NCBI RefSeq assembly: GCF_014773275.1
Contig: NZ_JACWMW010000001.1
Coordinates: forward strand, 806,001-870,000
Reading direction: 5' to 3'
DNA length: 64,000 nucleotides
Source of the DNA: Mucilaginibacter rigui
GTDB taxonomy: Bacteria; Bacteroidota; Bacteroidia; Sphingobacteriales; Sphingobacteriaceae
Positions 1 through 64,000 of the stretch are shown in pieces. The translations under genes and the position numbers were made by a program. Within the stretch, counting starts at the first letter, position 1. The number at the start of each line of letters is the position of its first letter. The notes below the pieces were generated by a model. The model ran no database searches. It was not told the DNA's origin and saw nothing but the letters and a program-made list of their open reading frames with translations.

Positions 1-596
1 TGCTCTGTTACGGTTTTAACCTGCTCAAAGCTTTGTATCCGGTTAATAATAAATTGTACATGCGGGTCAAAATCCTGTATACCCAGGCTTAACCTGCGGA
101 ACCCAAGCTGGTATAAAACCTTTAAGTGCTCTTCTGTTGTATTACCCGGGTGGGCTTCAAAACTGAATTCGGCCTCGGGGTGGATCTCAGAGCCGCTAAG
201 TATCCCATCCACTAAAGCCTTTAAATGCTCCGGACTAAAAAAAGTGGGTGTACCGCCACCTAAATGCAGTTCGCGGATAACTGGTGTAGCTTTAAAAACC
301 TTGCGGTACATAGCCCATTCCAATAATACAGCTTTGATGTAAGGCTGCTCAACCGTGTGGTTTTTGGTTATACGGGTATTGCAGCCGCAATAGGTGCACA
401 AGCTTTCGCAAAAGGGCAGGTGTACATACAGGCTAATGCCGTTAGCGGTATTGGTTTCATCAAATGAGAATTTTACAGACTGTTCCCACGCTTTTTTATC
501 AAATACATCCTTATCCCAATAGGGTACGGTGGGGTAGCTGGTATAACGCGGTGCTGCAACATTGTACTTATCTATTAAATATTGTGGTGCTTGCAT
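1..596 (-). CDS. hemN: Oxygen-independent coproporphyrinogen III oxidase (HemN), 3' end cut by window edge
   Basis: The first 198 codons are visible; the C-terminal part lies beyond base 1. The protein opens MQAPQYLIDKYN and carries the radical-SAM cysteines C63, C67, C70 and C72 (CxxxCxxCxC, HemN-type), followed by HLGGGTPT, the SAM-binding glycine stretch. The family converts coproporphyrinogen III to protoporphyrinogen IX in the cytoplasm without oxygen, using a [4Fe-4S] cluster and SAM. The ATG at 594-596 lies only 7 bases after the stop of the D-lactate dehydrogenase gene, so the two are probably co-transcribed. hemN is a classic FNR/FixK-type target, which fits the oxygen-sensor-like pair just upstream. 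The family call is firm; HemN rather than HemW is favoured by the CxCN spacing and the N-terminal region. Confidence 0.92.
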   Translation of the reverse strand, partial: MQAPQYLIDKYNVAAPRYTSYPTVPYWDKDVFDKKAWEQSVKFSFDETNTANGISLYVHLPFCESLCTYCGCNTRITKNHTVEQPYIKAVLLEWAMYRKVFKATPVIRELHLGGGTPTFFSPEHLKALVDGILSGSEIHPEAEFSFEAHPGNTTEEHLKVLYQLGFRRLSLGIQDFDPHVQFIINRIQSFEQVKTVTE

Positions 597-603
597 TGGG
601 GTA

Positions 604-1635
604 TTAATTGGCTATTGGTTTAATAATACTTTCGGCCACACGGCAATTTTTAGCACAAACACATGAGTTGCCAACGCATTTATCCAGTTGCCACAGGTCA
701 AGGTTTTTGATGGTTTGGTCGGCTATCTGCTGTAGTGCTTCTTTTGTTAAAAATGCCTGATGAGGGGTAATAATTACGTTGTTATGGGTCATTAGTTTTT
801 GTAAAAGCCCGTCTTTCACAGCATCATGCTCATGATCTTCAAAGAACAATCCTTTTTCTTTTTCATAAACATCAAGGCCCAGGTAGCCTATCCGGCCAGC
901 CTCCAGGGCATCTAATGCATCAACTGTATTTATTAAAGCGCCGCGTGATGTGTTTAAAAGCATTACCCCCGGTTTCATAAACGAAAGGGTTGTTTTATTG
1001 ATAATATGCTTGGTGCTATCGGTAAGTGGTACGTGTAACGAAATAATATCCGACTGGGTAAGCAGGTCATCAAAGCTAACAGGCTCGATGATGTCATTGT
1101 ACTCGGGGAATACTTCATCATAACCTATTACCCGGCAACCTAAACCTTTAAATATTTTGGCCACCGCCTGCCCGATATGCCCCAGGCCTAACAAGCCCAC
1201 GGTTTTACCGTAAAAGTTAAAGCCCACCAACGTATCCAGTTTAAAATCAAAATGATGGCTATGCTCGTCGGCTTGTATAAGGTGCCGGCTTAAGGTAAGC
1301 GCAAGTGCCACGGTATGTTCGGCAATTGCCTGGGGAGAATAAGAAGGTACGTTTGCTAACTTTATGTTTCGGCTTGCAGCGGCAATTTTATCTATATGGT
1401 CTGTACCTACAGATCGTGTGGCAATATACTTTATGCCTAAGTCGGCAAGTTTATTTATTACAGGTGCCGATACATCATCATTTGTGAAAACTATAACAGC
1501 ATCTTTCCCTTCGGCATAAGCCACAGTTTCCAAACTTAGTGGGTTCGAAATAAGGGTTATGTCGTGTTTTTTTTGATTGGCTAAAGCCAGGTACTCTTTC
1601 TCGTACGATTTAATGCTGTATGCTACCACTTTCAT
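604..1635 (-). CDS. ldhA: D-lactate dehydrogenase-type 2-hydroxyacid dehydrogenase with cysteine-rich tail
   Basis: A 343-residue D-isomer-specific 2-hydroxyacid dehydrogenase. The NAD-binding motif GLGHIG follows GKTVGLL. Catalytic positions are the Arg of NTSRGAL, the Glu of the VYEKEKG region and the His of TPHQAF. Overall similarity is to fermentative D-lactate dehydrogenases, which reduce pyruvate to D-lactate and reoxidise NADH. The last 25 residues carry four cysteines (C320, C325, C327, C331; CX4CXCX3C), which is more than the catalytic fold needs and could bind metal or respond to redox state. The gene lies 86 bases after the response regulator and directly before hemN, all in the same direction, suggesting a low-oxygen operon. 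The substrate is inferred from family resemblance. Confidence 0.82.
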   Translation of the reverse strand: MKVVAYSIKSYEKEYLALANQKKHDITLISNPLSLETVAYAEGKDAVIVFTNDDVSAPVINKLADLGIKYIATRSVGTDHIDKIAAASRNIKLANVPSYSPQAIAEHTVALALTLSRHLIQADEHSHHFDFKLDTLVGFNFYGKTVGLLGLGHIGQAVAKIFKGLGCRVIGYDEVFPEYNDIIEPVSFDDLLTQSDIISLHVPLTDSTKHIINKTTLSFMKPGVMLLNTSRGALINTVDALDALEAGRIGYLGLDVYEKEKGLFFEDHEHDAVKDGLLQKLMTHNNVIITPHQAFLTKEALQQIADQTIKNLDLWQLDKCVGNSCVCAKNCRVAESIIKPIAN

Positions 1636-1721
1636 TTTACTTGGCGTATTTTATAACTACAAAATTACCCAGGCAAAAGCTTTTTAAGTATGAGGTTAGT
1701 CAGCCCTAAATGTGATATTGG

Positions 1722-2774
1722 TCAGTTTTTCATTTTAATAAGGCGGCTAAGGTCCTGTATGTGGATAACAGCGCCCTTTTTTTCTATTAATCCCTCTTCC
1801 TTAAAGTCGGTAAGGGTGCGGCTCACGGTTTCAGTAGCTATACCAGCCATTGCGGCCAGTTCCTCGCGCGAGACTTTAAATTCCGCTGCATCATGGTTTT
1901 GTTTGCTTAAGCGTACCAATACCTGCGCTAATCTTTTTCTTACCGAGTTGTAAGCAAGTTCTATTAGTTGTTCTTCTTTTTCGTGGATATTTTGGGCTAA
2001 TAGCTTTAAAAAATCGCGTCCCAGGTCGGGGTACTTATCAAGCATGGTTAATACCAGTTCTTTTGGCAAAAGGCAAACTGCCGTATCTTCCATTGCTTCG
2101 GCGGTATCTGTAAAGGGGGCATTAAGCAATAAGGAGTTTACTCCCAGGTAGTCGTCGGTTTTGTATAAACCGGTCATTAACTCGCGGCCATCTTCTGCCA
2201 GTTTAAGTGTTTTAATGCTCCCTTCTAAAACAATATAAACGCCTTGCGGGGTATCACCATCGTAATATAAAATCTGTTTCTTTTTTATCTGCCTTATTTT
2301 GCGGCTTGCAATTAGTTCCTTTAGTTCGGCAGTGCCGTTTTTAGAACCCCCCGCCAAATGTTCCAGGTTTTGTAACGATCTGCTGAAATAAGCCTGCAAT
2401 TTCTCCTTTTTTGTAAACCGGCTTTCAATAGCGCTTAGCAGTTCAATTTCATCAAAAGGCTTGGTTAAATAATCATCGGCACCCATTTCCATGCCTTTCC
2501 TGAAGTCAACACGCTCAGCCTTTGCTGTTAAAAATATAAAGGGGATAGCATCTGTTTCGGCATTTTTGCTTAGCAGGTACAAAACACCATAACCATCTAA
2601 TTCTGGCATCATAATATCACATAATATCAGATCGGGTTTATGTTGCAACGCCATATCAACACCAAGTTTGCCGTTTGCTGCCTGTAATATTTTGTAACCG
2701 GTAAGCTCCAGTATCTCTGCGGTACTTTCGCGTATATCGTTATTGTCTTCAATAATTAAGATGCATTTACTCAT
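1722..2774 (-). CDS. Response regulator with receiver, cNMP-binding and Crp-type HTH domains
   Basis: A 350-residue protein with a receiver domain at about 1-125 (phospho-acceptor D53 in LCDIMMPELDG, TAK and KPF motifs), a cyclic-nucleotide-binding-like beta roll at about 155-270 and a Crp/Fnr winged helix at about 285-345. The recognition helix reads ETVSR (E315, S318, R319), the same ExxSR signature as FNR and FixK, so a TTGA-type half-site is predicted. There is no N-terminal Fe-S cysteine set, so control is expected through phosphorylation. Its start overlaps the 3' end of the histidine kinase gene by 8 bases, so the two form a cognate pair. In rhizobia FixJ activates fixK; here a receiver is fused directly to a FixK-like output. 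Domain calls are firm; the target sites are inferred. Confidence 0.88.
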   Translation of the reverse strand: MSKCILIIEDNNDIRESTAEILELTGYKILQAANGKLGVDMALQHKPDLILCDIMMPELDGYGVLYLLSKNAETDAIPFIFLTAKAERVDFRKGMEMGADDYLTKPFDEIELLSAIESRFTKKEKLQAYFSRSLQNLEHLAGGSKNGTAELKELIASRKIRQIKKKQILYYDGDTPQGVYIVLEGSIKTLKLAEDGRELMTGLYKTDDYLGVNSLLLNAPFTDTAEAMEDTAVCLLPKELVLTMLDKYPDLGRDFLKLLAQNIHEKEEQLIELAYNSVRKRLAQVLVRLSKQNHDAAEFKVSREELAAMAGIATETVSRTLTDFKEEGLIEKKGAVIHIQDLSRLIKMKN

Positions 2775-3978
2775 GATTGTTTGGGAATGTTAGGGTGAAA
2801 GATGTGCCTTCGTTTACTTTACTCTCGAATTTGATAACCCCGTTCATTAACCGGGCATAGCGGGTTACAATATTGAGGCCTAAACCGGTCCCCGGTATGT
2901 TCCCTGTATTGTGTGCCCTAAAAAATGCTTCAAATAAATGTTTCTGATCTTCATCGGGTATACCTATACCGTTGTCTTTTATAACAACTATCAGCGAATT
3001 ATCGTTCATCTCGGTATTAAATTCAATAAAGGTGTTTTCGCCGGAGTATTTTATAGCATTGCTAACCAGGTTTGTGATACAATTTCTCAGTAACGACTGA
3101 TCCAGGTTTGCTGTGCTGAACGTACCTGTATGCTGGTAAATTATATTTTGGTTTTGTTTTGCTATCAGCTGCATCTCCTCTGTAATTTCTTCAGCGAATT
3201 TTACAATATCAAACGATGTATAAACGGGCTCTACCTTGCCGGCCTCCAATTTTTCCAACGATAAGAAATCGTTTAAAATGGACGTAAGGTTATTAACAGC
3301 GTTTTTTATTTTACTGATGTGCTTTTCAATATTTGCATTGCTAAACTGCTGCGAGTATTTTTCAATAAGCACGGCCGATAATTGGATTGAGCTGAGCGGT
3401 GTGCGAAACTCATGCGATGCCATGGACACGAACCTGCTTTTTAACTGGCCAAGTTCTTTTTCTTTCTCTAACGATTGGCTTACTTCTTCTTTGGCCTGTT
3501 GTAATTCATTTAACGATTTTTTTAACGATAGCGTGCGCTCTTCTACAAGCTCTTCCAATTGCAGGGCATAATCTTTTAACTTTGCCTCTGCTTCTTTTTC
3601 GCGGCTTAGGTCGTGTATAAACCCGGTAAAGATCTTTCTCCCGGAATACTGTACCTCGCTTACGCCCAACCTGAACGGGAACACTGAGCCATCCTTTTTT
3701 AAGCCTGTTACCTCGCGCCCTATGCCTATAATATGTGGCTCGCGTGTTTGCTGGTAACGGTTTATATATCCGTCATGCTGTTCTTTATAAGGCTGTGGCA
3801 TTAAAACTGAAACATTTTTGCCAATTACCTCATCAGGCGTGCGTTGAAATAGGGTACATGCCGCCGGGTTTATGGTCTCAATTATGCCGCGTTCGTTAAT
3901 GGTAATAATACCATCTATCGCATTTTTTATGATAGCATTTAATAAAGCGGCGTTTTCCATGTAATGGTATAAAATCAA
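2767..3978 (-). CDS. FixL-like PAS sensor histidine kinase
   Basis: A 403-residue soluble kinase: PAS domain at about 10-125, coiled linker, HisKA with H188 in SHEFRTP, and HATPase with NAIKYS, DNGIGI and GTGLGL. No membrane segment is visible. The PAS domain closely resembles the heme-PAS of FixL: MPQPYKEQHDGY supplies a His (H68) at the proximal heme-ligand position and IIGIGRE supplies R88 at the position of the oxygen-contacting arginine. It is therefore a candidate oxygen sensor that phosphorylates the downstream receiver-Crp regulator. An internal ATG at codon 7 (3960) is an alternative start. Many PAS kinases share this consensus without proven heme, so ligand binding is inference. Confidence 0.85.
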   Translation of the reverse strand: MILYHYMENAALLNAIIKNAIDGIITINERGIIETINPAACTLFQRTPDEVIGKNVSVLMPQPYKEQHDGYINRYQQTREPHIIGIGREVTGLKKDGSVFPFRLGVSEVQYSGRKIFTGFIHDLSREKEAEAKLKDYALQLEELVEERTLSLKKSLNELQQAKEEVSQSLEKEKELGQLKSRFVSMASHEFRTPLSSIQLSAVLIEKYSQQFSNANIEKHISKIKNAVNNLTSILNDFLSLEKLEAGKVEPVYTSFDIVKFAEEITEEMQLIAKQNQNIIYQHTGTFSTANLDQSLLRNCITNLVSNAIKYSGENTFIEFNTEMNDNSLIVVIKDNGIGIPDEDQKHLFEAFFRAHNTGNIPGTGLGLNIVTRYARLMNGVIKFESKVNEGTSFTLTFPNNHE

Positions 3979-4172
3979 AAAATGATAGGTGTCACAAATA
4001 TCAGCAACTTAACGGCATTTGCTAAATGATAAGCCTCAGTAAATTTAATGACGAAGATCACTTTTAAAGATAGTACAAATATTCGCTAACTTGTATAATT
4101 CATTTATATAGTGCAATTAGTTAGTTATACAATCGCTGTTATATACCTATAGTTTAGAATAATTGAATATGC

Positions 4173-4180
4173 TATATTTG
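4173..4180 (+). promoter_or_regulatory. Bacteroidota-type -7 element before the RRM gene
   Basis: TATATTTG matches TAnnTTTG exactly and lies 16 bases before the ATG at 4196. Transcription would begin near 4187, giving a very short leader and excluding the upstream in-frame ATG at 4163 as the true start. The -33 region is only weakly matched. Confidence 0.5.
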
Positions 4181-4195
4181 CAAACTATTCTGGTT

Positions 4196-4552
4196 ATGAT
4201 AAAATTATTTGTTGTTGGCTTCCCACGTGAGATGGATGAGATGCAGTTGGCTCAGTTGTTTGGCCCGCATGGCGATATCGAATTGCTAACTATTGTCCGC
4301 GATAAGTTCACCCTGCAGAGTAAAGGTTTTGGTTTTGTACAAATGAAGGACATGGAAGGCGCACAATTAGCTATTGAAGCGTTGGATGGTATGGCTTTTG
4401 GCGATCGGACGTTGGAAGTACGTATAGCCGAAGATAAACCGGCACCTGCTCCGTCAAGAAGGCCTGCAGCTATGCCACGCTATAATCAGCAGCAACAACC
4501 GCCGAAGCCCGTTTTGGCCGAAAAAAAGAAAAGGCCACGCCTTAGTAAATAG
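4196..4552 (+). CDS. RRM-domain RNA-binding protein
   Basis: About 118 residues from the preferred start MIKLFVVGF. A single RNA-recognition motif occupies residues 1-80, with RNP2 (LFVVGF) and RNP1 (KGFGFVQM) both intact. The tail is rich in proline, glutamine and lysine and ends in KKKRPRLSK, probably adding non-specific RNA affinity. Proteins of this type occur in many copies in Bacteroidota and are proposed to act as post-transcriptional regulators where Hfq is missing. An in-frame ATG 33 bases upstream would add 11 residues, but it lies ahead of the probable promoter -7 box. Its 3' end converges on the next gene with a 10-base gap. Confidence 0.88.
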   Translation: MIKLFVVGFPREMDEMQLAQLFGPHGDIELLTIVRDKFTLQSKGFGFVQMKDMEGAQLAIEALDGMAFGDRTLEVRIAEDKPAPAPSRRPAAMPRYNQQQQPPKPVLAEKKKRPRLSK

Positions 4553-4562
4553 TTTATAGTGG

Positions 4563-5171
4563 TTATCCCATTTGCGGCGTATAACCCGCGCTGAATGTGT
4601 TAACTATAGACCGGGGGGTTAATACTTCTATTTTTTCAATTGCATGGAAATCTATAGGTTTATCATATCCGGCAGGGCTCCATTTATACAATTTCCCGGC
4701 CTTAACAAGGTGAGCTTCATTATTTAAAATAACGAAAGTACCATCCGGGAATGCAGTTAAATTCGCCACGTAGGTTTGCTTTGATTTTACTGCGGTTATC
4801 CTTTCATGGTGTATGATGGCGTCTATATCAGCAACGGGCGTTTTCATGTCGAAGCCAAAAGCCGGGTTGCCTTTCAGCCACATTTCTTTAAAATTGATAT
4901 GAGCCTTATACCGGCACTGAAAGCAGGGGCGGTGGCCTGCCGAAAACGCGGTTGCCTCATCAAAAAAGAAGAGCTCCGTCCATCGGTTGGGCATCATTAC
5001 CTCGCGGTGCCGGCCTCTAAATGCTAACTCGCAGATGATCCACGCCTTAACTTTGTAAGGGCGAACTATCTTCTTATCCTCGTTATGGATCACACCCCGG
5101 TTACCAAGCCATTTGCCACGCTCGGGCGTTTTAATAATATCGCCCAATGGGTTTACCCTGTTCTGTAACAT
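4563..5171 (-). CDS. Conserved protein of unknown function with RPCxxC motif
   Basis: A 202-residue protein I recognise as a conserved family without an assigned function. The segment ELFFFDEATAFSAGHRPCFQC (residues 66-86 region) resembles the second half of the Ada metal-binding domain, where a helix leads into RPCxxC; here the cysteines are C83 and C86. Only one further cysteine lies upstream (C47), so a complete four-cysteine site is not obvious. No signal peptide or membrane segment is present, so it is probably cytoplasmic. It starts three bases after the thioredoxin-like gene and is probably co-transcribed with it. I would not assign DNA repair on this motif alone. Confidence 0.7.
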   Translation of the reverse strand: MLQNRVNPLGDIIKTPERGKWLGNRGVIHNEDKKIVRPYKVKAWIICELAFRGRHREVMMPNRWTELFFFDEATAFSAGHRPCFQCRYKAHINFKEMWLKGNPAFGFDMKTPVADIDAIIHHERITAVKSKQTYVANLTAFPDGTFVILNNEAHLVKAGKLYKWSPAGYDKPIDFHAIEKIEVLTPRSIVNTFSAGYTPQMG

Positions 5172-5174
5172 AGT

Positions 5175-5747
5175 TTATTCGGCAGATAGCTGTTGCAGGT
5201 AAGCGGCAAATTTATCGTTGGTGTAATCGGCCACACCCTCGTGGTGGTAAACCATTGCACCCTTTTTGTTCAATACAATAGTTGTAGGGATTGTGCCTGC
5301 CGAAACATTGGCAGGTACTGCTGTGGTTGCTGCATATACGGGCAGATCGTAATTTTTCTTTTTCAGGAAAAGCAACGCCTGTTCTGGTCTGCCATCTGCA
5401 TCGGCCATTAAAAATATGATGTTTTTATCGGTAGCTAATTTTTGATATAGCGTGTTGATAGAGGGCATTTCGGCTATGCATGGCGGGCACCATGTTGCCC
5501 AAAAGTTGATAAAAACCACCTTACCTTTAAGCGAGGATAGCGTAATGTTTTCACCTTTAACATTACGAAAACTAATATCAGGTACCTGTACGGGTTTACT
5601 GATGGATGTGATGTCCGGCTGAAACAACCCGGTTTTCATCAATCCACGCAATAGCAACCCTTTAGCTGCCGGAACGAACAACAGAACCATCAAAGCTATA
5701 AAAAACAGCGCGTTTAGCAGGTTGCCGGTAGTAAGGTGTTTTTTCAA
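5175..5747 (-). CDS. TlpA/ResA-type membrane-anchored thioredoxin
   Basis: A 190-residue protein with one N-terminal membrane anchor (residues about 10-30) and a thioredoxin-like domain carrying WCPPC at C87-C90 after VVFINFWATW. The later cis-proline region appears in the GTIPTT stretch. Such proteins act outside the cytoplasmic membrane to reduce disulfides, for example in apocytochrome c or other secreted thiol proteins; the partner here is unknown. The gene is followed immediately by the RPCxxC protein in the same direction. Confidence 0.88.
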   Translation of the reverse strand: MKKHLTTGNLLNALFFIALMVLLFVPAAKGLLLRGLMKTGLFQPDITSISKPVQVPDISFRNVKGENITLSSLKGKVVFINFWATWCPPCIAEMPSINTLYQKLATDKNIIFLMADADGRPEQALLFLKKKNYDLPVYAATTAVPANVSAGTIPTTIVLNKKGAMVYHHEGVADYTNDKFAAYLQQLSAE

Positions 5748-5918
5748 TTGGGTTTATGATTTATTAGCAATATCCGAAAATTTATGATAGTATCGCTTAT
5801 TTAACTATTGCACATTTTCCCACAGGTTCGGCTAAAACCCCATGTTAGGTCATTATTTATCCGTTGCAAAAACTAGTGCTTTAGCCGAAAATTAGTTGAT
5901 TTATCTCTATAGTAATAC

Positions 5919-7751
5919 TTATTTAACAGCTTCCGCTTTAGCCGCAGGTGCGTTAAGCACGATGCCTTTCCCTGTCCGTAACAACTCTTGCGTAATGGCC
6001 CGGGTATAGGTTTTTATCTCTTCCTGGAAAGCGCTTACCGATGCGCCCGAGCGGATCTCTTCCAGCCGCTTCTCCCAGGTACCGGTTAGTTCTGCCTGGG
6101 CTATCTGCTGGTTTTTTACTACCTCGTAAACAGCCAGGCCGGTATCGGTAGGTACGAGGTTCTTTTTTTCGCGGGCTATGTAATTGCGTTTTAACAGGGT
6201 TTCTATCATGGCCGCACGGGTAGCGGGTGTACCCAACCCGCTATCTTTCATGGCCTGGCGCAATTCCTCATCGTCTATCTCTTTGCCTGCGGTTTCCAGC
6301 GCCTTTAGCAGGGTAGCTTCGTTATACAGGGGCTTGGGTTTGGTTTGCTTTTCCAGCAGGGCCTTATCTGTTATCGGTAAAATTTCATCCTGTTTTACTT
6401 TGGGCAATGAGGCATTTTCCTCGTCCTTCTTTTCCTCATCCTTATCGTTAAAAACAGCACGCCAGCCGGCAGTTTGGATAACCGTACCGCTCGCCATAAA
6501 TTTTGAACCCGATTGGATGGTTATCTTGGTTATTTCTTTTATACAATCCTGGTGAAAGGCTTCCAGCATACGCCCCGCAACCATATCGTAAACGGCCTTC
6601 AAATCGCCCGAAAGTTGACTGGGCGACTCGCCGGTAGGCAATATCGCGTGGTGATCTGTTACCTTTTTTGCATTTACGCTGCGCTTGTTAAGTTTGGCAT
6701 CTGCTAAAATGATAGCCTGCTTGCCAAATTCATCGTGGCCGGTAAATTTTGCTATTAATGCGGGTACTTCTGCAAAAACATCATCGCCAATATAGCGGCT
6801 CCCGGTACGCGGATAGGTAACCAGTTTGCCTTCGTAAAGAGTTTGCAGTAAAGAGAGCGTCTGGTCGGCAGTGAAGCCTTTGCGCTTATTGGCATCCTGC
6901 TGTAAGCTGCTCAGATCGTGCAGTAGGGGTGGCGGTTCTTTACGGGGTTTGGCTTCAACGCTTGTAATGGTTCCTGTAGGTTCTACCATGTCTAATACAG
7001 CTTGTGCTTCTTCCCGGGTTTTAAAGTTCTTTTCAGATATGGCTTTAAATACCTGCCCGTCCTTATCCGGCTGTATGCTTACCTGGTAATAGGTTTGCGG
7101 CACAAAGTTCTTGTTCTCCAGGTACCGCGCGCAGATCATGGCAAGGGTAGGTGTTTGTACCCTGCCTAATGATAATACCGACCGTGTGCCTGATGATAAG
7201 CTTAAAGCCTGCGTGGCATTCATACCCACCAGCCAGTCCGACTGGGAGCGGCAATGTGCCGAATTGAACAGGGTATCATAATCACTGCCCGGTTTTAAGT
7301 TGCGGAAACCCTCTTTAATAGCAGCGTCGGTTTGCGAAGAGATCCATAAACGTTTAAAAGGCTTTTTACACTTCAGGTAATAATAAATATACCGGAAGAT
7401 GAGCTCGCCCTCGCGCCCGGCATCTGTTGCTACTATAATCTCGGTAGCTTCATCAAACAGTGCTTTTATTATATCCAGCTGTTTTTTTACGCCAGGGTCA
7501 TCAACCATCCCATTCTTTGATTTTACCTTACGGATGGATAGTTTGAATTTTTGCGGAAGCATGGGCAGGTTCTGCACGTTCCAGCCGTAGTAACCGTACT
7601 CTTGCGGGGCTGCCAGTTGCAGTAAGTGGCCAAAGGCCCAGGTAAAAGTGTAACCCTTGCCTTCTATATAACCATCCTTTTTTGTGGTGGCACCAAATAC
7701 TTTAGCAATTTCGCGCCCAACGGACGGCTTCTCGGCAATAATAACTTTCAT
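5919..7751 (-). CDS. topB: DNA topoisomerase III (type IA)
   Basis: A 610-residue type IA topoisomerase. The Toprim domain begins MKVIIAEKPSVGREIA and includes ATDAGREGELIFR (about 108-120). The catalytic tyrosine is Y313 in VTYPRTGSRYIG. The LGRVQTPTL block and a C-terminal GLGTPATRA segment are both typical of TopB. At 610 residues it lacks a long cysteine-rich zinc tail. The enzyme relaxes negative supercoils and decatenates DNA through a 5'-phosphotyrosine link. It stands alone, with 170 bases of unassigned sequence downstream and 67 upstream. Confidence 0.95.
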   Translation of the reverse strand: MKVIIAEKPSVGREIAKVFGATTKKDGYIEGKGYTFTWAFGHLLQLAAPQEYGYYGWNVQNLPMLPQKFKLSIRKVKSKNGMVDDPGVKKQLDIIKALFDEATEIIVATDAGREGELIFRYIYYYLKCKKPFKRLWISSQTDAAIKEGFRNLKPGSDYDTLFNSAHCRSQSDWLVGMNATQALSLSSGTRSVLSLGRVQTPTLAMICARYLENKNFVPQTYYQVSIQPDKDGQVFKAISEKNFKTREEAQAVLDMVEPTGTITSVEAKPRKEPPPLLHDLSSLQQDANKRKGFTADQTLSLLQTLYEGKLVTYPRTGSRYIGDDVFAEVPALIAKFTGHDEFGKQAIILADAKLNKRSVNAKKVTDHHAILPTGESPSQLSGDLKAVYDMVAGRMLEAFHQDCIKEITKITIQSGSKFMASGTVIQTAGWRAVFNDKDEEKKDEENASLPKVKQDEILPITDKALLEKQTKPKPLYNEATLLKALETAGKEIDDEELRQAMKDSGLGTPATRAAMIETLLKRNYIAREKKNLVPTDTGLAVYEVVKNQQIAQAELTGTWEKRLEEIRSGASVSAFQEEIKTYTRAITQELLRTGKGIVLNAPAAKAEAVK

Positions 7752-7818
7752 AAACGGGTGTAGCGAAAGTATAGAAATACTTTACCCGCTGCAATCAATG
7801 TGGAGAAATACCGTGGTT

Positions 7819-9042
7819 TTAAAATGCTTCGCCTAAGCTAAACAGAACCGAGCTGTAGCCTTTACTACCGGCATAATCAATACCGATGTTGGTGTTTGAG
7901 CCCTTGTTGAACTTGATCCTCAAGCCTGTACCAGCCGCCGGGTGCCATGACGAGAATAACGTGCCCGAACCACTTACGGTATTTGCATTGGCGAATACCA
8001 CAAAACCTAACAAACCGTTTTCGGTAATATCGCGCCTGTACTCGCTTTCCAGGTAAAACAGGGTACGGCCACGGTAACGGTTTTGATCTATACCACGGCC
8101 CGAACGATTATTGGGGTCCCAGCCAATACTTGGCAGGTCGAGATAAGGAGTTTTATCACTAAGTGTTTTCCAGAGGTATGACCAAAACGCAAGTGTGTTT
8201 TGTTGATTAGGTTTGCCCGGGTTTAGAGAGATGTATTTCCTGACATCTATATAAATAGAATTCCAGCTGTCGCTACTGCCCATAAAGGTTGGGTTTATAC
8301 GGTATACAACATTGGCGTATGCACCCGGTAACGGGTTAATAGAGTTATTACGGGTATCATACAAAATATTTAAGCTTATGCCCGATGAAAATGAACTGCC
8401 GTTTGTTCCGTAAGCATATTTGGTGAACGTGGGCAGATCAACCGCCGGGTCATCACTGTTCACGTTAAAATGCCAGTCGAGGTTATAACCAATACCCGCG
8501 TACAGATATGGCTTTATACGTTTAAGCGCGCTTTGGTAAAAACGGATGTACCGGTAATTAACCAGTGTTTTATCATCATTATTGTTGTTGCTGCCCAGGC
8601 CCCATGTAAATTGCGGGTACACCAAAAAACGGGTATCGCCCTGTATGGTCCACTCGTTATTTGGGAACCAGATGCTGGTACGCAAAGGTAAACCAAAACG
8701 GCTGTGCAGGTTCCAGTATGGCGTAAAGGTGGCGCTTGATATATTGGTGGTGGCGCGCGGTCCCAGGTAAATGCCGGCGGTTGTGCTGGTAATTAAAGCC
8801 TTGCCGCTACCACCCGGTACATTAGCGCCTATGGGCAATATGGAAAAGTAAACCTTTTTATCGCTTGGGCGCCTTGGCTTATCGGGGTTTATCTTAAAAA
8901 GCGACTTGGCAATATCAATCAAATCGGTTTGTTTGGATGTATCCTGTGTTGAAGTATTATTTTCGGGAATGATGGTTGACGCGTTTTGCGCAAACAATGA
9001 AAGCGGGAGCAGACATAACAAAAAGGTAACTATTTTTAACAT
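7819..9042 (-). CDS. Outer-membrane beta-barrel protein of the BamA/TamA surface-antigen superfamily
   Basis: A 407-residue protein with a signal peptide ending LPLSLFAQ, a short disordered linker, and then alternating barrel strands to a C-terminal phenylalanine (SLGEAF). The barrel resembles the Omp85 surface-antigen domain, including strand patterns such as GISLNILYDTRNNSINPLPGAY and FYLESEYRRDI. There is no room for POTRA repeats before the barrel, so it is a barrel-only relative rather than BamA itself. Its cargo or function cannot be assigned. Confidence 0.8.
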   Translation of the reverse strand: MLKIVTFLLCLLPLSLFAQNASTIIPENNTSTQDTSKQTDLIDIAKSLFKINPDKPRRPSDKKVYFSILPIGANVPGGSGKALITSTTAGIYLGPRATTNISSATFTPYWNLHSRFGLPLRTSIWFPNNEWTIQGDTRFLVYPQFTWGLGSNNNNDDKTLVNYRYIRFYQSALKRIKPYLYAGIGYNLDWHFNVNSDDPAVDLPTFTKYAYGTNGSSFSSGISLNILYDTRNNSINPLPGAYANVVYRINPTFMGSSDSWNSIYIDVRKYISLNPGKPNQQNTLAFWSYLWKTLSDKTPYLDLPSIGWDPNNRSGRGIDQNRYRGRTLFYLESEYRRDITENGLLGFVVFANANTVSGSGTLFSSWHPAAGTGLRIKFNKGSNTNIGIDYAGSKGYSSVLFSLGEAF

Positions 9043-9161
9043 AAATGGCGCTTTAACGGCGATTAAGCTAATATAACTTACTTATATTGATTAATCGCAC
9101 CTTAATAATAAGGTAATGTATTACACCTAACGCTATGCCTGCTAAATAGTTTTATCACATT

Positions 9162-10013
9162 TTATGAATCCTTCTCATTTAGTGCAGCCTCCCAGCCAAT
9201 AATGGCATTTTTACGGGTAGCCCCCCAATGATACTGGCCTATCTCGCCGGTGGATTTTATAACCCTGTGGCATGGTATCAGGAATGCCACAGGGTTACTC
9301 CCTACAGCAGAGCCTACTGCCCTTGAAGCGTTTGGGCTACCGGTTTTTTGCGCAAGTGCCGCATAGGTGGTGAGCCCGCCGGCAGGTACTTTCAATAATG
9401 TTTCCCATACTTTTATCTGGAAATCTGTTCCTTTTAGATGGAGCTTGATCTCGTCAAGCTGGCGCCAGTCCTGCGTAAAAATAAACAAGGCATTCTGCTG
9501 TATCCTGTCAACCAACTGGCTATAGGCTGCGTTGGGATAGTTTTGTTTTAATTGTTGCAGCGCTTCATTTTCGCCATCATCAACAAACGCCATATGGCAA
9601 ATGCCTTTATGTGTTGAGGCCACGATGACCTTACCAAAAGGCGTATCGGCAAAGGAATAGTTGATGCTGAGCGCCGCGCCGCCATTTTTATACTCACCGG
9701 GTGTCATGCCCTCAACCTTTATAAAAAGATCGTACAGCCTGCCAGTGCCGGATAGGCCGGTTTCGAAAGCGGTATCAAATAAATTGGAGCCGGAGGTTTT
9801 CAGCATTTCTTTGGCATACCCGATGCTTAGGTATTGCAGAAATTGTTTTGGCGTAACCCCGGCCCATTCCTTAAACATCCGCTGAAAATGGAAGGGACTT
9901 AAGTTTACGTGTTCGGCTACCTCTTCTAATTTGGGCTGAGCTTTAAAGTTCTCTCTAAAATAGCTTATGGCCTGTGCTATGCGGTTATAATCTAATTCTT
10001 GCTGGCTTGTCAT
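9162..10013 (-). CDS. AraC-type regulator fused to methylated-DNA-cysteine methyltransferase (Ada-like)
   Basis: A 283-residue fusion. An AraC-type HTH occupies about residues 10-105 (NLSPFHFQRMFKEWAG) and an O6-alkylguanine-DNA alkyltransferase occupies the C-terminal half, with the acceptor-cysteine motif PCHRV. The N-terminal zinc/phosphotriester domain of E. coli Ada is missing, so activation through methyl transfer to that domain cannot occur. The protein probably repairs O6-methylguanine and regulates its own or other repair genes. It stands alone, followed by a repeat element. Confidence 0.9.
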   Translation of the reverse strand: MTSQQELDYNRIAQAISYFRENFKAQPKLEEVAEHVNLSPFHFQRMFKEWAGVTPKQFLQYLSIGYAKEMLKTSGSNLFDTAFETGLSGTGRLYDLFIKVEGMTPGEYKNGGAALSINYSFADTPFGKVIVASTHKGICHMAFVDDGENEALQQLKQNYPNAAYSQLVDRIQQNALFIFTQDWRQLDEIKLHLKGTDFQIKVWETLLKVPAGGLTTYAALAQKTGSPNASRAVGSAVGSNPVAFLIPCHRVIKSTGEIGQYHWGATRKNAIIGWEAALNEKDS

Positions 10014-10100
10014 GATAATTGCTTTTTAGTATAGAACAAATTTACCCTGTTAAGCCGCCCGTTTAAACCCGTTTCTTGCGGATTTGCAGTGCGGGAGAAT

Positions 10101-10213
10101 TAAGAATCAAGAGACAAGAATCAAGACAGAAGCAAAGTGTGATTTTCTTGCCGTATCTATAAAGCTGCTTGTTTTTAAAGGTCTTGATTCCTGACTCTAA
10201 TATCTTGGCTCTT
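10101..10213. repeat. Inverted-repeat element, AGAATCAAGA family (copy 1)
   Basis: The left arm contains GAATCAAGAC and the right arm GTCTTGATTC, separated by about 55 bases, with further related AATCAAGA/TCTTGATT words on both sides. The element abuts the 3' end of the kdp histidine kinase gene. A related element with the same words lies at 44480-44574. It may act as a transcript-end hairpin. Confidence 0.6.
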
Positions 10214-11962
10214 TTAGATAGTTGCCGGTAATGTAAAGGCAAACCTGCTGCCTTCTCCCATGGCGCTTTCAACCCATATATTGCCTTGTTGGGCCTCAAT
10301 AAAATCTTTGGAGATAGCCAGTCCCAACCCCGAACCCGATTTGTTCTGCCCATCGGTAGGTACCTGGAAATAACGGTCGAAAAGGCGTTTTTGGTAACTT
10401 TCGTCAATCCCTTTGCCAAAATCTTTTACCGAGAACTCAACTGTATTATTTCGTTGAGTTACCTGTATAATGATCCTGGATTTTTCGGCACTATAGCGTA
10501 ATGCGTTCGATAAAAAGTTAACCAGTACCCAGGCCGTTTTCTCAATATCAACCTGTATATCGGGTAGCTTATCGTCTTTTACAACCTCCAGTTGCACCTG
10601 CTTCTGCTCTGCCTGGAATTTTACTGAAGCAATGGCGTAATCAACGATCTGCATTGGGTTTACCGGCACAAAGTTGAGCTGGATGTTACCGGTTTCTACC
10701 TGCGATAGCTCCAGCAGCTCGCTGGTTATTTTTAGCAGGCGGTCGTTATCATCTTTTATATGGTTTACCAGTTGTTCCTGCTCGGGGTTTATGGTGCCAA
10801 CCCGCTCATCATTCAAAAGCTTCAGGCTCATTTTTATTGATGAGATAGGCGTTTTCAACTCGTGCGATATGGTGGCAATGAAATTGGTTTTGGCTTCGTC
10901 ACGCTCTTTAAATTCGGTAATGTTTTTCAGGATATATACTTTACCCGCCGAAAGACTTGCCAGTTGCAGTGCGCCTTTGTTTTGTTGCGTATTGGGCACC
11001 AAAATATCGCTGCTTTGCATCTGGAAGTATGATTCGCGCCCGTCGAGCACTATTTTAAAGGGTTTTATCCCCATATCATCCTTTAGGATGGAGCGGAACA
11101 GGTCGTTGCCTTTTACCAGTTCGTTGGTGTTTTGGCCTATTACTTTATCGCCGGTGATGTTTAGCGTTTTACGGGCGGCATCGTTCATGAAAAGTACTTC
11201 CTGCTTTTCGTTTATCCCGATGATGGCGTCCTGCATTTGCTCAATAATGGTTTCGATACGCCGTTTCTCGGATATTACGGTAGCCAGGTTACTGTTTTCC
11301 CATTCGTTTAAGCGCGATGCCATTTGGTTAAAGGCGTTGGCTACTTCGGCAAACTCATCGTTCTGCTCAAAATTGAGGCGCTTACTGTAATTCTTTTCGC
11401 CAATCTCGCGGATCCCGTCTATCAAGGCCCGCAGCGGGTTAGCTATATAACCAGGGAAATTTACGCTGAAGCTAAACAGTACCAAAAAAGTAAAAGTGCC
11501 TACAAGCCCCAGAAATAAAGTGGCCCTGTTTACCGATGCACGGGCATTATTATCTTTACGGATGATGGCCTGCATGTTCAGTTTCTCTATCTCACTTAAC
11601 GATTTTCTTACTTCACGAACGCCATCTTTTTGAGAATCGAGATTGCCCCCGTTTGTTAAAAGTTTAAACCCAATACTAAGCTTTTGTGTTAAATGAGCCT
11701 CGCCGGGTTCTGTTATATTGCCTTCCTGTCGGGATAAATAAATATTGAACTTGTTGACAGCCGCGTTATTAAGCGGCAGGTCGTTATTATCTAAAATGCC
11801 ACGCATCTCCCTCGCAAAGCTTAACGACTCATAATTGTTTTTGAGGATAACCTTCGAGTTCTCTGAAATATCGCGGATGTAATACAGCGCAGTAGCACCA
11901 AAAAATAGCACCACTATAAATAAAAAGCCGAAGCCTAAGCGGAGTTTAGTTTTTACTTTCAT
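10214..11962 (-). CDS. Membrane sensor histidine kinase (HAMP-PAS-HisKA-HATPase) of the kdp cluster
   Basis: A 582-residue kinase with membrane segments near residues 8-28 and 150-170, an extracytoplasmic loop between them, HAMP, a PAS domain (IIEQMQDAIIGINEKQEV), HisKA with ATISHELKTPISS and HATPase motifs NALRYS, GKGID and GSGLGL. Its start overlaps the end of the KdpD sensor-half gene by 4 bases (ATGA), so the two are translationally coupled. Together they replace the single KdpD polypeptide of enterobacteria. It has its own membrane region in place of the usual KdpD four-helix segment. The likely response regulator is the sigma-54 type protein at 19433-20752. Confidence 0.85.
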   Translation of the reverse strand: MKVKTKLRLGFGFLFIVVLFFGATALYYIRDISENSKVILKNNYESLSFAREMRGILDNNDLPLNNAAVNKFNIYLSRQEGNITEPGEAHLTQKLSIGFKLLTNGGNLDSQKDGVREVRKSLSEIEKLNMQAIIRKDNNARASVNRATLFLGLVGTFTFLVLFSFSVNFPGYIANPLRALIDGIREIGEKNYSKRLNFEQNDEFAEVANAFNQMASRLNEWENSNLATVISEKRRIETIIEQMQDAIIGINEKQEVLFMNDAARKTLNITGDKVIGQNTNELVKGNDLFRSILKDDMGIKPFKIVLDGRESYFQMQSSDILVPNTQQNKGALQLASLSAGKVYILKNITEFKERDEAKTNFIATISHELKTPISSIKMSLKLLNDERVGTINPEQEQLVNHIKDDNDRLLKITSELLELSQVETGNIQLNFVPVNPMQIVDYAIASVKFQAEQKQVQLEVVKDDKLPDIQVDIEKTAWVLVNFLSNALRYSAEKSRIIIQVTQRNNTVEFSVKDFGKGIDESYQKRLFDRYFQVPTDGQNKSGSGLGLAISKDFIEAQQGNIWVESAMGEGSRFAFTLPATI

Positions 11963-13086
11963 GATAATATTACTAAATCAGTTTCTGTTAATGCGATCTT
12001 GTTTAGCAACTCGTTAAATATAGCCGTTCTTAGTATTACCTGCCATAAATTTAAATGCGGTTTGCCAATACAAATGGTGGTCACTTCTTTTTCTTCGGCT
12101 ACTTTCATAATGGTTTGGGTAATGGCGTCGCTTTTTATTTTGATAAGTTCGGCACCAAGCTCTGTTGCAAGTTTAAAATTGTTGATGAGATGGCGTTGTT
12201 TATCCAGTTTTATCCTGTCAAGGCTTTCGCTGCTGCTTTGCACGTAAAGCACTATCCAGGGCGAGCGGTAGTAGGAGGCCAGCCGGGCTGTTTTACGGAT
12301 CACTATCTTAGCCGTTTCGGCGTTTGATGAGATACATGCCAAAAACTTCTCGGGCCGCAGTTTTATCTGTTTGGGGATCTCAATATCTATCTTTCGCTCT
12401 ACATGGTGTGCAACTTCTTTCAGCGCCAGTTCGCGCAACTGCAGGATCTTGTCGCTTTGGAAAAAGTTTTGCAGGGCACGTTCAATCTTCGCTTTCTCGT
12501 AGATCTTCCCCTCTTTCAACCGGTCAACCAGTTCGTCGGCAGTTAAGTCGATATTCACCACTTCATCCGCCAGGTCCAATATTTTATCGGGGATACGTTC
12601 GGTAATGGCAATGCCGGTTATCTGCTCCACATCCTCGTTAAGGCTTTCCAGATGCTGGATGTTTACGGCGGTTATTACGCTGATGCCTGCTTCCAGTATA
12701 TCCAGTACATCCTGCCAGCGTTTGCTGTTTTTGCTGCCTTCAATATTGGTGTGGGCAAGTTCATCAACTATCACTACTTCGGGGTGGCGGTTAATGATGG
12801 CCTGCAGATCCATCTCTTCCAGCTCTTTACCCTTGTAAAAAGTTTTACGGCGGGCAATAACGGGCAGGCCGTCAAGCAGGGCATGGGTTTCGGCGCGGTT
12901 ATGGGTTTCTATATAACCTATCTGAACGCCAATGCCATTGCGTTGTAAAGCATGGGCTTCCTGTAGCATCCGGTAGCTTTTACCCACACCGGCGCTCATG
13001 CCTATGTAGATCTTCAGCTTACCCCGACGGGATTTTTTAACCAGGTCGAGGAAATTTTTTACGGATGTATCTTTAGGATCTGCCAT
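11959..13086 (-). CDS. kdpD: KdpD sensor half (KdpD N-terminal ATP-binding domain plus USP domain)
   Basis: A 375-residue protein matching only the N-terminal cytoplasmic part of KdpD. Walker A is GMSAGVGKS and Walker B is VVIVDELAHT; TAVNIQHLESLND-like and ITERIPD motifs are typical of KdpD. A universal-stress-protein-like domain follows from about residue 245 and ends in KIALTETDLVILS. There are no membrane segments and no kinase domain; the kinase is the next gene. The clean ATGA overlap and the independent N-terminus of the kinase argue for a genuine split rather than a frameshift. It lies downstream of kdpC and a porin gene in the same orientation. Confidence 0.9.
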   Translation of the reverse strand: MADPKDTSVKNFLDLVKKSRRGKLKIYIGMSAGVGKSYRMLQEAHALQRNGIGVQIGYIETHNRAETHALLDGLPVIARRKTFYKGKELEEMDLQAIINRHPEVVIVDELAHTNIEGSKNSKRWQDVLDILEAGISVITAVNIQHLESLNEDVEQITGIAITERIPDKILDLADEVVNIDLTADELVDRLKEGKIYEKAKIERALQNFFQSDKILQLRELALKEVAHHVERKIDIEIPKQIKLRPEKFLACISSNAETAKIVIRKTARLASYYRSPWIVLYVQSSSESLDRIKLDKQRHLINNFKLATELGAELIKIKSDAITQTIMKVAEEKEVTTICIGKPHLNLWQVILRTAIFNELLNKIALTETDLVILS

Positions 13087-13107
13087 TGTTGTTTATTTCT
13101 TGCGTCG

Positions 13108-13243
13108 TATTTTACTCACCCCGACTACGCTGCGCTGGCCGACCCTCTCTGCTTCGCAAAGAGGGTGAGGGGAAAAACTTCCAACCCTCTTTCCGCTTGC
13201 GGAGAGAGGGCCGCGCACGAAGTGCCGCGGGGTGAGTAAAATA
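13108..13243. repeat. Inverted-repeat element, CTCACCCCG family (copy 1)
   Basis: Terminal arms TATTTTACTCACCCCG and its complement are perfect over 16 bases. Inside are two smaller hairpins built on CCCTCT/AGAGGG. It fills most of the gap between the porin gene and the KdpD gene. A second copy lies at 41124-41251 with closely similar sequence. Confidence 0.75.
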
Positions 13244-13262
13244 GTGATCATGTTGCACCTAT

Positions 13263-14318
13263 TTAAAATGCGTAAACCGCCGCCACTAAAAACTGCGAAG
13301 CTTGTTTAGTTGGCCCTGCATTGCTGTTTATAAATTGCGCTGCAGAACCATTATCCAATCTTGCTTCGGGGATGAGTGTTAATGGCCCCGCTTTAATATT
13401 TGCTGTTAAGGTAAACGCGGTGATGGATTTGCCTGCGGGCGGGCCTGCGGTTACAAAACCACCTGTTTTTGTTTTAAAATATTCGCCCCTTAAACCTAAA
13501 GTTACATCTTTTGAAACTGCTAATTGCGGGTATAATGCAACACCTTCAAAACCGCCTTTTACGGCATCAGGGGCAGAGAAGCTTGCACCGTTCAATCCCA
13601 GTTTAAAGGCGTCGGTTATTTGGTAAGTGGTGGTCAAGTCCACAATAGTGCCCGATGTTTTACCGCTTAACAGGTTGATGTATGCTGTCCATCCTTTAAC
13701 CGGGCTAACAAACAGTTGCGCGCCAAAGGTTGATACATCCCTTGTTGATTGGTAGTTGTTCCAGGTATCGTTAAAGATGCCCGCCATTAAACTAATTTTA
13801 GGGGTAAAGGTGTAAGTGGCTTTAAAACCCGCGTTCTGGAATGGCCCGTTGGTGAACAGGTAGGAGGTAGAATAGTTGAAATTCCCTGCCGGGGAGATCA
13901 CTTCATAACCTACAAAGGTGGCCATGTAACCGGCTGTAAGGTTCAGCTTATCGGTAACATCATAACCCATGTATAAATTCTGGATGTGGAACGATTGCCC
14001 GTTGGTACCGCTGTTTGGGATAGATTGCCCCTCGCCACGTGGCCCGAAAGATAACTCGCCCACAAAAGAGGCTTTATTAACCTTCTTTTTAACGGCCAGG
14101 TCTACCATGCCTATCGAGATGGAGTTTTGGTCGGTAGCGAAGCTGGTAGGGATATTTGAACCACCCGCCGCATTGCGGAACCTGGAGAAATCGTATTTAT
14201 AGTAAGCATCTACCGAACCTGAAATGGTTAATGGGTTCCCGGCGGTTTTGGTACTGTCCTGCGCTTTGGCAGTTATGGCAGCTAAAAGGATAGCTAATGA
14301 TATAAGGAGTTTTTTCAT
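13263..14318 (-). CDS. Outer-membrane porin-like beta-barrel of the kdp cluster
   Basis: The start chosen is the ATG at 14316-14318 (MKKLLISLAI), which gives a normal signal peptide ending ITAKAQ; the longer reading frame begins inside a repeat element and lacks signal-peptide character. The mature protein of about 330 residues alternates barrel strands, begins LTISGSVDAYYKYDFSRF and ends in VAAVYAF with a terminal phenylalanine. It resembles Bacteroidota porins (BBP2-like). Its position between kdpC and kdpD suggests passage of potassium or other solutes through the outer membrane for the Kdp pump; this role is inferred from context. Confidence 0.8.
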   Translation of the reverse strand: MKKLLISLAILLAAITAKAQDSTKTAGNPLTISGSVDAYYKYDFSRFRNAAGGSNIPTSFATDQNSISIGMVDLAVKKKVNKASFVGELSFGPRGEGQSIPNSGTNGQSFHIQNLYMGYDVTDKLNLTAGYMATFVGYEVISPAGNFNYSTSYLFTNGPFQNAGFKATYTFTPKISLMAGIFNDTWNNYQSTRDVSTFGAQLFVSPVKGWTAYINLLSGKTSGTIVDLTTTYQITDAFKLGLNGASFSAPDAVKGGFEGVALYPQLAVSKDVTLGLRGEYFKTKTGGFVTAGPPAGKSITAFTLTANIKAGPLTLIPEARLDNGSAAQFINSNAGPTKQASQFLVAAVYAF

Positions 14319-14340
14319 TTTTTTGTATATATCTAATTCT

Positions 14341-14447
14341 GTCATTTCGAACGATAGAGAGAAATCTTTTACAAATGCAAAGTGTAAACCATGCTTTATA
14401 GGATGCATGTTGTAAAAGATTTCTCCTCGTACCTCGTTCGAAATGAC
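14341..14447. repeat. Inverted-repeat element, GTCATTTCGAACGA family (copy 1)
   Basis: Outer arms GTCATTTCGAACGA and TCGTTCGAAATGAC are perfect; a second matched pair (AGAAATCTTTTACA / TGTAAAAGATTTCT) lies inside. It sits just upstream of the porin start, in the kdpC-porin gap, and probably caused the spurious N-terminal extension of the porin frame. A second full copy lies at 35086-35180 and a half copy near 19391-19423. Confidence 0.75.
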
Positions 14448-14467
14448 AATCAGGTTTTAAGTAAAGG

Positions 14468-14536
14468 GTCATCCTGAGCTTGTCGAAGGACGCGCGTAAA
14501 AGCCTCGCCGCTAATGGTTCGACAAGCTCACCATGG
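14468..14536. repeat. Inverted-repeat element, TGAGCTTGTCGAA family (copy 1)
   Basis: TGAGCTTGTCGAA and TTCGACAAGCTCA form 13-base perfect arms around a loop of about 30 bases. The element lies immediately next to the GTCATTTCGAACGA element and just 3' of kdpC. Another copy lies at 19314-19360. Confidence 0.7.
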
Positions 14537-14541
14537 CATTG

Positions 14542-15108
14542 TTATTTTTTTAATTCATCTAAGGCTACGTTCAATTTTAACACGTTCACTTTTGCAGGGC
14601 CAAACAGGCCTGCCAATGGGCTTTCGGTATGTTGGTTTACCAATGCGGTTACCGCTTCAACATCAAGGCCGCGTGCTTTTGCCACACGTTGTATTTGAAT
14701 TTTTGCGGCAGCCGGAGAAATATCGGGGTCTAAACCACTGCCTGATGCGGTTACCATTTCGGCAGGGATATCGGCACGTTTTAAGTATGGGTGATATTTA
14801 AGCAGTGTATCTATACGGTTGCTTACATCTTTCAGGTAATCGGGGTTGCCTGGGCCTTTGTTAGAACCGGCAGAACCGGCAGCATTATAACCAATAACCG
14901 ATGGCCTGCCCCAAAAGTATTGGGGCTTTGTAAAGCTTTGGCCAATGTTGGCGTAACCAACCACTTTGCCGTTTACGGTAATGGTTTCGCCGTTACCTTG
15001 CCCTTTTGATAGCTTACCGGCAAGGGATATAGCTACCGGATATATTACGCATAGTATCACGGTTAATACCAGTGTGATACGGATTGATTTTACAATGTTA
15101 CTTTTCAT
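14542..15108 (-). CDS. kdpC: Potassium-transporting ATPase subunit C
   Basis: A 188-residue protein with one N-terminal membrane helix (about 10-30) followed by an extracytoplasmic domain. Motifs typical of KdpC include GQSFTKPQYFWGRPS, GSNKGPGNPD, DIPAEMVTASGSGLDPDISP and RVAKARGLD. KdpC stabilises the KdpFABC pump and increases ATP affinity. It follows kdpB by 12 bases. Confidence 0.96.
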   Translation of the reverse strand: MKSNIVKSIRITLVLTVILCVIYPVAISLAGKLSKGQGNGETITVNGKVVGYANIGQSFTKPQYFWGRPSVIGYNAAGSAGSNKGPGNPDYLKDVSNRIDTLLKYHPYLKRADIPAEMVTASGSGLDPDISPAAAKIQIQRVAKARGLDVEAVTALVNQHTESPLAGLFGPAKVNVLKLNVALDELKK

Positions 15109-15120
15109 GATCTTATTTAA

Positions 15121-17154
15121 TTAGAAGAATAGGGAAATAAGTAAATCGATTAATTTGATGCCGATGAATGGTGCTATTACACCACCCAGGCCGTAGATCA
15201 GCAGGTTGCGGCGTAACAAGGCGCTGGCACCAATTGGTTTGTATTCTACACCTTTCAAAGCCAATGGTATCAGCATCGGGATGATAATGGCATTGAATAT
15301 TACCGCCGAAAGGATGGCGCTCTCGGGGCTGTGCAGGTGCATAATATTAATGGCCTGCAATGCCGGGATTGAGGCAATGAATAATGCCGGAACAATAGCG
15401 AAGTATTTGGCCACATCATTAGCGATAGAGAAGGTAGTTAATGTACCGCGGGTAATAAGCAATTGCTTACCTATCTCTACTATCTCTATCAGTTTGGTTG
15501 GGTCGTTATCCAGGTCAACCATGTTGCCTGCTTCTTTGGCGGCTTGTGTACCGCTGTTCATGGCAACACCTACATCGGCCTGGGCAAGGGCAGGGGCATC
15601 GTTGGTGCCGTCGCCCATCATGGCTACCAGTCGGCCTGCCTGTTGTTCGGTCTTGATGTAATTCATTTTATCTTCGGGTTTGGCCTCGGCAATAAAATCG
15701 TCAACACCGGCTTTTTCGGCAATAAATTTGGCTGTGAGCGGGTTATCACCCGTAACCATTACGGTTTTAATACCCATTTTACGCAGGCGCTCAAAACGCT
15801 CGGCAATGCCGGGTTTTATAATATCCTGCAATTCTATCGTACCTAAAACAACCTCGTTTTGCGATACTACCAGTGGCGTACCACCATTGCTGGCAATTGC
15901 CTTTACACGTTCTTCCACATCGGCAGGGAACTTGTTGCCGGCAGCTACCGACATGTTCCTGATCGAATCAAAAGCCCCTTTACGGATGCGCAAACCATCG
16001 GCAGTGTTAATGCCGCTTGCACGGGTTTCGGCGGTGAATTTGATGAACTCGGCATTTGCCGGAGGGGTCATCGCTATGCGCATATTGCTTTGCTGCGCCA
16101 ATTCTATGATGGATTTGCCCTCGGGTGTTTCATCAGCTAATGATGATAACACGGCTGCTTTCACCAAATCCTCGGGCAATACGCCGGGGGCAGGCCAAAA
16201 CTGGGTTGCTTTACGGTTACCAATGGTGATGGTACCTGTTTTATCTAAAAGCAATACGTCGATATCGCCTGCGGTTTCAACCGCTTTACCTGATTTGGTG
16301 ATCACGTTGGCACGCAGGGCCCTGTCCATCCCCGCGATACCGATGGCCGATAAAAGGCCACCGATAGTGGTAGGGATCAAACAAACGAAAAGAGAGATCA
16401 GCGCGGCTATGGTAATAGGCGTGTTGGCATAATCTGCAAAGGGTTTTAGCGTTACGCAAACAATGATGAAGATGAGCGTAAAGCTGGCTAACAGGATGGT
16501 CAGCGCAATCTCGTTTGGTGTTTTCTGGCGCGATGCGCCCTCAACCAAAGCAATCATTTTATCCAAAAAGCTTTCGCCGGGTTCGGTAGTTACAACCACC
16601 TTTATCTTGTCGGATAATACTTTTGTACCACCTGTTACGGACGATTTGTCGCCGCCTGCCTCGCGGATAACCGGGGCAGATTCGCCTGTAATGGCCGATT
16701 CATCAATTGTCGCCAAACCCTCGGTGATCTCGCCATCAGTTGGGATGGTATCGCCGGCCTCGCAAACAAACATATCGCCTTTGCGCAGTTCATTTGATGA
16801 TTTAATGACGATGCTGCCATCGGGCATTAAAAAATTGGCAGGCGTTTCCTCGCGGGTTTTACGAAGGCTGTCGGCCTGTGCTTTACCACGCGCTTCGGCA
16901 ATTGCCTCGGCAAAGTTGGCAAACAAAAGGGTTAGCAGTAATACAATGAAAATGATAAAGTTATATGCGAATGAACCTTGCCCGGCATGCAAAAAGCTGT
17001 AAATGCTCATGTAAAGCATAATGGCGGTACCTACTTCAACGGTAAACATTACCGGGTTACGAAGCATTACTTTGGGGTTCAGTTTTATAAACGACTCCTT
17101 CAATGCGGTTTGCACCAAAGCAGGTTCGAATAATTTATTTGATCTTGTTGTCAT
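15121..17154 (-). CDS. kdpB: Potassium-transporting P-type ATPase subunit B
   Basis: A 677-residue P-type ATPase. The phosphorylated aspartate is D304 in DKTGTITIG, the actuator motif is TGES (about 156-159) and the hinge motif is [16 protein letters not shown]. The cytoplasmic membrane holds about seven helices. It hydrolyses ATP to drive potassium passage through KdpA. It follows kdpA by 8 bases, within a tightly spaced kdpFABC operon. Confidence 0.97.
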
Positions 17155-17162
17155 GATATAGA

Positions 17163-18881
17163 TTACTTAGGCATTGAAAAGAACTCTGCAATAGGGCCCA
17201 AAGCCAAAGCAGGGAAGTACGATAATGCGTTTAACACAAGTATTACAGCGAAGGTCATCAGCCCGAAGGTGATGGTATCGGTTTTTAGGGTACCTGCCGA
17301 CTCGGGGATGTATTTCTTTTTGGCAAGCAATCCTGCTATAGCTACAGGGCCGATGATTGGCAGGAACCTGCCCAGTATCATCAATAAACCTGTGCTTAAA
17401 TTCCAGAAGGTGTTGTTATCACCCAAGCCTTCAAAGCCCGAGCCGTTGTTGGCGTTGGCTGAGGTCATCTCATAAAGCATCTCACTAAAACCGTGGAAGC
17501 CAGGGTTGTTTAACCATGCCGATGGTTTAACAGCCCAGTTGGCACTGCCGTGGTTGGTGAACACAAAAGCTGCTATTGCGGTGCCCGCCATAATTAAAAA
17601 CGGACTAAGCAAGGTTATCAACGCGGCAATTTTTACTTCGCGGGCTTCAACCTTGTGACCCAGAAACTCGGGGGTTCGGCCAACCATAAGGCCTGAGATG
17701 AATACGGCGATAATGAGATAGATAAAGTAGTTTAACACACCCACACCGCAGCCACCAAAGAAGCCGTTTATCATCATACCCAGCAGCTGCCATAAGCCGG
17801 TAAGGGCCATGGTGCTATCGTGCATGCCGTTAACAGACCCGGTTGATACAATGGTGGTGAAAGTGCTCCAAAAGGCTGTTGCGGTTGGGCCTATACGTAC
17901 TTCCTTCCCTTCCATGGCGCCGGTTGGCTGGGCTATGCCCATTTTTGCAATTGCCGGGTTGCCGCCCGTTTCACTACCGATGGATGGGATGAGCAGGAGC
18001 AGGGCACCTATCATCATTACCCCGAATATTACCCAGCCCAGTTTTTTGCGGCGAATGAAATAGCCGAAGCAAAGCACCATAGCAATAGGGATGATCATTT
18101 GTGAAACTATCTCAGTAATGTTGGTCAGATAGTTGGGGTTCTCCAACGGGTGCGATGAATTGGCACCAAACCAGCCGCCGCCATTTGTGCCCAGGTGTTT
18201 TATGGCGATGAATTGCGCTGCCGGGCCGCGCGATACGTTTACGGTGTCACCCTGTAAGGATATAAATTTATCTTTACCGGCATAGCTGCTTGGCGTGCCG
18301 TTAAAAGTTAATATTAATGCTACTACGATTGATAAAGGCAATAATAAACGGGTAATGGCTTTTAAAAAGTAATTCCAGAAGTTGCCAATATCATTTGTGG
18401 TTTTATCGCGGAAGGCTTTGAACAAGCCTACTGCGCATGCAATACCGGTTGCCGCGCTTACAAAGTGCAGAAACATCAGTATAAAGTGCTGTGTAAGGTA
18501 AGTTACGCCACTTTCGCCGCTGTAGTGCTGCAGGTTACAGTTCACCACAAAGCTAATGATAGTGTTAAAAGCCAGGTCGGCTGTCATGCCGGGGTTACCG
18601 TCAGGGTTTAGGGGGAGTTTATCCTGGTACATCAGTACAAAAAAGCCGTAAACCAGCCAAAGCAGGTTTATGCACATCATTGCTTTTAAAAACTGTTTCC
18701 AGTCCATAGGCTCGTTAGGGTTAATGCCGGATAGTTTATAAATGCCGTTTTCTACGGGCTTCATAAAGTCGGTCCATACCTTTTCGCCGGCAAACATTTT
18801 TGCCAGGTACTTGCCCAGCGGTATGCCAATAACAAGCATTAAGGCAAACGAGGCAATGATTCCAAATAGTTCAGTGTTCAT
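17163..18881 (-). CDS. kdpA: Potassium-transporting ATPase subunit A
   Basis: A 572-residue membrane protein with ten or so helices and the KdpA selectivity-filter segments, including [17 protein letters not shown] and the later [19 protein letters not shown] tryptophan replaces the usual phenylalanine in the GGGFF stretch. KdpA binds and conducts potassium; KdpB energises transport. It begins 12 bases after the kdpF stop codon. Confidence 0.97.
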
Positions 18882-18893
18882 TGTGTTTTCGGG

Positions 18894-18971
18894 TTAAAAG
18901 TTCTCGGGTTTTAACAGCACATATATCATGTATATGAAAACTGCGATGGAGATAATGAATAATGCGATCAT
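18894..18971 (-). CDS. kdpF: KdpF-like small subunit of the potassium pump
   Basis: A 25-codon gene read from the sequence. It begins MIALFIISIAVFIYM and ends LKPENF: a single hydrophobic helix with the xLLxPExF end typical of KdpF. It lies 12 bases upstream of kdpA in the same direction, the usual place for kdpF. KdpF is a lipid-like stabiliser of the KdpFABC complex. Size and position agree with the family; the small size limits certainty. Confidence 0.8.
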   Translation of the reverse strand: MIALFIISIAVFIYMIYVLLKPENF

Positions 18972-18977
18972 GATGGG

Positions 18978-19061
18978 TTAGATTTTTTCGAACCAGTTGA
19001 TAGATTTAAAAATGAACCACCAGCAAACAAGGATGGCTACGAAGAAAAGTATTGTGATCAT
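18978..19061 (-). CDS. 27-residue single-helix membrane peptide upstream of kdpF
   Basis: A short open frame that starts MITILFFVAILVCWWFIFK and ends in a charged tail with NWFEKI. It is one hydrophobic helix with a pair of tryptophans at its inner end and a lysine-containing cytoplasmic or external tail. Its stop lies 6 bases before the kdpF start, so it is placed as the first gene of the kdp operon. I do not recognise a named family. It could be a second small Kdp subunit or regulatory peptide; it could also be a chance frame, although the hydrophobic pattern and spacing favour a real gene. Confidence 0.5.
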   Translation of the reverse strand: MITILFFVAILVCWWFIFKSINWFEKI

Positions 19062-19083
19062 TTTATTAATGTTTACACACCCA

Positions 19084-19101
19084 TGCCAATACGGATGCCG
19101 A
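19084..19101 (-). promoter_or_regulatory. Weak sigma-54-like -24/-12 element before the kdp operon
   Basis: Read on the minus strand, CGGCAT-N5-TTGG resembles TGGCAC-N5-TTGC with correct spacing, but the -12 GC is GG. It would place transcription start just upstream of the 27-codon ORF. Support comes mainly from the sigma-54 type regulator nearby. A weak -7-like AATATTTG (19134-19141) is a rival. Confidence 0.25.
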
Positions 19102-19183
19102 TTTTATAGAGGTTTATAAAAGTATCTGATAATCAAATATTTATTACGATTGCTGTAATAATATGAAGTGTGCTGCAACAAAA

Positions 19184-19206
19184 AACCCTTCCATTTTGGA
19201 AGGGTT
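19184..19206 (-). terminator. Rho-independent terminator downstream of the sigma-54 regulator
   Basis: A perfect 10-base stem (AACCCTTCCA / TGGAAGGGTT) with a 3-base loop is followed on the minus strand by TTTTTTG. It would stop transcripts of the regulator gene before the kdp operon, making the two separate transcription units. Confidence 0.8.
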
Positions 19207-19308
19207 GATTTTCGTTTTGGGGGCATGTTGTTTTTTAACCACAGAGGGCATGGAGTGTTGAACACAAAGCGCACAGAGGTTTTTATTGCGTGCGAAAAAG
19301 AAGAGTGT

Positions 19309-19423
19309 CATGGTGAGCTTGTCGAACCATTGAACGCAGGATAAGTCTTCGACAAGCTCAGACTGACACAAGCTGCAAACTTGGCGTATAAGATTTCTCC
19401 TCGCTATCGCTCGTTCGAATGAC
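19309..19423. repeat. Mosaic of two inverted-repeat families
   Basis: TGAGCTTGTCGAA (19314-19326) and its complement (19348-19360) form a second copy of the element at 14468-14536. Directly beyond is a right half of the GTCATTTCGAACGA element (AGATTTCTCCTCG...GTTCGAATGAC, 19391-19423) with no left half. The same two families are adjacent at 14341-14536. Confidence 0.65.
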
Positions 19424-19432
19424 AATTGGTTA

Positions 19433-20752
19433 TTACAAACCGTATTCGTCTATTTTACGGTATAGTGTAGTTAACCCGATACCCAGTAGCCTTGCGGTTT
19501 CGGTTTTGTTGCCTTTGGTGTAGGCTAATACCTTGCTGATATGTTGCCTCTCTATGCTTTGCAGATCGAGCGAGCTGCCATCTATATTGGTGTTAAATTG
19601 CGGCGGCAGGGCAGCAGGCGTAAGGGCGTCATCAGCCAATATTACCGCGCGTTCAATGATGTTCTTCAACTCACGGATGTTGCCTTTCCATTGGTGTTTA
19701 TTAAGCAGGGCTAAAAATTCATCCGTCATTTTAACAGATTTGCCTGCCTTATCAGCAAATTGTTTCAGGTAATATTTGGCCAGTAGTTCAATATCACCCT
19801 TGCGTTCGTTAAGTGATGGCAGGGAGATAGTGAACACCGATAAACGATAAAACAGATCTAAACGAAACTTGCCTTCTTCGGCCTCTTTTTGCAGGTCGCG
19901 GTTGGTGGCGGCCATAATGCGGATGTTTACCTTGGTAGTTTGTGTATCGCCCAGTTTAATAAAGGTTTTGCTTTCCAGCACGCGGAGTAATTTGGCCTGT
20001 AGTTCCAGGCTCATTTCGCCTATTTCATCAAGGAATATGCTGCCGTGGTGGGCTTCTTCCAACAGGCCTTTCTTATCTTTAACCGCCCCGGTAAATGCAC
20101 CTGCTTTATAACCGAACAGTTCGCTTTCCAATAATTCGCCGGTAAAGCTGCTGCAATTTATGGCTACAAAAGGCATTTGTTTGCGCTGGCTCTCGTAATG
20201 TATAGCCGATGCAAAAACCTCCTTGCCGGTACCTGTTTCGCCTAAAAGCAAAACGGTGGTATCGGTAGCGGCAACTTTGCGGGCCAGGTTTACCGCATCG
20301 GTAACAGGTTGCGATTGCCCAATGATCTGCGCGAAGCTGAATTTGCTGCTTACCCTTTTCTCGGCATTAAAAGCATTTTGTTGTAGCTGTGCCTTCTCTA
20401 CCGCCTGACTAAGCAGCGGGAGTATCTTATCGTTATCATCGCCCTTAACAATATAATTAAATGCACCGTTTTTGATGGATTGTACGCCATCGTTTATAGT
20501 GCCGTATGCCGTAAGGTTTATTACCTCTACATAAGCCTTTTTGGCTTTAATGGTTTTTACCAGGTCTACACCGCTCACGTCGGGCAGCTTAACATCGCTT
20601 AATACCACCAGTACGTCTTCCTGCTCAAGTAGTTTAATGCCCTCTTTACCTGTAAAAGCCTGTATTACTTTAAAACCTTCTAAACCTATAATGCGCGAGA
20701 GCAGATCGTTCAGTTTTTTTTCGTCGTCGATGATGAGGATAGTTGCTTGCAT
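19433..20752 (-). CDS. NtrC-type sigma-54-dependent response regulator
   Basis: A 439-residue protein: receiver domain (D53 in LSDVKLPDVSG), AAA+ domain with Walker A GETGTGKE and the sigma-54 contact loop GAFTGA, and a Fis-type HTH at the C-terminus (TARLLGIGLTTLYRKI). It should activate sigma-54 promoters after phosphorylation. It lies upstream of the kdp operon in the same direction, and the cluster contains a kinase but no OmpR-type KdpE, so it is the probable regulator of kdp. The pairing is inferred from neighbourhood. Confidence 0.92.
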   Translation of the reverse strand: MQATILIIDDEKKLNDLLSRIIGLEGFKVIQAFTGKEGIKLLEQEDVLVVLSDVKLPDVSGVDLVKTIKAKKAYVEVINLTAYGTINDGVQSIKNGAFNYIVKGDDNDKILPLLSQAVEKAQLQQNAFNAEKRVSSKFSFAQIIGQSQPVTDAVNLARKVAATDTTVLLLGETGTGKEVFASAIHYESQRKQMPFVAINCSSFTGELLESELFGYKAGAFTGAVKDKKGLLEEAHHGSIFLDEIGEMSLELQAKLLRVLESKTFIKLGDTQTTKVNIRIMAATNRDLQKEAEEGKFRLDLFYRLSVFTISLPSLNERKGDIELLAKYYLKQFADKAGKSVKMTDEFLALLNKHQWKGNIRELKNIIERAVILADDALTPAALPPQFNTNIDGSSLDLQSIERQHISKVLAYTKGNKTETARLLGIGLTTLYRKIDEYGL

Positions 20753-20882
20753 CCGGGGTATGGTATAACGATATGCGAAAGTAGATAATTAGCTATCCTA
20801 AAAAAAATTTAAATAAGGGGTAACATTTTGTGTAGCCGTTTTATATAGTGATATAAAAACAAACCTCTTAAATCAAAACACA

Positions 20883-21359
20883 ATGAAAAAGGACATCACA
20901 TTAATTTTGTTAATCATCTCATTAGCTTTAGTATTAGTTGCGGTTACATTTACAGCTAATGCGCAGTCGCAACATAGAGTAGCCGGTAACCCAATTGGTG
21001 GTATTATAGTTAAAGGTAGCCATAATGGTGTAGTCGCAAATGCACAGGCCACAAATCCTTTATATATACCACAGCGTACAGAGGTTAATAACCCACTCTC
21101 TCAGAACAGGAGCGCAGGTTCGCCAATTGGTGGGATTGTAGTTAAAGGCGGTCAAAACGGTATAGCAGCAGATGTACAACCTACAAGCCCTTTGTATAAC
21201 CCCTCGGGTACAGAGGTTAATAACCCACTCTCTCAGAACAGGAGCGCCGGTTCGCCAATTGGTGGGATTGTAGTTAAAGGCGGTCAAAATCCCCGTCCGT
21301 CATCGGTAGTTGTAGTGCCTGCCAACAGTAAATCTATCAACGAAAAGGGTATTAAATAA
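20883..21359 (+). CDS. Secreted repeat protein with three NPIGGI-type repeats
   Basis: A 158-residue protein with a signal peptide ending TANAQ. The rest is three repeats with a 44-residue period, whose cores are NPIGGIIVKG (36-45), SPIGGIVVKG (80-89) and SPIGGIVVKG (124-133), joined by a linker containing EVNNPLSQNRSAG. I do not recognise the family. The Gly/Ile/Val-rich cores suggest short beta strands, perhaps for self-assembly or binding. It is expressed away from the sigma-54 regulator and converges on the HESVH protein gene. Confidence 0.8.
   Translation: MKKDITLILLIISLALVLVAVTFTANAQSQHRVAGNPIGGIIVKGSHNGVVANAQATNPLYIPQRTEVNNPLSQNRSAGSPIGGIVVKGGQNGIAADVQPTSPLYNPSGTEVNNPLSQNRSAGSPIGGIVVKGGQNPRPSSVVVVPANSKSINEKGIK
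21079..21289 (+). repeat. 132-base tandem repeat inside the secreted repeat protein
   Basis: The 79 bases at 21079-21157 recur at 21211-21289 with a single difference (A to C). The period is 132 bases, exactly 44 codons, so the frame is kept. Such near-identity implies a recent duplication or gene conversion. Confidence 0.9.
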
Positions 21360-21405
21360 ATTCACCTTCATATTAGCAAAGGCGCTTCTACAGCGCATTT
21401 TACTG

Positions 21406-21912
21406 CTAAGCATTTACCCTAATCCCTGCAAACCCTAATTGGCTGCCTGTGGGCCTGTTACCAGTAAGTAGCTGATATGCCAGGTTGCCTATCCAGTATG
21501 GTGCGGTGTTTTCTTTACCAATTGGGCTGTTATCGCCGTGCCCAAATTCGTAGGTTGTGGTGCCATTAATGGCATGTACACTTTCATGAATGATGGTAGC
21601 GGCTATCTCTGCCGATTGGCGGTTAAGCTTGTTGGCATTTAGGAAAAGGGTATTGGGATAATTACCATCAGTATAAGCGTAAGTTTTATAATACTTGATA
21701 AAGGTAAAAATTGTAGGCCGAAACACCCTGACCTTAAATTCAAGTGTAGATGCTTTCATTAACCCTGAAATTAATACGGGCGAAATGTTCGCCATGTCAA
21801 ACTGATCATGTTGGGCAACTATTTCGTAAAATTCAGGGTTTTGCAAAATTGCATTTGCTTCAAGTACAGCCTGCATAATCACCATCTCGTCACCATTAAA
21901 ACTAATTTTCAT
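21406..21912 (-). CDS. Unknown protein with HExxH zinc-protease-like motif
   Basis: A 168-residue protein without signal peptide. The segment AATIIHESVHAINGTTTYEFGHGDN contains HESVH, an HExxH motif at about residues 108-112 in a helical setting, with a later His in FGHGD as a possible third ligand. The following APYWIGNLAYQLLTG is well ordered. It could be a small zincin-type peptidase or an immunity-like relative that has lost activity. I do not recognise a named family, and the motif is the only functional clue. Confidence 0.65.
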   Translation of the reverse strand: MKISFNGDEMVIMQAVLEANAILQNPEFYEIVAQHDQFDMANISPVLISGLMKASTLEFKVRVFRPTIFTFIKYYKTYAYTDGNYPNTLFLNANKLNRQSAEIAATIIHESVHAINGTTTYEFGHGDNSPIGKENTAPYWIGNLAYQLLTGNRPTGSQLGFAGIRVNA

Positions 21913-22094
21913 AAAGTAATAAGTGTTAGCTATGATAAAACTATAATAATTGCGCGACAGATGCTTATATACTAACGGGTTATACAGCGTTCATTTTATT
22001 CATTTTGGATAAAGGGGTATCTGCGGCGCCAAACCGGTCGAGGCATGGCTGATAAAGTTAACAATTGCTTAACTTTTATTTTTTTTGCGCTATA

Positions 22095-22102
22095 TAGCTT
22101 TG
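22095..22102 (+). promoter_or_regulatory. -7 element before the metallophosphoesterase gene
   Basis: TAGCTTTG fits TAnnTTTG exactly. It would start transcription near 22109, downstream of the first in-frame ATG (22085), supporting the later start at 22154. No good -33 element is seen. Confidence 0.4.
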
Positions 22103-22153
22103 CACTTAAAAGCGTGCCTGTTTAATACTACCCAACCTGTTATATTTAATGCC

Positions 22154-22996
22154 ATGTTTAATCGCCGTAAGTTTATCACAACAAGTGCCACAGGTTTAGC
22201 CGGTGTAATATTGTTGCCTGCTATTAATAGCTTTGCTAATGATAGTAATCAGTACATACGTAAGGCCGCTAAATTTAAATTAAGGTTTGCACTGGCGTCT
22301 GATATCCACTACGGGCAGCAGGGTACAGATTTTGAACTGAATACCGGTAATATGGTTAAGTGGCTAAATGATGACCACGCTAAAAATCACCTGGATATGG
22401 TGATCATAAACGGCGACCTGGTGCATAACCGGCCAGATCTGCTCGCAGAAATAAAAACCAAATACCTTGATAAGCTGAACGTGCCTTATCAAACCATACC
22501 CGGTAACCATGATTTTGCTGATGCCGTTGTTTGGAAAAACGTGTTTAACTACGAAGACCGCTACACCGTTGAGCACGGCGATATAGCTTTTGTATTAGCC
22601 AACACTGCCGACACAAAGGGGGGTTATGTTTGCCCCGATAATAGTTTCATCAAAGCATCGCTTGATAAGTTTGCCGATAAAAAAATAGTGTTTGTGATCT
22701 TGCATATCCCGCCGGTAAAATGGATGAAGAATGAAGGTTTTTTAAATTGCCCTGAAACGGTTGACCTGCTCCATGCTTACCCTAACGTAAAGGCGGTTTT
22801 TCACGGGCACGACCACCTGCTGGATGGCGTACGTTATACCGATAAATTACCTCACTTTTTCGACTCGCACATTGGGGGGGACTGGGGCACCGATTACCGG
22901 GGTTACCGCGTAGTTGAGGTTAATGAACAGAATGAAATTTATACCTACCAGGTTAACGCCAGCCAAAACCCCAGGCTCAACTCCAATAAGTTTTAG
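22154..22996 (+). CDS. Secreted calcineurin-like metallophosphoesterase with Tat-type signal
   Basis: The preferred start is the ATG at 22154 (MFNRRKFITTSATG), which places a twin-arginine motif (NRRKFI) at the N-terminus ahead of a hydrophobic stretch ending NSFA. The enzyme domain shows all five metallophosphoesterase blocks: DIHYG, NGDLVH, GNHD, HIPP and GHDH. It should bind two metal ions and hydrolyse phosphomono- or diesters outside the cytoplasm after folding inside. The substrate cannot be told. A frame starting at 22085 adds 23 residues that would bury the signal. Confidence 0.88.
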   Translation: MFNRRKFITTSATGLAGVILLPAINSFANDSNQYIRKAAKFKLRFALASDIHYGQQGTDFELNTGNMVKWLNDDHAKNHLDMVIINGDLVHNRPDLLAEIKTKYLDKLNVPYQTIPGNHDFADAVVWKNVFNYEDRYTVEHGDIAFVLANTADTKGGYVCPDNSFIKASLDKFADKKIVFVILHIPPVKWMKNEGFLNCPETVDLLHAYPNVKAVFHGHDHLLDGVRYTDKLPHFFDSHIGGDWGTDYRGYRVVEVNEQNEIYTYQVNASQNPRLNSNKF

Positions 22997-23054
22997 GAGT
23001 TATTTATCTGATAATGTAAGCTTAACATTCCTGTTAAACTAAGCCCATACTTTT

Positions 23055-23237
23055 ATGTTGTTAAACATAAAACAAATGGAAATGGGATATACATCGCTTG
23101 ATCTGGCAATGCTTCTGATTGCGGCATTTGTAATATGGGCCGCCTCGCGCGTACCGGTAAAACATACTGATACACCAAAGAGGCTTGCAAGGCCAAGGCT
23201 TAAACATAAAGATCAGCACGCTCATTCTGTATCCTGA
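23055..23237 (+). CDS. Putative small membrane protein
   Basis: A 60-codon frame with one hydrophobic segment (about residues 15-33, LDLAMLLIAAFVIWAASRV) followed by a basic, histidine-containing tail. It fits in the gap between the metallophosphoesterase and the glycosyltransferase, 42 bases before the latter. No family is recognised. Starts at codons 8 or 10 are also possible. Confidence 0.4.
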   Translation: MLLNIKQMEMGYTSLDLAMLLIAAFVIWAASRVPVKHTDTPKRLARPRLKHKDQHAHSVS

Positions 23238-23279
23238 TCCGGGCAGGCTGGTTGGCATTTATAGGGAAAGGGAGAACGT

Positions 23280-24476
23280 TTGAGAAAAATTAAGGTGGCG
23301 TTTTTTGCCGATATATTGGTGGAAGACTTTGACGGCGCGGTGCGTACCATATTTCAGCTGATAAAGCGTATCGATACCACAAAGTTCGAGTATCTTTTTA
23401 TATATGGTGCCGGTCCTGATAAGCTAATGGGGTTTGAAAGCTTTAAAATACCGGCCATACCATTACCTATCAATACCAATTATTCTATAGCCTTACCCAT
23501 GCTGGCAAAAAAACGCCTTCATAATAAATTACAAGCTTTTGGTGCTGATGTTATTCATATTTCGACCCCATCGTTTTTAGGGAATTTTGGGTTGGATTAT
23601 GCCAACCGAACAGGGCTACCTGTTATTAGTATTTATCACACACATTTTATTTCGTACATAGATTATTATTTTAAGTACGCCCCTATATTTATTAAAGGGT
23701 TAAAACAACGTATTGCCAAAGGCCATAAAAGCTTTTATAACCGTTGCGATAAGGTTTACGTGCCATCAGAAACCATTAAAACCGAACTGCGCGAAATGGG
23801 GGTGTACACCTCTAAGATGAAGATATGGAAGCGTGGGATAGATGCTTATTTATTTTCTCCGGATAAAAAGGATAAAAGCATCATAAGGCGGTTAACCGGT
23901 AATAATAACCCAACCATTATTTTTGCAAGCCGTTTGGTTTGGGAGAAAAACCTGGAAACCCTTTTTGCCATTTATGATAAAATGCAGGCAGGGGCAAAGC
24001 AAGTTAATTTTTTAATTGTTGGTGATGGTACAGCATGGCTTGCCTGCGAGGCGAGGATGCCTAAAGCCATTTTTACAGGCAAAATATCGCACCAGAAGCT
24101 TGCCGGGTTATATGCTTCGGCAGATGTATTTCTGTTTCCGTCGGTATCTGAGGCTTATGGCAATGTGGTTATCGAGGCTATGGCCTCCGGATTGCCCTGT
24201 GTAATAGCTGATGGTGGCGGCTCGGGCGATTTTATTGAACAAGGTATCAATGGTTTTAAATGCAGCCCTTACAATGCTGATGATTACGTAGAGAAAATAG
24301 AGCTTTTGTTAGCTAACAAAGCCCTGAGCATACAATTTGCCGCCGAAGGCTTACAAAGCAGCCGGAAGCTAAGCTGGGAAATTCTTGCCCAGGTATACTT
24401 TAACGATGTACGCAGCCTTGCCATACCCCCCGCCGGGCAGCCAGCGCCCGTAAGCAAGCCTGCTTTAGCCATATAA
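23280..24476 (+). CDS. Glycosyltransferase family 4 (GT-B) with TTG start
   Basis: A 398-residue GT-B glycosyltransferase. The N-terminal acceptor half starts RKIKVAFFADILVEDFDG; the donor half includes FASRLVWEKNLETL, VGDG and the EX7E motif in SEAYGNVVIEAMASGLP. It resembles lipid or cell-surface glycosyltransferases that use nucleotide sugars. The start is a TTG at 23280-23282, preceded by AGGGAG four bases earlier, an unusually clear ribosome-binding site for this genome; there is no better ATG nearby. The sugar and acceptor are unknown. Confidence 0.88.
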   Translation: MRKIKVAFFADILVEDFDGAVRTIFQLIKRIDTTKFEYLFIYGAGPDKLMGFESFKIPAIPLPINTNYSIALPMLAKKRLHNKLQAFGADVIHISTPSFLGNFGLDYANRTGLPVISIYHTHFISYIDYYFKYAPIFIKGLKQRIAKGHKSFYNRCDKVYVPSETIKTELREMGVYTSKMKIWKRGIDAYLFSPDKKDKSIIRRLTGNNNPTIIFASRLVWEKNLETLFAIYDKMQAGAKQVNFLIVGDGTAWLACEARMPKAIFTGKISHQKLAGLYASADVFLFPSVSEAYGNVVIEAMASGLPCVIADGGGSGDFIEQGINGFKCSPYNADDYVEKIELLLANKALSIQFAAEGLQSSRKLSWEILAQVYFNDVRSLAIPPAGQPAPVSKPALAI

Positions 24477-24692
24477 TTATGGCATATAACTATTACATAT
24501 AAGTGTTAAATGGCAACAGTGCCGCCGCCTTCCACTTTGGTTTTTTTGCGATCTCGAAATGCGCTTTATTTCCCGGCTAATGACGTGGGCACAATAACTT
24601 ATGTCATATATACCATCCCAAACATAAGTAATAGGCTATGCATATTGTAACAAATAGCCTTATATTTAAATGTATTTTCAAATCATCTACCC

Positions 24693-25418
24693 ATGTTAAA
24701 AGCAGTAATATTAGACGATGAGGAGCGGGGCAGCAGCCTTTTGAACCGTAAGCTGGAAAGTTTTGAAGACGATCTGGAGGTATCCGCCGTTTTTAACGAC
24801 CCATATAAGGCGCTGTCGAAAATTATGGATATCCAGCCCGATGTGTTGTTTTTGGATGTGGAGATGCCGGGGCTTAATGGGTTTCAATTTTTAGAAAAGC
24901 TGGGATCATTTAATTTTCAGGTAGTGTTTACTACCGCTTATGATACTTATACGCTGGAAGCCCTGCGCCTTAGCGCGGTTGATTATTTATTGAAACCTAT
25001 AGATGAGGAGGAGTTGCACACCGCTATATTTCGCCTAAAAAAGCGCTTTTCGGCTAACGGCAAGGAGGGTAAAGGTGCCGATAAAACATCCCGTAACCGC
25101 CTTGCGCTACCCACAGCTGAAGGTGTTTACCTGATAGATAAAGCCAATATTATTAGGGTAGAGGCCATGAGCAATTACAGCACCTTTTATTTGAATGATC
25201 ATAAAAAGATAGTGGTTTCTAAAACGCTTAAAGAGTACGAGAATGTGTTAACAGATACCTTCTTTTTGCGTATAAATCGTTCGGTTATTGTAAACCTCGA
25301 TTACATTGTTAAATACCGCAAAGGCGATGGCGGCACACTTGAAATGAGCGATGGTACCGAAGTGGAAGTATCCGCTTCGCGTAAGGAAGCGCTTGTGGAT
25401 AAGCTTTTTGGGGCTTAA
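24693..25418 (+). CDS. LytTR-family response regulator
   Basis: A 241-residue regulator: receiver domain with phospho-acceptor Asp in VLFLDVEMPGLNG, then a LytTR DNA-binding domain (IIRVEAMSNYSTFYL, VSKTLKEYE, FLRINRSVIVNLDYI). No partner LytS-type kinase lies next to it, so it is an orphan here. Its position just ahead of the TPR-HTH gene is typical of Bacteroidota regulators, but the signal is unknown. Confidence 0.92.
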   Translation: MLKAVILDDEERGSSLLNRKLESFEDDLEVSAVFNDPYKALSKIMDIQPDVLFLDVEMPGLNGFQFLEKLGSFNFQVVFTTAYDTYTLEALRLSAVDYLLKPIDEEELHTAIFRLKKRFSANGKEGKGADKTSRNRLALPTAEGVYLIDKANIIRVEAMSNYSTFYLNDHKKIVVSKTLKEYENVLTDTFFLRINRSVIVNLDYIVKYRKGDGGTLEMSDGTEVEVSASRKEALVDKLFGA

Positions 25419-25504
25419 CATGCCATATTTGTTAATATTAACTTAATACTAAAGCGGTTAATTTGTTAATGCAGGCTGTTCCTAATTAACAGCGGCATTA
25501 AAGA

Positions 25505-27118
25505 ATGTTTAAGCGCTTTGCCCTTGTTTTAATAACTCTATCCCTGATTTTTATAAGTGTTGGTGTTAATGCACAGGATGAAAAATTATTATCAACCCGT
25601 TACCTCAGCCAAAAACACCCCGATTCGGCACTTATTATCTTAAAAAAACTACATGCGCAAGCGGTTGACAATAACGACAAGTTAAGCGAAGGCCAATGTC
25701 TGCGGCAAATGGGGCAGATCTGTTATAACCAGGGCCATTACGCCCAGGCGCTCGATTTTTATTTGCATGCAGATAAATTATTCAGCGCGAGTAAAAACCT
25801 GGATATGCTGGCCGCAAACATGGGCGAAATGGGCGTTTTATATTATTATAACAAGCAGCTGGATAAATCTCGCGCTATATATAATAAGGCGCTGGCTATT
25901 TATAAACAAACCGGTAACCTTAAGGGGCAAGCCGATATTTATGGCAAGATCGGTCACCTGTACGAAAAACATCATAAATACGATAGCGCCTTTTACTACC
26001 AGCATTTAGCGTTAGAGAAATATACCCGCGCAAATTATCAGCAGGGGGCTGCTAAAATTTATGAGAACCTGGGCAGTATTTATGAAGACCTTGCCCGGTA
26101 CGATTCGGCATACACCAGTTTTAACCACTCCCTGCAATTGTATAAGCAGGAGCATAACGAAATAGCCACCATAGAAGTAATAAACAACCTGGGCGATATT
26201 TTACGCAAAACCGGTAAATACGCACAAAGTATTGTAGAATCGCGCAGGGCAATGGCGCTTGCAGGGCAAATGGGTAATATTTACCAGCTCGCAGCCTGCA
26301 GTAAAGACCTTGGCAAGGCTTACGAACTTATGGGCCGTATGGATAGTGCCTATCATTATGCCGAGCTGAGCCGCAAATATTCGCTCGATGTTTACTCAAA
26401 AGAAGGGGTGAACCAAACCGCGTTTTTACAGGTGCTGTATGATATGAATAAAAAGAGCGATGAGATAAACCGCCTTAATAACATCCGTAAAATAAACCGT
26501 ATCATAGGTGTATCTGTGGTTGTTGTGGCAGCGCTGCTTATTGTTTTGGGAATGGTTGTTTTTAGCAGGCAGCGTTTAAAAATTAAAGACCAGAATGCAC
26601 TTGCCAAGCAAAAAGAAGTACAGCACGAATTGATGCAGCTGGAGCTTAAGAACCAACATCTGGAAGAAGATAGCCTGAAGCAGCAACTGGAAGTAAAAAG
26701 CCGCGAACTATCTACCCACACCCTCAACCTCATTAAAAACAATCAATTTTTAGAGCATCTACGCAGTACATTGCAAGCCATGGTGAAGGACGATAAACGC
26801 GACCAAAAAAAACAAATGCAGCAGATAATCCTGGAGATAAATGAAAGTTTTAACCATGAGCAACACTGGCGCGAGTTTACCGCCGCTTTTGAGCAGGTGC
26901 ACCAACAGTTTTTTGATAGTTTAAAACAATACAGCAGCGAGCTTACCTCTACAGACATGCGCCTTATTGCCTTGCTAAAAATGAATCTCGACTCGGCCGA
27001 TATTGCAACCTTGCTGGGGATCTCAACCGATAGCCTAAGGGTTTCGCGATACAGGCTGCGTAAAAAGCTCAATATCCCGCAAGGCGATAACCTTTCGGCC
27101 TTTATCCAAACCCTTTAA
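25505..27118 (+). CDS. TPR-repeat membrane protein with C-terminal LuxR-type HTH
   Basis: A 537-residue protein with a signal peptide (ISVGVNAQ), about six tetratricopeptide repeats (residues about 50-300), a single membrane helix (IGVSVVVVAALLIVLGMVVF), a coiled-coil segment and a C-terminal HTH (ADIATLLGISTDSLRVSRYRLRKKL). The architecture puts the TPRs outside and the DNA-binding domain inside the cytoplasmic membrane. It probably senses a periplasmic signal. It precedes the phytate-type TonB locus by 265 bases, which makes it a possible regulator of it. Confidence 0.88.
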   Translation: MFKRFALVLITLSLIFISVGVNAQDEKLLSTRYLSQKHPDSALIILKKLHAQAVDNNDKLSEGQCLRQMGQICYNQGHYAQALDFYLHADKLFSASKNLDMLAANMGEMGVLYYYNKQLDKSRAIYNKALAIYKQTGNLKGQADIYGKIGHLYEKHHKYDSAFYYQHLALEKYTRANYQQGAAKIYENLGSIYEDLARYDSAYTSFNHSLQLYKQEHNEIATIEVINNLGDILRKTGKYAQSIVESRRAMALAGQMGNIYQLAACSKDLGKAYELMGRMDSAYHYAELSRKYSLDVYSKEGVNQTAFLQVLYDMNKKSDEINRLNNIRKINRIIGVSVVVVAALLIVLGMVVFSRQRLKIKDQNALAKQKEVQHELMQLELKNQHLEEDSLKQQLEVKSRELSTHTLNLIKNNQFLEHLRSTLQAMVKDDKRDQKKQMQQIILEINESFNHEQHWREFTAAFEQVHQQFFDSLKQYSSELTSTDMRLIALLKMNLDSADIATLLGISTDSLRVSRYRLRKKLNIPQGDNLSAFIQTL

Positions 27119-27383
27119 TGGCGTTACAAACGGCTGTTCAAAATTATATTTTAGGCTGATTTTGTGGTGTTAACATTTTGTTAATGTAACGGTAATAAAA
27201 TGATAATGGAGGTTTTTTAATGTTATAATATATTGATTATTAATTATTTAATTGTTTGTGTTGCTTTTTGATATACGAGCATTGTAACGGTGTTGCCTTT
27301 CTGTAACCCTCAAAATTTCATTTGTAGTTGGGCGTATACACACCTTTGCAGCGTCAAATAAAAATGGACATTATCACACAGCA

Positions 27384-30161
27384 ATGAACAAACTTTTACA
27401 AATCTTACTCCCGCTACTTTTTTGTGCTACAATAGCGAGCGCAACAAAGATAAAAGGCCACGTTTATGATAAACAATCGGGCGAGGCGCTGGTAGGTGCA
27501 ACCGTTATTTTAGAAAAAACAGGCAAGGTAACCAGTACCGGCCTTGATGGCTCTTTCGAATTAAAGGATGTGCCGGTTGGCAAAGCTACTATCCGCATTA
27601 CTTACATTACCTATAAAACTATTGTACAGGAAATTGAGATCCAAAGTAAGGATAATGAGCACCTGAAATTTTATATGGAAACGGCTGCAAAAGGCCTTGG
27701 GGAGGTTACCATCAGGGCAACCGCCAGTGGTTCTAACGAAAGGGATGCCCGCCGAATTGAGCAGAACGCTACCCAGGTAATGAACATTGTATCGGGTAAA
27801 GCTATTGAGGTATCTCCCGACCTTACTGTAGCCAATGTGATGCAACGTGTATCGGGCGTTTCCATAGAACGTAACAGCAACGGCGATGGCCAGTATGCTA
27901 TTTTGCGTGGTATGGATAAACGGTATAACTACACTTTAGTGAACGGCGTAAAAATTCCGAGCCCGGATAATAAGTACCGCTATGTGCCGCTGGATCTTTT
28001 CCCCTCTGACCTTTTAGACCGGCTTGAAGTTTACAAAACCCTTACCCCAAACCTGGAAGGGGATGCTGTTGGTGGTGCCGTAAATATGGTAATGAAAAAT
28101 GCCCCCGATCATTTCCAGATCAATGCAAACATTGCCACGGGCTACAACCAACTATTTTTAGACCGTAAGTTTACCAGCTTTGATGCATCAGGCATTCGCG
28201 GTAAATCTCCTTATGAGATCAATGGCCGCGATTATAACGCTACCCAGTCTGATTTTTCAAAAGGCGTATTTGATTACAAATCAAAGCACCCTGCGCCAAA
28301 CGTTGTAGGTAGCTTATCATTAGGCCAGCGTTTTTTTGATAGTAAACTGGGTGTAGTTTTAGCAGGTAGCTATCAAAATACCTATCGCGGAAGTAACAGT
28401 ACTATTTATACCCCTTCAGTAACCGGTACAGATGAGTACAGCGTTATCACCAACAAAGGAGAACGCCAATACTCTGCACAGCAACAACGCCTGGGTTTAC
28501 ACGGTAAAGTGGATTATGCTTTTGATAAAAACAATAAGATTAGCCTTTATAATGTATATGTTAATTTGAAGAATCAGGAAGTGCGTGAGTCGGTATCTAC
28601 CACTTATAATGGGGTTTACGACCCGGCAAACGGCAATGCCGAATTGGTTTACAATACCCGTAGCCGCTTAACCGAGCAACAGATATACAACAGTACACTA
28701 CATGGTGATCATAAATTCTTTGATGATAAATTTAAAGTGCAGTGGTCTGCAGTGTATTCTACCGCGCAGACTGAACAGCCGCAGAATGCCGAAATTGAGT
28801 TAAACGGATTACAGCAAAACTTCCAAAATAAACGCCTTTCATTGGTAAATACTTCACCGGTTGAAATGCGCTGGCAGCGTAATACTGATAATGATAAGGC
28901 AGGCTATTTAGACCTTACCTACAACATTTTCAGGGGCGATAAAAAACTTGACTTTAGCCTTGGCGGTTTATACCGTGAAAAGGAACGCAGCAGCTTTTAC
29001 AATAATTATGTGCTTGCGCCATCTGCAGCAAATGCGGGATTAATATACGGCCAGGATTATCGGAACTATACCGATCTGCAATTGGTTGTAAGTAACCCTA
29101 CCGGTGGTGTTGCCAACCCGCTTACCTATGATGCCTCTGAGAAAACATCTGCAGGTTACGGTATGCTAACCTACAAATCAAATAGCCTGGAGTTAATTGG
29201 TGGTGCCCGTGTTGAGCATACCAACCAGGGCTATCATATGTTGTTTGCGCAAGGCGAATCAAGGCCAACCGGCAACCAGATCTATACGGACGTTTTACCA
29301 AGCTTAACAGCAAAATACCATATTACAGAAAAAGCGCAGTTACACGCTTCATACTACAAGGCTGTTAACCGCCCGGGCTTTTATGAGCTTGTTCCGGGGA
29401 TTTCGCCGGGCGATGATTACGATGAAAAGGGTAATGCCGACCTGAAACGTGCCCTTGCTGATAACTATGATCTGCGATATGAATTGTTCCCTGGTGCTTC
29501 AGAGCAATTGTTAGTGGGCGCATTCTACAAAAAGATAAAAGACCCTATTGAGTATGTGTTTCAAACTTCAGGTACAGTACACAGCAATGTTTTGTTAATA
29601 CCGGGTAATTTTGGCAACGCTACTAACTATGGTGCCGAGGTAGATTACACGAAGTTCTTCAATAAAATAGGTATCAAGGCAAACTATACCTATACACATT
29701 CGCGTATCACTACCACTAAAAATAAGCGTCAGATAAACCCGTCTAATGGCGATATTGAGACTGTTGAGGTTGACCAGACAAGGCCGCTATACGGTCAGTC
29801 AGCGCATATTGCCAACATCTCATTACTTTATAAGGACACTAAAAAAGGCTGGGATGTACAGGTTGCAGGTGCTTACACCGGGCCGCGTATAGTTGCGGTA
29901 TCACAATTCGTAAATAACGATCAATGGCAGCAAGGTATCATCCAGATGGATTTCTCGGCCGAGAAACGTTTTAAAAGCAACATCAGCTTATTTGTTAAAG
30001 CAAACAACCTGCTTAATACACCATATAAGTTGTACATAAAAGGTGTTAACCCCGCAAACGATAAAATAAAAGAGGATCTGGTATCAAACGGTCATACCCT
30101 TATCCGCGATGACCACTATGGACAAAGCTACCTGTTAGGTATACGATATAAGTTCAATTAA
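27384..30161 (+). CDS. TonB-dependent outer-membrane receptor of the phytase locus
   Basis: A 925-residue receptor: signal peptide (ATIASA), CarboxypepD_reg-like domain (about 22-105, IKGHVYDKQSGEALVGATV), plug domain (about 115-235, VMQRVSGVSIERNSNGDGQY, LDRLEVYKTLTPNLEGDAVGGAVN) and a beta barrel ending in IRYKFN. It is followed within 25 bases by a beta-helix lipoprotein and then by a phytase. The substrate is therefore likely to be a phosphorus compound released from or related to phytate; this is inference from context, as the receptor sequence alone does not show it. No SusD partner is present. Confidence 0.9.
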   Translation: MNKLLQILLPLLFCATIASATKIKGHVYDKQSGEALVGATVILEKTGKVTSTGLDGSFELKDVPVGKATIRITYITYKTIVQEIEIQSKDNEHLKFYMETAAKGLGEVTIRATASGSNERDARRIEQNATQVMNIVSGKAIEVSPDLTVANVMQRVSGVSIERNSNGDGQYAILRGMDKRYNYTLVNGVKIPSPDNKYRYVPLDLFPSDLLDRLEVYKTLTPNLEGDAVGGAVNMVMKNAPDHFQINANIATGYNQLFLDRKFTSFDASGIRGKSPYEINGRDYNATQSDFSKGVFDYKSKHPAPNVVGSLSLGQRFFDSKLGVVLAGSYQNTYRGSNSTIYTPSVTGTDEYSVITNKGERQYSAQQQRLGLHGKVDYAFDKNNKISLYNVYVNLKNQEVRESVSTTYNGVYDPANGNAELVYNTRSRLTEQQIYNSTLHGDHKFFDDKFKVQWSAVYSTAQTEQPQNAEIELNGLQQNFQNKRLSLVNTSPVEMRWQRNTDNDKAGYLDLTYNIFRGDKKLDFSLGGLYREKERSSFYNNYVLAPSAANAGLIYGQDYRNYTDLQLVVSNPTGGVANPLTYDASEKTSAGYGMLTYKSNSLELIGGARVEHTNQGYHMLFAQGESRPTGNQIYTDVLPSLTAKYHITEKAQLHASYYKAVNRPGFYELVPGISPGDDYDEKGNADLKRALADNYDLRYELFPGASEQLLVGAFYKKIKDPIEYVFQTSGTVHSNVLLIPGNFGNATNYGAEVDYTKFFNKIGIKANYTYTHSRITTTKNKRQINPSNGDIETVEVDQTRPLYGQSAHIANISLLYKDTKKGWDVQVAGAYTGPRIVAVSQFVNNDQWQQGIIQMDFSAEKRFKSNISLFVKANNLLNTPYKLYIKGVNPANDKIKEDLVSNGHTLIRDDHYGQSYLLGIRYKFN

Positions 30162-30186
30162 TCAATAAATTTTCAAAAAATCAGAT

Positions 30187-31452
30187 ATGAAATTTAAACA
30201 GATCTTAGCCGTATTAACGGTGGCAGCACTGGCTTTTACAGGCTGCCAAAAGGCTAATAAAGATGTTGATACAACACCGCAAAATGGCTCATCTATAGGT
30301 GAGGTATCAGGCGTGTGGGCAAAAAATAGCGTGCACGAAATTAAAGGTGATATCATCATCCCCGAAGGTAAAACACTTACCATTGAAGAAGGTGTAACCG
30401 TTTTAATGGATGCTACCGCTAAGCCCGAGGTTGTAATAAAAGGTAACCTATATTCATTAGGTACTGCTGAGAACCCGGTTAAATTCACTGTTGCTGATGC
30501 TTACCGCACTGCCGAAAACAAGTTTGGCAAACTATGGGGTGGTATACTTGCAGGGCCAACCTGTGCCGAATTGGTGCTTGATAATACTATTCTGGAGTAC
30601 GGAGGCAACACTACTTCTGATGCATCAACCTCGGTAAAAATGGGCCTTTACAAAGCTACTGCAGGTGAAAACCTTCCTGCCCTTTGGTTCTCAAATGTAA
30701 ATGGTAAACTGGTAGTAACCAATAGTATTATTCGTAACTTCCAGGAAGATTGTACCTACATTGAGGGGGGCAAGATCATTTTTTCAAACAACGTGTTCTA
30801 TACTACAGGTGTAACCGGCGGCGAGGCCATGAACTTCAAATCAGGCTGTTTGGCTGATGTGGCTTACAATTTTGTTTACAGCTGTAATACCAATGCGTTA
30901 AAACTATCAAACAGTGGCGACCGTAACCCTCAGGCATATATAATTGCTTATAACAATACTATGGTTAACACCGGCTGGAGAAGGCCTACGGCAAAAGGTG
31001 GTTCGGTATGGTTAGAAGCTACCGTACGTGCCGATCTATACAATAATCTGTTCGCCAACGCCCGTTTCGGTATAAAACGCGACCCTAAAAAACTGGAAGA
31101 CAGCCGTTCTAAAAACGATTATAACTGGTACTATGGTTTTGACCAAGCCACGGTTGACCAATTCCAGGTTGGGAAAAACGATATAGTACCCGGCGGTACA
31201 AATGATGTAAGGGGAACCAAAGCGGGTGATAATGACCCTAAATTTGTTAATTATCCCCTAAATAACTCAGAAACCAGTCCTGATTATAACACCACCTGGG
31301 ATTTTCATTTGCAAGGAAATTCGCCTGCATTAACAAAAGGTACAACTAACTTTACCCGTCACCATAAAGCAGGGATAACCCTATCCAATGGTTTAACCTA
31401 TACATCACCTGAGCCTGCTACATTTGTTGGTGCGTATGGTACTAAGCAATAA
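30187..31452 (+). CDS. Lipoprotein with right-handed beta-helix fold
   Basis: A 421-residue protein with a lipoprotein signal (LAFTGC) and a linker, then repeated short strands typical of a parallel beta-helix (IKGDIIIPEGKTLTIEEGVTV, LVVTNSIIRNF, GKIIFSNNVFY, ADLYNNLFANARFGIKRD). No catalytic residues of pectate-lyase type are obvious. It lies between the TonB receptor and the phytase, with gaps of 25 and 4 bases, and so is probably a surface-exposed binding partner of the receptor. I do not recognise a specific family. Confidence 0.82.
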   Translation: MKFKQILAVLTVAALAFTGCQKANKDVDTTPQNGSSIGEVSGVWAKNSVHEIKGDIIIPEGKTLTIEEGVTVLMDATAKPEVVIKGNLYSLGTAENPVKFTVADAYRTAENKFGKLWGGILAGPTCAELVLDNTILEYGGNTTSDASTSVKMGLYKATAGENLPALWFSNVNGKLVVTNSIIRNFQEDCTYIEGGKIIFSNNVFYTTGVTGGEAMNFKSGCLADVAYNFVYSCNTNALKLSNSGDRNPQAYIIAYNNTMVNTGWRRPTAKGGSVWLEATVRADLYNNLFANARFGIKRDPKKLEDSRSKNDYNWYYGFDQATVDQFQVGKNDIVPGGTNDVRGTKAGDNDPKFVNYPLNNSETSPDYNTTWDFHLQGNSPALTKGTTNFTRHHKAGITLSNGLTYTSPEPATFVGAYGTKQ

Positions 31453-31456
31453 CTGT

Positions 31457-32524
31457 ATGAAGAGATTGAATATATTTTGCTTTGCTCCACTTGTTTTGTT
31501 GAGTTTAGCGTCATGCAAACCCGGCACAACTACCGATACTATTGAAGTTAAACCCGTAATAATTACCGAACCTGTTAAGTATGATACTGATGATCCGGCC
31601 ATATGGGTAAATAAGGCCGATCCTGCCAAAAGCCTGGTAATTGGTACTGATAAAGATGCTGACGGTGCGCTGTATGTTTATGACCTGCAAGGTAAGATCA
31701 TAGCTGATAAGGTAGTTAAGGGTTTAAAACGCCCGAACAATGTCGATCTTGCTTACGGCTTGATGCTTAATGGCAAGCCAACAGATATTGCCATTACTAC
31801 CGAGCGGATAAGCCACAAGCTGCGTATTTACACGTTGCCGGATATGAAACCGGTTGATAACGGCGGCATTGATATGTTTGTTGGCGAAACCGGCCCCGAA
31901 TACCGCGACCTGATGGGTATCTCTATCTATACTGCTAAGGATGGTAAAATGTACGCCATAGTTGGCCGTAAAAGCGGCCCAAAAACAGGCGGCTACATCT
32001 GGCAGTATTTACTGGGCGATGATGGCAAGGGTAATGTAAAAGCAACGCTTGTACGTAAGTTTGGCGAGTACAGCGGCAAAAAAGAAATAGAAGCCATAGC
32101 GGTTGATAACGAGCTGGGATATATCTATTACTCTGACGAGCAGGTTGGTGTACGCCAGTATTATGCCGACCCGGAGAAAGGCAATAAACAGTTATCCATA
32201 TTTGGTACAACAGGCTTCGCAGCCGACCATGAAGGGATCTCTATTTACAAGCTAACAGACAGCACTGGTTATATATTGGTGTCTGACCAGGGTGCAAACC
32301 GTTTCCAGATCTTTAGCCGCGAGGGTACAAAACAGAATGCATTTGAACATAAGCTGTTAAAAATAGCCAATGTACAGGCCCGAGAAAGTGATGGGTCTGA
32401 CGTGGTGAATGTACCATTGAACGATACCTTTAAGCACGGCCTTTTTGTAGTGATGAGCACCGATAAAACATTCCATTATTACCGTTGGGAAGACATTGCC
32501 GGTAAGGAGTTGAAAGTAAAATAA
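31457..32524 (+). CDS. Beta-propeller phytase (3-phytase), lipoprotein
   Basis: A 355-residue protein from the start MKRLNIFCFAPL, with a lipoprotein signal ending SLASC. The mature part carries blocks typical of beta-propeller phytase: DTDDPAIWVN, SLVIGTDKD, LYVYDLQGK, RPNNVDLAYG, EIEAIAVDNELGYIYYSDE and ADHEGISIY. The enzyme removes phosphate from myo-inositol hexakisphosphate in a calcium-dependent way. It starts 4 bases after the beta-helix lipoprotein stop. The longer reading frame beginning at 31424 lies within the preceding gene and is not preferred. Confidence 0.92.
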   Translation: MKRLNIFCFAPLVLLSLASCKPGTTTDTIEVKPVIITEPVKYDTDDPAIWVNKADPAKSLVIGTDKDADGALYVYDLQGKIIADKVVKGLKRPNNVDLAYGLMLNGKPTDIAITTERISHKLRIYTLPDMKPVDNGGIDMFVGETGPEYRDLMGISIYTAKDGKMYAIVGRKSGPKTGGYIWQYLLGDDGKGNVKATLVRKFGEYSGKKEIEAIAVDNELGYIYYSDEQVGVRQYYADPEKGNKQLSIFGTTGFAADHEGISIYKLTDSTGYILVSDQGANRFQIFSREGTKQNAFEHKLLKIANVQARESDGSDVVNVPLNDTFKHGLFVVMSTDKTFHYYRWEDIAGKELKVK

Positions 32525-32540
32525 GTCTTAAGTCCGGAGC

Positions 32541-32580
32541 CATTAGTCTGAAATCATTTGTTCGCGACTTCAGACTAATG
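32541..32580. terminator. Convergent hairpin between phytase and cydB
   Basis: CATTAGTCTGAA and TTCAGACTAATG form a 12-base perfect stem around a 16-base loop. It includes the last codons and stop of cydB. No U-tract follows on either strand, so the hairpin may be a processing site or repeat rather than a classic terminator. Confidence 0.5.
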
Positions 32581-33603
32581 ACTTTCGACTTCCGATTCAC
32601 CATCAGGTTTTTGCTGAAAGCTCCACACCAGGTAAAATAGCGCGGGGAGTATAAATATACTACCTACAAGTAATGCTATGCCTAATGATTGGATGGCTTT
32701 TTCGGCGCCCTGGTCTTCAATAAGTGAGAGGTGACCGCCGTTTTTTAGGATGATGATGTTGGGATAGTGTTTGTAGGTAGTGGTAAGCAGAATCATCGTC
32801 ATTTGGAAACCAGCCAGTACACGGATGATATAACGTTTGCCTTTACTGATGAGATACCAGAGTAAAATAAGAGAAATGGTGGCCGCGCTAACTGCAGCAA
32901 TGCCGATTATATTCCCAAATACCCACTCAACCAGCGGGATATTTTCTTTTACAGAAGCAATAAAAACTACCGACCCCGCAATAACCGCCGCAATGTTCAT
33001 TAATCTTGCCTTGCGGATAAAGCTTTTGCGTTCACTATCGTCATTAGCTTCGCCTATAAGGTAAATGGCAGCCAGGAACCCGCACAGGGCTACGGTAAAG
33101 AAACCAATAGCAACCGAGAACCAGTTGAGCCAGCTGTACATATAGGCATCCATAAAGTTGGTTGCCTGTGGGTCTACCCGGCCGGATACCGCGCTGCCCG
33201 CAATGATGCCCAGAAACAACGGCGTAATAAAGCTGGAGTATACAAATATCTTGTTATAGATCTTCTGCATGTTATCATGCACCGCATCGTAATTACGAAA
33301 GGTTAGGGCAGTGCCCCGGGCAATAATACCCATCAGCATCACCGTAAGCGGGATGTGCAGGTAGATTGACATGGTAGCATATATCACCGGGAAACCTACA
33401 AAGAGTATTACTATAGCAATAATAAGCCACATGTGGTTAGCCTCCCAGATAGGGCCTATGGCGTTGTACATGATCTTCCTGGTGCGGCTTTTGTTTTTGT
33501 TGGAGGTGAACATTTCAATGATACCTGCGCCAAAATCAGCACCGCCCATTACCAGGTACAACAAAAGGGCAACCCATAAAAATATGATGACTACGTATAT
33601 CAT
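32575..33603 (-). CDS. cydB: Cytochrome bd oxidase subunit II
   Basis: A 342-residue membrane protein with about eight helices, opening IFLWVALLLYLVMGGADFGAGIIE and containing GPIWEANHMWLI, both hallmarks of CydB. It pairs with CydA to reduce oxygen with quinol at high affinity. It overlaps cydA by 4 bases (33600-33603, ATGA), showing translational coupling. The gene ends inside a hairpin shared with the converging phytase gene. Confidence 0.95.
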   Translation of the reverse strand: MIYVVIIFLWVALLLYLVMGGADFGAGIIEMFTSNKNKSRTRKIMYNAIGPIWEANHMWLIIAIVILFVGFPVIYATMSIYLHIPLTVMLMGIIARGTALTFRNYDAVHDNMQKIYNKIFVYSSFITPLFLGIIAGSAVSGRVDPQATNFMDAYMYSWLNWFSVAIGFFTVALCGFLAAIYLIGEANDDSERKSFIRKARLMNIAAVIAGSVVFIASVKENIPLVEWVFGNIIGIAAVSAATISLILLWYLISKGKRYIIRVLAGFQMTMILLTTTYKHYPNIIILKNGGHLSLIEDQGAEKAIQSLGIALLVGSIFILPALFYLVWSFQQKPDGESEVESH

Positions 33604-34925
33604 TTGCTTACAGGTTTAGGGTTGTCATAAATTATAGGTACCATTTTTATCTGCCTGTACAGCAAAAATATAACTGCCAAACTGAGGGTAAAATAAACGG
33701 CTGTAAACAGGTAAAAGGAGTAACCTATGCCCGGCATTGGTGTAACGGCATCGGCAGTGCGCATAACGCCTTGTATTATCCAGGGCTGGCGGCCAACTTC
33801 GGTTACCGTCCACCCGGCTTCTACGGCTATAAAGCCAACAGGGGTTGCCCATATAAACAGTTTCAGGAACCAGCGCTTATCAAACCAGTTTTTCTTTCTC
33901 CATAGGGCTATCAGATATAGTATCCCCAAGCCCATCATCAGCATACCCAGGGCAACCATCAGTTGGAATGCATAATGCGTAACGGCAACGGGCGGTTGGT
34001 CGCGCTCCGGGATCTGATCTAAGCCTTTTACGGGCGTTTTAAAGTCGTCATAAACCATAAAACTGAGCATGCCGGGCAGCTCAATAGCGTAGTTTACCTT
34101 TTTATTTTTTACATCAGGGATGCCACCGATGATGAGCGGCGAGTAAGGTTTGGTATCAAAGTGGGCTTCCATAGCGGCAAGTTTGGCCGGTTGCCTTTTG
34201 GCTACCATTTTGGCCGATATGTCGCCGCTTAAAGGCTGTAAAATGGCCGCTATTACACCAAATATGGCTGCTATTTTAAATGCCCTTAAATGGAAGTTTA
34301 CATTCTGTTTGCGCATTACCATTAAGGCATGTACGCCAGCTACCGCAAAGCCCGTTGCCGCGAATGCTGCTACAGACATATGTAAGGCCTGCGAAAACCA
34401 GGCGGGGTTAAACATGGCTTTTATTGGGTCTATGTTGGTGTATTTGCCATCAATAAGTTCAAACCCGGTGGGGCTGTTCATCCATGCGTTGGCAGCTACT
34501 ACCAGTATGCCCGATGTTAACCCGCTTATGCCTACCACAACCCCGGTAAACCAATGGAACCAGCGGTTAAACCTGGTCCACCCGTACAGGAAAAAGCCAA
34601 GTGCTATGGCCTCGATAAAGAAAGCCGTCCCCTCCAGTGAAAACGGCATCCCGAAGATAGGCCCGGCATGTTTCATAAAAGTTGGCCAAAGCAGCCCAAG
34701 CTCAAAGGATAATACGGTACCCGATACTGCGCCTGTGGCAAAGAAGATTGCCACGCCTTTGCTCCAGGCTTTGGTTACATTTTGATAGACGGGGTTACCT
34801 GTGCGCAGCCATAAAAAGTGCGACACGGCCATAAAGAACGGCATAACCATACCAATGCACGAAAATATGATGTGAAAGCCCAGGGACAATGCCATTTGCG
34901 ACCTGGCGGCCATAAAATTATCCAT
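33600..34925 (-). CDS. cydA: Cytochrome bd oxidase subunit I, short Q-loop type
   Basis: A 441-residue subunit carrying the heme ligands: H18 in SLGFHIIF, a second His in SQALHMS and the GRQPW block of CydA. The region between helices 6 and 7 is short, so it is the short Q-loop class also seen in other Bacteroidota and Firmicutes. The enzyme supports respiration at low oxygen. Upstream there is a dyad (34963-34987) that may bind a regulator; the FNR-like gene lies only about 0.65 kb away. Confidence 0.95.
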   Translation of the reverse strand: MDNFMAARSQMALSLGFHIIFSCIGMVMPFFMAVSHFLWLRTGNPVYQNVTKAWSKGVAIFFATGAVSGTVLSFELGLLWPTFMKHAGPIFGMPFSLEGTAFFIEAIALGFFLYGWTRFNRWFHWFTGVVVGISGLTSGILVVAANAWMNSPTGFELIDGKYTNIDPIKAMFNPAWFSQALHMSVAAFAATGFAVAGVHALMVMRKQNVNFHLRAFKIAAIFGVIAAILQPLSGDISAKMVAKRQPAKLAAMEAHFDTKPYSPLIIGGIPDVKNKKVNYAIELPGMLSFMVYDDFKTPVKGLDQIPERDQPPVAVTHYAFQLMVALGMLMMGLGILYLIALWRKKNWFDKRWFLKLFIWATPVGFIAVEAGWTVTEVGRQPWIIQGVMRTADAVTPMPGIGYSFYLFTAVYFTLSLAVIFLLYRQIKMVPIIYDNPKPVSK

Positions 34926-34962
34926 AGTGTAAGTTTAAGTACTATACAAATGTTTAAGTATA

Positions 34963-34987
34963 TAAATTGCACATTTTTAGCAATTTA
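34963..34987. promoter_or_regulatory. Inverted repeat upstream of cydA
   Basis: TAAATTGC and GCAATTTA are perfect 8-base arms with a 9-base spacer, 38 bases before the cydA start. A near-match -7 element (AACATTTG on the minus strand, 34947-34954) lies between it and the gene. It could be an operator for an FNR/Crp-type or other regulator; the half-site is TTGC, not FNR's TTGAT. Confidence 0.4.
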
Positions 34988-35085
34988 GAACGAATAATAA
35001 TTGAATATTATTTGCGGGTATTATTGATTTTTTGGGAATTAATGAGTATGAAATACGGAGATAGAATAAGCTATTAATCAATTGT

Positions 35086-35180
35086 TCATTTCGAACGGGG
35101 CACGAGGAGAAATCTTGTTAGATATAACATGTCGGCGATAAGCATGTAATAACAGGATTTCTCACTATCGTTCGAAATGA
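35086..35180. repeat. Inverted-repeat element, GTCATTTCGAACGA family (copy 2)
   Basis: TCATTTCGAACG and CGTTCGAAATGA arms enclose GAGAAATCTTGTTA and its partner AACAGGATTTCTC. The element lies between cydA and the small acidic protein gene, the only repeat here next to a promoter region rather than only at gene ends. Confidence 0.75.
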
Positions 35181-35199
35181 CATGGTGATAAAATAAAGG

Positions 35200-35508
35200 T
35201 TACGAATGTGTACTCAGCTTTTTTACCAACTCTGCCGATACATCATCTGCGGAGATGCCATAGCCATTTACCAGCGTTCCCTTTGAGCCGTCTTTGGTTG
35301 ATGATATGGCGTAAAGCACAGCTTCGTCATCCGGGTTTGATTCTCCTTCGAAACGGAAAACGCCATCTATTTCAAATTCATCAGGAGATAGTTCAGCTTT
35401 TGTTTCCTGGCAAACCAGGCTATCTTGTTGTATATTAAAATCGCGGGTGTAGCCCTCTGCTTTTAAGCCGTTAATGGTTTGCGATAGGGTGCCGTAGTCT
35501 GTTTTCAT
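35200..35508 (-). CDS. Conserved small acidic protein of Bacteroidota
   Basis: A 102-residue soluble acidic protein, opening MKTDYGTLSQTINGLKAEGY and containing the pattern DEFEIDGVFRFEGESNPDDEAVLYAISS. I recognise it as a widespread Bacteroidota family that databases sometimes label phosphoribosylpyrophosphate synthetase; nothing in the sequence supports that enzyme. It lies between the FNR-like gene and cydA in the same direction. Confidence 0.75.
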   Translation of the reverse strand: MKTDYGTLSQTINGLKAEGYTRDFNIQQDSLVCQETKAELSPDEFEIDGVFRFEGESNPDDEAVLYAISSTKDGSKGTLVNGYGISADDVSAELVKKLSTHS

Positions 35509-35571
35509 AGTGGTAGCATGTTTGATGCTAATATCGTGAATATATAGGGATTTTTTTTAATGAAAAGTTAC

Positions 35572-36276
35572 CTATTCAAACCCTCCGTTTGCATCGTCTA
35601 CTAACTTTTGTAATACAGCTTCGTTTTGTAGGGTGATGCTTTTACCGGTTACCGCTATCATTTTTTCCTGTATAAAATCCTGTGTCACCTTAAACCAGGT
35701 TTCGTATGATACGGCCGCGTAGCTGGAGAGGTCCTGCCGGGTAAGTTCCATATTTATGGCGCCGGCGGCATCTACACCAAACATTTTTTTTAGGTTAAGC
35801 ATGGCAAGGGCAATGCGTTCCTTAACCGGCATGTGTACCAGGTTACGCATCCGCTGTTCTGATTTTTGCAACTCATCGGCAAAAAATTTCATTAATGCGT
35901 AAGTAAACTTATGGTTCACGTTCAGGGTTGATTCAAAAAAGGCAAGATCAATATAACAAAGGGTGGTTGGTTCTAAGGCGGTAGTGGCTACAGGGTAAAC
36001 AGGGTTATTACCCAGGCCCATGTGCCCCAATATATCGCCGGGTTTTGCAAAACGTATAATTAGCTCTTTATCATTGTTCCAACGTTTGTGTACCTTAACT
36101 TTGCCTGTATAAACAAAGTAAATACCTTTAACGGGGTCGCCTTCTTTAAAAATGCTTTCGCCTTTTTTTACGGCAAAGTTTTTTTTATGTGTACTGATGG
36201 CCGGTAACCAGTCTTTAACACTATTAGTACACAAAAAGCAATTGTTTAAATTACAGGCGTCTTTAGTTTCCTTCAT
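35572..36276 (-). CDS. FNR-like Crp-family regulator with four-cysteine Fe-S pattern
   Basis: A 234-residue regulator. The N-terminus has C8, C13 and C16 (CX4CX2C), and C107 in LCYIDL sits where the fourth FNR cluster ligand occurs, so a [4Fe-4S] oxygen-sensing cluster is plausible. A cNMP-like beta roll (about 35-120), dimerisation helix and winged helix follow. The recognition helix reads ETWFK (E192-K196) instead of FNR's ETISR; the usual serine and arginine are phenylalanine and lysine, so its DNA site probably differs. It lies upstream of cydAB, an expected target. Autoregulation is possible through the palindrome at 36290. Confidence 0.85.
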   Translation of the reverse strand: MKETKDACNLNNCFLCTNSVKDWLPAISTHKKNFAVKKGESIFKEGDPVKGIYFVYTGKVKVHKRWNNDKELIIRFAKPGDILGHMGLGNNPVYPVATTALEPTTLCYIDLAFFESTLNVNHKFTYALMKFFADELQKSEQRMRNLVHMPVKERIALAMLNLKKMFGVDAAGAINMELTRQDLSSYAAVSYETWFKVTQDFIQEKMIAVTGKSITLQNEAVLQKLVDDANGGFE

Positions 36277-36289
36277 TTGGTATGAAATG

Positions 36290-36301
36290 TTGCAGCTGCA
36301 A
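36290..36301. promoter_or_regulatory. Palindrome upstream of the FNR-like gene
   Basis: TTGCAGCTGCAA is a perfect 12-base palindrome located 13 bases before the start codon at 36276. It may bind the FNR-like regulator itself or reflect chance. Its half-site TTGC also occurs in the cydA dyad. Confidence 0.3.
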
Positions 36302-36337
36302 TATTAGCAAAGTACACGCGGTTTAAGGCAGTCCGCA

Positions 36338-36793
36338 TCAGTCTTTAGCCTTCTTTTGTTCGGGCGATGATAATATATTGTTAAGCGATAGTGGTCCGGA
36401 ACCAACAAACGCGAAAACAACAAGTAACACGCAGGCAAAAATAGACAGCCACAGATCGTTATTAGGTTCGGATTTGAATATGTTGATGAAGAATATTGCC
36501 GAAATTACAACGGGCAATTGCAGTATAGATGATAAACGGGTAAGCAGGCCTAAAGTGATAAGTATGCCCCCGGCAAGGTGTATAAAAATCACGTAGTGCA
36601 TTACAACCTGTAGCATAAAAGGCGATAGGTCTATCAGGCGCTGGTCTTCAATGGTCCACCTTAGGTAAGCCATATTATGCATAAAGGAGTAGCCCTTTAA
36701 AAAAAGGAATATGCCTAATAATATACGCATTACGTCCAGCGCGGCAGGGTGGTGCCTGTCGCCCCAGTTTTCAACTCTTTTTATTAAACCCAT
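36338..36793 (-). CDS. DoxX-family membrane protein
   Basis: A 151-residue protein with four membrane helices. ALDVMRILLGIFLFLKGYSFM and the HLAGGILITLGLLTRL region match the DoxX family, whose members are often redox-associated quinone-pathway or stress proteins. It lies 61 bases upstream of the FNR-like gene in the same orientation, suggesting an oxygen-linked role. Confidence 0.82.
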   Translation of the reverse strand: MGLIKRVENWGDRHHPAALDVMRILLGIFLFLKGYSFMHNMAYLRWTIEDQRLIDLSPFMLQVVMHYVIFIHLAGGILITLGLLTRLSSILQLPVVISAIFFINIFKSEPNNDLWLSIFACVLLVVFAFVGSGPLSLNNILSSPEQKKAKD

Positions 36794-36818
36794 CTTGCAA
36801 CAAAATAAGTGTTACCGG

Positions 36819-37052
36819 TTAATTTACGCGCTGATGCCTTTGTTCTAAGGTACCAATAATAAAACACACGCCAACCATAAAAATAATAAAACCGGTGTAC
36901 ATAACCCATTGAATTGAGTTGATACCATTAATGTTGATGGTCCATGAATGCGAATCCACCGCACTTACGGTATTTAAGTTACGAGTAGTAAAATAACCGA
37001 TGATGATAATAATGATGCCGATGGCGATAAGTACTTTTCCTGAAGTTTTCAT
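36819..37052 (-). CDS. Small two-helix membrane protein, unknown
   Basis: A 77-residue protein with helices at about 7-22 (LIAIGIIIIIIGYFTT) and 50-68. It is first in a probable DoxX-FNR run and is driven from a palindromic promoter shared with the ClC gene. No family is recognised. Confidence 0.65.
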   Translation of the reverse strand: MKTSGKVLIAIGIIIIIIGYFTTRNLNTVSAVDSHSWTININGINSIQWVMYTGFIIFMVGVCFIIGTLEQRHQRVN

Positions 37053-37092
37053 AATGTTGTATTAGCAATGTTTTATATTATAAATATAACTT

Positions 37093-37110
37093 ATATATTT
37101 GCAAATATAT
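37093..37110. promoter_or_regulatory. Palindromic bidirectional promoter between the small membrane protein and the ClC gene
   Basis: ATATATTTGCAAATATAT is an 18-base perfect palindrome holding two back-to-back TATATTTG boxes, one per strand (37094-37101 plus; 37102-37109 minus). Each fits TAnnTTTG exactly and points at a gene: 37203 on plus and 37052 on minus. Confidence 0.55.
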
Positions 37111-37202
37111 TGTTTATGCAATATAAAATTAAATTATTTTTAGTGTTTACTGTTATTTTGTCTTGCACGGGCAACCAGGGTTTACACAAGTGTACATCTG
37201 TT

Positions 37203-39095
37203 ATGAAAAAAAACGATCTTAAAAATGGCATCCCCATTTCTCCATTATTAACCCAGTTAGATAATGCCACCGATCCTGTAAATAAAACAACATTTTTTAA
37301 AGCCCGGCTACTGCGAATTTGTATCTATGCTGTAGCTGTTGCTGTATTTATTAGTTTAATAGCCAAAGTATTGGTGTCACTTATTAACCTGGTAACCAAT
37401 ATTGCTTTTTATGGGAGTTTAAGTTTAACATTCCACAGCCCGGCTGCCAATAACCTGGGTTTATGGGTTATAGCCATACCGGCCATAGGTGGTGTAATTG
37501 TAGGGTTTATGGCATTGTACGGTTCAAAAGCTATCCGCGGCCATGGCATCCCCGAGGCTATGGAGCAAATACTGGTTAACGAGAGTAATATTAAACCATC
37601 TATCACTTTTTTAAAACCTATATCATCGGCAATAGCCATAGGCACAGGCGGCCCGTTTGGCGCCGAGGGGCCTATTATTGCCACCGGTGGTGCTTTAGGT
37701 TCAACATTGGGGCAGTTGTTTAAAGTAACAGCTAATGAGCGGAAGGTCATCTTAGCAGCCGGGGCAACCGCGGGCATGTCGGCCATATTTGGTACACCTA
37801 TAGCGGCCATATTTTTAGCGATAGAACTTTTGCTGTTCGAGTTTTCACCAAAATCGATACTACCTGTTGCACTGGCCTGTATCACAGGCGCGGCGGGGCA
37901 TCATCTATTATTTGAGTCAGGGCCGGTGTTTCCCATGCCTGATCTGGCCATCCCGTCAAACCTGGCGTTGGGTATTTATAGTTTTATGGGGATCATATTA
38001 GGATTGTTATCGGTAGGTATCACTAAGATAGTTTACGCCATTGAAGATGCTTTTGAAAAGCTGCCTATCCATTGGATGTGGTGGCCGGCCATTGGCGGGC
38101 TGGCGGTTGGTGTTATAGGCTACTTTGCGCCGCATTCGCTGGGTGTTGGGTATGATAATATTACGGGCATTTTATCAGGCTCGTGGCCGCTGCAATTGAT
38201 TATCACGCTGTGTCTGTTCAAATTTTTATCGTGGGCTATTGCTTTGGGCAGCGGTACATCGGGCGGTACGCTGGCGCCTTTGCTAACTATTGGCGGTGCA
38301 AGCGGGGCAATTATCGGTTCAATTATTATCAGGTATTTTCCAGGTGCAGGTATTACCCTGCCCATGGCGGCATTAATAGGTATGTCGGCCATGTTTGCGG
38401 GCGCGTCAAGGGCTTTTATTACCAGCATCGTTTTCGCATTGGAGGCTACCCTGCAATCGCACGCCTTGCTGCCTTTGTTAGGCGCATGTACAGGGGCTTA
38501 TATTGTTTCCTTCTTTTTAATGGAGAATACCATTATGACCGAGAAGATTGCCCGACGTGGAATTTCAACGCCCGATTCATTTGAGCCGGACATACTGCAA
38601 AAAATGTACGTATCTGATGTGATAAATGACGATGCTATTGTGCTGAATGCCGGCAATACAATTAACGAGGTAAAGACTTGGTTAAGCAAAAATAAGGTGA
38701 CCGACAACTACTTTATATTGGTTGATAACGCTAACAATTACGGCGGTACGGTAAAAGCTACCGATCTGTATAACACCAATACTGATGAAAGTGGTAACGT
38801 TAGCGATATTGTTGCTAACGAAACCGGGCCAGTTATTAAGAGCACAGATACGCTCTATCATGCAGTTCAAAGTATGTCGAAAACCAATGCTGAGGTACTA
38901 CCTATACTATCAGCATCGGCAAATGGAAAGGTGGTAGGGGTGCTTACCTATAAGGATATTATAAAGGCTTATCAAACCAATATAAATAAAAATGAGAACC
39001 TGCATGTGAAGATCTCGCTGAAGCGCCGCCGTATGAAAATGGTTATCCGTGGTAAAAGGCTTGCCGATTTGAATAATGGGGGCGATAAAGCTTAA
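37203..39095 (+). CDS. ClC-family chloride channel/antiporter with two CBS domains
   Basis: The preferred start is MKKNDLKNG (ATG at 37203); the earlier in-frame ATG at 37068 lies upstream of the promoter -7 box. The 630-residue protein has about ten or more membrane helices and ClC blocks GHGIPEAM, GPFGAEGPI (gating Glu retained in GAEGP) and GSGTSGGTLAP. Two CBS domains close the C-terminus (VSDVINDDAIVL; NETGPVIKS, VVGVLTYKDI). It moves chloride, probably coupled to protons, and CBS domains often sense adenine nucleotides. Confidence 0.9.
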   Translation: MKKNDLKNGIPISPLLTQLDNATDPVNKTTFFKARLLRICIYAVAVAVFISLIAKVLVSLINLVTNIAFYGSLSLTFHSPAANNLGLWVIAIPAIGGVIVGFMALYGSKAIRGHGIPEAMEQILVNESNIKPSITFLKPISSAIAIGTGGPFGAEGPIIATGGALGSTLGQLFKVTANERKVILAAGATAGMSAIFGTPIAAIFLAIELLLFEFSPKSILPVALACITGAAGHHLLFESGPVFPMPDLAIPSNLALGIYSFMGIILGLLSVGITKIVYAIEDAFEKLPIHWMWWPAIGGLAVGVIGYFAPHSLGVGYDNITGILSGSWPLQLIITLCLFKFLSWAIALGSGTSGGTLAPLLTIGGASGAIIGSIIIRYFPGAGITLPMAALIGMSAMFAGASRAFITSIVFALEATLQSHALLPLLGACTGAYIVSFFLMENTIMTEKIARRGISTPDSFEPDILQKMYVSDVINDDAIVLNAGNTINEVKTWLSKNKVTDNYFILVDNANNYGGTVKATDLYNTNTDESGNVSDIVANETGPVIKSTDTLYHAVQSMSKTNAEVLPILSASANGKVVGVLTYKDIIKAYQTNINKNENLHVKISLKRRRMKMVIRGKRLADLNNGGDKA

Positions 39096-39160
39096 TAGTT
39101 ATAATGCTCTAAATGGTTGTATTTTTTATAGATTTATAACACTTAAATCAACCAGCATAA

Positions 39161-39607
39161 ATGGAATTACAGGAAGAGCAACAAATTCAGCGGGTAACTT
39201 TAATTGCACCAATATACAATGCCAATCACGTTAGGTTGGGCACATTTTTAGGCGGCCCGCTTATTGCCGGATATTTTATAGCCGAGAATTACAAAGTTTT
39301 TGGCGAATATGGAAAAGCCAAGGCTGCATGGATCTACGCCATTGCTGCTACGATAGTAATATTTGGTGGTATTTTTTTAATACCCGAAACTGCCCACATC
39401 CCTAATTATGTTATCCCTATAGCGTACTGTTGGATAGCTTATTATCTAACCCAACACTTTCAGGGTGCTCAAATAACTGCACATGCCGCAACTGGCGAGG
39501 GCTTTTTTGGTTGGGGTAGGGTGGTGTTAATTAGCTTGATCGGATTAGCGGTTACGATAGTTTTTCTGGCTATAGCGATAATAGCTACTGATGGTTTAAC
39601 ATCATAA
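39161..39607 (+). CDS. Four-helix membrane protein, unknown
   Basis: A 148-residue protein with hydrophobic segments at about 28-50, 58-82, 88-105 and 118-145, and no charged catalytic motif. It follows the ClC gene by 65 bases in the same direction. No family is recognised. Confidence 0.75.
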   Translation: MELQEEQQIQRVTLIAPIYNANHVRLGTFLGGPLIAGYFIAENYKVFGEYGKAKAAWIYAIAATIVIFGGIFLIPETAHIPNYVIPIAYCWIAYYLTQHFQGAQITAHAATGEGFFGWGRVVLISLIGLAVTIVFLAIAIIATDGLTS

Positions 39608-39610
39608 AAA

Positions 39611-39641
39611 AGCCGCCCTCCGATAAATCGAAGGAGCGGCT
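39611..39641 (-). terminator. Terminator of the RND efflux operon
   Basis: AGCCG and CGGCT arms, with a nested CTCC/GGAG stem, form a hairpin that is followed on the minus strand by TTTTTT. It lies just 3' of the outer-membrane factor gene and within the convergent gap. Confidence 0.75.
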
Positions 39642-39665
39642 ATCACTCATCACTCATCCTTTTTC

Positions 39666-41081
39666 TTATCTCCAACCACCGCCTAATGAGCGGTACAGGT
39701 TAGATACGGCGCTGAGTTGCGCACGTTTTATGGAAGCCAGTTCCAGTTCGCTTTGCAGTACGTTACCCTGGGCGGTAATTACCTCCAGGTAAGTAGCCAG
39801 GCCGTTTCTAAACAACAGGTTGGCATTGCCGGTAGCCTGTTGTAAAGTAGTAACCCTGTTAGCCGCAACTAACTGTTGTTCTTTCAGTTTTTCGATAGTA
39901 ACCAAAGCATCAGATACCTCACCCACTGCATTTAGTACCGATTGGCGAAACTGTAGCACGGTTTTCTCCCGATCTACCTTAGCTACCTCGTATTGTGTTT
40001 TTAACCTTTTTTTGTTAAACAACGGCTGTGTAATACCACCCGCCACGGTACCAAATAATGATGCCGGGATATTGAACCAGTTGCTCGATTTGAACGAGTT
40101 TACACCGCCTGATGCGGTAATGGTTAACGATGGGTACATATTTGCCTTAGCGATACCTACCTGCGCGTTAGCGATGTTCAGGGCCAGTTCGGCATTTTTT
40201 ACATCGGGGCGGCGGCTTACAATTGCCGATGGTAAACCGGCGGGCAGGTTATCGGCCACCTGTATGTTGTCCAAAGTGTTGCTGCGTTCTATCCTGTCGG
40301 GCAATGATCCTGTAAGGATACGCAGGGCGTTTTCCTGTATGGTGATGTTCTGCTCAAACTGTGGTACCAGCTGCGCTGCAGCCAGGCGTTGTGCCTCGGC
40401 TTGCTGTACGGCCAATGAAGTTACCTGCCCGGCATCGTATTGCAAACGGATAATACGCAGGGTGCTATCGTTTAATTTTACGTTCTTTTGGGCTATGGTC
40501 AATTGCGCGTCAAGCATCAGCAGGTTATAATAACCTTGCGATACGCCGGCCACAATGTTTGTTTGAATTGCTTTTTTAGCCTCGGTAGTTTGCAGGTACT
40601 GGGCCAAAGCGGTTTTGCTTTGATTACGGATCTTACCCCATATATCAGCTTCCCACGATAAACCAAGGTTGGCCGAATAATCTTCGATGTGTTTGGTGCC
40701 TACACCAAATGCACCCAAACTTAAGCCATTAAGGCTATTGTCTGACGGGCGATTTGTGCTGGCAGTAACATTAAGGTTCACGGTAGGCGTATAGTTCCAC
40801 TTAACCTGTTTAAACAGCAGCTCCGATGCTTCGATGTTTTTAACAGCTATCTGCATATCGTAATTGTTGGCTATGGCGCTGTCAATCAGTTTTTGCAGGG
40901 TAGGTTCGGTAAAAAAGTTTTTCCATTGTATATCGGCAATACTGGTAGTATCGGCGGTTTGCGCTGCATCCCTGAAGGCTACAGGCAGCGCGGGTTTAGG
41001 CGTTTCAATATCTTTTGAAACTTTACATGCGCTTAAAGCCAGTAGCAGCATAAAAGCGAATGTGTTTATATACTTTTTCAT
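39666..41081 (-). CDS. RND efflux outer-membrane factor (NodT/TolC family lipoprotein)
   Basis: A 471-residue OEP protein with a lipoprotein signal (LLALSAC), two OEP repeats of long helices (for example SAIANNYDMQIAVKNIEASELLFKQ region and the LNAVGEVSDALVTIEKL region) and the RPDVKNAELALNIANAQVGIAKA block. It is the last gene of the efflux operon and supplies the outer-membrane channel. Confidence 0.93.
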   Translation of the reverse strand: MKKYINTFAFMLLLALSACKVSKDIETPKPALPVAFRDAAQTADTTSIADIQWKNFFTEPTLQKLIDSAIANNYDMQIAVKNIEASELLFKQVKWNYTPTVNLNVTASTNRPSDNSLNGLSLGAFGVGTKHIEDYSANLGLSWEADIWGKIRNQSKTALAQYLQTTEAKKAIQTNIVAGVSQGYYNLLMLDAQLTIAQKNVKLNDSTLRIIRLQYDAGQVTSLAVQQAEAQRLAAAQLVPQFEQNITIQENALRILTGSLPDRIERSNTLDNIQVADNLPAGLPSAIVSRRPDVKNAELALNIANAQVGIAKANMYPSLTITASGGVNSFKSSNWFNIPASLFGTVAGGITQPLFNKKRLKTQYEVAKVDREKTVLQFRQSVLNAVGEVSDALVTIEKLKEQQLVAANRVTTLQQATGNANLLFRNGLATYLEVITAQGNVLQSELELASIKRAQLSAVSNLYRSLGGGWR

Positions 41082-41123
41082 TTTGTTGTATCTTATTATA
41101 TGTTGTTAACTAAGTGGTGATCT

Positions 41124-41251
41124 ACTCACCCCGGCTACGCTTCGCTGGCCGACCCTCTCTGCTTCGCAAAGAGGGTGAAGAGCCAGTTTTTTGAACCCTC
41201 TTTCCGCAAAGCGGAGAGAGGGTGGTCGAGCGAAGCACCGACCGGGTGAGT
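41124..41251. repeat. Inverted-repeat element, CTCACCCCG family (copy 2)
   Basis: ACTCACCC and GGGTGAGT end arms enclose CGCTGGCCGACCCTCTCTGC and a second hairpin CCGCAAAGCGG. It fills the gap between the efflux permease gene and the outer-membrane factor gene. It resembles the copy at 13108-13243. Confidence 0.75.
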
Positions 41252-41260
41252 TAAATATTC

Positions 41261-44200
41261 TTAGTGTGCTTCTATTGTTTCAACAGCTTTAGCATCCGGG
41301 TTGTAATTTTTATCAAGGTGCCTTGAAAGCGGTACGCCTGTAACTTTTTCCTGCAGATGCTGGAAGATCACAAACAATACAGGGATGATCAATAAGCCCA
41401 ATATTACTCCAGATACCATACCACCGGCGGCACCAATACTAATAGAATGGTTACCCTGTGCAGAAGGGCCTGTAGCAATACTCATCGGGAACAGACCAAA
41501 TACGAAGGCCAGTGATGTCATCACAATTGGGCGAATCCTTAGTCTTGCTGCCTCAATAGCTGCATCAACCAGGGTTAAACCTGCCTTTCGTTTCTGAACT
41601 GCAAACTCTACAATAAGGATGGCGTTCTTAGCCAGCAAACCGATGAGCATGATGAGCGCTACCTGTACGTAGATGTTGTTTTCGATACCGGTTATGCCCA
41701 GTACGGCAAATACACCGAATATACCTGTAGGGATAGAAAGGATAACCGCCAATGGCAGGATATAACTCTCATACTGTGCCGATAACAGGAAGTATACAAA
41801 CACCAGACATAACAGGAACACAACGGTAGACTGACCACCTGATGAGATCTCCTCCCGGGTTTGGCCAGAGAACTCATAAGCAAAACCTTGTGGTAACTCT
41901 TCTTTTGCCGTTTCCTGTATAGCTTTGATGGCATCACCCGAGCTGTAACCCGGTTTAGGAATGGCATTCACCTCGATAGAGTTGAACAGGTTATAACGTG
42001 AGGCGGTTTCTGAACCATACACACGGGTTAGTTTAACCAGGGTGTTGATAGGTACGGTTTCGCCAGCTTTATTTTTCACAAATACGCGGTCAATAGTTTT
42101 TGGATCGGTACGGTCGGCAACATCAGCCTGTACAACCACACGGTAGTATTTACCAAAGCGGTTAAAATCCGAAGCCTGTGCGGTACCAAAATAAGCCTGC
42201 ATGGTTGATAAGATGTCCTTAACATTTACACCAAGCTGGTTAGCTTTCTCGTCGTCAATTTCTAATTGTAATTGAGGGTAATCGGCTTTGTATGATGTAA
42301 AGGCATAAGCAACTGCCGGTTTCTGCATCAGCTTGGCAATAAAGTTGTTGGCAATGCCGCTAAACTTATCCAGCTTGCCGTTAGTCCTGTCCTGCAGCAT
42401 CACATCCAGCGCTTCTACGTTGCTAAAGCCCGGAACAGTTGGGAAACTGAATACGAAGAATGTACCACCCGGTACGCTGCCCAGTTTTCCCCTTACGATG
42501 TTTTGGATCTCATCGATGTTTTTAACCTTGCCGCGTTCCTCGGTAGGTTTTAACAACAGGAAGATAACACCCGCAGACGGGCTGCTTGACTGCGTTAAGA
42601 AGTTAAACCCGGATAAAGCCGTAACGAACCTTGCTGATGGTAAAGTTTTCAACTGCTCTTCGGCTTGTTTAAAGATCTTGTTAGTTCCGCTTAATGAAGT
42701 TCCGGATGGGGTTGAAACCGCTATGGCCACAAAGCCCTGATCTTCGGTAGGGATAAAGCCCGTTTTTGTTTTGGTCACCATAAATACGGTAACAACTACT
42801 ACTATTGCAAGGCCGGCCATACTCACCCATTTATTTTTGATAAGCATTTTTAATCCGCCAACATACCTGTTACTGATAAAGTTAAAGCTGCCGTTAAAGC
42901 CTGCATAAAACTTTTCTACAAAGCCTTTTTTAGGTGCATCATGTCCATCACCTGTATGTTTGTTCTTTAAGAACAGGGCAGCCAGTGCCGGGCTTAACGT
43001 TAAGGCGTTAACAGCAGATATGATAATGGCTATTGCCATGGTCAATGCAAACTGCTTGTAAAATATACCTGTAGAACCTGTCATGAAGCTTACCGGTAAG
43101 AATACGGCAGCCATAACCAGGGTAATTGATATAATAGCACCGGTTATCTCGTGCATGGCTTCGGTTGTAGCCTTTTTAGGGGTGAGGCTTGGATCATGCT
43201 CCATTTTGGCATGCACTGCCTCCACCACAACTATCGCATCATCCACCACAATACCAATGGCGAGCACCAGTGCAAACAGGGTTAATAAGTTGATAGAGAA
43301 TCCAAGCAAACTCATGAAAAAGAACGTACCGATAATAGCCACAGGCACTGCAATGGCCGGTATAAGGGTTGACCTGAAATCCTGAAGGAATATAAACACT
43401 ACTATAAATACCAGCACAAATGCCTCTATCAAGGTATGTTCAACCTGTGTTATTGATTCATCCAGGTCTGTTTTGGTACGATAGAACTGGTTGTATTTGA
43501 TGCCAACAGGGAAATCTTTTGATGCTTTAAGCATCAGTTTATCAATAGCTATCTGTATTTCGTTAGCATTTGAGCCCGATAGTTGTATAATACCGATGAT
43601 TACACCATCCTTGCCGTTAAGGTTGCTGTAGCTGTTGTAAGAATAAGCGCCAAGTTCAACGCGTGCTACATCTTTTAAATGCAGTACAGAGCCATCGGCA
43701 TTAGCACGGATAGCAATATTCTGATATTCTTCGGGCTTGGTAAGCTTACCTTTATATTTAATTACATATTCAAACGATTGGTCGCTACGCTCGCCGAAAC
43801 GGCCAGGAGCTGCCTCAATGTTTTTATCCTGTATGGCAGCCATTACTTCGGCGGGTGTAACTTTGTAAGCCGCCATTTGTGATGGGTTTAACCAAACACG
43901 CATAGAGTAATCTTTTACACCGCCAAATATACTTGCCGAACCAACACCCGGGATACGTTTTATCTCGGGCACAATGTTGATCTGTGCATAGTTGGCCACA
44001 AATGTCTGATCATACTTTTTAGGATCATCTGTATAAATTGCCATGGCACCAATAAAGCTGTTTTGCTGTTTGGTAGTAGTAATACCGTATTGCACAACTT
44101 CGGCAGGTAACTGGCTTGTAGCTTGCGAAACGCGGTTTTGCACGTTCACAGCAGCCTGGTCAGGATCTGTGCCTTGTTTAAAGTAAACAGTAATACCTAA

Positions 44201-44461
44201 TGTACCATCATTACTGGCGGTAGAGGTCATATAGGTCATGTTCTCTACACCGTTAATTGCTTCTTCTAAAGAAGGAGTTACCGAACGTAAGATAGTTTCG
44301 GCATTAGCGCCCGGATATACAGCAGATACCAATACTGCCGGAGGGGCAATATTTGGAAAACGCTCTAAGGGCAGTTTTGTTAGGCCAAGTATACCCACTA
44401 TCACCAGTAAGATGGAGATAACGGTTGATAATACCGGCCTTTCTATGAATTTTTTAAACAT
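41261..44461 (-). CDS. RND multidrug efflux permease (HAE1 family)
   Basis: A 1066-residue inner-membrane proton antiporter with 12 membrane helices and two large periplasmic loops. FIERPVLSTVISILLVIVG at the N-terminus, the helix-4 charged pair in ALVLAIGIVVDDAIVVVEAV and the GLLAKNAILIVEFA block define the AcrB-like HAE1 type. It exports hydrophobic compounds through the adaptor and outer-membrane factor encoded on either side. Repeat elements occupy both flanking gaps. Confidence 0.95.
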   Translation of the reverse strand: MFKKFIERPVLSTVISILLVIVGILGLTKLPLERFPNIAPPAVLVSAVYPGANAETILRSVTPSLEEAINGVENMTYMTSTASNDGTLGITVYFKQGTDPDQAAVNVQNRVSQATSQLPAEVVQYGITTTKQQNSFIGAMAIYTDDPKKYDQTFVANYAQINIVPEIKRIPGVGSASIFGGVKDYSMRVWLNPSQMAAYKVTPAEVMAAIQDKNIEAAPGRFGERSDQSFEYVIKYKGKLTKPEEYQNIAIRANADGSVLHLKDVARVELGAYSYNSYSNLNGKDGVIIGIIQLSGSNANEIQIAIDKLMLKASKDFPVGIKYNQFYRTKTDLDESITQVEHTLIEAFVLVFIVVFIFLQDFRSTLIPAIAVPVAIIGTFFFMSLLGFSINLLTLFALVLAIGIVVDDAIVVVEAVHAKMEHDPSLTPKKATTEAMHEITGAIISITLVMAAVFLPVSFMTGSTGIFYKQFALTMAIAIIISAVNALTLSPALAALFLKNKHTGDGHDAPKKGFVEKFYAGFNGSFNFISNRYVGGLKMLIKNKWVSMAGLAIVVVVTVFMVTKTKTGFIPTEDQGFVAIAVSTPSGTSLSGTNKIFKQAEEQLKTLPSARFVTALSGFNFLTQSSSPSAGVIFLLLKPTEERGKVKNIDEIQNIVRGKLGSVPGGTFFVFSFPTVPGFSNVEALDVMLQDRTNGKLDKFSGIANNFIAKLMQKPAVAYAFTSYKADYPQLQLEIDDEKANQLGVNVKDILSTMQAYFGTAQASDFNRFGKYYRVVVQADVADRTDPKTIDRVFVKNKAGETVPINTLVKLTRVYGSETASRYNLFNSIEVNAIPKPGYSSGDAIKAIQETAKEELPQGFAYEFSGQTREEISSGGQSTVVFLLCLVFVYFLLSAQYESYILPLAVILSIPTGIFGVFAVLGITGIENNIYVQVALIMLIGLLAKNAILIVEFAVQKRKAGLTLVDAAIEAARLRIRPIVMTSLAFVFGLFPMSIATGPSAQGNHSISIGAAGGMVSGVILGLLIIPVLFVIFQHLQEKVTGVPLSRHLDKNYNPDAKAVETIEAH

Positions 44462-44479
44462 TGTAGTAGTTTTTTAGGA

Positions 44480-44574
44480 GAGTCAAGAGTAAAGAATCAA
44501 GAGACAAGACCGAACTTGTCGCCCTCGTTATGCTTCTATATCTTGATTCTTGACTCTTGAGTTCTTGAATCTTA
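44480..44574. repeat. Inverted-repeat element, AGAATCAAGA family (copy 2)
   Basis: AGTCAAGAGTAAAGAATCAAGA on the left pairs broadly with TCTTGATTCTTGACTCTTGA on the right. The element separates the adaptor gene from the permease gene and shares words with 10101-10213. Confidence 0.65.
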
Positions 44575-44581
44575 TAAAGAA

Positions 44582-45718
44582 TTAGTTTTTGGCTACAGCA
44601 GCAACTTTATCAACCGTTTTTTGAGGGGCAATAACAGTACCTTCCTGTAATTTGTCCATACCGCTTAGTACAATCTGGTCGCCGGCTTTTACACCGTCTT
44701 TAACCAGGTAGTTTGCACCGCTTGTACCGATGATAGTGATGGGTAACTTTTTAACCTTATTGCTATCGGCAAGGGCGTATACAAATACCTTATCCTGCAT
44801 TTCAACCGTGGCTGATTGTGGAACTATTAAAGCGTTATCGTGTTGCAGGCTTAAACGTACTTTACCGGTGTTGCCAGAACGTAACAGGCCGTTAGGGTTT
44901 GCAAAGGTTGCCCTTACAGTGATAGCACCGGTGTTTTTATCAAACTGACCATCAATCACATCAATTTTACCCTGTTTGGCATATTCGCTACCATCGGCTA
45001 AAAGTAATGATACTGATGGCAGGCGTTTAAGTTTGTCTTTGATAGTTTCGCCCGGGTATTGTTCTTTAAAGTTTACAAAATCCTTTTCGCCAAGGGCAAA
45101 GTAAACATGTACATCGTGCACATCAGATAACTGGGTTAAAGCTTCAACATCCTGCGGAGTAACCAGGCTTCCTTGTTTTTTTAACAGGCGACCAATATAA
45201 CCGCTAACCGGTGCTTTAATTAAAGTATAACCTAAGTTGATTTGGGCGGTTGCCACGTTTGCTTTAGCCGATTCGATATTGGCCTTTGCAACCTGGTAGG
45301 CGGCTTTCGCTGTTTTTAACTGGTAGTCTGATACTACTTTGTTGGCAACAAGCGGGGTTAATTTGTCAACTTCAATCTGAGCGTTGCCTTGTGCGGCCTC
45401 GGCTGCATGTAAACTTGCTAATGCATTGTTTAAAGCAGCACGGTAAGGTTGGTCGTTTATTTTAAATATTGGCGAACCGGCGGTTATAAAAGCGCCTTCG
45501 TCTACAAATACTTTATCTAAACTACCGCTAACCTGCGGGCGAACTTCAACGTTTACGGTACCTTCTACAGATGCAGGGTATTCCTGGTAAGTAGTTTGGT
45601 TACCTGCTACTACTGCTGCCACAGGTAGTGCCGGTGGGGGGGGAGCCTGTGCCGTTTGCGGCTTTGGCGAGCAACTGAATAATGATATGGCGATGATCGC
45701 TGCTAAGATAATTTTCAT
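44582..45718 (-). CDS. RND efflux membrane-fusion adaptor (AcrA-like lipoprotein)
   Basis: The preferred start is MKIILAAIIAIS (ATG at 45716-45718), which gives a lipoprotein signal with SLFSC; the longer frame to 45811 has no signal. The 378-residue product shows the lipoyl/barrel-sandwich and helical hairpin (GSLDKVFVDEGAFITAGSPIFKI, AAQGNAQIEVDKLTPLVANKVVSD) and a beta-barrel domain (GYIGRLLKKQGSLVTPQD). It is first in the efflux operon and lies downstream of the TetR gene. Confidence 0.92.
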   Translation of the reverse strand: MKIILAAIIAISLFSCSPKPQTAQAPPPPALPVAAVVAGNQTTYQEYPASVEGTVNVEVRPQVSGSLDKVFVDEGAFITAGSPIFKINDQPYRAALNNALASLHAAEAAQGNAQIEVDKLTPLVANKVVSDYQLKTAKAAYQVAKANIESAKANVATAQINLGYTLIKAPVSGYIGRLLKKQGSLVTPQDVEALTQLSDVHDVHVYFALGEKDFVNFKEQYPGETIKDKLKRLPSVSLLLADGSEYAKQGKIDVIDGQFDKNTGAITVRATFANPNGLLRSGNTGKVRLSLQHDNALIVPQSATVEMQDKVFVYALADSNKVKKLPITIIGTSGANYLVKDGVKAGDQIVLSGMDKLQEGTVIAPQKTVDKVAAVAKN

Positions 45719-45876
45719 GATGATCAATTTTGAGGGTGAGTTAATGGGAGTTAGTGCGGCCCGTAAGCTGTTTATATATATGGTGTCGTTTGTTTTCGTT
45801 GTATTGTACATTATTGTAAGTATTTATTCGATATAGATATGTTCGGTTTTATTGCGCATATCACCGTAGCTAATGG

Positions 45877-45884
45877 CAAAAATA
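45877..45884 (-). promoter_or_regulatory. -7 element of the efflux operon
   Basis: On the minus strand TATTTTTG fits TAnnTTTG exactly. It lies 27 bases downstream, in the direction of transcription, of a TTAACA-type operator. The leader to the adaptor start would be about 150 bases. Confidence 0.45.
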
Positions 45885-45910
45885 AAAAGTTATTAACATT
45901 GGTAGATTAT

Positions 45911-45923
45911 TTAACACTGTTAA
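45911..45923. promoter_or_regulatory. TetR-type operator before the efflux operon
   Basis: TTAACACTGTTAA is a 13-base palindrome. It and eight further flanking bases on one side and one on the other are repeated at the TetR promoter with only the central base changed. Its place just upstream of the -7 box fits repression. Confidence 0.65.
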
Positions 45924-46030
45924 GTGCCTGGTTAAAGGAGTGATGATAGTTTTCATAAGCTGTGAGTTTTAAGAATTTGAGTTTGTTTATACTGCCAAAT
46001 AAATCAGCAATGTTTAAACGCCTTTAAAAA

Positions 46031-46633
46031 TTAAGGGGTTATTGACTTTATAATACCGGTAATAGCGTCCCTTAATACCTGCCTGTTTATTTTGTCTGAG
46101 TCGCCGCGGTCTAACAGATTGATTGATACCAACCCATGTACCACCGACCAAAAAGTATAATATTTGGTACAAATAATATCCGACTCCATGTCCTGTATAT
46201 TCATCAGGTCGCCAATTGAACCGGTAATAATATCCCATGGTAATCCTGCTTCGGGTAATTCATTAACCATTTTGCAGGCACAACTGGTTGTAATGCCAAA
46301 CATACCCTGGTAAAGCTCTTTATTTGCAAACGCGAAGTTCCAGTAGGTAAGCCACATTTCCTCCAGCTGATCAGCCGGTGATGTATGCTTATCCTTAGCT
46401 TCCTGTAGTTGTTTTGATAATTTTAAATAACCCTGGCGGTTTAGCTCTAATAATATGGCCTCTTTGCTGGCAAAATATTCATAAATAATAGGGGCAGTGT
46501 ATTCAATCACATCCGCTATTTTACGCATACTCAACGCCTGCCATCCTTCTTCCTTAACAATTTGTAAAGCGGCCTCCAGGATGTTCACCCGGGTTTCCTC
46601 TTTCAATCGTAATATCCTATCCTTACTGGCCAT
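46031..46633 (-). CDS. TetR/AcrR-family transcriptional regulator
   Basis: A 200-residue regulator with an N-terminal TetR HTH (ILEAALQIVKEEGWQALSMRKIADVIEYTAPIIYEYFASKEAIL, about 18-62) and a ligand-binding C-terminal half. The matched operator at its own promoter and at the efflux promoter supports repression of both. The inducing compound is unknown. Confidence 0.93.
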   Translation of the reverse strand: MASKDRILRLKEETRVNILEAALQIVKEEGWQALSMRKIADVIEYTAPIIYEYFASKEAILLELNRQGYLKLSKQLQEAKDKHTSPADQLEEMWLTYWNFAFANKELYQGMFGITTSCACKMVNELPEAGLPWDIITGSIGDLMNIQDMESDIICTKYYTFWSVVHGLVSINLLDRGDSDKINRQVLRDAITGIIKSITP

Positions 46634-46656
46634 TTTATTTACTACTATTAGATTAT

Positions 46657-46669
46657 TTAACAGTGTTAA
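46657..46669. promoter_or_regulatory. TetR-type operator over the tetR transcription start
   Basis: TTAACAGTGTTAA is the same palindrome as at 45911 with the central base changed. It directly follows the -7 box (46671-46678) on the minus strand and so covers the predicted start of transcription. Confidence 0.7.
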
Positions 46670-46670
46670 G

Positions 46671-46678
46671 CAAATGTA
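46671..46678 (-). promoter_or_regulatory. -7 element of the tetR gene
   Basis: TACATTTG on the minus strand fits TAnnTTTG. It lies 38 bases before the ATG at 46633, with the operator between. Confidence 0.55.
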
Positions 46679-46748
46679 TAAAGGATTTGAACTAACCGTT
46701 TCATCCTATTGTCATTTACTCAATAAATCTTTAATTATTTTATCAATT

Positions 46749-47213
46749 TTACTCGATGCAGTTGTTTTCTTCATGAAACTGTACAAGCTTCAACATTACC
46801 TCAATAGCAATTTCGTAATTTTTTGTCCCTACCACCTTTTTATACTGGGTTTCAAGTTCCATTACCTGGTTTTTAAGGTTGTGGTAAAAGGCTTCGCCTT
46901 CAGGAGTAAAGTGCAGCATAACAACACGGGCATCATCGGGGCTTTTTACACTGGTAACCATGTTAATGGCTTCCAGTTCTTTTACAATTTTGCTTGCGCC
47001 CTGTTTGGTAACATTCATTTTTGCGGCAAGCTCGTTATTTGATATGCCGGTTTTGCCAATGCTCATAAACAAGGGCAGGTGCGCGCTGTTAAATCCAGGC
47101 TGATCTATACGGCACAGCTTTTTACCCATCCACTCGTCTAAAAGGCGCTTAAGCAGGTACACCAGCTTTGGGGCAACCTTTTTTGTTTCTTCTGTTAATT
47201 CACAACTGTTCAT
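46749..47213 (-). CDS. MarR-family transcriptional regulator
   Basis: A 154-residue winged-helix regulator (ISNNELAAKMNVTKQGASKIVKELEAINMVTSVKSPDDARVVMLHFTPEGE, about 57-106). Its gene lies 47 bases after the DUF5686 gene and is the last of a probable three-gene unit. The dyad at 50198-50218 over the promoter of that unit is a likely site for it. Confidence 0.9.
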   Translation of the reverse strand: MNSCELTEETKKVAPKLVYLLKRLLDEWMGKKLCRIDQPGFNSAHLPLFMSIGKTGISNNELAAKMNVTKQGASKIVKELEAINMVTSVKSPDDARVVMLHFTPEGEAFYHNLKNQVMELETQYKKVVGTKNYEIAIEVMLKLVQFHEENNCIE

Positions 47214-47260
47214 GATACAAAATTTAACAAGTAAATTAATGCCTGGTTTACGAATATAAA

Positions 47261-49834
47261 TTAAAAATCAAATTTCACAAAGAACCTGATACCGCTGCGT
47301 GGCGCACCCGGGTGATCCAGGTAAGTAAAACGCCTTACATAATCAATCCGCAACAGTTTAAATATGTTACCTACACCCACGCTACCTTCAACATAAGGGG
47401 TAGAACCTAAGGCATAAGTACCGGCACCGTTTGCACCTACACTGCCCGGAAAGCGCAACAGTGATGGGTCGTTAGCGGGGTCGTTCTCTTTACGTACACC
47501 GCCCCAAAGGCTTTTTACGTCGATGATCTCACGTAATTTTAATCTTTTTAACAACGGGATACGGTTAAATATAAAGCCGTTAAAATTATGGTCAACAGCA
47601 ATGCTGGCGTAATGGTCGCTCACAAACTCCTGGAAGTTCATTAAGTTGTACGATTGCAGCTGGAACGCATACGTTTGGTTGGCGTGGTGTATATCCAGTA
47701 AAGGGAAAGGCACCTTGCCAAACAGATAACCGCCTTCGGTAGTTACATCGGTAAAGCCAAACTGCGACAGATAAAAACGTTTGTTAATATTACCTACAAC
47801 GTTCTGGTAATTGTACTCGCCACCTAACAGCCCTTTAACTCCCTGGGTATAGTTAAGGGTAAAAATAGGGTACTTGTCAGGTATTGGTGTGCGGTACAGT
47901 TTGCCCTGGTAAAATTTCTCGTGTGGCGCCCAGCGTAACTGTGCCGATAACTCTGATGTTTGGATCAGGTTAACATTGTTTAAACTGCCGTTTGGCAACA
48001 AATTCTGGTAAAGTAAGGCACCGGCAGGTGTTTGGTTCCATTTTTTGAAACCTAACGAGTACGACAGGTGATTGGTAAACTCGTGAACATAATCTAACCT
48101 GAAGATATCATTGTATAACCAGATATCGTTTGCGCCACGTTTAAATGACAACAGGAAGTTACTCTCCTGTACAAACTGAAGCTCCTGGCCCGGTATTTTG
48201 GTATCGTGCTGGAAACTTGCGCGGATATAGTTTTGCGGGAACGAGTAGATAGATTTATTGTTAAGTGAGTAAGTACTGCTTAAAAAGTATTTAAATTTTT
48301 CATCGCGGGTACCGTAAGCACCGTAAGTTTCAAAATAATAGCGTTTGCTCAGGGTAGGAGTAGTACGGCCGCCAATACGTACGCGGAAACCTTCTACCGG
48401 GTTAAAGCTGTAAAATGTATTGGCCGGGCCTAATTCAAAGGCGCCAAAATTTTTGTAACCGGCCAGCACCAGCGTGGCAATATCCATTGTTTTTTTGAAC
48501 GATGGGATGGTTTGCAGGCTATCTATGTTCTTATAAATACTTGCCGATGCCGCGTCCAGTGTATCAGGGCGGGTCATTTGCCAGTAGGTGTCGTCTTTAT
48601 CTTCGGCGTTTAAAGCAACAACCTGTGCCGGGCCTTTGTAAGTATCGTTAGTGCGCGCATTGTTTATAACAAAATTGCTGATGCTTACCAGGCGTTCGCC
48701 ATATATACCACCACCTTTATTTTTGTTGATACCGAACTCTATCTTCAGGTCGCTTTGGCTCAGGTGGTAACGGCCATCGTTGTTCTTCTCGAACGACAGG
48801 TTGGCCTGCATCTGGCGCACAAAGTTTAAGTTGATGTTTTTGTTAACGGTAAGCATCGCGTTTTGCACGGCGTAGTTACCATCCATAGTGATATAGATCT
48901 TTCCTTCAAACAACAGGTTGTTTGTATTACGCGGTGTAAAGCTAAGCTCAATAAGGTTTGGTTTTACATCTTTAAGGGTATCGGTAATAAAGAATTTGTA
49001 AAACTCGGGCGAGCTGTTGGCAATTGGGCTTAGCAACTGGTTACTTAATAACGATACATTGTTATCATAGATATTAATATCCTGATACATGCGGTTAAAG
49101 TAAGCGGTAAGGCCCTGATTATCTACAAAGTTCTCGTCATATTTTACCTGCTTGTTAGCAGTGATGATCTGCTTTTTGGCGTATGGGTCTTTACGGAAGT
49201 AATTATCAGACATTTTCTCTTCCTGGTACATGGGTAGTAAGGTTTTACCACCTATAGCAGTAGAATCCTGCTCACGAAACAGGAACTGATAATTTTTAAA
49301 GATCTTTTTGTTGCGGAATTTATCGCTCAGGTTACTTAAAGAGAAGTTCATGCGTTCGTACTGTTTGTACTCGGCATAGTTATAGTTCTCTACCTGGTTT
49401 TGTGCTTTATGGGCAATAACCTGGCGGATAAGCTCGACAGCAGGATTGTTTTTATTGGTGTATTTTTTCTTCTTGCCAGAGCGTATTACCACTTCGCTTA
49501 ACGCCTGGCTGTTCTCTGCCAAGGCAATGTTGATGGTTTGATCCTGGCCCTGGGTAATGTTACGAACAGCGGTACGGTAACCAACAAATGATGCCTTGAT
49601 TTGCGTAACAGTATTATCAGTAGTTGATAAAGTATAGCGGCCCTGGCCGTTTGTGCTGATGCCTTGTGTTGTACCGGCAAATGATACCGTTACGTATGGC
49701 ATGGCTTCTTTTGTTTTAGCATCGGTAACAATACCACGCACAATAGTTTGCGCGTGCAGCGTCGTAAACGACGTAAACAGTATAAGCATCATTAAGATGC
49801 TTTTATTATAAAGGGGAGTGAGTAAACGTTTCAT
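47261..49834 (-). CDS. DUF5686 outer-membrane protein with CarboxypepD_reg domain
   Basis: An 857-residue protein: signal peptide (TTLHAQ), CarboxypepD_reg-like domain (about 30-110, VRGIVTDAKTKEAMPYVTV), then the DUF5686 region (NPAVELIRQVIAHKAQNQ) and a C-terminal beta barrel ending FFVKFDF. This family is common in Bacteroidota and of unknown function. It sits between a small unknown gene and marR in one transcription unit. Confidence 0.9.
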   Translation of the reverse strand: MKRLLTPLYNKSILMMLILFTSFTTLHAQTIVRGIVTDAKTKEAMPYVTVSFAGTTQGISTNGQGRYTLSTTDNTVTQIKASFVGYRTAVRNITQGQDQTINIALAENSQALSEVVIRSGKKKKYTNKNNPAVELIRQVIAHKAQNQVENYNYAEYKQYERMNFSLSNLSDKFRNKKIFKNYQFLFREQDSTAIGGKTLLPMYQEEKMSDNYFRKDPYAKKQIITANKQVKYDENFVDNQGLTAYFNRMYQDINIYDNNVSLLSNQLLSPIANSSPEFYKFFITDTLKDVKPNLIELSFTPRNTNNLLFEGKIYITMDGNYAVQNAMLTVNKNINLNFVRQMQANLSFEKNNDGRYHLSQSDLKIEFGINKNKGGGIYGERLVSISNFVINNARTNDTYKGPAQVVALNAEDKDDTYWQMTRPDTLDAASASIYKNIDSLQTIPSFKKTMDIATLVLAGYKNFGAFELGPANTFYSFNPVEGFRVRIGGRTTPTLSKRYYFETYGAYGTRDEKFKYFLSSTYSLNNKSIYSFPQNYIRASFQHDTKIPGQELQFVQESNFLLSFKRGANDIWLYNDIFRLDYVHEFTNHLSYSLGFKKWNQTPAGALLYQNLLPNGSLNNVNLIQTSELSAQLRWAPHEKFYQGKLYRTPIPDKYPIFTLNYTQGVKGLLGGEYNYQNVVGNINKRFYLSQFGFTDVTTEGGYLFGKVPFPLLDIHHANQTYAFQLQSYNLMNFQEFVSDHYASIAVDHNFNGFIFNRIPLLKRLKLREIIDVKSLWGGVRKENDPANDPSLLRFPGSVGANGAGTYALGSTPYVEGSVGVGNIFKLLRIDYVRRFTYLDHPGAPRSGIRFFVKFDF

Positions 49835-49849
49835 TATAAGCGTGTGATA

Positions 49850-50164
49850 TTAGATAGAGGCTGTGTTAGTTTTTTGTTGTTTTGCGGCAGGTTTAACTAC
49901 CAGTTTGCGAAGTGCCTTAACAGTTGATGTTGCATAGCTGCGAACACTCAGCGTTAAAAACTCCATGTTAATATCTGCACCTAAAAAATTTTGCTTAAAA
50001 CCTTCGCCCAAAACATTGATGATGTATTCGCCGGCAGACATCGTATGCTTGTGCGGCGTACCGGCAGTTGATGTAGAAATATTTTTTTGAGGAACAGCGG
50101 TATGGTTAGTGTTTCTTTTAAAAAGAGCACTGATGTTTGGCTGAGGTAGTGATAGCGTTTTCAT
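49850..50164 (-). CDS. Small protein of unknown function, first gene of the marR unit
   Basis: A 104-residue soluble basic protein without signal peptide or known motif. A central segment (MSAGEYIINVLGEGFKQNFL, about 42-61) looks folded, and the ends are low in complexity. Its gene follows a promoter with a MarR-type dyad and ends 15 bases before the DUF5686 gene. Confidence 0.65.
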   Translation of the reverse strand: MKTLSLPQPNISALFKRNTNHTAVPQKNISTSTAGTPHKHTMSAGEYIINVLGEGFKQNFLGADINMEFLTLSVRSYATSTVKALRKLVVKPAAKQQKTNTASI

Positions 50165-50184
50165 TGTTTGCGATAATAACAGTA

Positions 50185-50192
50185 CAAATGTA
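50185..50192 (-). promoter_or_regulatory. -7 element of the marR unit
   Basis: TACATTTG on the minus strand fits TAnnTTTG. A TTGAC at 50212-50216 lies 19 bases further upstream, a good -33 spacing, making this the best-formed promoter in the window. Confidence 0.65.
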
Positions 50193-50197
50193 AACCA

Positions 50198-50218
50198 AGT
50201 TGACTACTTTAGTCAACT
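50198..50218. promoter_or_regulatory. MarR-type operator dyad
   Basis: AGTTGACTA and TAGTCAACT are perfect 9-base arms with a CTT spacer. The dyad fills the space between -33 and -7 and includes the -33 TTGAC, so a bound protein would block the promoter. Confidence 0.6.
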
Positions 50219-50340
50219 AAATTTACTATTTAACTTTTTTATGACAAAAGTCAGATTTAAATATACTGTTATGACAAACGCATACTTTTCCACACCAATT
50301 TATAGCTAAAATTAGCGGAAAATTAAATAGTGTAAAAGCT

Positions 50341-50356
50341 ACACAAAAGTTTGTGT
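50341..50356 (-). terminator. Possible hairpin after the kinase-like Omp85 gene
   Basis: ACACAAA and TTTGTGT arms can pair around a very small loop, 32 bases 3' of the gene. The U-tract is poor, so this is weak. Confidence 0.25.
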
Positions 50357-50387
50357 TTATTCTGCGAAAGGGGCTTCGGTCAGTAGG

Positions 50388-52955
50388 TTAGATCCTGAAG
50401 TTTAGTGACACATAAGGATACCAGCCCTCTTCAGAATGGCCTGCTAATACCTGTAAAATTGTTAAGCTGGCCGGCGAAAAGTACAAGCCACCACCAACGC
50501 CATGGTGCCATTTGTCAGATTTTTCTCCATCGGCCCAAACGCGGCCGGTATCATAAAACCCGCTTAAGCCCAACTGGCCGGGGATAATGTAACTGGCAAT
50601 ATTAAACAGTTTAACCCGGCCTTGCAGGTTATTGTAAACCATGTTTTTACCTGCGAAACGATACTGCAGATAACCCAGCAAATTACCCTGCCCACCTAAA
50701 AACATCGACTGGTAAAAAGCGGGTTTGCCAACGCTTACGCCACCACCAATACGGTCTGATAGTACAACTGAACCATTATGGGTTAATTTTTGGTAAAAGG
50801 TAAACTCAGGTCTTATCTGCATAAAATCTTCCGAGAAATTATTTAAGCCTTTATAGCCTTGCAGTGATATATTGATATAATAACCGCCGGTTGGCAAAAT
50901 GCCGCCAATACGCTTGTTGCTGTTAAAGTTTACCATCAAACCCAAATGCGCCTTGTCCTTGTTAACTGTCAGGCTATCGTACGAGCCAATAAGCGAACTA
51001 TGGCTGATTAGCCTGCCTACGTTATCGTCCAGGTCTAACCGGTAATACTGAAACGATGGGCCTGCGCTGATGGTGCTGCCTTTGCCGGTATGCCAGCGCA
51101 GGGCAGGGTCAACCTGGTAGGTATCAAAGCGGGTACGGTAATACCTGCGGTAATTGGGTTGTTGTTTATTTAAAACGGTGTTATTACCCAGCCCAAAAAA
51201 GTTTACGGTGTTATCAGGCGCCTGTGCGAAAACCTGAAGCGTGAAATCGGCTTTGCCAATAGCCTGGATCCATTCGCCGTTATATTTTATACGGAAGGCA
51301 TCGGTACCAAAGGCATGTGTAAGCATCAATTGCTGCGAACTGGTGTACGGCAATTTGCGGAAACCATCGTTTTTTGTGTATTTAAACCCAAGGCCCAGCA
51401 AAAAGCCGTCATCGGCATTGATGGCTGCGGTTGCAAGCGGCATCCATATATTGTATGGGTTGGTAGGCACAAAACGCGTGTTGTTTGTATCGGCGCTAAG
51501 GTGTTTGCTTAACCTATTGGCCATGCCTTCAAATTTCACGTCTTTAGTATCGTAAACCCGCACTTTATTGGCCGATTGTGTTACATTGTAAACCTTGGTA
51601 CCGCCGCTGCCTACCAACCTTAAATTTACAGGAGAGGTAGTATTGTTGATGGCAATGTTGTCATCCCCGGCAGAGGTGTATAGCCTTATTTCTTTTGTGT
51701 ATTTGGGGCTATAGGCTACAGATAGGATGGTATCCTTCACCTCGCCGTCTTTGTTTATTTTATTTACCTGCACCAACAGGCTGCTATCGGGCAGGCCTGT
51801 AATTACTACCTTTTCGTTTTTGTCGCTCAGGCGAATATCCGCGTAGCGATAAATTAAACGGTAGTATTTATCCATAGCTTCGGGTAAGGCATCGCGGCGG
51901 GCCTTTAGTTTAGCCAGTAAAACATCGTGCCCCATTTTGTATGTGTCGCCGGGCAATAGGCGTAGGCTGGCTTCTAAAACCTGGTCGTTTTCTGCAGCTA
52001 CAAATTCATGGGTTACGCGCATCCATTGCTCGTGGCTCATCTGCGCATTTGCATAAGGGTTTATAAAGCGGGTTTTGTATATGCCGTATTTGTAATTCGG
52101 TTTAGCCGTAAAATCGCCCAGTACGGGGTTAATATATGGTAATGCGGCTATATCCGGAAACAGTCCCTCCTCCAGGTGAAATACCTGGTCGCGGTCGCGG
52201 GGTACGCCTAAATAAGCTTTTCCCTTTTTTGTTTTGGTTTCGGCCCAGCGCCATTGGTCTTCGTGGCGGTCCCAGTCGCCAATTAAAAAATCGAGCAGGC
52301 GGGCGCGTAAAAAGGCTTCGCCATCAAAGGTATTGTCGTTGTCCTTTACCAGGTTCGCCAGCATTTTTATGGAGTTGTCAGAATTGCCTATAGGTTCGCG
52401 CTCTTCCAGCAGGCAAACCAGGTTGGCAAATACTTTGCGATATTCACCAAGTGCTTCATCATCTGCTACAACACCAATAACCGGGTTGGCATGGGGCACA
52501 CGCGCGGCATCAGCCAGCGGTGGTACAACCAACGCCGAAAAAGGATGCTGCCCGCTTAAGGCATCATCAAGCCAATCCACTGCGAAGGTTTCGCGCAGGG
52601 CTTCGGGCAAAAGCTTATCGGGGGTTTTCTCCACACTGCGGATCACCCATTCCCTGCCGCTTTTATCTTTAAGACGTAGTGACTTCGACTGCATACCGCC
52701 TCCTTCTTTTTCGGGTGTTAAACCACCGTAAATTTCAGAGATGCGGATAATCGGCAGTTTTACAGCGGTGGCCCATTCCTTACGGTAATTATTGCCAAAA
52801 AACCAGCGGTGCACGCCGCCAACCTTATCATACCTGGGGTGTACCTTTACCACCACACTATCGCGAAATATAGCTTTTGGGGCAGGTGCCTGTGCGTAGG
52901 TGCATAATACTGCCACCGGCAGCGTTATAGTTGTAATAAGTAGCTTTTTAAGCAT
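50388..52955 (-). CDS. Large outer-membrane Omp85-like barrel with N-terminal atypical-kinase-like domain
   Basis: An 855-residue secreted protein (signal peptide ending LCTYAQ). Residues about 80-270 contain a glycine loop (GGGMQSKSLRL), VIRSVEK (possible nucleotide-binding Lys/Arg, R106 and K110), LIGDWDRHEDQW (D229, R230, H231) and GVPRDRDQVF (D254, D256). This order resembles Fam20/HipA/PI-kinase-like folds, where DRHxxN/D and a following D hold metal and ATP. The C-terminal 350 residues form an Omp85-type barrel ending SLNFRI. It is last in an operon with polyphosphate kinase. The kinase resemblance is motif-level only; related Bacteroidota proteins often join phosphoesterase domains to this barrel. 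Confidence 0.75.
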   Translation of the reverse strand: MLKKLLITTITLPVAVLCTYAQAPAPKAIFRDSVVVKVHPRYDKVGGVHRWFFGNNYRKEWATAVKLPIIRISEIYGGLTPEKEGGGMQSKSLRLKDKSGREWVIRSVEKTPDKLLPEALRETFAVDWLDDALSGQHPFSALVVPPLADAARVPHANPVIGVVADDEALGEYRKVFANLVCLLEEREPIGNSDNSIKMLANLVKDNDNTFDGEAFLRARLLDFLIGDWDRHEDQWRWAETKTKKGKAYLGVPRDRDQVFHLEEGLFPDIAALPYINPVLGDFTAKPNYKYGIYKTRFINPYANAQMSHEQWMRVTHEFVAAENDQVLEASLRLLPGDTYKMGHDVLLAKLKARRDALPEAMDKYYRLIYRYADIRLSDKNEKVVITGLPDSSLLVQVNKINKDGEVKDTILSVAYSPKYTKEIRLYTSAGDDNIAINNTTSPVNLRLVGSGGTKVYNVTQSANKVRVYDTKDVKFEGMANRLSKHLSADTNNTRFVPTNPYNIWMPLATAAINADDGFLLGLGFKYTKNDGFRKLPYTSSQQLMLTHAFGTDAFRIKYNGEWIQAIGKADFTLQVFAQAPDNTVNFFGLGNNTVLNKQQPNYRRYYRTRFDTYQVDPALRWHTGKGSTISAGPSFQYYRLDLDDNVGRLISHSSLIGSYDSLTVNKDKAHLGLMVNFNSNKRIGGILPTGGYYINISLQGYKGLNNFSEDFMQIRPEFTFYQKLTHNGSVVLSDRIGGGVSVGKPAFYQSMFLGGQGNLLGYLQYRFAGKNMVYNNLQGRVKLFNIASYIIPGQLGLSGFYDTGRVWADGEKSDKWHHGVGGGLYFSPASLTILQVLAGHSEEGWYPYVSLNFRI

Positions 52956-52981
52956 CGGATAGGGTTTTTAGGAGTTAATAA

Positions 52982-53887
52982 TTAACGGTTATACTTAAAC
53001 AGCAGGATATTACCATTCGTTACTTTATCGCCTTCGTTTGAGATATACAGGTTGCCCTGTTTGTCGAAAGCCATTCCTTCGGGCTGTAAAAATGTTTTGC
53101 CACTGATAGGGTAGGCCTGTAATACTTTCCATTGCTCATCAAGCACAACAATTAATTTGTTTACTGATGAGAGTATATACCATTGCTTTGTTAACGGGTT
53201 TTTAGCCAGGGCAGATGGATGGAACCTGAGCTTGCCCTTGCCAATTAATGCAGATATTTTCTGTACATCAATAGTAAAGGTACCGCTTTGGGTAATGGTG
53301 CCATCAGCAGCTAAATTAAATATATAGCCGTTGCACTCTTTGTTATGATCTTTACCGGCGCATTGTTTGCAAAGCGCGTATAGTTTGCCGCCGTCGGCAT
53401 GCAGGCCTTCGTATTCGCCTGTTGGTAATATTTTCTTAAATTCTTTTACGTTGTTTATTTGCCCGGCCTTAACTTCTGTTAACGGGAAACTGAACAAACT
53501 GCCATCACTGCGTAGCATAACTGCCTGGTTGTTTAATATGGCCACATCCTCATAATCGCCGGCTTTGCCAAATTTGGCGTGGCTAACCTTACTATCGCCG
53601 GGGCGGAAGTAAAAGATCTTGCCTTCCTCGTCCTGCTCGGCATAAATGGTGCTTGCGTCACCGTTGTTAAAGGCAATGCCCGAGATCTCCAGTAGTTCTG
53701 TCGGCATATCATATTTTACCGGGTTGCTAAGATCATAACCTGCCGGGCTTGCACTGCTAACCGTAGCTTTTTTACCATGCGATGCTTTTTTACCGTCGGC
53801 ATTTTTCTTTTTACCCTGGCTGCATGATGTGCCCACAATGCCTATACATAATAAGGAGAAGATGATGGCTGTTTTTATATTTTTCAT
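52982..53887 (-). CDS. SdiA-regulated-like beta-propeller lipoprotein
   Basis: A 301-residue lipoprotein (signal ending IVGTSC) with a low-complexity lysine-rich linker and a propeller of the SdiA-regulated type (LLEISGIAFNN, TIYAEQDEEGKIFYF, YEGLHADGGKLYALCKQC, FHPSALAKNPLTKQWYILSSVNK, LQPEGMAFDKQGNLYISNEG). Its ATG overlaps the ppk1 stop by 4 bases, so translation is coupled. A binding rather than catalytic role is most likely. Confidence 0.8.
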   Translation of the reverse strand: MKNIKTAIIFSLLCIGIVGTSCSQGKKKNADGKKASHGKKATVSSASPAGYDLSNPVKYDMPTELLEISGIAFNNGDASTIYAEQDEEGKIFYFRPGDSKVSHAKFGKAGDYEDVAILNNQAVMLRSDGSLFSFPLTEVKAGQINNVKEFKKILPTGEYEGLHADGGKLYALCKQCAGKDHNKECNGYIFNLAADGTITQSGTFTIDVQKISALIGKGKLRFHPSALAKNPLTKQWYILSSVNKLIVVLDEQWKVLQAYPISGKTFLQPEGMAFDKQGNLYISNEGDKVTNGNILLFKYNR

Positions 53888-55926
53888 ATTATCCTGTCGA
53901 GGTTTAAATATTGATAAATGGCCTTTTGCGATTGAACGGCTTCGCCGGTTATCTGTGGCTTAATTTGGTTAAGGTGCTGGTCAATTGCCACGGCTTGTGC
54001 ATTATCACTTAGTTGTAAATTAATTAATGCGGTTATTTGTTGTTTGATGGCCGTATCATACACCGGGAAGCAAACCTCTATGCGGTGGTAAATGTTCCGG
54101 TTCATCCAATCAGCCGATCCCATAAATATTTCGGGATCGCCATTATTATTGAAGATAAATATACGCCCATGCTCCAGGTAGCGGTCAACAATGCGTTTAA
54201 TGATAATGTTTTCGCTAAGGCCTGCCACACCCGGCACCAGGCAGCAGATTCCCCGGATGATCAATTGGATATTTACTCCCGCCTGTGATGCCTCGTAAAG
54301 TTTATCTATCATCACCCGCTCTTCCAGGTTGTTCATTTTAATGATGATGGAAGCAGATTGGCCTTGTTTAGCGAGTTTTATTTCGCGATCTATCAGGCTT
54401 AAAAAGTCGGTTTGCAGGTTAAAGCCGGCTACCAGCAGGTGTTTAAAATCTATTTGTGTTTTTGGCGATGGTTTTTCGCGTTTAGCCAAAAAGATAAATA
54501 ACAGTTCCACCTCGCGCAAAATATGGGGGTTGGTGGTCAGCAATATGTGGTCGGTATAAAACCTGGCGGTGCCCTCGTTAAAGTTACCTGTGGCCAACAA
54601 ACCCGAGTAAGTTATTCTATCGCCGTTGCGGGTTTTAACCAGCGCTATTTTGGCGTGTACCTTTAAAGCGGTTACACTGTAGATGATCTGCACACCGGCG
54701 TTCTTCATCTTTTTTGCCCACTTAAGGTTGTTGGCTTCGTCAAAACGGGCCTTTAACTCAACCACCACTTTAACCTTTTTGCCGTTTTTGGCAGCGCTTA
54801 TCAGGGCGTTCACAATTTTCGAATCGCTTGCCACACGGTAAAGTGTAACGTTTATTTCTTCAACATCGGGGTTGTTGGCAGCCTCGTTAAAAAAACGCAG
54901 TATGGTATGGTACGATTGATAAGGCGTATTCACCAGCAGATCGCCTTTAGCCATAGTAGCAACTAAAGGCTCATTATTAGGTACAGGTAAATTTATAGCC
55001 GGCCATTTATCATATAGCAGGGCAGGGGTGTTTACGGGTAAGCTGTAAAAATCTTTCAGATTATGGTACCTGCCGCCTTCTACGGTGCCCGCGTTTTGCA
55101 GGCCAAGGTGTTGGATAACCAATTGCAGTAGGCGTAGCGGCAGATCGGCCTGGTGCAAAAAACGTGTGGCCAGGCCGTTATCGCGCTTTTGCAATTGTTT
55201 TTCTATCTGCTCAGATAACTCGCCGGGGTATTCGTCCTTCAAATCAAGTTCGGCATCGCGGGTTATCTTGATACTGTAACAGCCTTCAATTGTGGATGTT
55301 TTAAAAAGCTTATCCAGGTTAAAGCGGATAATATCATCCAAAAAACAAATGAACTGCTCCCCCTCGCATTTTGTACTGTAAAACCGCGGTAACTCGTCCG
55401 ACGGGATGTTTAACAAGACCATCTTTTCTTCAACTGCATCGCGCAGCTGTATAACAAAGTACAACTTATTGTTTTCGGGGAAGAAGGTAGTGTCCTCATT
55501 CAAAACAACGGGCTGTAAAAAAGCAAGCACTTCTGCCAGGAAATAATCGGTGAGTTCTTTTTCTAAGGCAGAGGGCAGCTCGCCGTTGTAAAGCAGCGTT
55601 ATTTTATTGGCCTTTAATTCAGGGATAAGCTCTTTGGTCAGGATCTCTCCAAAACGCTTTTGTTGCTGCAAAACGGTTTTGGTAGCCTGCTGCAAAATGT
55701 TGTCCTGCTCGTCGGCATCGATCTCATCGCTTTTTTTGCCGATGTTTTTCAAGGCTTTGAGTACGGGGATACGCACCCGGTAAAACTCATCAAGGTTGGA
55801 AGAGTAGATAGACAGGAACCTGATGCGTTCTATTAAAGGTACAGATACAGAGGCTGCTTCTTCCAGCACACGGCCATTAAAGCTCAGCCAGCTAATATCC
55901 CGGTTAAAATATATAGCGTTCAGCAT
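53884..55926 (-). CDS. ppk1: Polyphosphate kinase 1
   Basis: A 680-residue PPK1. It opens YFNRDISWLSFNGRVLEEA and contains the core blocks ARFDEANNLKWAKKMKNAG, LKVHAKIALV (phosphorylated His), YSGLLATGNFNEGTARFYTD and IFIFNNNGDPEIFMGSADWMNRN. The enzyme makes polyphosphate from ATP and can run in reverse. It is flanked in the same operon by an HD-PycTM protein (3 bases before) and a coupled lipoprotein gene. Confidence 0.96.
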   Translation of the reverse strand: MLNAIYFNRDISWLSFNGRVLEEAASVSVPLIERIRFLSIYSSNLDEFYRVRIPVLKALKNIGKKSDEIDADEQDNILQQATKTVLQQQKRFGEILTKELIPELKANKITLLYNGELPSALEKELTDYFLAEVLAFLQPVVLNEDTTFFPENNKLYFVIQLRDAVEEKMVLLNIPSDELPRFYSTKCEGEQFICFLDDIIRFNLDKLFKTSTIEGCYSIKITRDAELDLKDEYPGELSEQIEKQLQKRDNGLATRFLHQADLPLRLLQLVIQHLGLQNAGTVEGGRYHNLKDFYSLPVNTPALLYDKWPAINLPVPNNEPLVATMAKGDLLVNTPYQSYHTILRFFNEAANNPDVEEINVTLYRVASDSKIVNALISAAKNGKKVKVVVELKARFDEANNLKWAKKMKNAGVQIIYSVTALKVHAKIALVKTRNGDRITYSGLLATGNFNEGTARFYTDHILLTTNPHILREVELLFIFLAKREKPSPKTQIDFKHLLVAGFNLQTDFLSLIDREIKLAKQGQSASIIIKMNNLEERVMIDKLYEASQAGVNIQLIIRGICCLVPGVAGLSENIIIKRIVDRYLEHGRIFIFNNNGDPEIFMGSADWMNRNIYHRIEVCFPVYDTAIKQQITALINLQLSDNAQAVAIDQHLNQIKPQITGEAVQSQKAIYQYLNLDRII

Positions 55927-55929
55927 AAT

Positions 55930-57189
55930 TTATTTATGGCCTTTACTGTACAATGCCGAAGCAATAATAAATGCCAGCACAGCGGCAATAAGCCCAAACA
56001 TAAATATGTTATAAGCAATGCGCAGTAAGCGGTATTTTTTACCTAATACAACCCCCTGCGCGTACACATCTTTTATTAAACTACCGTACAAAAACTCTTT
56101 GTCTTCCATCATTTTTACCATGCCGTAGGTGTAATCCTCAAGTGGCATTTTGTAAAAATTACCAAAGAACAGGAGGTTAACGCGGCGTTCATCCACATCT
56201 GCCCGCTTAAATATCCCGGTTGGAATAGAGGGACGGGTAGCCAGGATAGAGAAGGTCATGGCCAGCAGGCTGATTGATAAAAGTATAAATGTAGGAATGG
56301 TTAAATATTCGTAATCGGTTAGTTTACGCAACAATAAACTGATCACCGCCGACAGGATAATGGAGTTAACCGTTATCATAATATGAGCCTTGTTATCGGC
56401 CATGTCGCTCAGTCGCTGGTGGTTGCTGCTACTGATCCGAAACATGGTTTCGATACCTTTATCAGGGCGGTCGGCTTTCTTTTTTTTACCGTCTTTTTCC
56501 GGTTTTGCAGAATCGTCGTCAACGGTGGTTATTGCTGTTTCTTGCATGGTCTCGGTATGTTTTTCTTCCGCTTTATCTTCCGCCTTTTTTTCGGCAGCGG
56601 CTATTTTGTTTTTTAATGTTTGGATGTTGGCTTCTTTTCCGCTGTTCAAAAGCAACTGGCAGTAATCGGTATGGTAGTGGTGCTCCTCTAAAAAGTGGAT
56701 GCTTTTGCGGCGCCACTCCAGTTTGCTCAGGTCTTTATGGTACAGGGCGTTAATTTCTTTTAAAAGCTGTTTGTCCTTTTTAAAAAAGTCATCGGTGCCT
56801 AAATGAAAAAGGTCTGCATCACAAATTATCTTATCCAGCAGGGTAACTGGTTTTTGCGGCATTTGGGTAGCCAGTATACAGCCTTTTATTGCATCAATAT
56901 CTTCATCGTTTGCATTGTGCTTTTGCAAAAAGTTTAGAGCCAGTACAGCGCTTTGGGCTTCGTGGTGTGCAATATCAACCATATAACCCAGGTCATGAAA
57001 CCACGCAGCAGCTTGTACAATAAAAAAATCGCGGTCATTAAGCTGGTAATGGTTGCCAATTTGCATGGCAGCAGCAACCATATCTTCGGTATGTCCCTTG
57101 TCGTGGTATATTAGCTTGTCATTGGCATGCGTTTTATAATATGCTAATGCGTATTCCCTTATATGGCGAAGTAATTCGGGGTAATTCAT
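55930..57189 (-). CDS. HD-domain phosphohydrolase fused to a PycTM (Pycsar-effector) membrane domain
   Basis: A 419-residue protein. An HD domain covers about 1-180, with H33, H65-D66 (AAWFHDLGYM) and a later Asp (CDADLFHLG, D124/D126) as metal ligands. A charged linker (about 190-250) leads to a two- to three-helix membrane domain with FRISSSNHQRLSDMADNKAHIMITVNSIIL, the signature of PycTM/DUF5706 Pycsar effectors, and a final helix near the C-terminus. HD enzymes of this class cleave nucleotides or phosphoesters. It is first in the operon with ppk1. Whether it is a housekeeping protein or an antiphage effector cannot be settled from sequence. Confidence 0.88.
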   Translation of the reverse strand: MNYPELLRHIREYALAYYKTHANDKLIYHDKGHTEDMVAAAMQIGNHYQLNDRDFFIVQAAAWFHDLGYMVDIAHHEAQSAVLALNFLQKHNANDEDIDAIKGCILATQMPQKPVTLLDKIICDADLFHLGTDDFFKKDKQLLKEINALYHKDLSKLEWRRKSIHFLEEHHYHTDYCQLLLNSGKEANIQTLKNKIAAAEKKAEDKAEEKHTETMQETAITTVDDDSAKPEKDGKKKKADRPDKGIETMFRISSSNHQRLSDMADNKAHIMITVNSIILSAVISLLLRKLTDYEYLTIPTFILLSISLLAMTFSILATRPSIPTGIFKRADVDERRVNLLFFGNFYKMPLEDYTYGMVKMMEDKEFLYGSLIKDVYAQGVVLGKKYRLLRIAYNIFMFGLIAAVLAFIIASALYSKGHK

Positions 57190-57207
57190 GATGTGTATTT
57201 AGATAAG

Positions 57208-57215
57208 CAAATGTA
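57208..57215 (-). promoter_or_regulatory. -7 element of the HD-PycTM/ppk1 operon
   Basis: TACATTTG on the minus strand, 18 bases before the ATG at 57189, fits TAnnTTTG. The -33 element is not evident. The leader would be about 12 bases. Confidence 0.5.
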
Positions 57216-57311
57216 AAGCCCAACACTTTTTTATACCCGTGCTTGACCCTATGAACCGTAAATTTGAGTTACTTTGGTATAAATATAAAAATTAATAATT
57301 AGCTGCACCTT

Positions 57312-57917
57312 ATGAAGTTAGTCTGCAATAAATACTTACTGTTGTTTTTGGCTGTTATACAGTTTATTACGTATGTGCAGAATGTAAAAGCTCAATCTCA
57401 AATTCAACAGTTTGATGACAGAGTGATGATTAACCTGGCCGAGAACCGTACTCCGGCCCAAACAGAGGTGGCTCTTTTTTTATCGCGTAATTACATGTAT
57501 GGGGATATAGGCGTACCTGCCGCCCTGCTTGTAGGGGGCATTATACGCAACGACAGGCAAATGCGCGAAAATTCGCTTTATGTAGCCAGCAGTACCGCTA
57601 TTACTTACGGCCTTACTTTATTAATAAAGCACCTGGTTAAACGCCCGCGCCCATTTGTGCAAAATATAAATATAATACCCGTTTACCGGGCGGGGAGTAC
57701 ATCATTCCCTTCCGGGCATTCGTCTACCACTTTTTCAACGGCAACAGCATTGTCAAGCGCGTACCCAAAGTGGTATGTAATAGCGCCCGCGTTTTTATGG
57801 GCGGGTGCAACAAGCTATTCGCGCATGTACCTTGGTGTACATTACCCAAGCGATGTGGCAGCAGGAATAGCTTTGGGTACCGGAACTGCCTTATTACTAC
57901 AGCCTTTAAAACGATAA
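57312..57917 (+). CDS. PAP2-family phosphatase
   Basis: A 201-residue membrane-associated acid phosphatase with an N-terminal signal or anchor. All three motifs are present: KRPRP, PSGHSS and SRMYLGVHYPSD. Such enzymes act on phosphatidate, undecaprenyl pyrophosphate or similar lipids at the outer face of the membrane. It is divergent from the polyphosphate operon. Confidence 0.92.
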   Translation: MKLVCNKYLLLFLAVIQFITYVQNVKAQSQIQQFDDRVMINLAENRTPAQTEVALFLSRNYMYGDIGVPAALLVGGIIRNDRQMRENSLYVASSTAITYGLTLLIKHLVKRPRPFVQNINIIPVYRAGSTSFPSGHSSTTFSTATALSSAYPKWYVIAPAFLWAGATSYSRMYLGVHYPSDVAAGIALGTGTALLLQPLKR

Positions 57918-58055
57918 CCGCCATTTAAAAGTAAACTTAACTGACTTTTTTTACGCAACAGTCATAAACAATATATAAATATACCGTTAGGTTGATATAA
58001 TATTTAAATTTGTGATGAATTTGATGGTGCTAATAAGGCGCCTTGTAAGCAACTC

Positions 58056-60431
58056 ATGAATTTTAAGCCATTTGCAGATAGTCCTTTCCAGATACGTATA
58101 TCATTCCATGTATTGATACAGCGTTTAGAAGAACAGGCCGCTTTAAAAGACGGAATGCGATCTGCCTTGGCGCAAGAAATTCTGGACGAGATTGAGCCTT
58201 ACCCCGAACTGAGAGAAGGTATTACCGATACCGACCAGATCATTAAACATGCAGGCATTATTAAACGTTTAACCGGGGATATATTTCCCGAAGCGCTTAC
58301 CCTTAACGAGATCAAAGCTATCTCGGTGCCTTTTCAGGATGTGCTGTTTAACCAAACACAGCGCCTGCAAAATATTATAGCGGCTGCCGGGTCGGCATTT
58401 GATATTAACATCAGGGATTTTACCGAGCACCAAATATATGTGAGCAGTTGCTGTATTATTATGAACGAGTTTTATGGCACCGATTTTAATTTTTCGAGGC
58501 CCTGGTTCTATGATATACCCGATGCCAAAGGTGTGATAAAGCATTACCGTATTTTATATAACGCGGATTTTATGGATCTGGTGCCAACACCCGGCGCACC
58601 CGTACTTACTGCGGAAGATATTGAACTGCTGCGCGATAATTATGACGACCTTAGCCTGTGGAAAAAATATTTCCCTAAGGATAGCTGGACACTAAAAGGA
58701 TTTGCCATATTAACCCTGTTTGATGCTACTGTTGAGAATGCGGTATCGTCATTAAAAGGAACTTTGCTTGGCGCTACATACGGCAATAATTTAGAAGGTA
58801 AATTTTTAGATGTTTTCCGCTCTATATATAAGCTTCCTAACCTCAATATAGGGTTCACATCATTTAACGACGCCGAGAACACCTTTTCTATAGCTACATT
58901 TAACCCTAACCTTAAAAGTTACCTGCTGCCCGATCATGTAGAAGAAGAATGTTTCGATACGCTTTGTACACGATCATTAAGCAAATTGGTTCAGGAAAAA
59001 ACTTATTTCGCTATATCAGATGTAGCTAAATATTTGCAGGCCGAACCTGATAATGTAATGGCACAGCGCTTTTTAGAACAGGGTATAAAAAGTATGATAC
59101 TGGCACCCATTGTAAAGAACGGACATTTGTTGGGCATTATTGAACTGGTATCAAACAACGTAGGCGAACTGAACAGTATTAATGCAAACCAACTGGAAAA
59201 CGTATTGCCCTATATTACCGATACCATTGACAAGCAGTATAGTAACATCCAAAACCAGATACAGGCAGTTATTCAAAACGAATACACAACCATACACCCA
59301 AGCGTTTACTGGAAGTTTAAAAAAGAGGCGGTAAAATTCCTCCAGTATCGCGGATTAAAGAAAGATTATGCTTTAAAAGAGGTAACCTTTCATGATGTAT
59401 TCCCGCTTTATGGGCAAATTGATATAAAGGGTTCATCAGATACACGGAATAAGAGTGTGCAACTCGATTTGCAAGAGCAATTAACAGCACTCATACCCAT
59501 TATTGAACAATTACACCTCAGTAATAAGGACAGTGATGCCGAGCAGCATGTACGCAACCTGCAGGAGTATGTAATGGATGTACAAAGCGCGTTACGGGCC
59601 GACACCGAGCAGCAGATCCAAAACTATTTAGAACTGCACATCCATCCATTATTAAAAGAAACGGATGATTTGCCGGTAAAAACCAAAACTGCTATAGAAA
59701 AATATCTTACACAGGCAGGTAAAGAGGGCGATTTTCATCAAAACCGCCGTAAGTATGAAACCACGGTTGCCATGATCAACGAAAAAATGGCCCTGCTGCT
59801 TGATAGGGCACAGGTGCAGGCGCAGGAGGTGTTCCCTCATTATTATGAGCGTTTTAAAACCGATGGAATAGAACATAACCTGTATATAGGTGCAACCATA
59901 GCCCCTGCAAAAAACTTTGATATATCCTATTTATACAACTTGCGCCTTTGGCAATTACAGGTGTTGTGCGAGATGGAACTTGAACACCATTACCTAAAGC
60001 CATACCTGCCATACGCGCTTGATGTTACCTCGTTGATATTGGCCTTCAGTCTGCCTATGTCTATCCGCTTTAGGATGGATGAGAAAAGGTTTGATGTAGA
60101 TGGTACGTATAACGCCCGGTTCGAGATCGTAAAAAAACGTATTGATAAAGCCGTTATTAAAAACACTACCGAGCGTTTAACTGCCATTGGTAAGCTCACA
60201 ATTGTGTATTCTAACCACGATGAAGAGGTAGAATACAAAAACTATATCCGTTTCCTGCAAACCCAAAAAATGCTTGAAGACGAGATTGAAATGCTTGACG
60301 TAGAGGATTTGCAGGGTGTATCGGGTTTAAAGGCGTTGCGCGTGCGCATCCGTTATAATACCAGTTTGCCGGTGCGTAAATTCTTTACCTATACCGAAAT
60401 GCAACAGCAGGCAAAAACTATATCTATATAA
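58056..60431 (+). CDS. Large GAF-domain protein of unknown function
   Basis: A 791-residue soluble protein. A GAF domain is visible around residues 290-390 (KLVQEKTYFAISDVAKYL, FLEQGIKSMILAPIVKNGHLLGIIELVSN). The N-terminal 290 and C-terminal 400 residues match no domain I recognise; the C-terminal part is helical and coiled, with a pattern like a scaffold. No kinase, cyclase or HTH output is present. It stands alone after the PAP2 gene. A ligand-controlled protein-protein role is possible. Confidence 0.8.
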   Translation: MNFKPFADSPFQIRISFHVLIQRLEEQAALKDGMRSALAQEILDEIEPYPELREGITDTDQIIKHAGIIKRLTGDIFPEALTLNEIKAISVPFQDVLFNQTQRLQNIIAAAGSAFDINIRDFTEHQIYVSSCCIIMNEFYGTDFNFSRPWFYDIPDAKGVIKHYRILYNADFMDLVPTPGAPVLTAEDIELLRDNYDDLSLWKKYFPKDSWTLKGFAILTLFDATVENAVSSLKGTLLGATYGNNLEGKFLDVFRSIYKLPNLNIGFTSFNDAENTFSIATFNPNLKSYLLPDHVEEECFDTLCTRSLSKLVQEKTYFAISDVAKYLQAEPDNVMAQRFLEQGIKSMILAPIVKNGHLLGIIELVSNNVGELNSINANQLENVLPYITDTIDKQYSNIQNQIQAVIQNEYTTIHPSVYWKFKKEAVKFLQYRGLKKDYALKEVTFHDVFPLYGQIDIKGSSDTRNKSVQLDLQEQLTALIPIIEQLHLSNKDSDAEQHVRNLQEYVMDVQSALRADTEQQIQNYLELHIHPLLKETDDLPVKTKTAIEKYLTQAGKEGDFHQNRRKYETTVAMINEKMALLLDRAQVQAQEVFPHYYERFKTDGIEHNLYIGATIAPAKNFDISYLYNLRLWQLQVLCEMELEHHYLKPYLPYALDVTSLILAFSLPMSIRFRMDEKRFDVDGTYNARFEIVKKRIDKAVIKNTTERLTAIGKLTIVYSNHDEEVEYKNYIRFLQTQKMLEDEIEMLDVEDLQGVSGLKALRVRIRYNTSLPVRKFFTYTEMQQQAKTISI

Positions 60432-60462
60432 TATATTCCAGCTGTAACTTAATAGGTAATAA

Positions 60463-61698
60463 CTAAGCTGTTGCCGGTTGAGGATGCCTTATCAGTTTTT
60501 TCCTCGCCGGTTTTTTCTTTTTAATGCGGTTTAACCACATCATTACGCCTGTAACCGGGAAGATGCATGCCAGCAGGCAAATAACAAAACTGATTATCTT
60601 GGTGGGCAAGCCATAAACCGAGCCGGTGTGTACAGGTTTAACATATGAGCGCACCCGCTGCCCCAGGCTTTTATCGGCAAATAACTGGGCGGCTACAACG
60701 GTGCCTTGGTATTGATCTAAGTTATAACTGTCAGAAGCGTTCTCGGTTTTGCCCTGTTCTAAAACATTGATGCTATACGTTCCTGCAGAATCACGTGGGG
60801 GGCGGATGCTGTAAAACTCGGCGGTTTTTATTTTGTCGCCAACACTTGCCAGCGCCTGCTCAAACGTTAAAGGTTTTAAGCCGGCCTTGTACTTTGATTT
60901 GGGGGCTTTTGCTTCGTCTTTTTGCTGTTTTGAGCCCGTTATGGCATACAGGGCATTGTTAGCCCACTTAAACGACATAACCAACCCGGTTAATACAATT
61001 ACGATGAGGAACAGGGAGGTATAAAAGCCGGTAACAATATGCAGGTCGTGTGTTAGGCGTTTGCCGCTACCGTTAAACTTTATTTTAAGGCGCTGGCGCA
61101 TAATGTTCCTGGTTTTTGGCCACCACAAAATTACCCCGGTAATTAATATAAACAGGAACAGCAGGGTAGAGATGCCTACTGCCGTATCGCCAACGCTATC
61201 TTTACCAGCCAATAAAAAGCGGTGCAGCATTTCTACCGTAAATAAAAAAGATTGCCTTTTGCTGTACTGGCCTAAAAGCTCGCCCGTGTAGGGGTTTACA
61301 AATATGGTAATATTAGCACGGGCGTTTTCTTTCGGTTTTTTATCCTTCACATCGCCGGTTTTGCCTTTTTCGGCAGGGGCTTCTTTTTTGTTGATGCCTT
61401 TGTCTGCTTTGTTCTTTTTCTCGGGTATTATGGCGCCAATTTCAACCGAGCGTTCCGCATCATTATAAACCATTACAGATGCCAGTTTTGCTTTGGGTAA
61501 CTGTTTTAAAGCGCCTTTTACCAACTGCTGTAATGGCAGCTTTTGGCCACCTGGCGTTACGTAATAACGTTCGGGATGAAGCCTGTGGTTTATTTCTTTT
61601 TCAAAAACCAGTATGGTGCCTGTAATGCATGAGCATAGTATTACAACGCCCGCGGCAAGGCTTAAATAAAGGTGAATGTTGCGGAAGAATATTTTCAT
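60463..61698 (-). CDS. PepSY-associated membrane protein of an iron-uptake locus
   Basis: A 411-residue protein with PepSY-TM architecture: helix 1 (LYLSLAAGVVILCSCITGTILVF), a long lysine-rich periplasmic loop, further helices (TAVGISTLLFLFILITGVILWWP, LHIVTGFYTSLFLIVIVLTGLV) and a C-terminal helix. Family members sit beside siderophore receptors and are thought to be ferric-reductase-like. It lies 61 bases downstream of the TonB receptor. Confidence 0.88.
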   Translation of the reverse strand: MKIFFRNIHLYLSLAAGVVILCSCITGTILVFEKEINHRLHPERYYVTPGGQKLPLQQLVKGALKQLPKAKLASVMVYNDAERSVEIGAIIPEKKNKADKGINKKEAPAEKGKTGDVKDKKPKENARANITIFVNPYTGELLGQYSKRQSFLFTVEMLHRFLLAGKDSVGDTAVGISTLLFLFILITGVILWWPKTRNIMRQRLKIKFNGSGKRLTHDLHIVTGFYTSLFLIVIVLTGLVMSFKWANNALYAITGSKQQKDEAKAPKSKYKAGLKPLTFEQALASVGDKIKTAEFYSIRPPRDSAGTYSINVLEQGKTENASDSYNLDQYQGTVVAAQLFADKSLGQRVRSYVKPVHTGSVYGLPTKIISFVICLLACIFPVTGVMMWLNRIKKKKPARKKLIRHPQPATA

Positions 61699-61759
61699 TC
61701 GTTTTAATGATAAAACCGGGCTTGTTTGGCAAGCCCGGTTTATTTTTTGAGTGTAGCTA

Positions 61760-64000
61760 TTAAAGTTTGTAGCTTAAGGTGGTTAAAAACTGCCTTGGCG
61801 GTATAGGGTTCACACTATAGTTTTCGTGCACGTTCCAGTTAAGTACGTTGCCTATGTTTGATACTTTACCAATGATAGATAGCTTTTTATAGGTATAACC
61901 TACAGATGCATCAACCGTGGTGAATTTTGGTACAGATACTAACCTCGACGCCGGCAGCGGCTGCCCTGTAGCAGGGTATACGTTGTTGAAACCGGCAATG
62001 CGGTTACCCAGGTAATAAACCGATGCGCCAACTTTAAAGCCCTTAAGGCTGCCATCATAAAAATTATAGAAGGCGCTTGCATTGGCTGTGTGCTTTGGCA
62101 CGTTAAGCAACGGCTCGCCGGCTATGTTCCTGCCGGGTATGGCAGGGTTTACATAACGTGCGTTGGTATAGCTGTAACCCGCCAACAGGTCAAGGCCCTT
62201 AACGGGGTGGCCCGCAATATCAAGCTCTATACCATCGCTTTTAGTTTTGCCCGCCAGCGTTTTAATATTGCTATTGGTATTAGGCGTTACACCATCGGGG
62301 CCAAAAGGTGCCTTTTGCGCAAGGTTATTATTAATGATGCGGTATGCAGTAACGTTTACAGATAAATTACCATTCAGGAAATCGTTTTTAACACCCGCCT
62401 CAAACTGATCTATCAATGAAGGATCGAGCGGGTTGTTGTTAACATCGGTACCGGTATTAACAACAAACGAGTTTGAATAGCTGGCAAATAAAGCGGTGTT
62501 GGCAAGCGGTTTGTAAACGATACCTACCCGTGGCGAGAATGCCTTATCTTCCTTACCTTTTGCCTGCGCAGTTAAGGCCGTGCTGTAATAATTGGTAACG
62601 GTAGTAGGCGATATGTATTGGTATGACCAGCGTATGCCCGCTAACACCTTCACTTTCTCTGATAAGCTGATCAGGTCATTAAAGTACGCGCCAAAACGGT
62701 TGGTTGGGGTAAGCACATTGTAAAAAGGGTTCATGTTAGGCTTATCTGTACGTTGCGTGTATTTGTCCAGGTCAAATATGTTGATGGTATCATAAATACC
62801 CGATTGCAATGCGCCGTTTTGATCAAGGTAACTTGATGCACCGCCTACGGTAGCCACGTAAGTATAGTTGGTATTGCGGTACCAGTCGGCATCAACGCCT
62901 GCTAAAATATTATGTTTAACAGCGCCGGTGTTAAACTCTCCGTTAACGTTAAACTGGCCTGTGAAATAATCCTCAAGTGTTTTAGTGCGGTTAAGGTTAC
63001 GTTTCCAGTCGCCAACGTTATCGGGCTGTATGCGCTCTGTAGTTTGGTACTGGCGGTCAAAATGCTGGTATGATAAACCTCCGCTCAGTTTCCACAGGTT
63101 ATTTATCTGGTGGTTAATGGTAGCTGTAGCAGTGGTTTGCTTTGTATTACCGGTTGACCATAAAGCACCTAAGTACCTGTTGCGCGGAACATTGGCTATG
63201 ATGTTATTAACCTGCCCGGTACCAAAATCGGGCGTAAAGTCATAATTCAGATAATCGCCTTCAACAATAATGTTTGTTTTATCGCTTATTTTATAAAGTA
63301 ACGATGGGTTAATATAAAACCTTTCAGATTTTACGTTGTCGCGGTAGCTGTTTGCTTTTTCATAGGTGCCATTTAAGCGGTAAGCTAATTTGGATGATAT
63401 AGGGCCGTAAACATCAAACGCAGGTTTATACAGGTCATAGCTGCCATAAGTCATAGATACCCGGCCTCCCTGCTCAAACTGAGGTTTTTTAGTAACCAGG
63501 TTTAATATACCACCCGGTGCAACGTTACCGTAAAGCATGGCTGCGCTTCCTTTTAAAATTTCAACACGTTCTAATGAACTTATCTCTGGCATTACGCCCG
63601 AATTAACCCTAAAGCCGTTCTTGAACATATTGGTACTTGAAAAGTTATAGCCACGTGCAGCAAAGGTTTCCTGCGTGTTGCCGCGGGCGCTGTACAGGTA
63701 AACGCCATTTACATTTTTAATAACATCACTAAGGCGCAGGGATTGCTGCTGATCAAGCACATCGCGGCCAATAACCGACACGCTTTGCGGCAGATCAATA
63801 GGGGCAACGCTCATTTTGCCAATGCTCAGGTTTTTGCGGTTGATAGTTTTGGTAGATGATATTACAACCTCATTTAAGGCTGTTGAGGTTTCTGAAAGTA
63901 CAAATTCAATGTTAACAGTTTGGCCTTCGGAAACGGTTGCCGTTTTTTCTTCACTTTTTGTGCCTGTGTACGATGCTTTTATAGTGTAAGTGCCGGGCTT
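61760..64000 (-). CDS. TonB-dependent siderophore receptor, 5' end cut by window edge
   Basis: At least 746 codons are visible; the frame continues unbroken to base 64000, beyond an internal ATG at 63814. It shows the end of a CarboxypepD_reg-like domain (KPGTYTIKASYTG), the TonB-box-like ALNEVVIS segment, the plug (DLPQSVSVIGRDVLDQQ, VAPGGILNLVTKKP) and a barrel ending LTTLSYKL. The plug matches ferric-siderophore receptors of the FhuA/FpvA type. The ligand is unknown. The downstream PepSY gene supports iron uptake. Confidence 0.92.
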   Translation of the reverse strand, partial: KPGTYTIKASYTGTKSEEKTATVSEGQTVNIEFVLSETSTALNEVVISSTKTINRKNLSIGKMSVAPIDLPQSVSVIGRDVLDQQQSLRLSDVIKNVNGVYLYSARGNTQETFAARGYNFSSTNMFKNGFRVNSGVMPEISSLERVEILKGSAAMLYGNVAPGGILNLVTKKPQFEQGGRVSMTYGSYDLYKPAFDVYGPISSKLAYRLNGTYEKANSYRDNVKSERFYINPSLLYKISDKTNIIVEGDYLNYDFTPDFGTGQVNNIIANVPRNRYLGALWSTGNTKQTTATATINHQINNLWKLSGGLSYQHFDRQYQTTERIQPDNVGDWKRNLNRTKTLEDYFTGQFNVNGEFNTGAVKHNILAGVDADWYRNTNYTYVATVGGASSYLDQNGALQSGIYDTINIFDLDKYTQRTDKPNMNPFYNVLTPTNRFGAYFNDLISLSEKVKVLAGIRWSYQYISPTTVTNYYSTALTAQAKGKEDKAFSPRVGIVYKPLANTALFASYSNSFVVNTGTDVNNNPLDPSLIDQFEAGVKNDFLNGNLSVNVTAYRIINNNLAQKAPFGPDGVTPNTNSNIKTLAGKTKSDGIELDIAGHPVKGLDLLAGYSYTNARYVNPAIPGRNIAGEPLLNVPKHTANASAFYNFYDGSLKGFKVGASVYYLGNRIAGFNNVYPATGQPLPASRLVSVPKFTTVDASVGYTYKKLSIIGKVSNIGNVLNWNVHENYSVNPIPPRQFLTTLSYKL

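Follow-up and report, generated by a model that had tools for sequence, protein, structure and literature searches.

A predicted kinase-like domain joined to an Omp85-type outer-membrane barrel in Mucilaginibacter rigui and other Bacteroidota

Kinase-fold enzymes that act outside the cytoplasm include the secretory kinase Fam20C, a writer of phosphate marks for which the purple acid phosphatase TRAP serves as the eraser. Within the periplasm, phosphorylation is thought to be limited by the scarcity of ATP. CotH kinases (PF08757), whose targets are coat proteins, work with ATP in vitro (PMC7821199).

Enzymes joined to outer-membrane barrels have been described separately. PlpD, a type Vd patatin-Omp85 protein, is an enzyme-barrel fusion that keeps the enzyme in the periplasm (PMC11116518), and a 'Metallo' subfamily of the Omp85/TpsB superfamily, in which a PF00149 domain is combined with an Omp85 barrel, was described in 2014 (Heinz and Lithgow, PMC4104836). 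In that paper PF00149 is labeled a metalloprotease, and the main text contains neither the word "kinase" nor the word "phosphatase."

The protein described here is encoded in a stretch of 64,000 nucleotides from Mucilaginibacter rigui (the window), where an initial annotation had read one gene as an atypical-kinase-like domain joined to an Omp85-type barrel. A literature search, in which coverage of subscription papers was thin, returned no description of this kinase-like domain or of a kinase-Omp85 combination.

Domain layout and the Omp85 barrel

The features of the gene, its product and its operon are listed in Table 1. The open reading frame is a real gene, conserved widely in Bacteroidota, and the motifs originally picked out in it (a glycine loop, VIRSVEK, GDWDRHEDQW, and PRDRDQVF) are all present, in that order, in the 855-residue product. 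The proposed succession of a kinase-like part and an Omp85 barrel is likewise correct, as seen from the Pfam barrel match, the strands of the model and its best PDB matches (BamA, Sam50, and TamA). Pfam recognized the barrel and nothing else in the protein (PF01103, residues 594–819, 36.5 bits against a cut-off of 24), and NCBIfam and PHROGs gave no significant match over the first 490 residues, which hold the kinase part. With 16 barrel strands at residues ~503–850 in the full-length model (pLDDT 93.8, pTM 0.89) and the PF01103 match, the protein is a member of the Omp85 superfamily. A scan for promoters and terminators gave results no better than chance level.

Table 1. Window coordinates of the kinase-Omp85 gene, the parts of its product and the neighboring genes.
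Feature	Position	Strand	Basis or remark
Kinase-fold/Omp85 gene, 855 aa, ATG start	50388..52955	-	final gene of the operon
Predicted signal peptide (Sec), residues 1-23, MLKKLLITTITLPVAVLCTYAQA	52887..52955	-	KK, hydrophobic stretch, AQA before PAP
Kinase-like domain, residues ~40-372	51840..52838	-	AlphaFold, Foldseek PDB matches, end of stand-alone relatives
All-beta linker domain, residues ~373-485, without POTRA	51501..51839	-	DSSP of models
Omp85 barrel, 16 strands, residues ~503-850, RGF-like loop NLLGYLQYRFAG	50406..51449	-	PF01103, model, BamA/TamA fold matches
Glycine-rich loop, residues 77-88, GGLTPEKEGGGM (to 89: GGLTPEKEGGGMQ)	52692..52727	-	G77/78/85/86 93-97% conserved
WVIRSVEK, residues 103-110, N-lobe strand and basic pair R106/K110	52626..52649	-	R106 93%, K110 96% conserved
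E184, hinge-side strand end	52404..52406	-	98% conserved
Candidate catalytic-loop motif, residues 222-237, DFLIGDWDRHEDQWRW	52245..52292	-	conservation, CtkA/CotH/HipA alignments
PRDRDQVF, residues 252-259, putative DFG-equivalent (D254/D256)	52179..52202	-	conservation, CotH alignment, joint loss with R106
SdiA-regulated/NHL-type beta-propeller gene, 26 bp upstream of kinase-Omp85	52982..53887	-	PF06977
Polyphosphate kinase PPK1, 4-bp overlap with propeller gene	53884..55926	-	sequence and naming in the initial annotation
HD-like protein, HDLGY motif, C-terminal PycTM membrane domain	55930..57189	-	PF18967; 3 bp from PPK1

No POTRA domain was detected by Pfam in the 855-residue protein, and the linker is all-beta in the models; Omp85 proteins devoid of N-terminal domains are already accepted as the 'noNterm' subfamily (PMC4104836). 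In relatives, the linker (51501-51839, minus strand, in the window) shows GDD / GGxGxD turns, e.g., LYGLGGDDRF...RIIGGKGDDIITD in locus L010, which appear similar to calcium-binding RTX-type repeats. The protein is comparable to PlpD in combining an enzyme and an Omp85 barrel in a single chain, and differs from it in having a kinase fold instead of a lipase and an all-beta linker instead of POTRA. PlpD is a precedent for an Omp85-fused enzyme that remains in the periplasm, and the kinase-like domain probably lies on the periplasmic side of the outer membrane as well.

Fold and candidate active site of the N-terminal domain

Residues 26–480 were modeled with AlphaFold from an alignment of 108 non-redundant domains (mean pLDDT 95.5, pTM 0.93). 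Structure prediction and fold comparison, which the initial annotation had proposed as a check, yielded a two-lobed kinase fold: all 12 PDB matches with Foldseek E<0.001 are kinases, kinase folds also make up nearly all of the top 50, and the best are CtkA (E 1e-5), PI4KII-alpha (7e-5), and a HipT-type kinase (4e-4). The similarity is distant, the 12 best matches having TM scores of 0.30–0.35 by query (a value that takes in ~105 linker residues) and just 0.40–0.52 by target, with an rmsd of 7–11 Å. The model thus supports the assignment of the N-terminal part to the protein-kinase-like superfamily. In contrast to the present protein, CtkA, HipT/HipA, and PI4KII, its best solved fold matches (about 10–14% identity), are not outer-membrane proteins. 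The end of the domain is fixed by stand-alone relatives of ~430 aa, which stop at residue ~370. Searching the PDB by sequence with this one protein as query gave nothing above noise (FtsZ, E 0.41).

The kinship initially suggested with PI-kinase and HipA folds held for PI4KII and HipT, with CtkA also among the closest, whereas that with Fam20 did not: Fam20C (4kqb) is a weak fold match (Foldseek E 0.017) lacking any Pfam or sequence match, and Fam20 membership was rejected on these grounds. HipA membership was rejected as well, as the HipA_C alignment keeps the register without scoring better than the controls described below.

Residues G77, G78, G85, G86, R106, K110, E184, D222, D227, D229, R230, Q234, W235, D254, R255, D256, and G264 are each conserved at 92–100% across 108 non-redundant homologues, and the motifs are therefore no chance strings. 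GDWDRHEDQW corresponds to residues 226–235 and R106 lies on a model strand at residues 102–107. Of 172 domains, 158 (92%) have all members of a set of eight residues (R106/K110/E184/D229/H231/Q234/D254/D256), among them 80 of the 81 that carry a phosphatase and both copies of the M. rigui genome. Degenerate copies lose R106, H231, D254, and D256 jointly (p 1e-7 to 1e-13, shared ancestry ignored); among the 108 non-redundant domains, nine have lost R106, of which all nine also lack D256 and six lack D254, and four of these cases look like a single clade. Joint loss is expected if the residues form one site and, together with the alignments, leads us to infer that the motif residues cluster in space.

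In a profile comparison, FLRARLLDFLIGDWDRHEDQWRW...VPRDRDQVF was aligned to the part of CotH that closes with IPxDxD; the hhalign scores through the catalytic region were 33–39 (p about 1e-3), against 12–22 for ten control alignments (unrelated or reversed). The two families share the order of C-lobe helix, WD-type catalytic loop, beta hairpin and IPxDxD, and differ in N-lobe sequence and in the Omp85 barrel present in the family described here. The window protein has no PF08757 match over the curated Pfam cut-off, and 2 of the 108 members match it (best E 0.02). In a PDB profile search CtkA matched locally at GNFDRHNGNWGF / DTLLGNFDRHNGNWGF (E 0.72, not significant alone), its GNFDRHNGNW being aligned to GDWDRHEDQW. 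As the CotH, HipA_C, and CtkA alignments share one register, D229 (94% conserved), which falls on the catalytic Asp of all three, is likely the catalytic Asp, and D254, aligned with IPxDxD of CotH, is likely the metal-binding Asp of a DFG-like motif.

Two positions deviate from this scheme. In the catalytic loop, Gln takes the place of the metal-binding Asn (Q234, 94%; Asn 3%), a position at which CtkA has Asn, and the apparent beta-3 Lys position is occupied by Arg (R106, 93%), with a Lys four residues further on; for these reasons ATP chemistry is not to be assumed. In ordinary kinases this pair of changes would impair phosphotransfer from ATP. Taken together, the high-confidence model, the kinase-dominated fold search and the in-register CotH/HipA-type catalytic-loop profile alignments sustain, at a distant level of similarity, the description of an atypical-kinase-like domain followed by an Omp85 barrel. 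We classify the domain as a new, divergent protein-kinase-like family on a known type of barrel, separate from CotH, HipA, and Fam20.

Several relatives have an altered site. In the domains of loci L138, L141, L142, and L143 R106 is changed to V/L and the D254/D256 acids are gone (RxxY), with D229, the fold region and the barrel kept, and these are likely pseudokinases. At L128:2452-5112 (plus strand) a tandem paralogue located beside an intact copy has its catalytic motif replaced by VNNWEKEPRSFKW and looks like a pseudokinase partner, the pair being reminiscent of Fam20A/Fam20C. Three consecutive kinase-like genes without a barrel occur at L116:5128-10148, one with Ser for the putative catalytic Asp (DWSRREDQW), and a relative at L114 has the same substitution.

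Family members, the phosphatase and the PPK1 neighborhood

Homologues were found in 153 of the 297 Bacteroidota genomes sampled, part of the matches covering the barrel only, and the genome collection contains at least 80 close loci; a search of the plasmid collection returned Bacteroidota records only. Kinase-like domains extracted from the 297-genome search matches and the at least 80 close loci listed (172 in total) comprise 78 with the barrel only, 81 with an N-terminal extension and the barrel, eight in proteins of 500–590 aa without a fused barrel, and five in stand-alone proteins of ~430 aa (barrel-less genes occur at L117–L121). M. rigui has a second copy (locus L152), 58% identical to the window protein. 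Its genome also encodes two CotH-family (PF08757) proteins (G000:C6:275366-276367 and G000:C9:356194-357195), so CotH-type kinases coexist with the kinase-Omp85 family.

In at least 81 homologues a PF00149 calcineurin-like metallophosphatase is fused in front of the kinase-like domain. Its metal ligands (GD, GDN, GNHD, HH, GHEH) are 96–100% conserved in 81 fusions, and the nearest solved structures are tartrate-resistant (TRAP)/purple acid phosphatases (E about 1e-3). L112, L113, and L122 carry the phosphatase as a gene of its own beside the kinase-like gene, which indicates that the association of the two domains survives fission and fusion. The combination of kinase-Omp85 and phosphatase is a functional parallel to the Fam20C/TRAP pairing. 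Homologues of ~1200–1375 aa show the PF00149-Omp85 pairing of the 'Metallo' subfamily and, judged by this domain content, very probably belong to it, whereas the window protein has no PF00149 domain and falls outside that definition. A query with the fused domain, run without a positive control, gave no match to a separate phosphatase gene in the M. rigui genome.

The kinase-Omp85 gene closes a tight same-strand run (HD-PycTM, PPK1, beta-propeller, kinase-Omp85). Counts for these neighbors, taken over 81 close loci with 9 kb or more of DNA, are 54 for PPK1, 57 for the propeller, and 58 for HD-PycTM, a conserved neighborhood that is in part due to shared ancestry. PPK1 (E below 1e-160) also lies 13–108 bp from the gene, in opposite orientation, at the distant loci L123, L126, L130, and L147, from distant families, and 2.0 kb away, again in opposite orientation, at L131, against an estimated chance of well under 1% of finding a given single-copy gene within 6 kb in genomes of 3–5 Mb. 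The link to polyphosphate metabolism is therefore more than an accident of the M. rigui genome, yet it is not universal: the second M. rigui copy is not beside PPK1, and the solo and split versions are mostly away from it.

The HD-PycTM gene (55930-57189, minus strand), which carries a Pycsar effector-type membrane domain, is a neighbor conserved across families. At L118:6363-10165 the gene of a DUF5686/carboxypeptidase-regulatory-like protein and a stand-alone kinase-like gene are 7 bp apart, and a relative is encoded in the window (47261-49834, minus strand) close to the kinase-Omp85 gene.

Possible functions and their significance

Building on the computed fold, barrel, motif conservation, fusion and operon linkage, we infer catalytic activity on the periplasmic side, metal use and reversibility, and lean toward a periplasmic phosphotransferase that is anchored in the outer membrane, belongs to the protein-kinase-like superfamily and often has a phosphatase of its own as partner. 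The Omp85 barrel would anchor the enzyme at the periplasmic surface of the outer membrane, and the two-lobed domain would bind a phosphate donor through N-lobe R106/K110; D254 (and D256/Q234) would hold a metal and D229 would act as catalytic Asp. The acceptor is probably a protein, glycan or lipid of the envelope. The fused or adjacent purple-acid-phosphatase-like enzyme may couple writer and eraser of one mark, or donor-handling and transfer steps, and co-expression with PPK1 would put the system in phosphate/polyphosphate metabolism. Against a phosphotransferase count the Arg and Gln exchanges described above, the location of the second M. rigui copy and of most solo and split versions away from PPK1, the loose global superposition on known kinases, the sequence-level similarity to named kinase families, which stays under curated cut-offs, and the matter of the donor, as we know of no source of ATP in the periplasm. 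Polyphosphate is a possible donor, on circumstantial grounds. A new outer-membrane kinase family that phosphorylates periplasmic envelope components with polyphosphate or another non-ATP donor, the fused phosphatase reversing the reaction, is the boldest reading and very unlikely.

A kinase fold serving other chemistry, such as nucleotidylation or the handling of polyphosphate or pyrophosphate (with polyphosphate as donor, or transferred or cleaved at the outer membrane), would explain the altered Lys and Asn positions and the PPK1 neighbor. The conservation of both exchanges, Lys to Arg and Asn to Gln (93–94%), the recurrence of the PPK1 linkage in different orientations and the fused phosphatase speak for this reading, which is nevertheless unlikely: both PPK1 and the polyphosphate it makes should reside in the cytoplasm, an exporter of polyphosphate was not identified, and solo, split and paralogue loci occur without PPK1. 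Moreover, a predicted kinase family, Lani_1194, has likewise been suggested to carry Arg at the beta-3 Lys position (PMC9758233), and other chemistry need not follow from the exchange.

A non-catalytic sensor or scaffold, in which the domain would recognize a phosphorylated ligand and either gate the barrel or control the phosphatase, is distinctly unlikely in view of the complete catalytic set in 92% of the domains, both M. rigui copies included. So strict a retention of D229, D254, and D256 is not what binding alone should require, even if the clade of L138 and L141–L143 persists without the metal-site acids and retains the fold region and the barrel. Omp85 barrels of known function mostly assemble or translocate proteins (PMC11116518) and the place of the absent POTRA is occupied by something else, as would suit a BamA/TpsB-type assembly or secretion pore with the N-terminal domain as a periplasmic substrate-docking module. 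This is highly improbable given that the domain is conserved in an enzyme-like manner, also exists as barrel-less stand-alone genes and is fused to a phosphatase.

Under the phosphotransferase reading, the kinase-shaped domain, the PPK1 operon and the phosphatase fusions suggest a phosphate-transfer device in a compartment not known to contain ATP. With a conserved kinase fold at the outer membrane that has intact catalytic acids, altered nucleotide contacts, a phosphatase in many relatives and PPK1 in the operon, the use of a non-ATP donor can be put directly to the test in culturable Bacteroidota. If such a donor is used, the family would represent an ATP-independent phosphorylation system beyond the inner membrane. 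The large 'Metallo-Omp85' proteins also gain a candidate function to look for.

Follow-up and report, generated by a model that had tools for sequence, protein, structure and literature searches.

To our knowledge, the PycTM membrane domain has so far been known only as an antiphage effector, in Pycsar systems that comprise PycC and PycTM. In the 64,000-nucleotide stretch of Mucilaginibacter rigui DNA analysed here (the window), a homologous domain is, unlike in Pycsar, fused to an HD hydrolase with no local cyclase, and is located with polyphosphate kinase 1 (PPK1) and outer-membrane proteins in a syntenic chromosomal setting found widely across the genus. Likeness to the ppk1–ppx polyphosphate operon lies in a PPK1 with intact active-site motifs that adjoins a phosphohydrolase, but the window PPK1 comes from a second clade and its neighbour is the HD–PycTM fusion rather than Ppx/GppA; the ppk1–ppx pair of the same genome is situated elsewhere, away from the cluster. 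The HD fold and metal ligands are common to YpgQ/YedJ-type hydrolases and class I PDE, the latter also sharing the YHN..H motif of the HD domain (weak profile matches), whereas the HD domain of the cluster occurs, unlike both, fused to class III cyclases, PycTM, PPK1 or YitT. No published description of the cluster was found in the literature under PycTM with an HD domain, DUF5706, or polyphosphate kinase with Pycsar or Omp85. We give an even chance to the reading that the locus is a Bacteroidota module for envelope signalling, inherited vertically, in which an inner-membrane nucleotide hydrolase–effector is coupled to polyphosphate and to an envelope kinase and phosphatase.

Layout and inheritance of the cluster

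Four open reading frames occupy the minus strand at positions 50388–57189 of the window, encoding HD–PycTM (55930–57189, 419 aa), a second PPK1, PPK1-B (53884–55926, 680 aa), a lipoprotein-like protein (52982–53887, 301 aa) and an outer-membrane protein, the OMP (50388–52955, 855 aa). Their coordinates reproduce exactly the gaps of 3, −4 and 26 bases reported in a preliminary description made from the sequence alone. All four genes that it listed are real, but the list is incomplete: a PAP2 gene (57312–57917) and a GAF gene (58056–60431), both on the plus strand, are also members. With this divergent pair (57312–60431) counted in, the cluster, which is real and old, extends beyond its first description. 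The 301-aa protein is related to SdiA-regulated/NHL β-propeller proteins (PF06977, E = 1.4e-7), and its signal- or lipobox-like hydrophobic N terminus ends in Cys22. The exported PAP2-family phosphatase (201 aa; PF01569, E = 3.5e-24) is an optional member that adjoins or lies within the cluster in many congeners. The GAF-domain protein (791 aa; GAF_2, E = 5e-4, with profile matches to GAF structures down to E = 5e-5) is a core member in Bacteroidota; its C-terminal region is strongly conserved, and no convincing relative of its C-terminal half was found among solved structures.

The two gene groups are separated by a divergent intergenic region (57190–57311) that carries two TAnnTTTG elements in opposite orientations, at 57208–57215 on the minus strand (the Bacteroidota-type −7 element TACATTTG) and at 57259–57266 on the plus strand. 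The pair is consistent with divergent promoters, though the frequency of such elements in the window is not above chance (72 found versus 82 expected, no enrichment). The single promoter proposed for the four genes was therefore not demonstrated, and sigma-70 and terminator scans gave chance-level matches only.

Full-length HD–PycTM is present in 28 of 36 congeners, and of the 25 full-length copies of the second PPK1 in this set, 24 follow it directly. The HD–PycTM and PPK1 genes overlap by 1–4 bases or are separated by short gaps in most pairs (n = 44). Across 79 usable loci of 80 named ones, the neighbours of HD–PycTM include the OMP (70), the lipoprotein (65), GAF (60) and PPK1 (46). On these counts the conserved core is HD–PycTM with the OMP (plus lipoprotein and GAF); PPK1 is not needed for it, because 33 of the 79 loci lack PPK1. 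The preliminary description had proposed that HD–PycTM scattered without ppk1 would speak against its linkage, and such scattering is indeed partly seen outside Sphingobacteriaceae. In a 148-genome sample of the phylum, family PycTM of any kind and the OMP occur together in 46 of 49 genomes (Fisher 5e-27), and 26 of 27 GAF genomes carry HD–PycTM, in tests that treat genomes as independent and so are inflated by shared ancestry. PPK1 adjoins HD–PycTM in 8 of 32 sampled genomes, other classes included. The expected conservation of the gene set across Bacteroidota is borne out, in that linkage is kept though order varies. HD–PycTM was found in no phage records, and the three plasmid records with any match are non-mobilizable. 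Judging from this distribution, the soil bacteria of the Mucilaginibacter group inherited the cluster rather than acquiring it recently.

An HD hydrolase fused to PycTM

HD–PycTM comprises an N-terminal HD hydrolase (residues about 1–200), a coiled linker and a C-terminal PycTM domain (PF18967, E = 5e-33, residues 289–399; PADLOC PycTM, E = 5e-15), and hydropathy predicts three transmembrane segments in the PycTM part (269–287, 298–316 and 395–413). The HD domain falls under the Pfam threshold when the single sequence is searched, and single-sequence searches of the PDB were uninformative. A profile of the family, by contrast, finds HD hydrolases (2pq7, E = 3e-7; YedJ, 4e-6), and the predicted model (pLDDT 88.8) has an HD fold resembling 2pjq, 2pq7 and YpgQ. 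The metal-ligand residues H29, H33, H65, D66, H76, E77, D124 and D126 are invariant among 36 homologues. By its modelled fold and invariant ligands, the window protein belongs to the HD hydrolase superfamily.

At least six genomes encode HD joined to a class III nucleotide cyclase, and in one genome an 896-aa HD–PPK1 fusion is encoded whose PPK1 part belongs to the PPK1-B clade; most of the HD fusions found are with cyclases, not PPK1. However, no class III cyclase was detected in 9 of 32 HD–PycTM genomes, among them G136 and G194, which carry the complete operon, and the association between the two genes is weak (p = 0.07). A class III cyclic nucleotide therefore cannot be the ligand everywhere, and we rejected it as a universal ligand.

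A predicted kinase fold joined to an Omp85 barrel

The OMP comprises a signal peptide, an N-terminal domain, a β-rich region and a barrel that belongs to the Omp85 superfamily (PF01103, E = 5e-9, residues 594–819; 36.5 bits versus a cut-off of 24). Single-sequence PDB searches were again uninformative. The model of the N-terminal domain (pLDDT 90.0) has CtkA, PI4KII and HipT as its top Foldseek matches; at E ≤ 0.001, 12 of 13 matches are kinase-like folds at probability 1.00, with CtkA the best (5e-6), and the structural match is moderate (TM 0.34/0.53). The exported domain is thus predicted to have a HipA/CtkA/PI4KII-like kinase fold, which the preliminary description of this outer-membrane protein had missed. 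In the kinase-like site, D207, D232, D234 and the Gly loop are invariant, and the DRHxDQ loop aligns with DRHNGN of CtkA. What sets the domain apart from kinases of this type is its export and its attachment to an Omp85 barrel, in many cases together with a metallophosphatase; most orthologues (about 1200 aa) have this phosphatase at the N terminus, and the window protein lacks it. It also differs in having Gln (Q212) for the catalytic-loop Asn and Arg (R84) at the probable Lys position, a mapping made by eye beyond the loop. ATP is absent from the periplasm. Because of this and of the two substitutions, the domain may be a pseudokinase or may use another phosphate donor.

A second PPK1 clade

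PPK1-B has the four PP_kinase domains of the PPK1 family (TIGR03705, 688 bits versus a cut-off of 466) and both active-site histidine motifs, KVHAK and YLEHGR, as aligned to the solved PPK 2o8r. The housekeeping PPK1-A of the same genome lies on contig C10 beside Ppx/GppA, and another Ppx/GppA gene lies on C8; none was found beside PPK1-B. In the PPK1 tree, which includes HD–PycTM-linked copies from several classes and from one Ignavibacteriota MAG, all linked copies fall in one clade (SH-aLRT 96) that is separate from the housekeeping PPK1 found in these genomes. As read from the sequences, PPK1-B is a paralogue dedicated to its HD–PycTM partner. In f41, a family of another class, PPK1 lies about 13 kb from the OMP in a generally syntenic block and on the housekeeping side of the tree, and we do not propose a functional PPK1–OMP link there.

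The HD–PPK1 fusion, the separate clade tied to HD and the Ppx/GppA that accompanies PPK1-A would also fit an operon for polyphosphate metabolism only. HD would then be a polyphosphatase or a direct regulator of PPK1-B replacing Ppx, PycTM a mere anchor, and PAP2 and the metallophosphatase–kinase barrel would handle periplasmic phosphate or polyphosphate. Such an operon would work without any class III cyclase, as in G136 and G194, and exopolyphosphatases have an HD-like domain to which HD shows some structural matches. The Ppx match, however, is a weak one (E = 0.03) that falls on a non-catalytic domain, the fusions favour cyclases, many HD–PycTM/OMP clusters lack PPK1, and PycTM is too highly conserved for a plain anchor. 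We regard this account as somewhat unlikely, and its simplest form, a plain replacement of Ppx, was rejected because Ppx/GppA is kept in all congeners.

Relation to antiphage signalling

By its profile matches the protein carries an effector domain of the Pycsar type (PycTM or PycTIR), and two class III cyclases are encoded in the same genome, one of which matches PycC profiles (E = 6.5e-23) and lies beside an HD paralogue. In f41, where the gene order is OMP > cyclase > PycTM > HD, a class III cyclase adjoins a stand-alone homologous PycTM. These features recall a diverged Pycsar-type antiphage system, in which a distant cyclase would make a cyclic pyrimidine on infection, PycTM would permeabilise the membrane and the fused HD would remove the signal, preventing false triggering. 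Against this, no PycC cyclase was found adjacent to the window cluster, PF00211 matches in the genome falling only on C8 and C10 and the window on C6. The patchy distribution of mobile defence islands was not seen either, given the conserved operon, its syntenic inheritance among congeners and its near absence from mobile elements. The partners of HD–PycTM are envelope proteins, and in 9 of the 32 HD–PycTM genomes no class III cyclase was detected. We consider such a system improbable, and Pycsar membership was rejected for want of a local cyclase and of phage records, with only the three plasmid matches. The preliminary description was right that a Pycsar effector domain is here fused to HD rather than beside a cyclase, but PycTM does not make the cluster antiphage. 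Linkage through genome conservation only, with envelope and phosphate genes of unrelated function sharing one syntenic block, draws on the variable gene order (PPK1 missing or moved in G011, G023 and G033) and on co-occurrence inflated by ancestry, but is very unlikely and largely refuted by rearranged yet retained linkage, since across families and across classes the same genes come together again in different orders and on different strands; stops and starts overlap, and some of the genes are fused.

A putative envelope-signalling module

The gene content and its conservation, the PPK1-B clade, the preserved metal ligands of HD, the kinase fold, and HD fusions with PycTM, PPK1 and cyclases are the observations behind the inherited envelope-signalling module that we favour. 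Polyphosphate- or nucleotide-linked envelope signalling, as suggested at the outset, stands as the best reading, supported by the HD–PPK1 fusion, the cyclase–HD fusions and the separate PPK1 clade. Where the proteins sit, what they catalyse, which ligand is bound and which way the signal runs we infer as follows. HD–PycTM would be an inner-membrane protein whose HD domain faces the cytoplasm, and the set would span cytoplasm to outer membrane, as first proposed. HD would bind and hydrolyse a phosphorylated nucleotide, the leading candidate being a cyclic mononucleotide, and ligand occupancy or turnover would decide the state of the PycTM membrane domain to which HD is fused. PPK1-B would make a separate polyphosphate pool, its synthesis tied to the state of PycTM. 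Envelope components would be read or modified by the β-propeller lipoprotein and by the OMP with its kinase fold, its Omp85 barrel and, where present, its metallophosphatase; PAP2 would add another periplasmic phosphatase, and the GAF protein would act as a sensor in the cytoplasm.

A more specific trans-envelope pathway can be drawn, to which we attach little probability. In it the nucleotide hydrolase–effector would gate the dedicated PPK, and the periplasmic kinase-fold domain of the OMP, since the periplasm lacks ATP, would use a non-ATP donor, with polyphosphate the obvious candidate, and phosphorylate envelope components; the metallophosphatase and PAP2 would erase these marks.

The cluster looks like a link between phosphate chemistry and the cell envelope rather than phage defence. 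PycTM gains a probable non-defence role, and a PPK1 paralogue is identified that accompanies an HD signalling hydrolase in several Bacteroidota classes. The joining of an exported, periplasmic domain of HipA/CtkA fold to a barrel in the outer membrane raises the question of bacterial kinase chemistry outside the cytoplasm. All three points are directly testable in culturable Mucilaginibacter, Pedobacter, Sphingobacterium and Dyadobacter.

A conserved envelope cluster in Mucilaginibacter

Four open reading frames occupy 50388–57189, with gaps of 3, −4 and 26 bases, as the preliminary description had them, and by Pfam and NCBIfam they encode PycTM, polyphosphate kinase 1 (PPK1), an SdiA-regulated propeller protein (the lipoprotein, 52982–53887) and an Omp85 barrel protein (OMP, 50388–52955). 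The HD domain at the N terminus of HD-PycTM (55930–57189) has no Pfam match from the single sequence; its assignment is confirmed by the family profile, which matches 2pq7 (E = 2.9e-7) and YedJ (E = 3.9e-6), and by a predicted structure resembling YpgQ, 2pq7 and 2pjq. Its His and Asp ligands are invariant among 36 homologues and kept in nearly all of 145 HD domains pooled from all contexts.

Whole-genome searches of 36 congeners recovered full-length HD-PycTM in 28; among the others, something similar appears in only two, as a fragment in G018 (a genome 61% complete) and a divergent copy in G030. A second, full-length PPK1 is present in 25 of the 36 and lies directly behind HD-PycTM in 24 of those 25; in the congener G011 it has moved away. 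This second copy is 58–85% identical to the window PPK1, versus 41–47% for the housekeeping copy, which adjoins Ppx/GppA, a gene found in all 36 congeners. The recurrent order in congeners (loci L050 and L056) is HD-PycTM, PPK1, lipoprotein, PAP2, OMP and GAF protein, with an extra OMP paralogue. In the window, PAP2 and GAF genes form a divergent pair at 57312–60431, and the cluster accordingly extends over 50388–60431. Adjoining the GAF gene on the opposite (minus) strand, at 60463–63814, are a PepSY-like membrane protein and a TonB-dependent receptor, a pair of siderophore-uptake type by inspection.

Spread outside Mucilaginibacter

Gene linkage was checked in 79 loci and in a sample of 148 complete genomes of the phylum, and the cluster is conserved in other genera too. 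When 84,980 species genomes were scanned, at least 549 relatives emerged, of which the best 80 were retrieved. Mucilaginibacter aquariorum is the closest named relative in this set (81% identity), which also spans Pedobacter, Sphingobacterium, Niastella, Chitinophaga, Dyadobacter, Spirosoma, Roseivirga, an Ignavibacteria MAG and others. The 79 usable loci from these best 80 have nearby genes for OMP (70), lipoprotein (65), GAF (60), PPK1 (46) and PAP2 (12), and in 44 of them HD-PycTM and PPK1 adjoin each other in the same direction, mostly overlapping or spaced by fewer than 50 bases.

The 148-genome sample contains full HD-PycTM in 32 genomes, OMP in 53 and GAF in 27. OMP accompanies HD-PycTM in 31 of 32 genomes (p = 1.5e-16) and any PycTM of its family in 46 of 49 (p = 5e-27), and GAF co-occurs with HD-PycTM at p = 4e-22; none of these p-values corrects for shared ancestry. 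PPK1 lies beside HD-PycTM or one gene off in 8 of the 32, against about 0.2 expected from random placement (binomial p = 4e-12). The eight include members of families f33, f34 and f52 of other classes, in which the two genes are separated by one for a SixA-like histidine phosphatase (about 165 aa; L171–L175).

A second mini-cluster at L034:1042–11221 (genome G035, contig C5) carries stand-alone PycTM, OMP and GAF; next to them lie genes for TetR and DUF5686 that are 66–78% identical to those of the window (46031–46633 and 47261–49834, respectively), a likeness suggesting that DUF5686 may be a loose associate of the cluster.

A dedicated polyphosphate kinase

In a 115-row PPK1 tree, built by a quick method and containing some long branches, all 72 HD-PycTM-linked copies fall within one clade of 82 (SH-aLRT 96), and the housekeeping copies from those same genomes (for example, L201–L205 and L053) fall outside it. 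By this phylogeny the linked copy, PPK1-B, is a dedicated paralogue. The window PPK1-B (53884–55926) retains both active-site histidine motifs. A natural fusion of 896 aa, HD followed by full PPK1, lies within the PPK1-B clade (L167:108–2798, plus strand, in the high-GC Bacteroidota genome G044).

A kinase-fold outer-membrane protein

The 498 residues that follow the OMP signal peptide were modelled with high confidence (pLDDT 90.0). The best Foldseek matches of this N-domain in the PDB are CtkA, PI4KII, a bacterial Ser/Thr kinase and HipT (E 5e-6 to 4e-4, probability 1.00; TM 0.27–0.34 by query and at most 0.54 by target). Independently of the model, a sequence profile pairs the OMP loop DWDRHEDQW with the CtkA loop DRHNGNW, weakly (E = 0.23). 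Gly63–65, D205, D207, H209, D232 and D234 (fragment numbering) are invariant in 43 homologues. OMP has Gln in place of the catalytic-loop Asn, and its probable β3 Lys is Arg, so that kinase activity is uncertain. Lying between signal peptide and barrel, the domain would be periplasmic. Most orthologues carry an extra N-terminal calcineurin-like phosphoesterase; among 79 OMP-family reading frames in named loci, 50 exceed 1150 aa and 22 measure 800–940 aa. The genome to which the window belongs has a second OMP paralogue, 57% identical (L051:8052–11030; contig C7, 1016156–1019031), and behind this lies a remnant of PycTM that contains an internal stop.

Relation to Pycsar and candidate ligands

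The preliminary description had placed HD-PycTM apart from any cyclase, and Pycsar's defining partner is indeed not found adjacent to it at the window cluster. This absence, the broad distribution, syntenic within the genus, and matches to no phage records and only three plasmid records, all non-mobilizable, led us to reject membership in Pycsar. The physical action of PycTM on the membrane may nonetheless be similar. PycTM has been summarised as a pore-forming effector (PMC11224242), and work on Panoptes shows that nucleotide-restrained membrane effectors are possible (PMC12657218).

In at least six genomes, an HD domain of this family follows a class III nucleotide cyclase domain within a single protein (PF00211, E = 1e-46 or better; L213:3007–6939, L214:3428–6142, L215:2762–4666, L216:3087–4907, L217:2189–3775 and L218:3196–4809); such fusions are candidate combined cyclase-phosphodiesterases. 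In M. rigui itself, a class III cyclase (L052:2593–5339, contig C8) is convergent with an HD-YitT-DUF2179 fusion and matches PADLOC PycC profiles (E = 6.5e-23); cyclase and HD genes are neighbours in other genomes as well. In f41, a family belonging to another class, PycTM stands as a protein of its own, in the order OMP, TPR-containing class III cyclase, PycTM (L192:5646–8225, genome G096), and in G164 a separate HD gene directly follows PycTM (L193, up to 16603). With HD fused to PycTM, HD fused to cyclases and cyclase adjacent to PycTM, the three links close into a consistent triangle, which points to cyclic nucleotides as ligand. The main counter-evidence is that class III cyclases were not detected in 9 of the 32 HD-PycTM genomes, including two with the complete PPK1-containing operon (G136 and G194); the ligand would then be the product of some other enzyme, or a different molecule.

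Proposed mechanism

From the observed architecture, linkage and folds of the cluster we infer a ligand, catalysis and signal direction as follows. Most likely, HD-PycTM would be an inner-membrane hydrolase-effector: turnover of a nucleotide ligand by its HD domain in the cytoplasm would set PycTM, with coupling to a distinct pool of polyphosphate that PPK1-B synthesises. Sensing or modification of the envelope would fall to the lipoprotein and to the kinase-fold/phosphatase barrel. We found no description of the cluster in the open-licence full text searched; it is real and conserved, and apparently undescribed. The initial suspicion of an unnamed arrangement was sound, but what is new is the partnership of PPK1-B with HD, together with the kinase-fold Omp85 protein, and not PycTM by itself.
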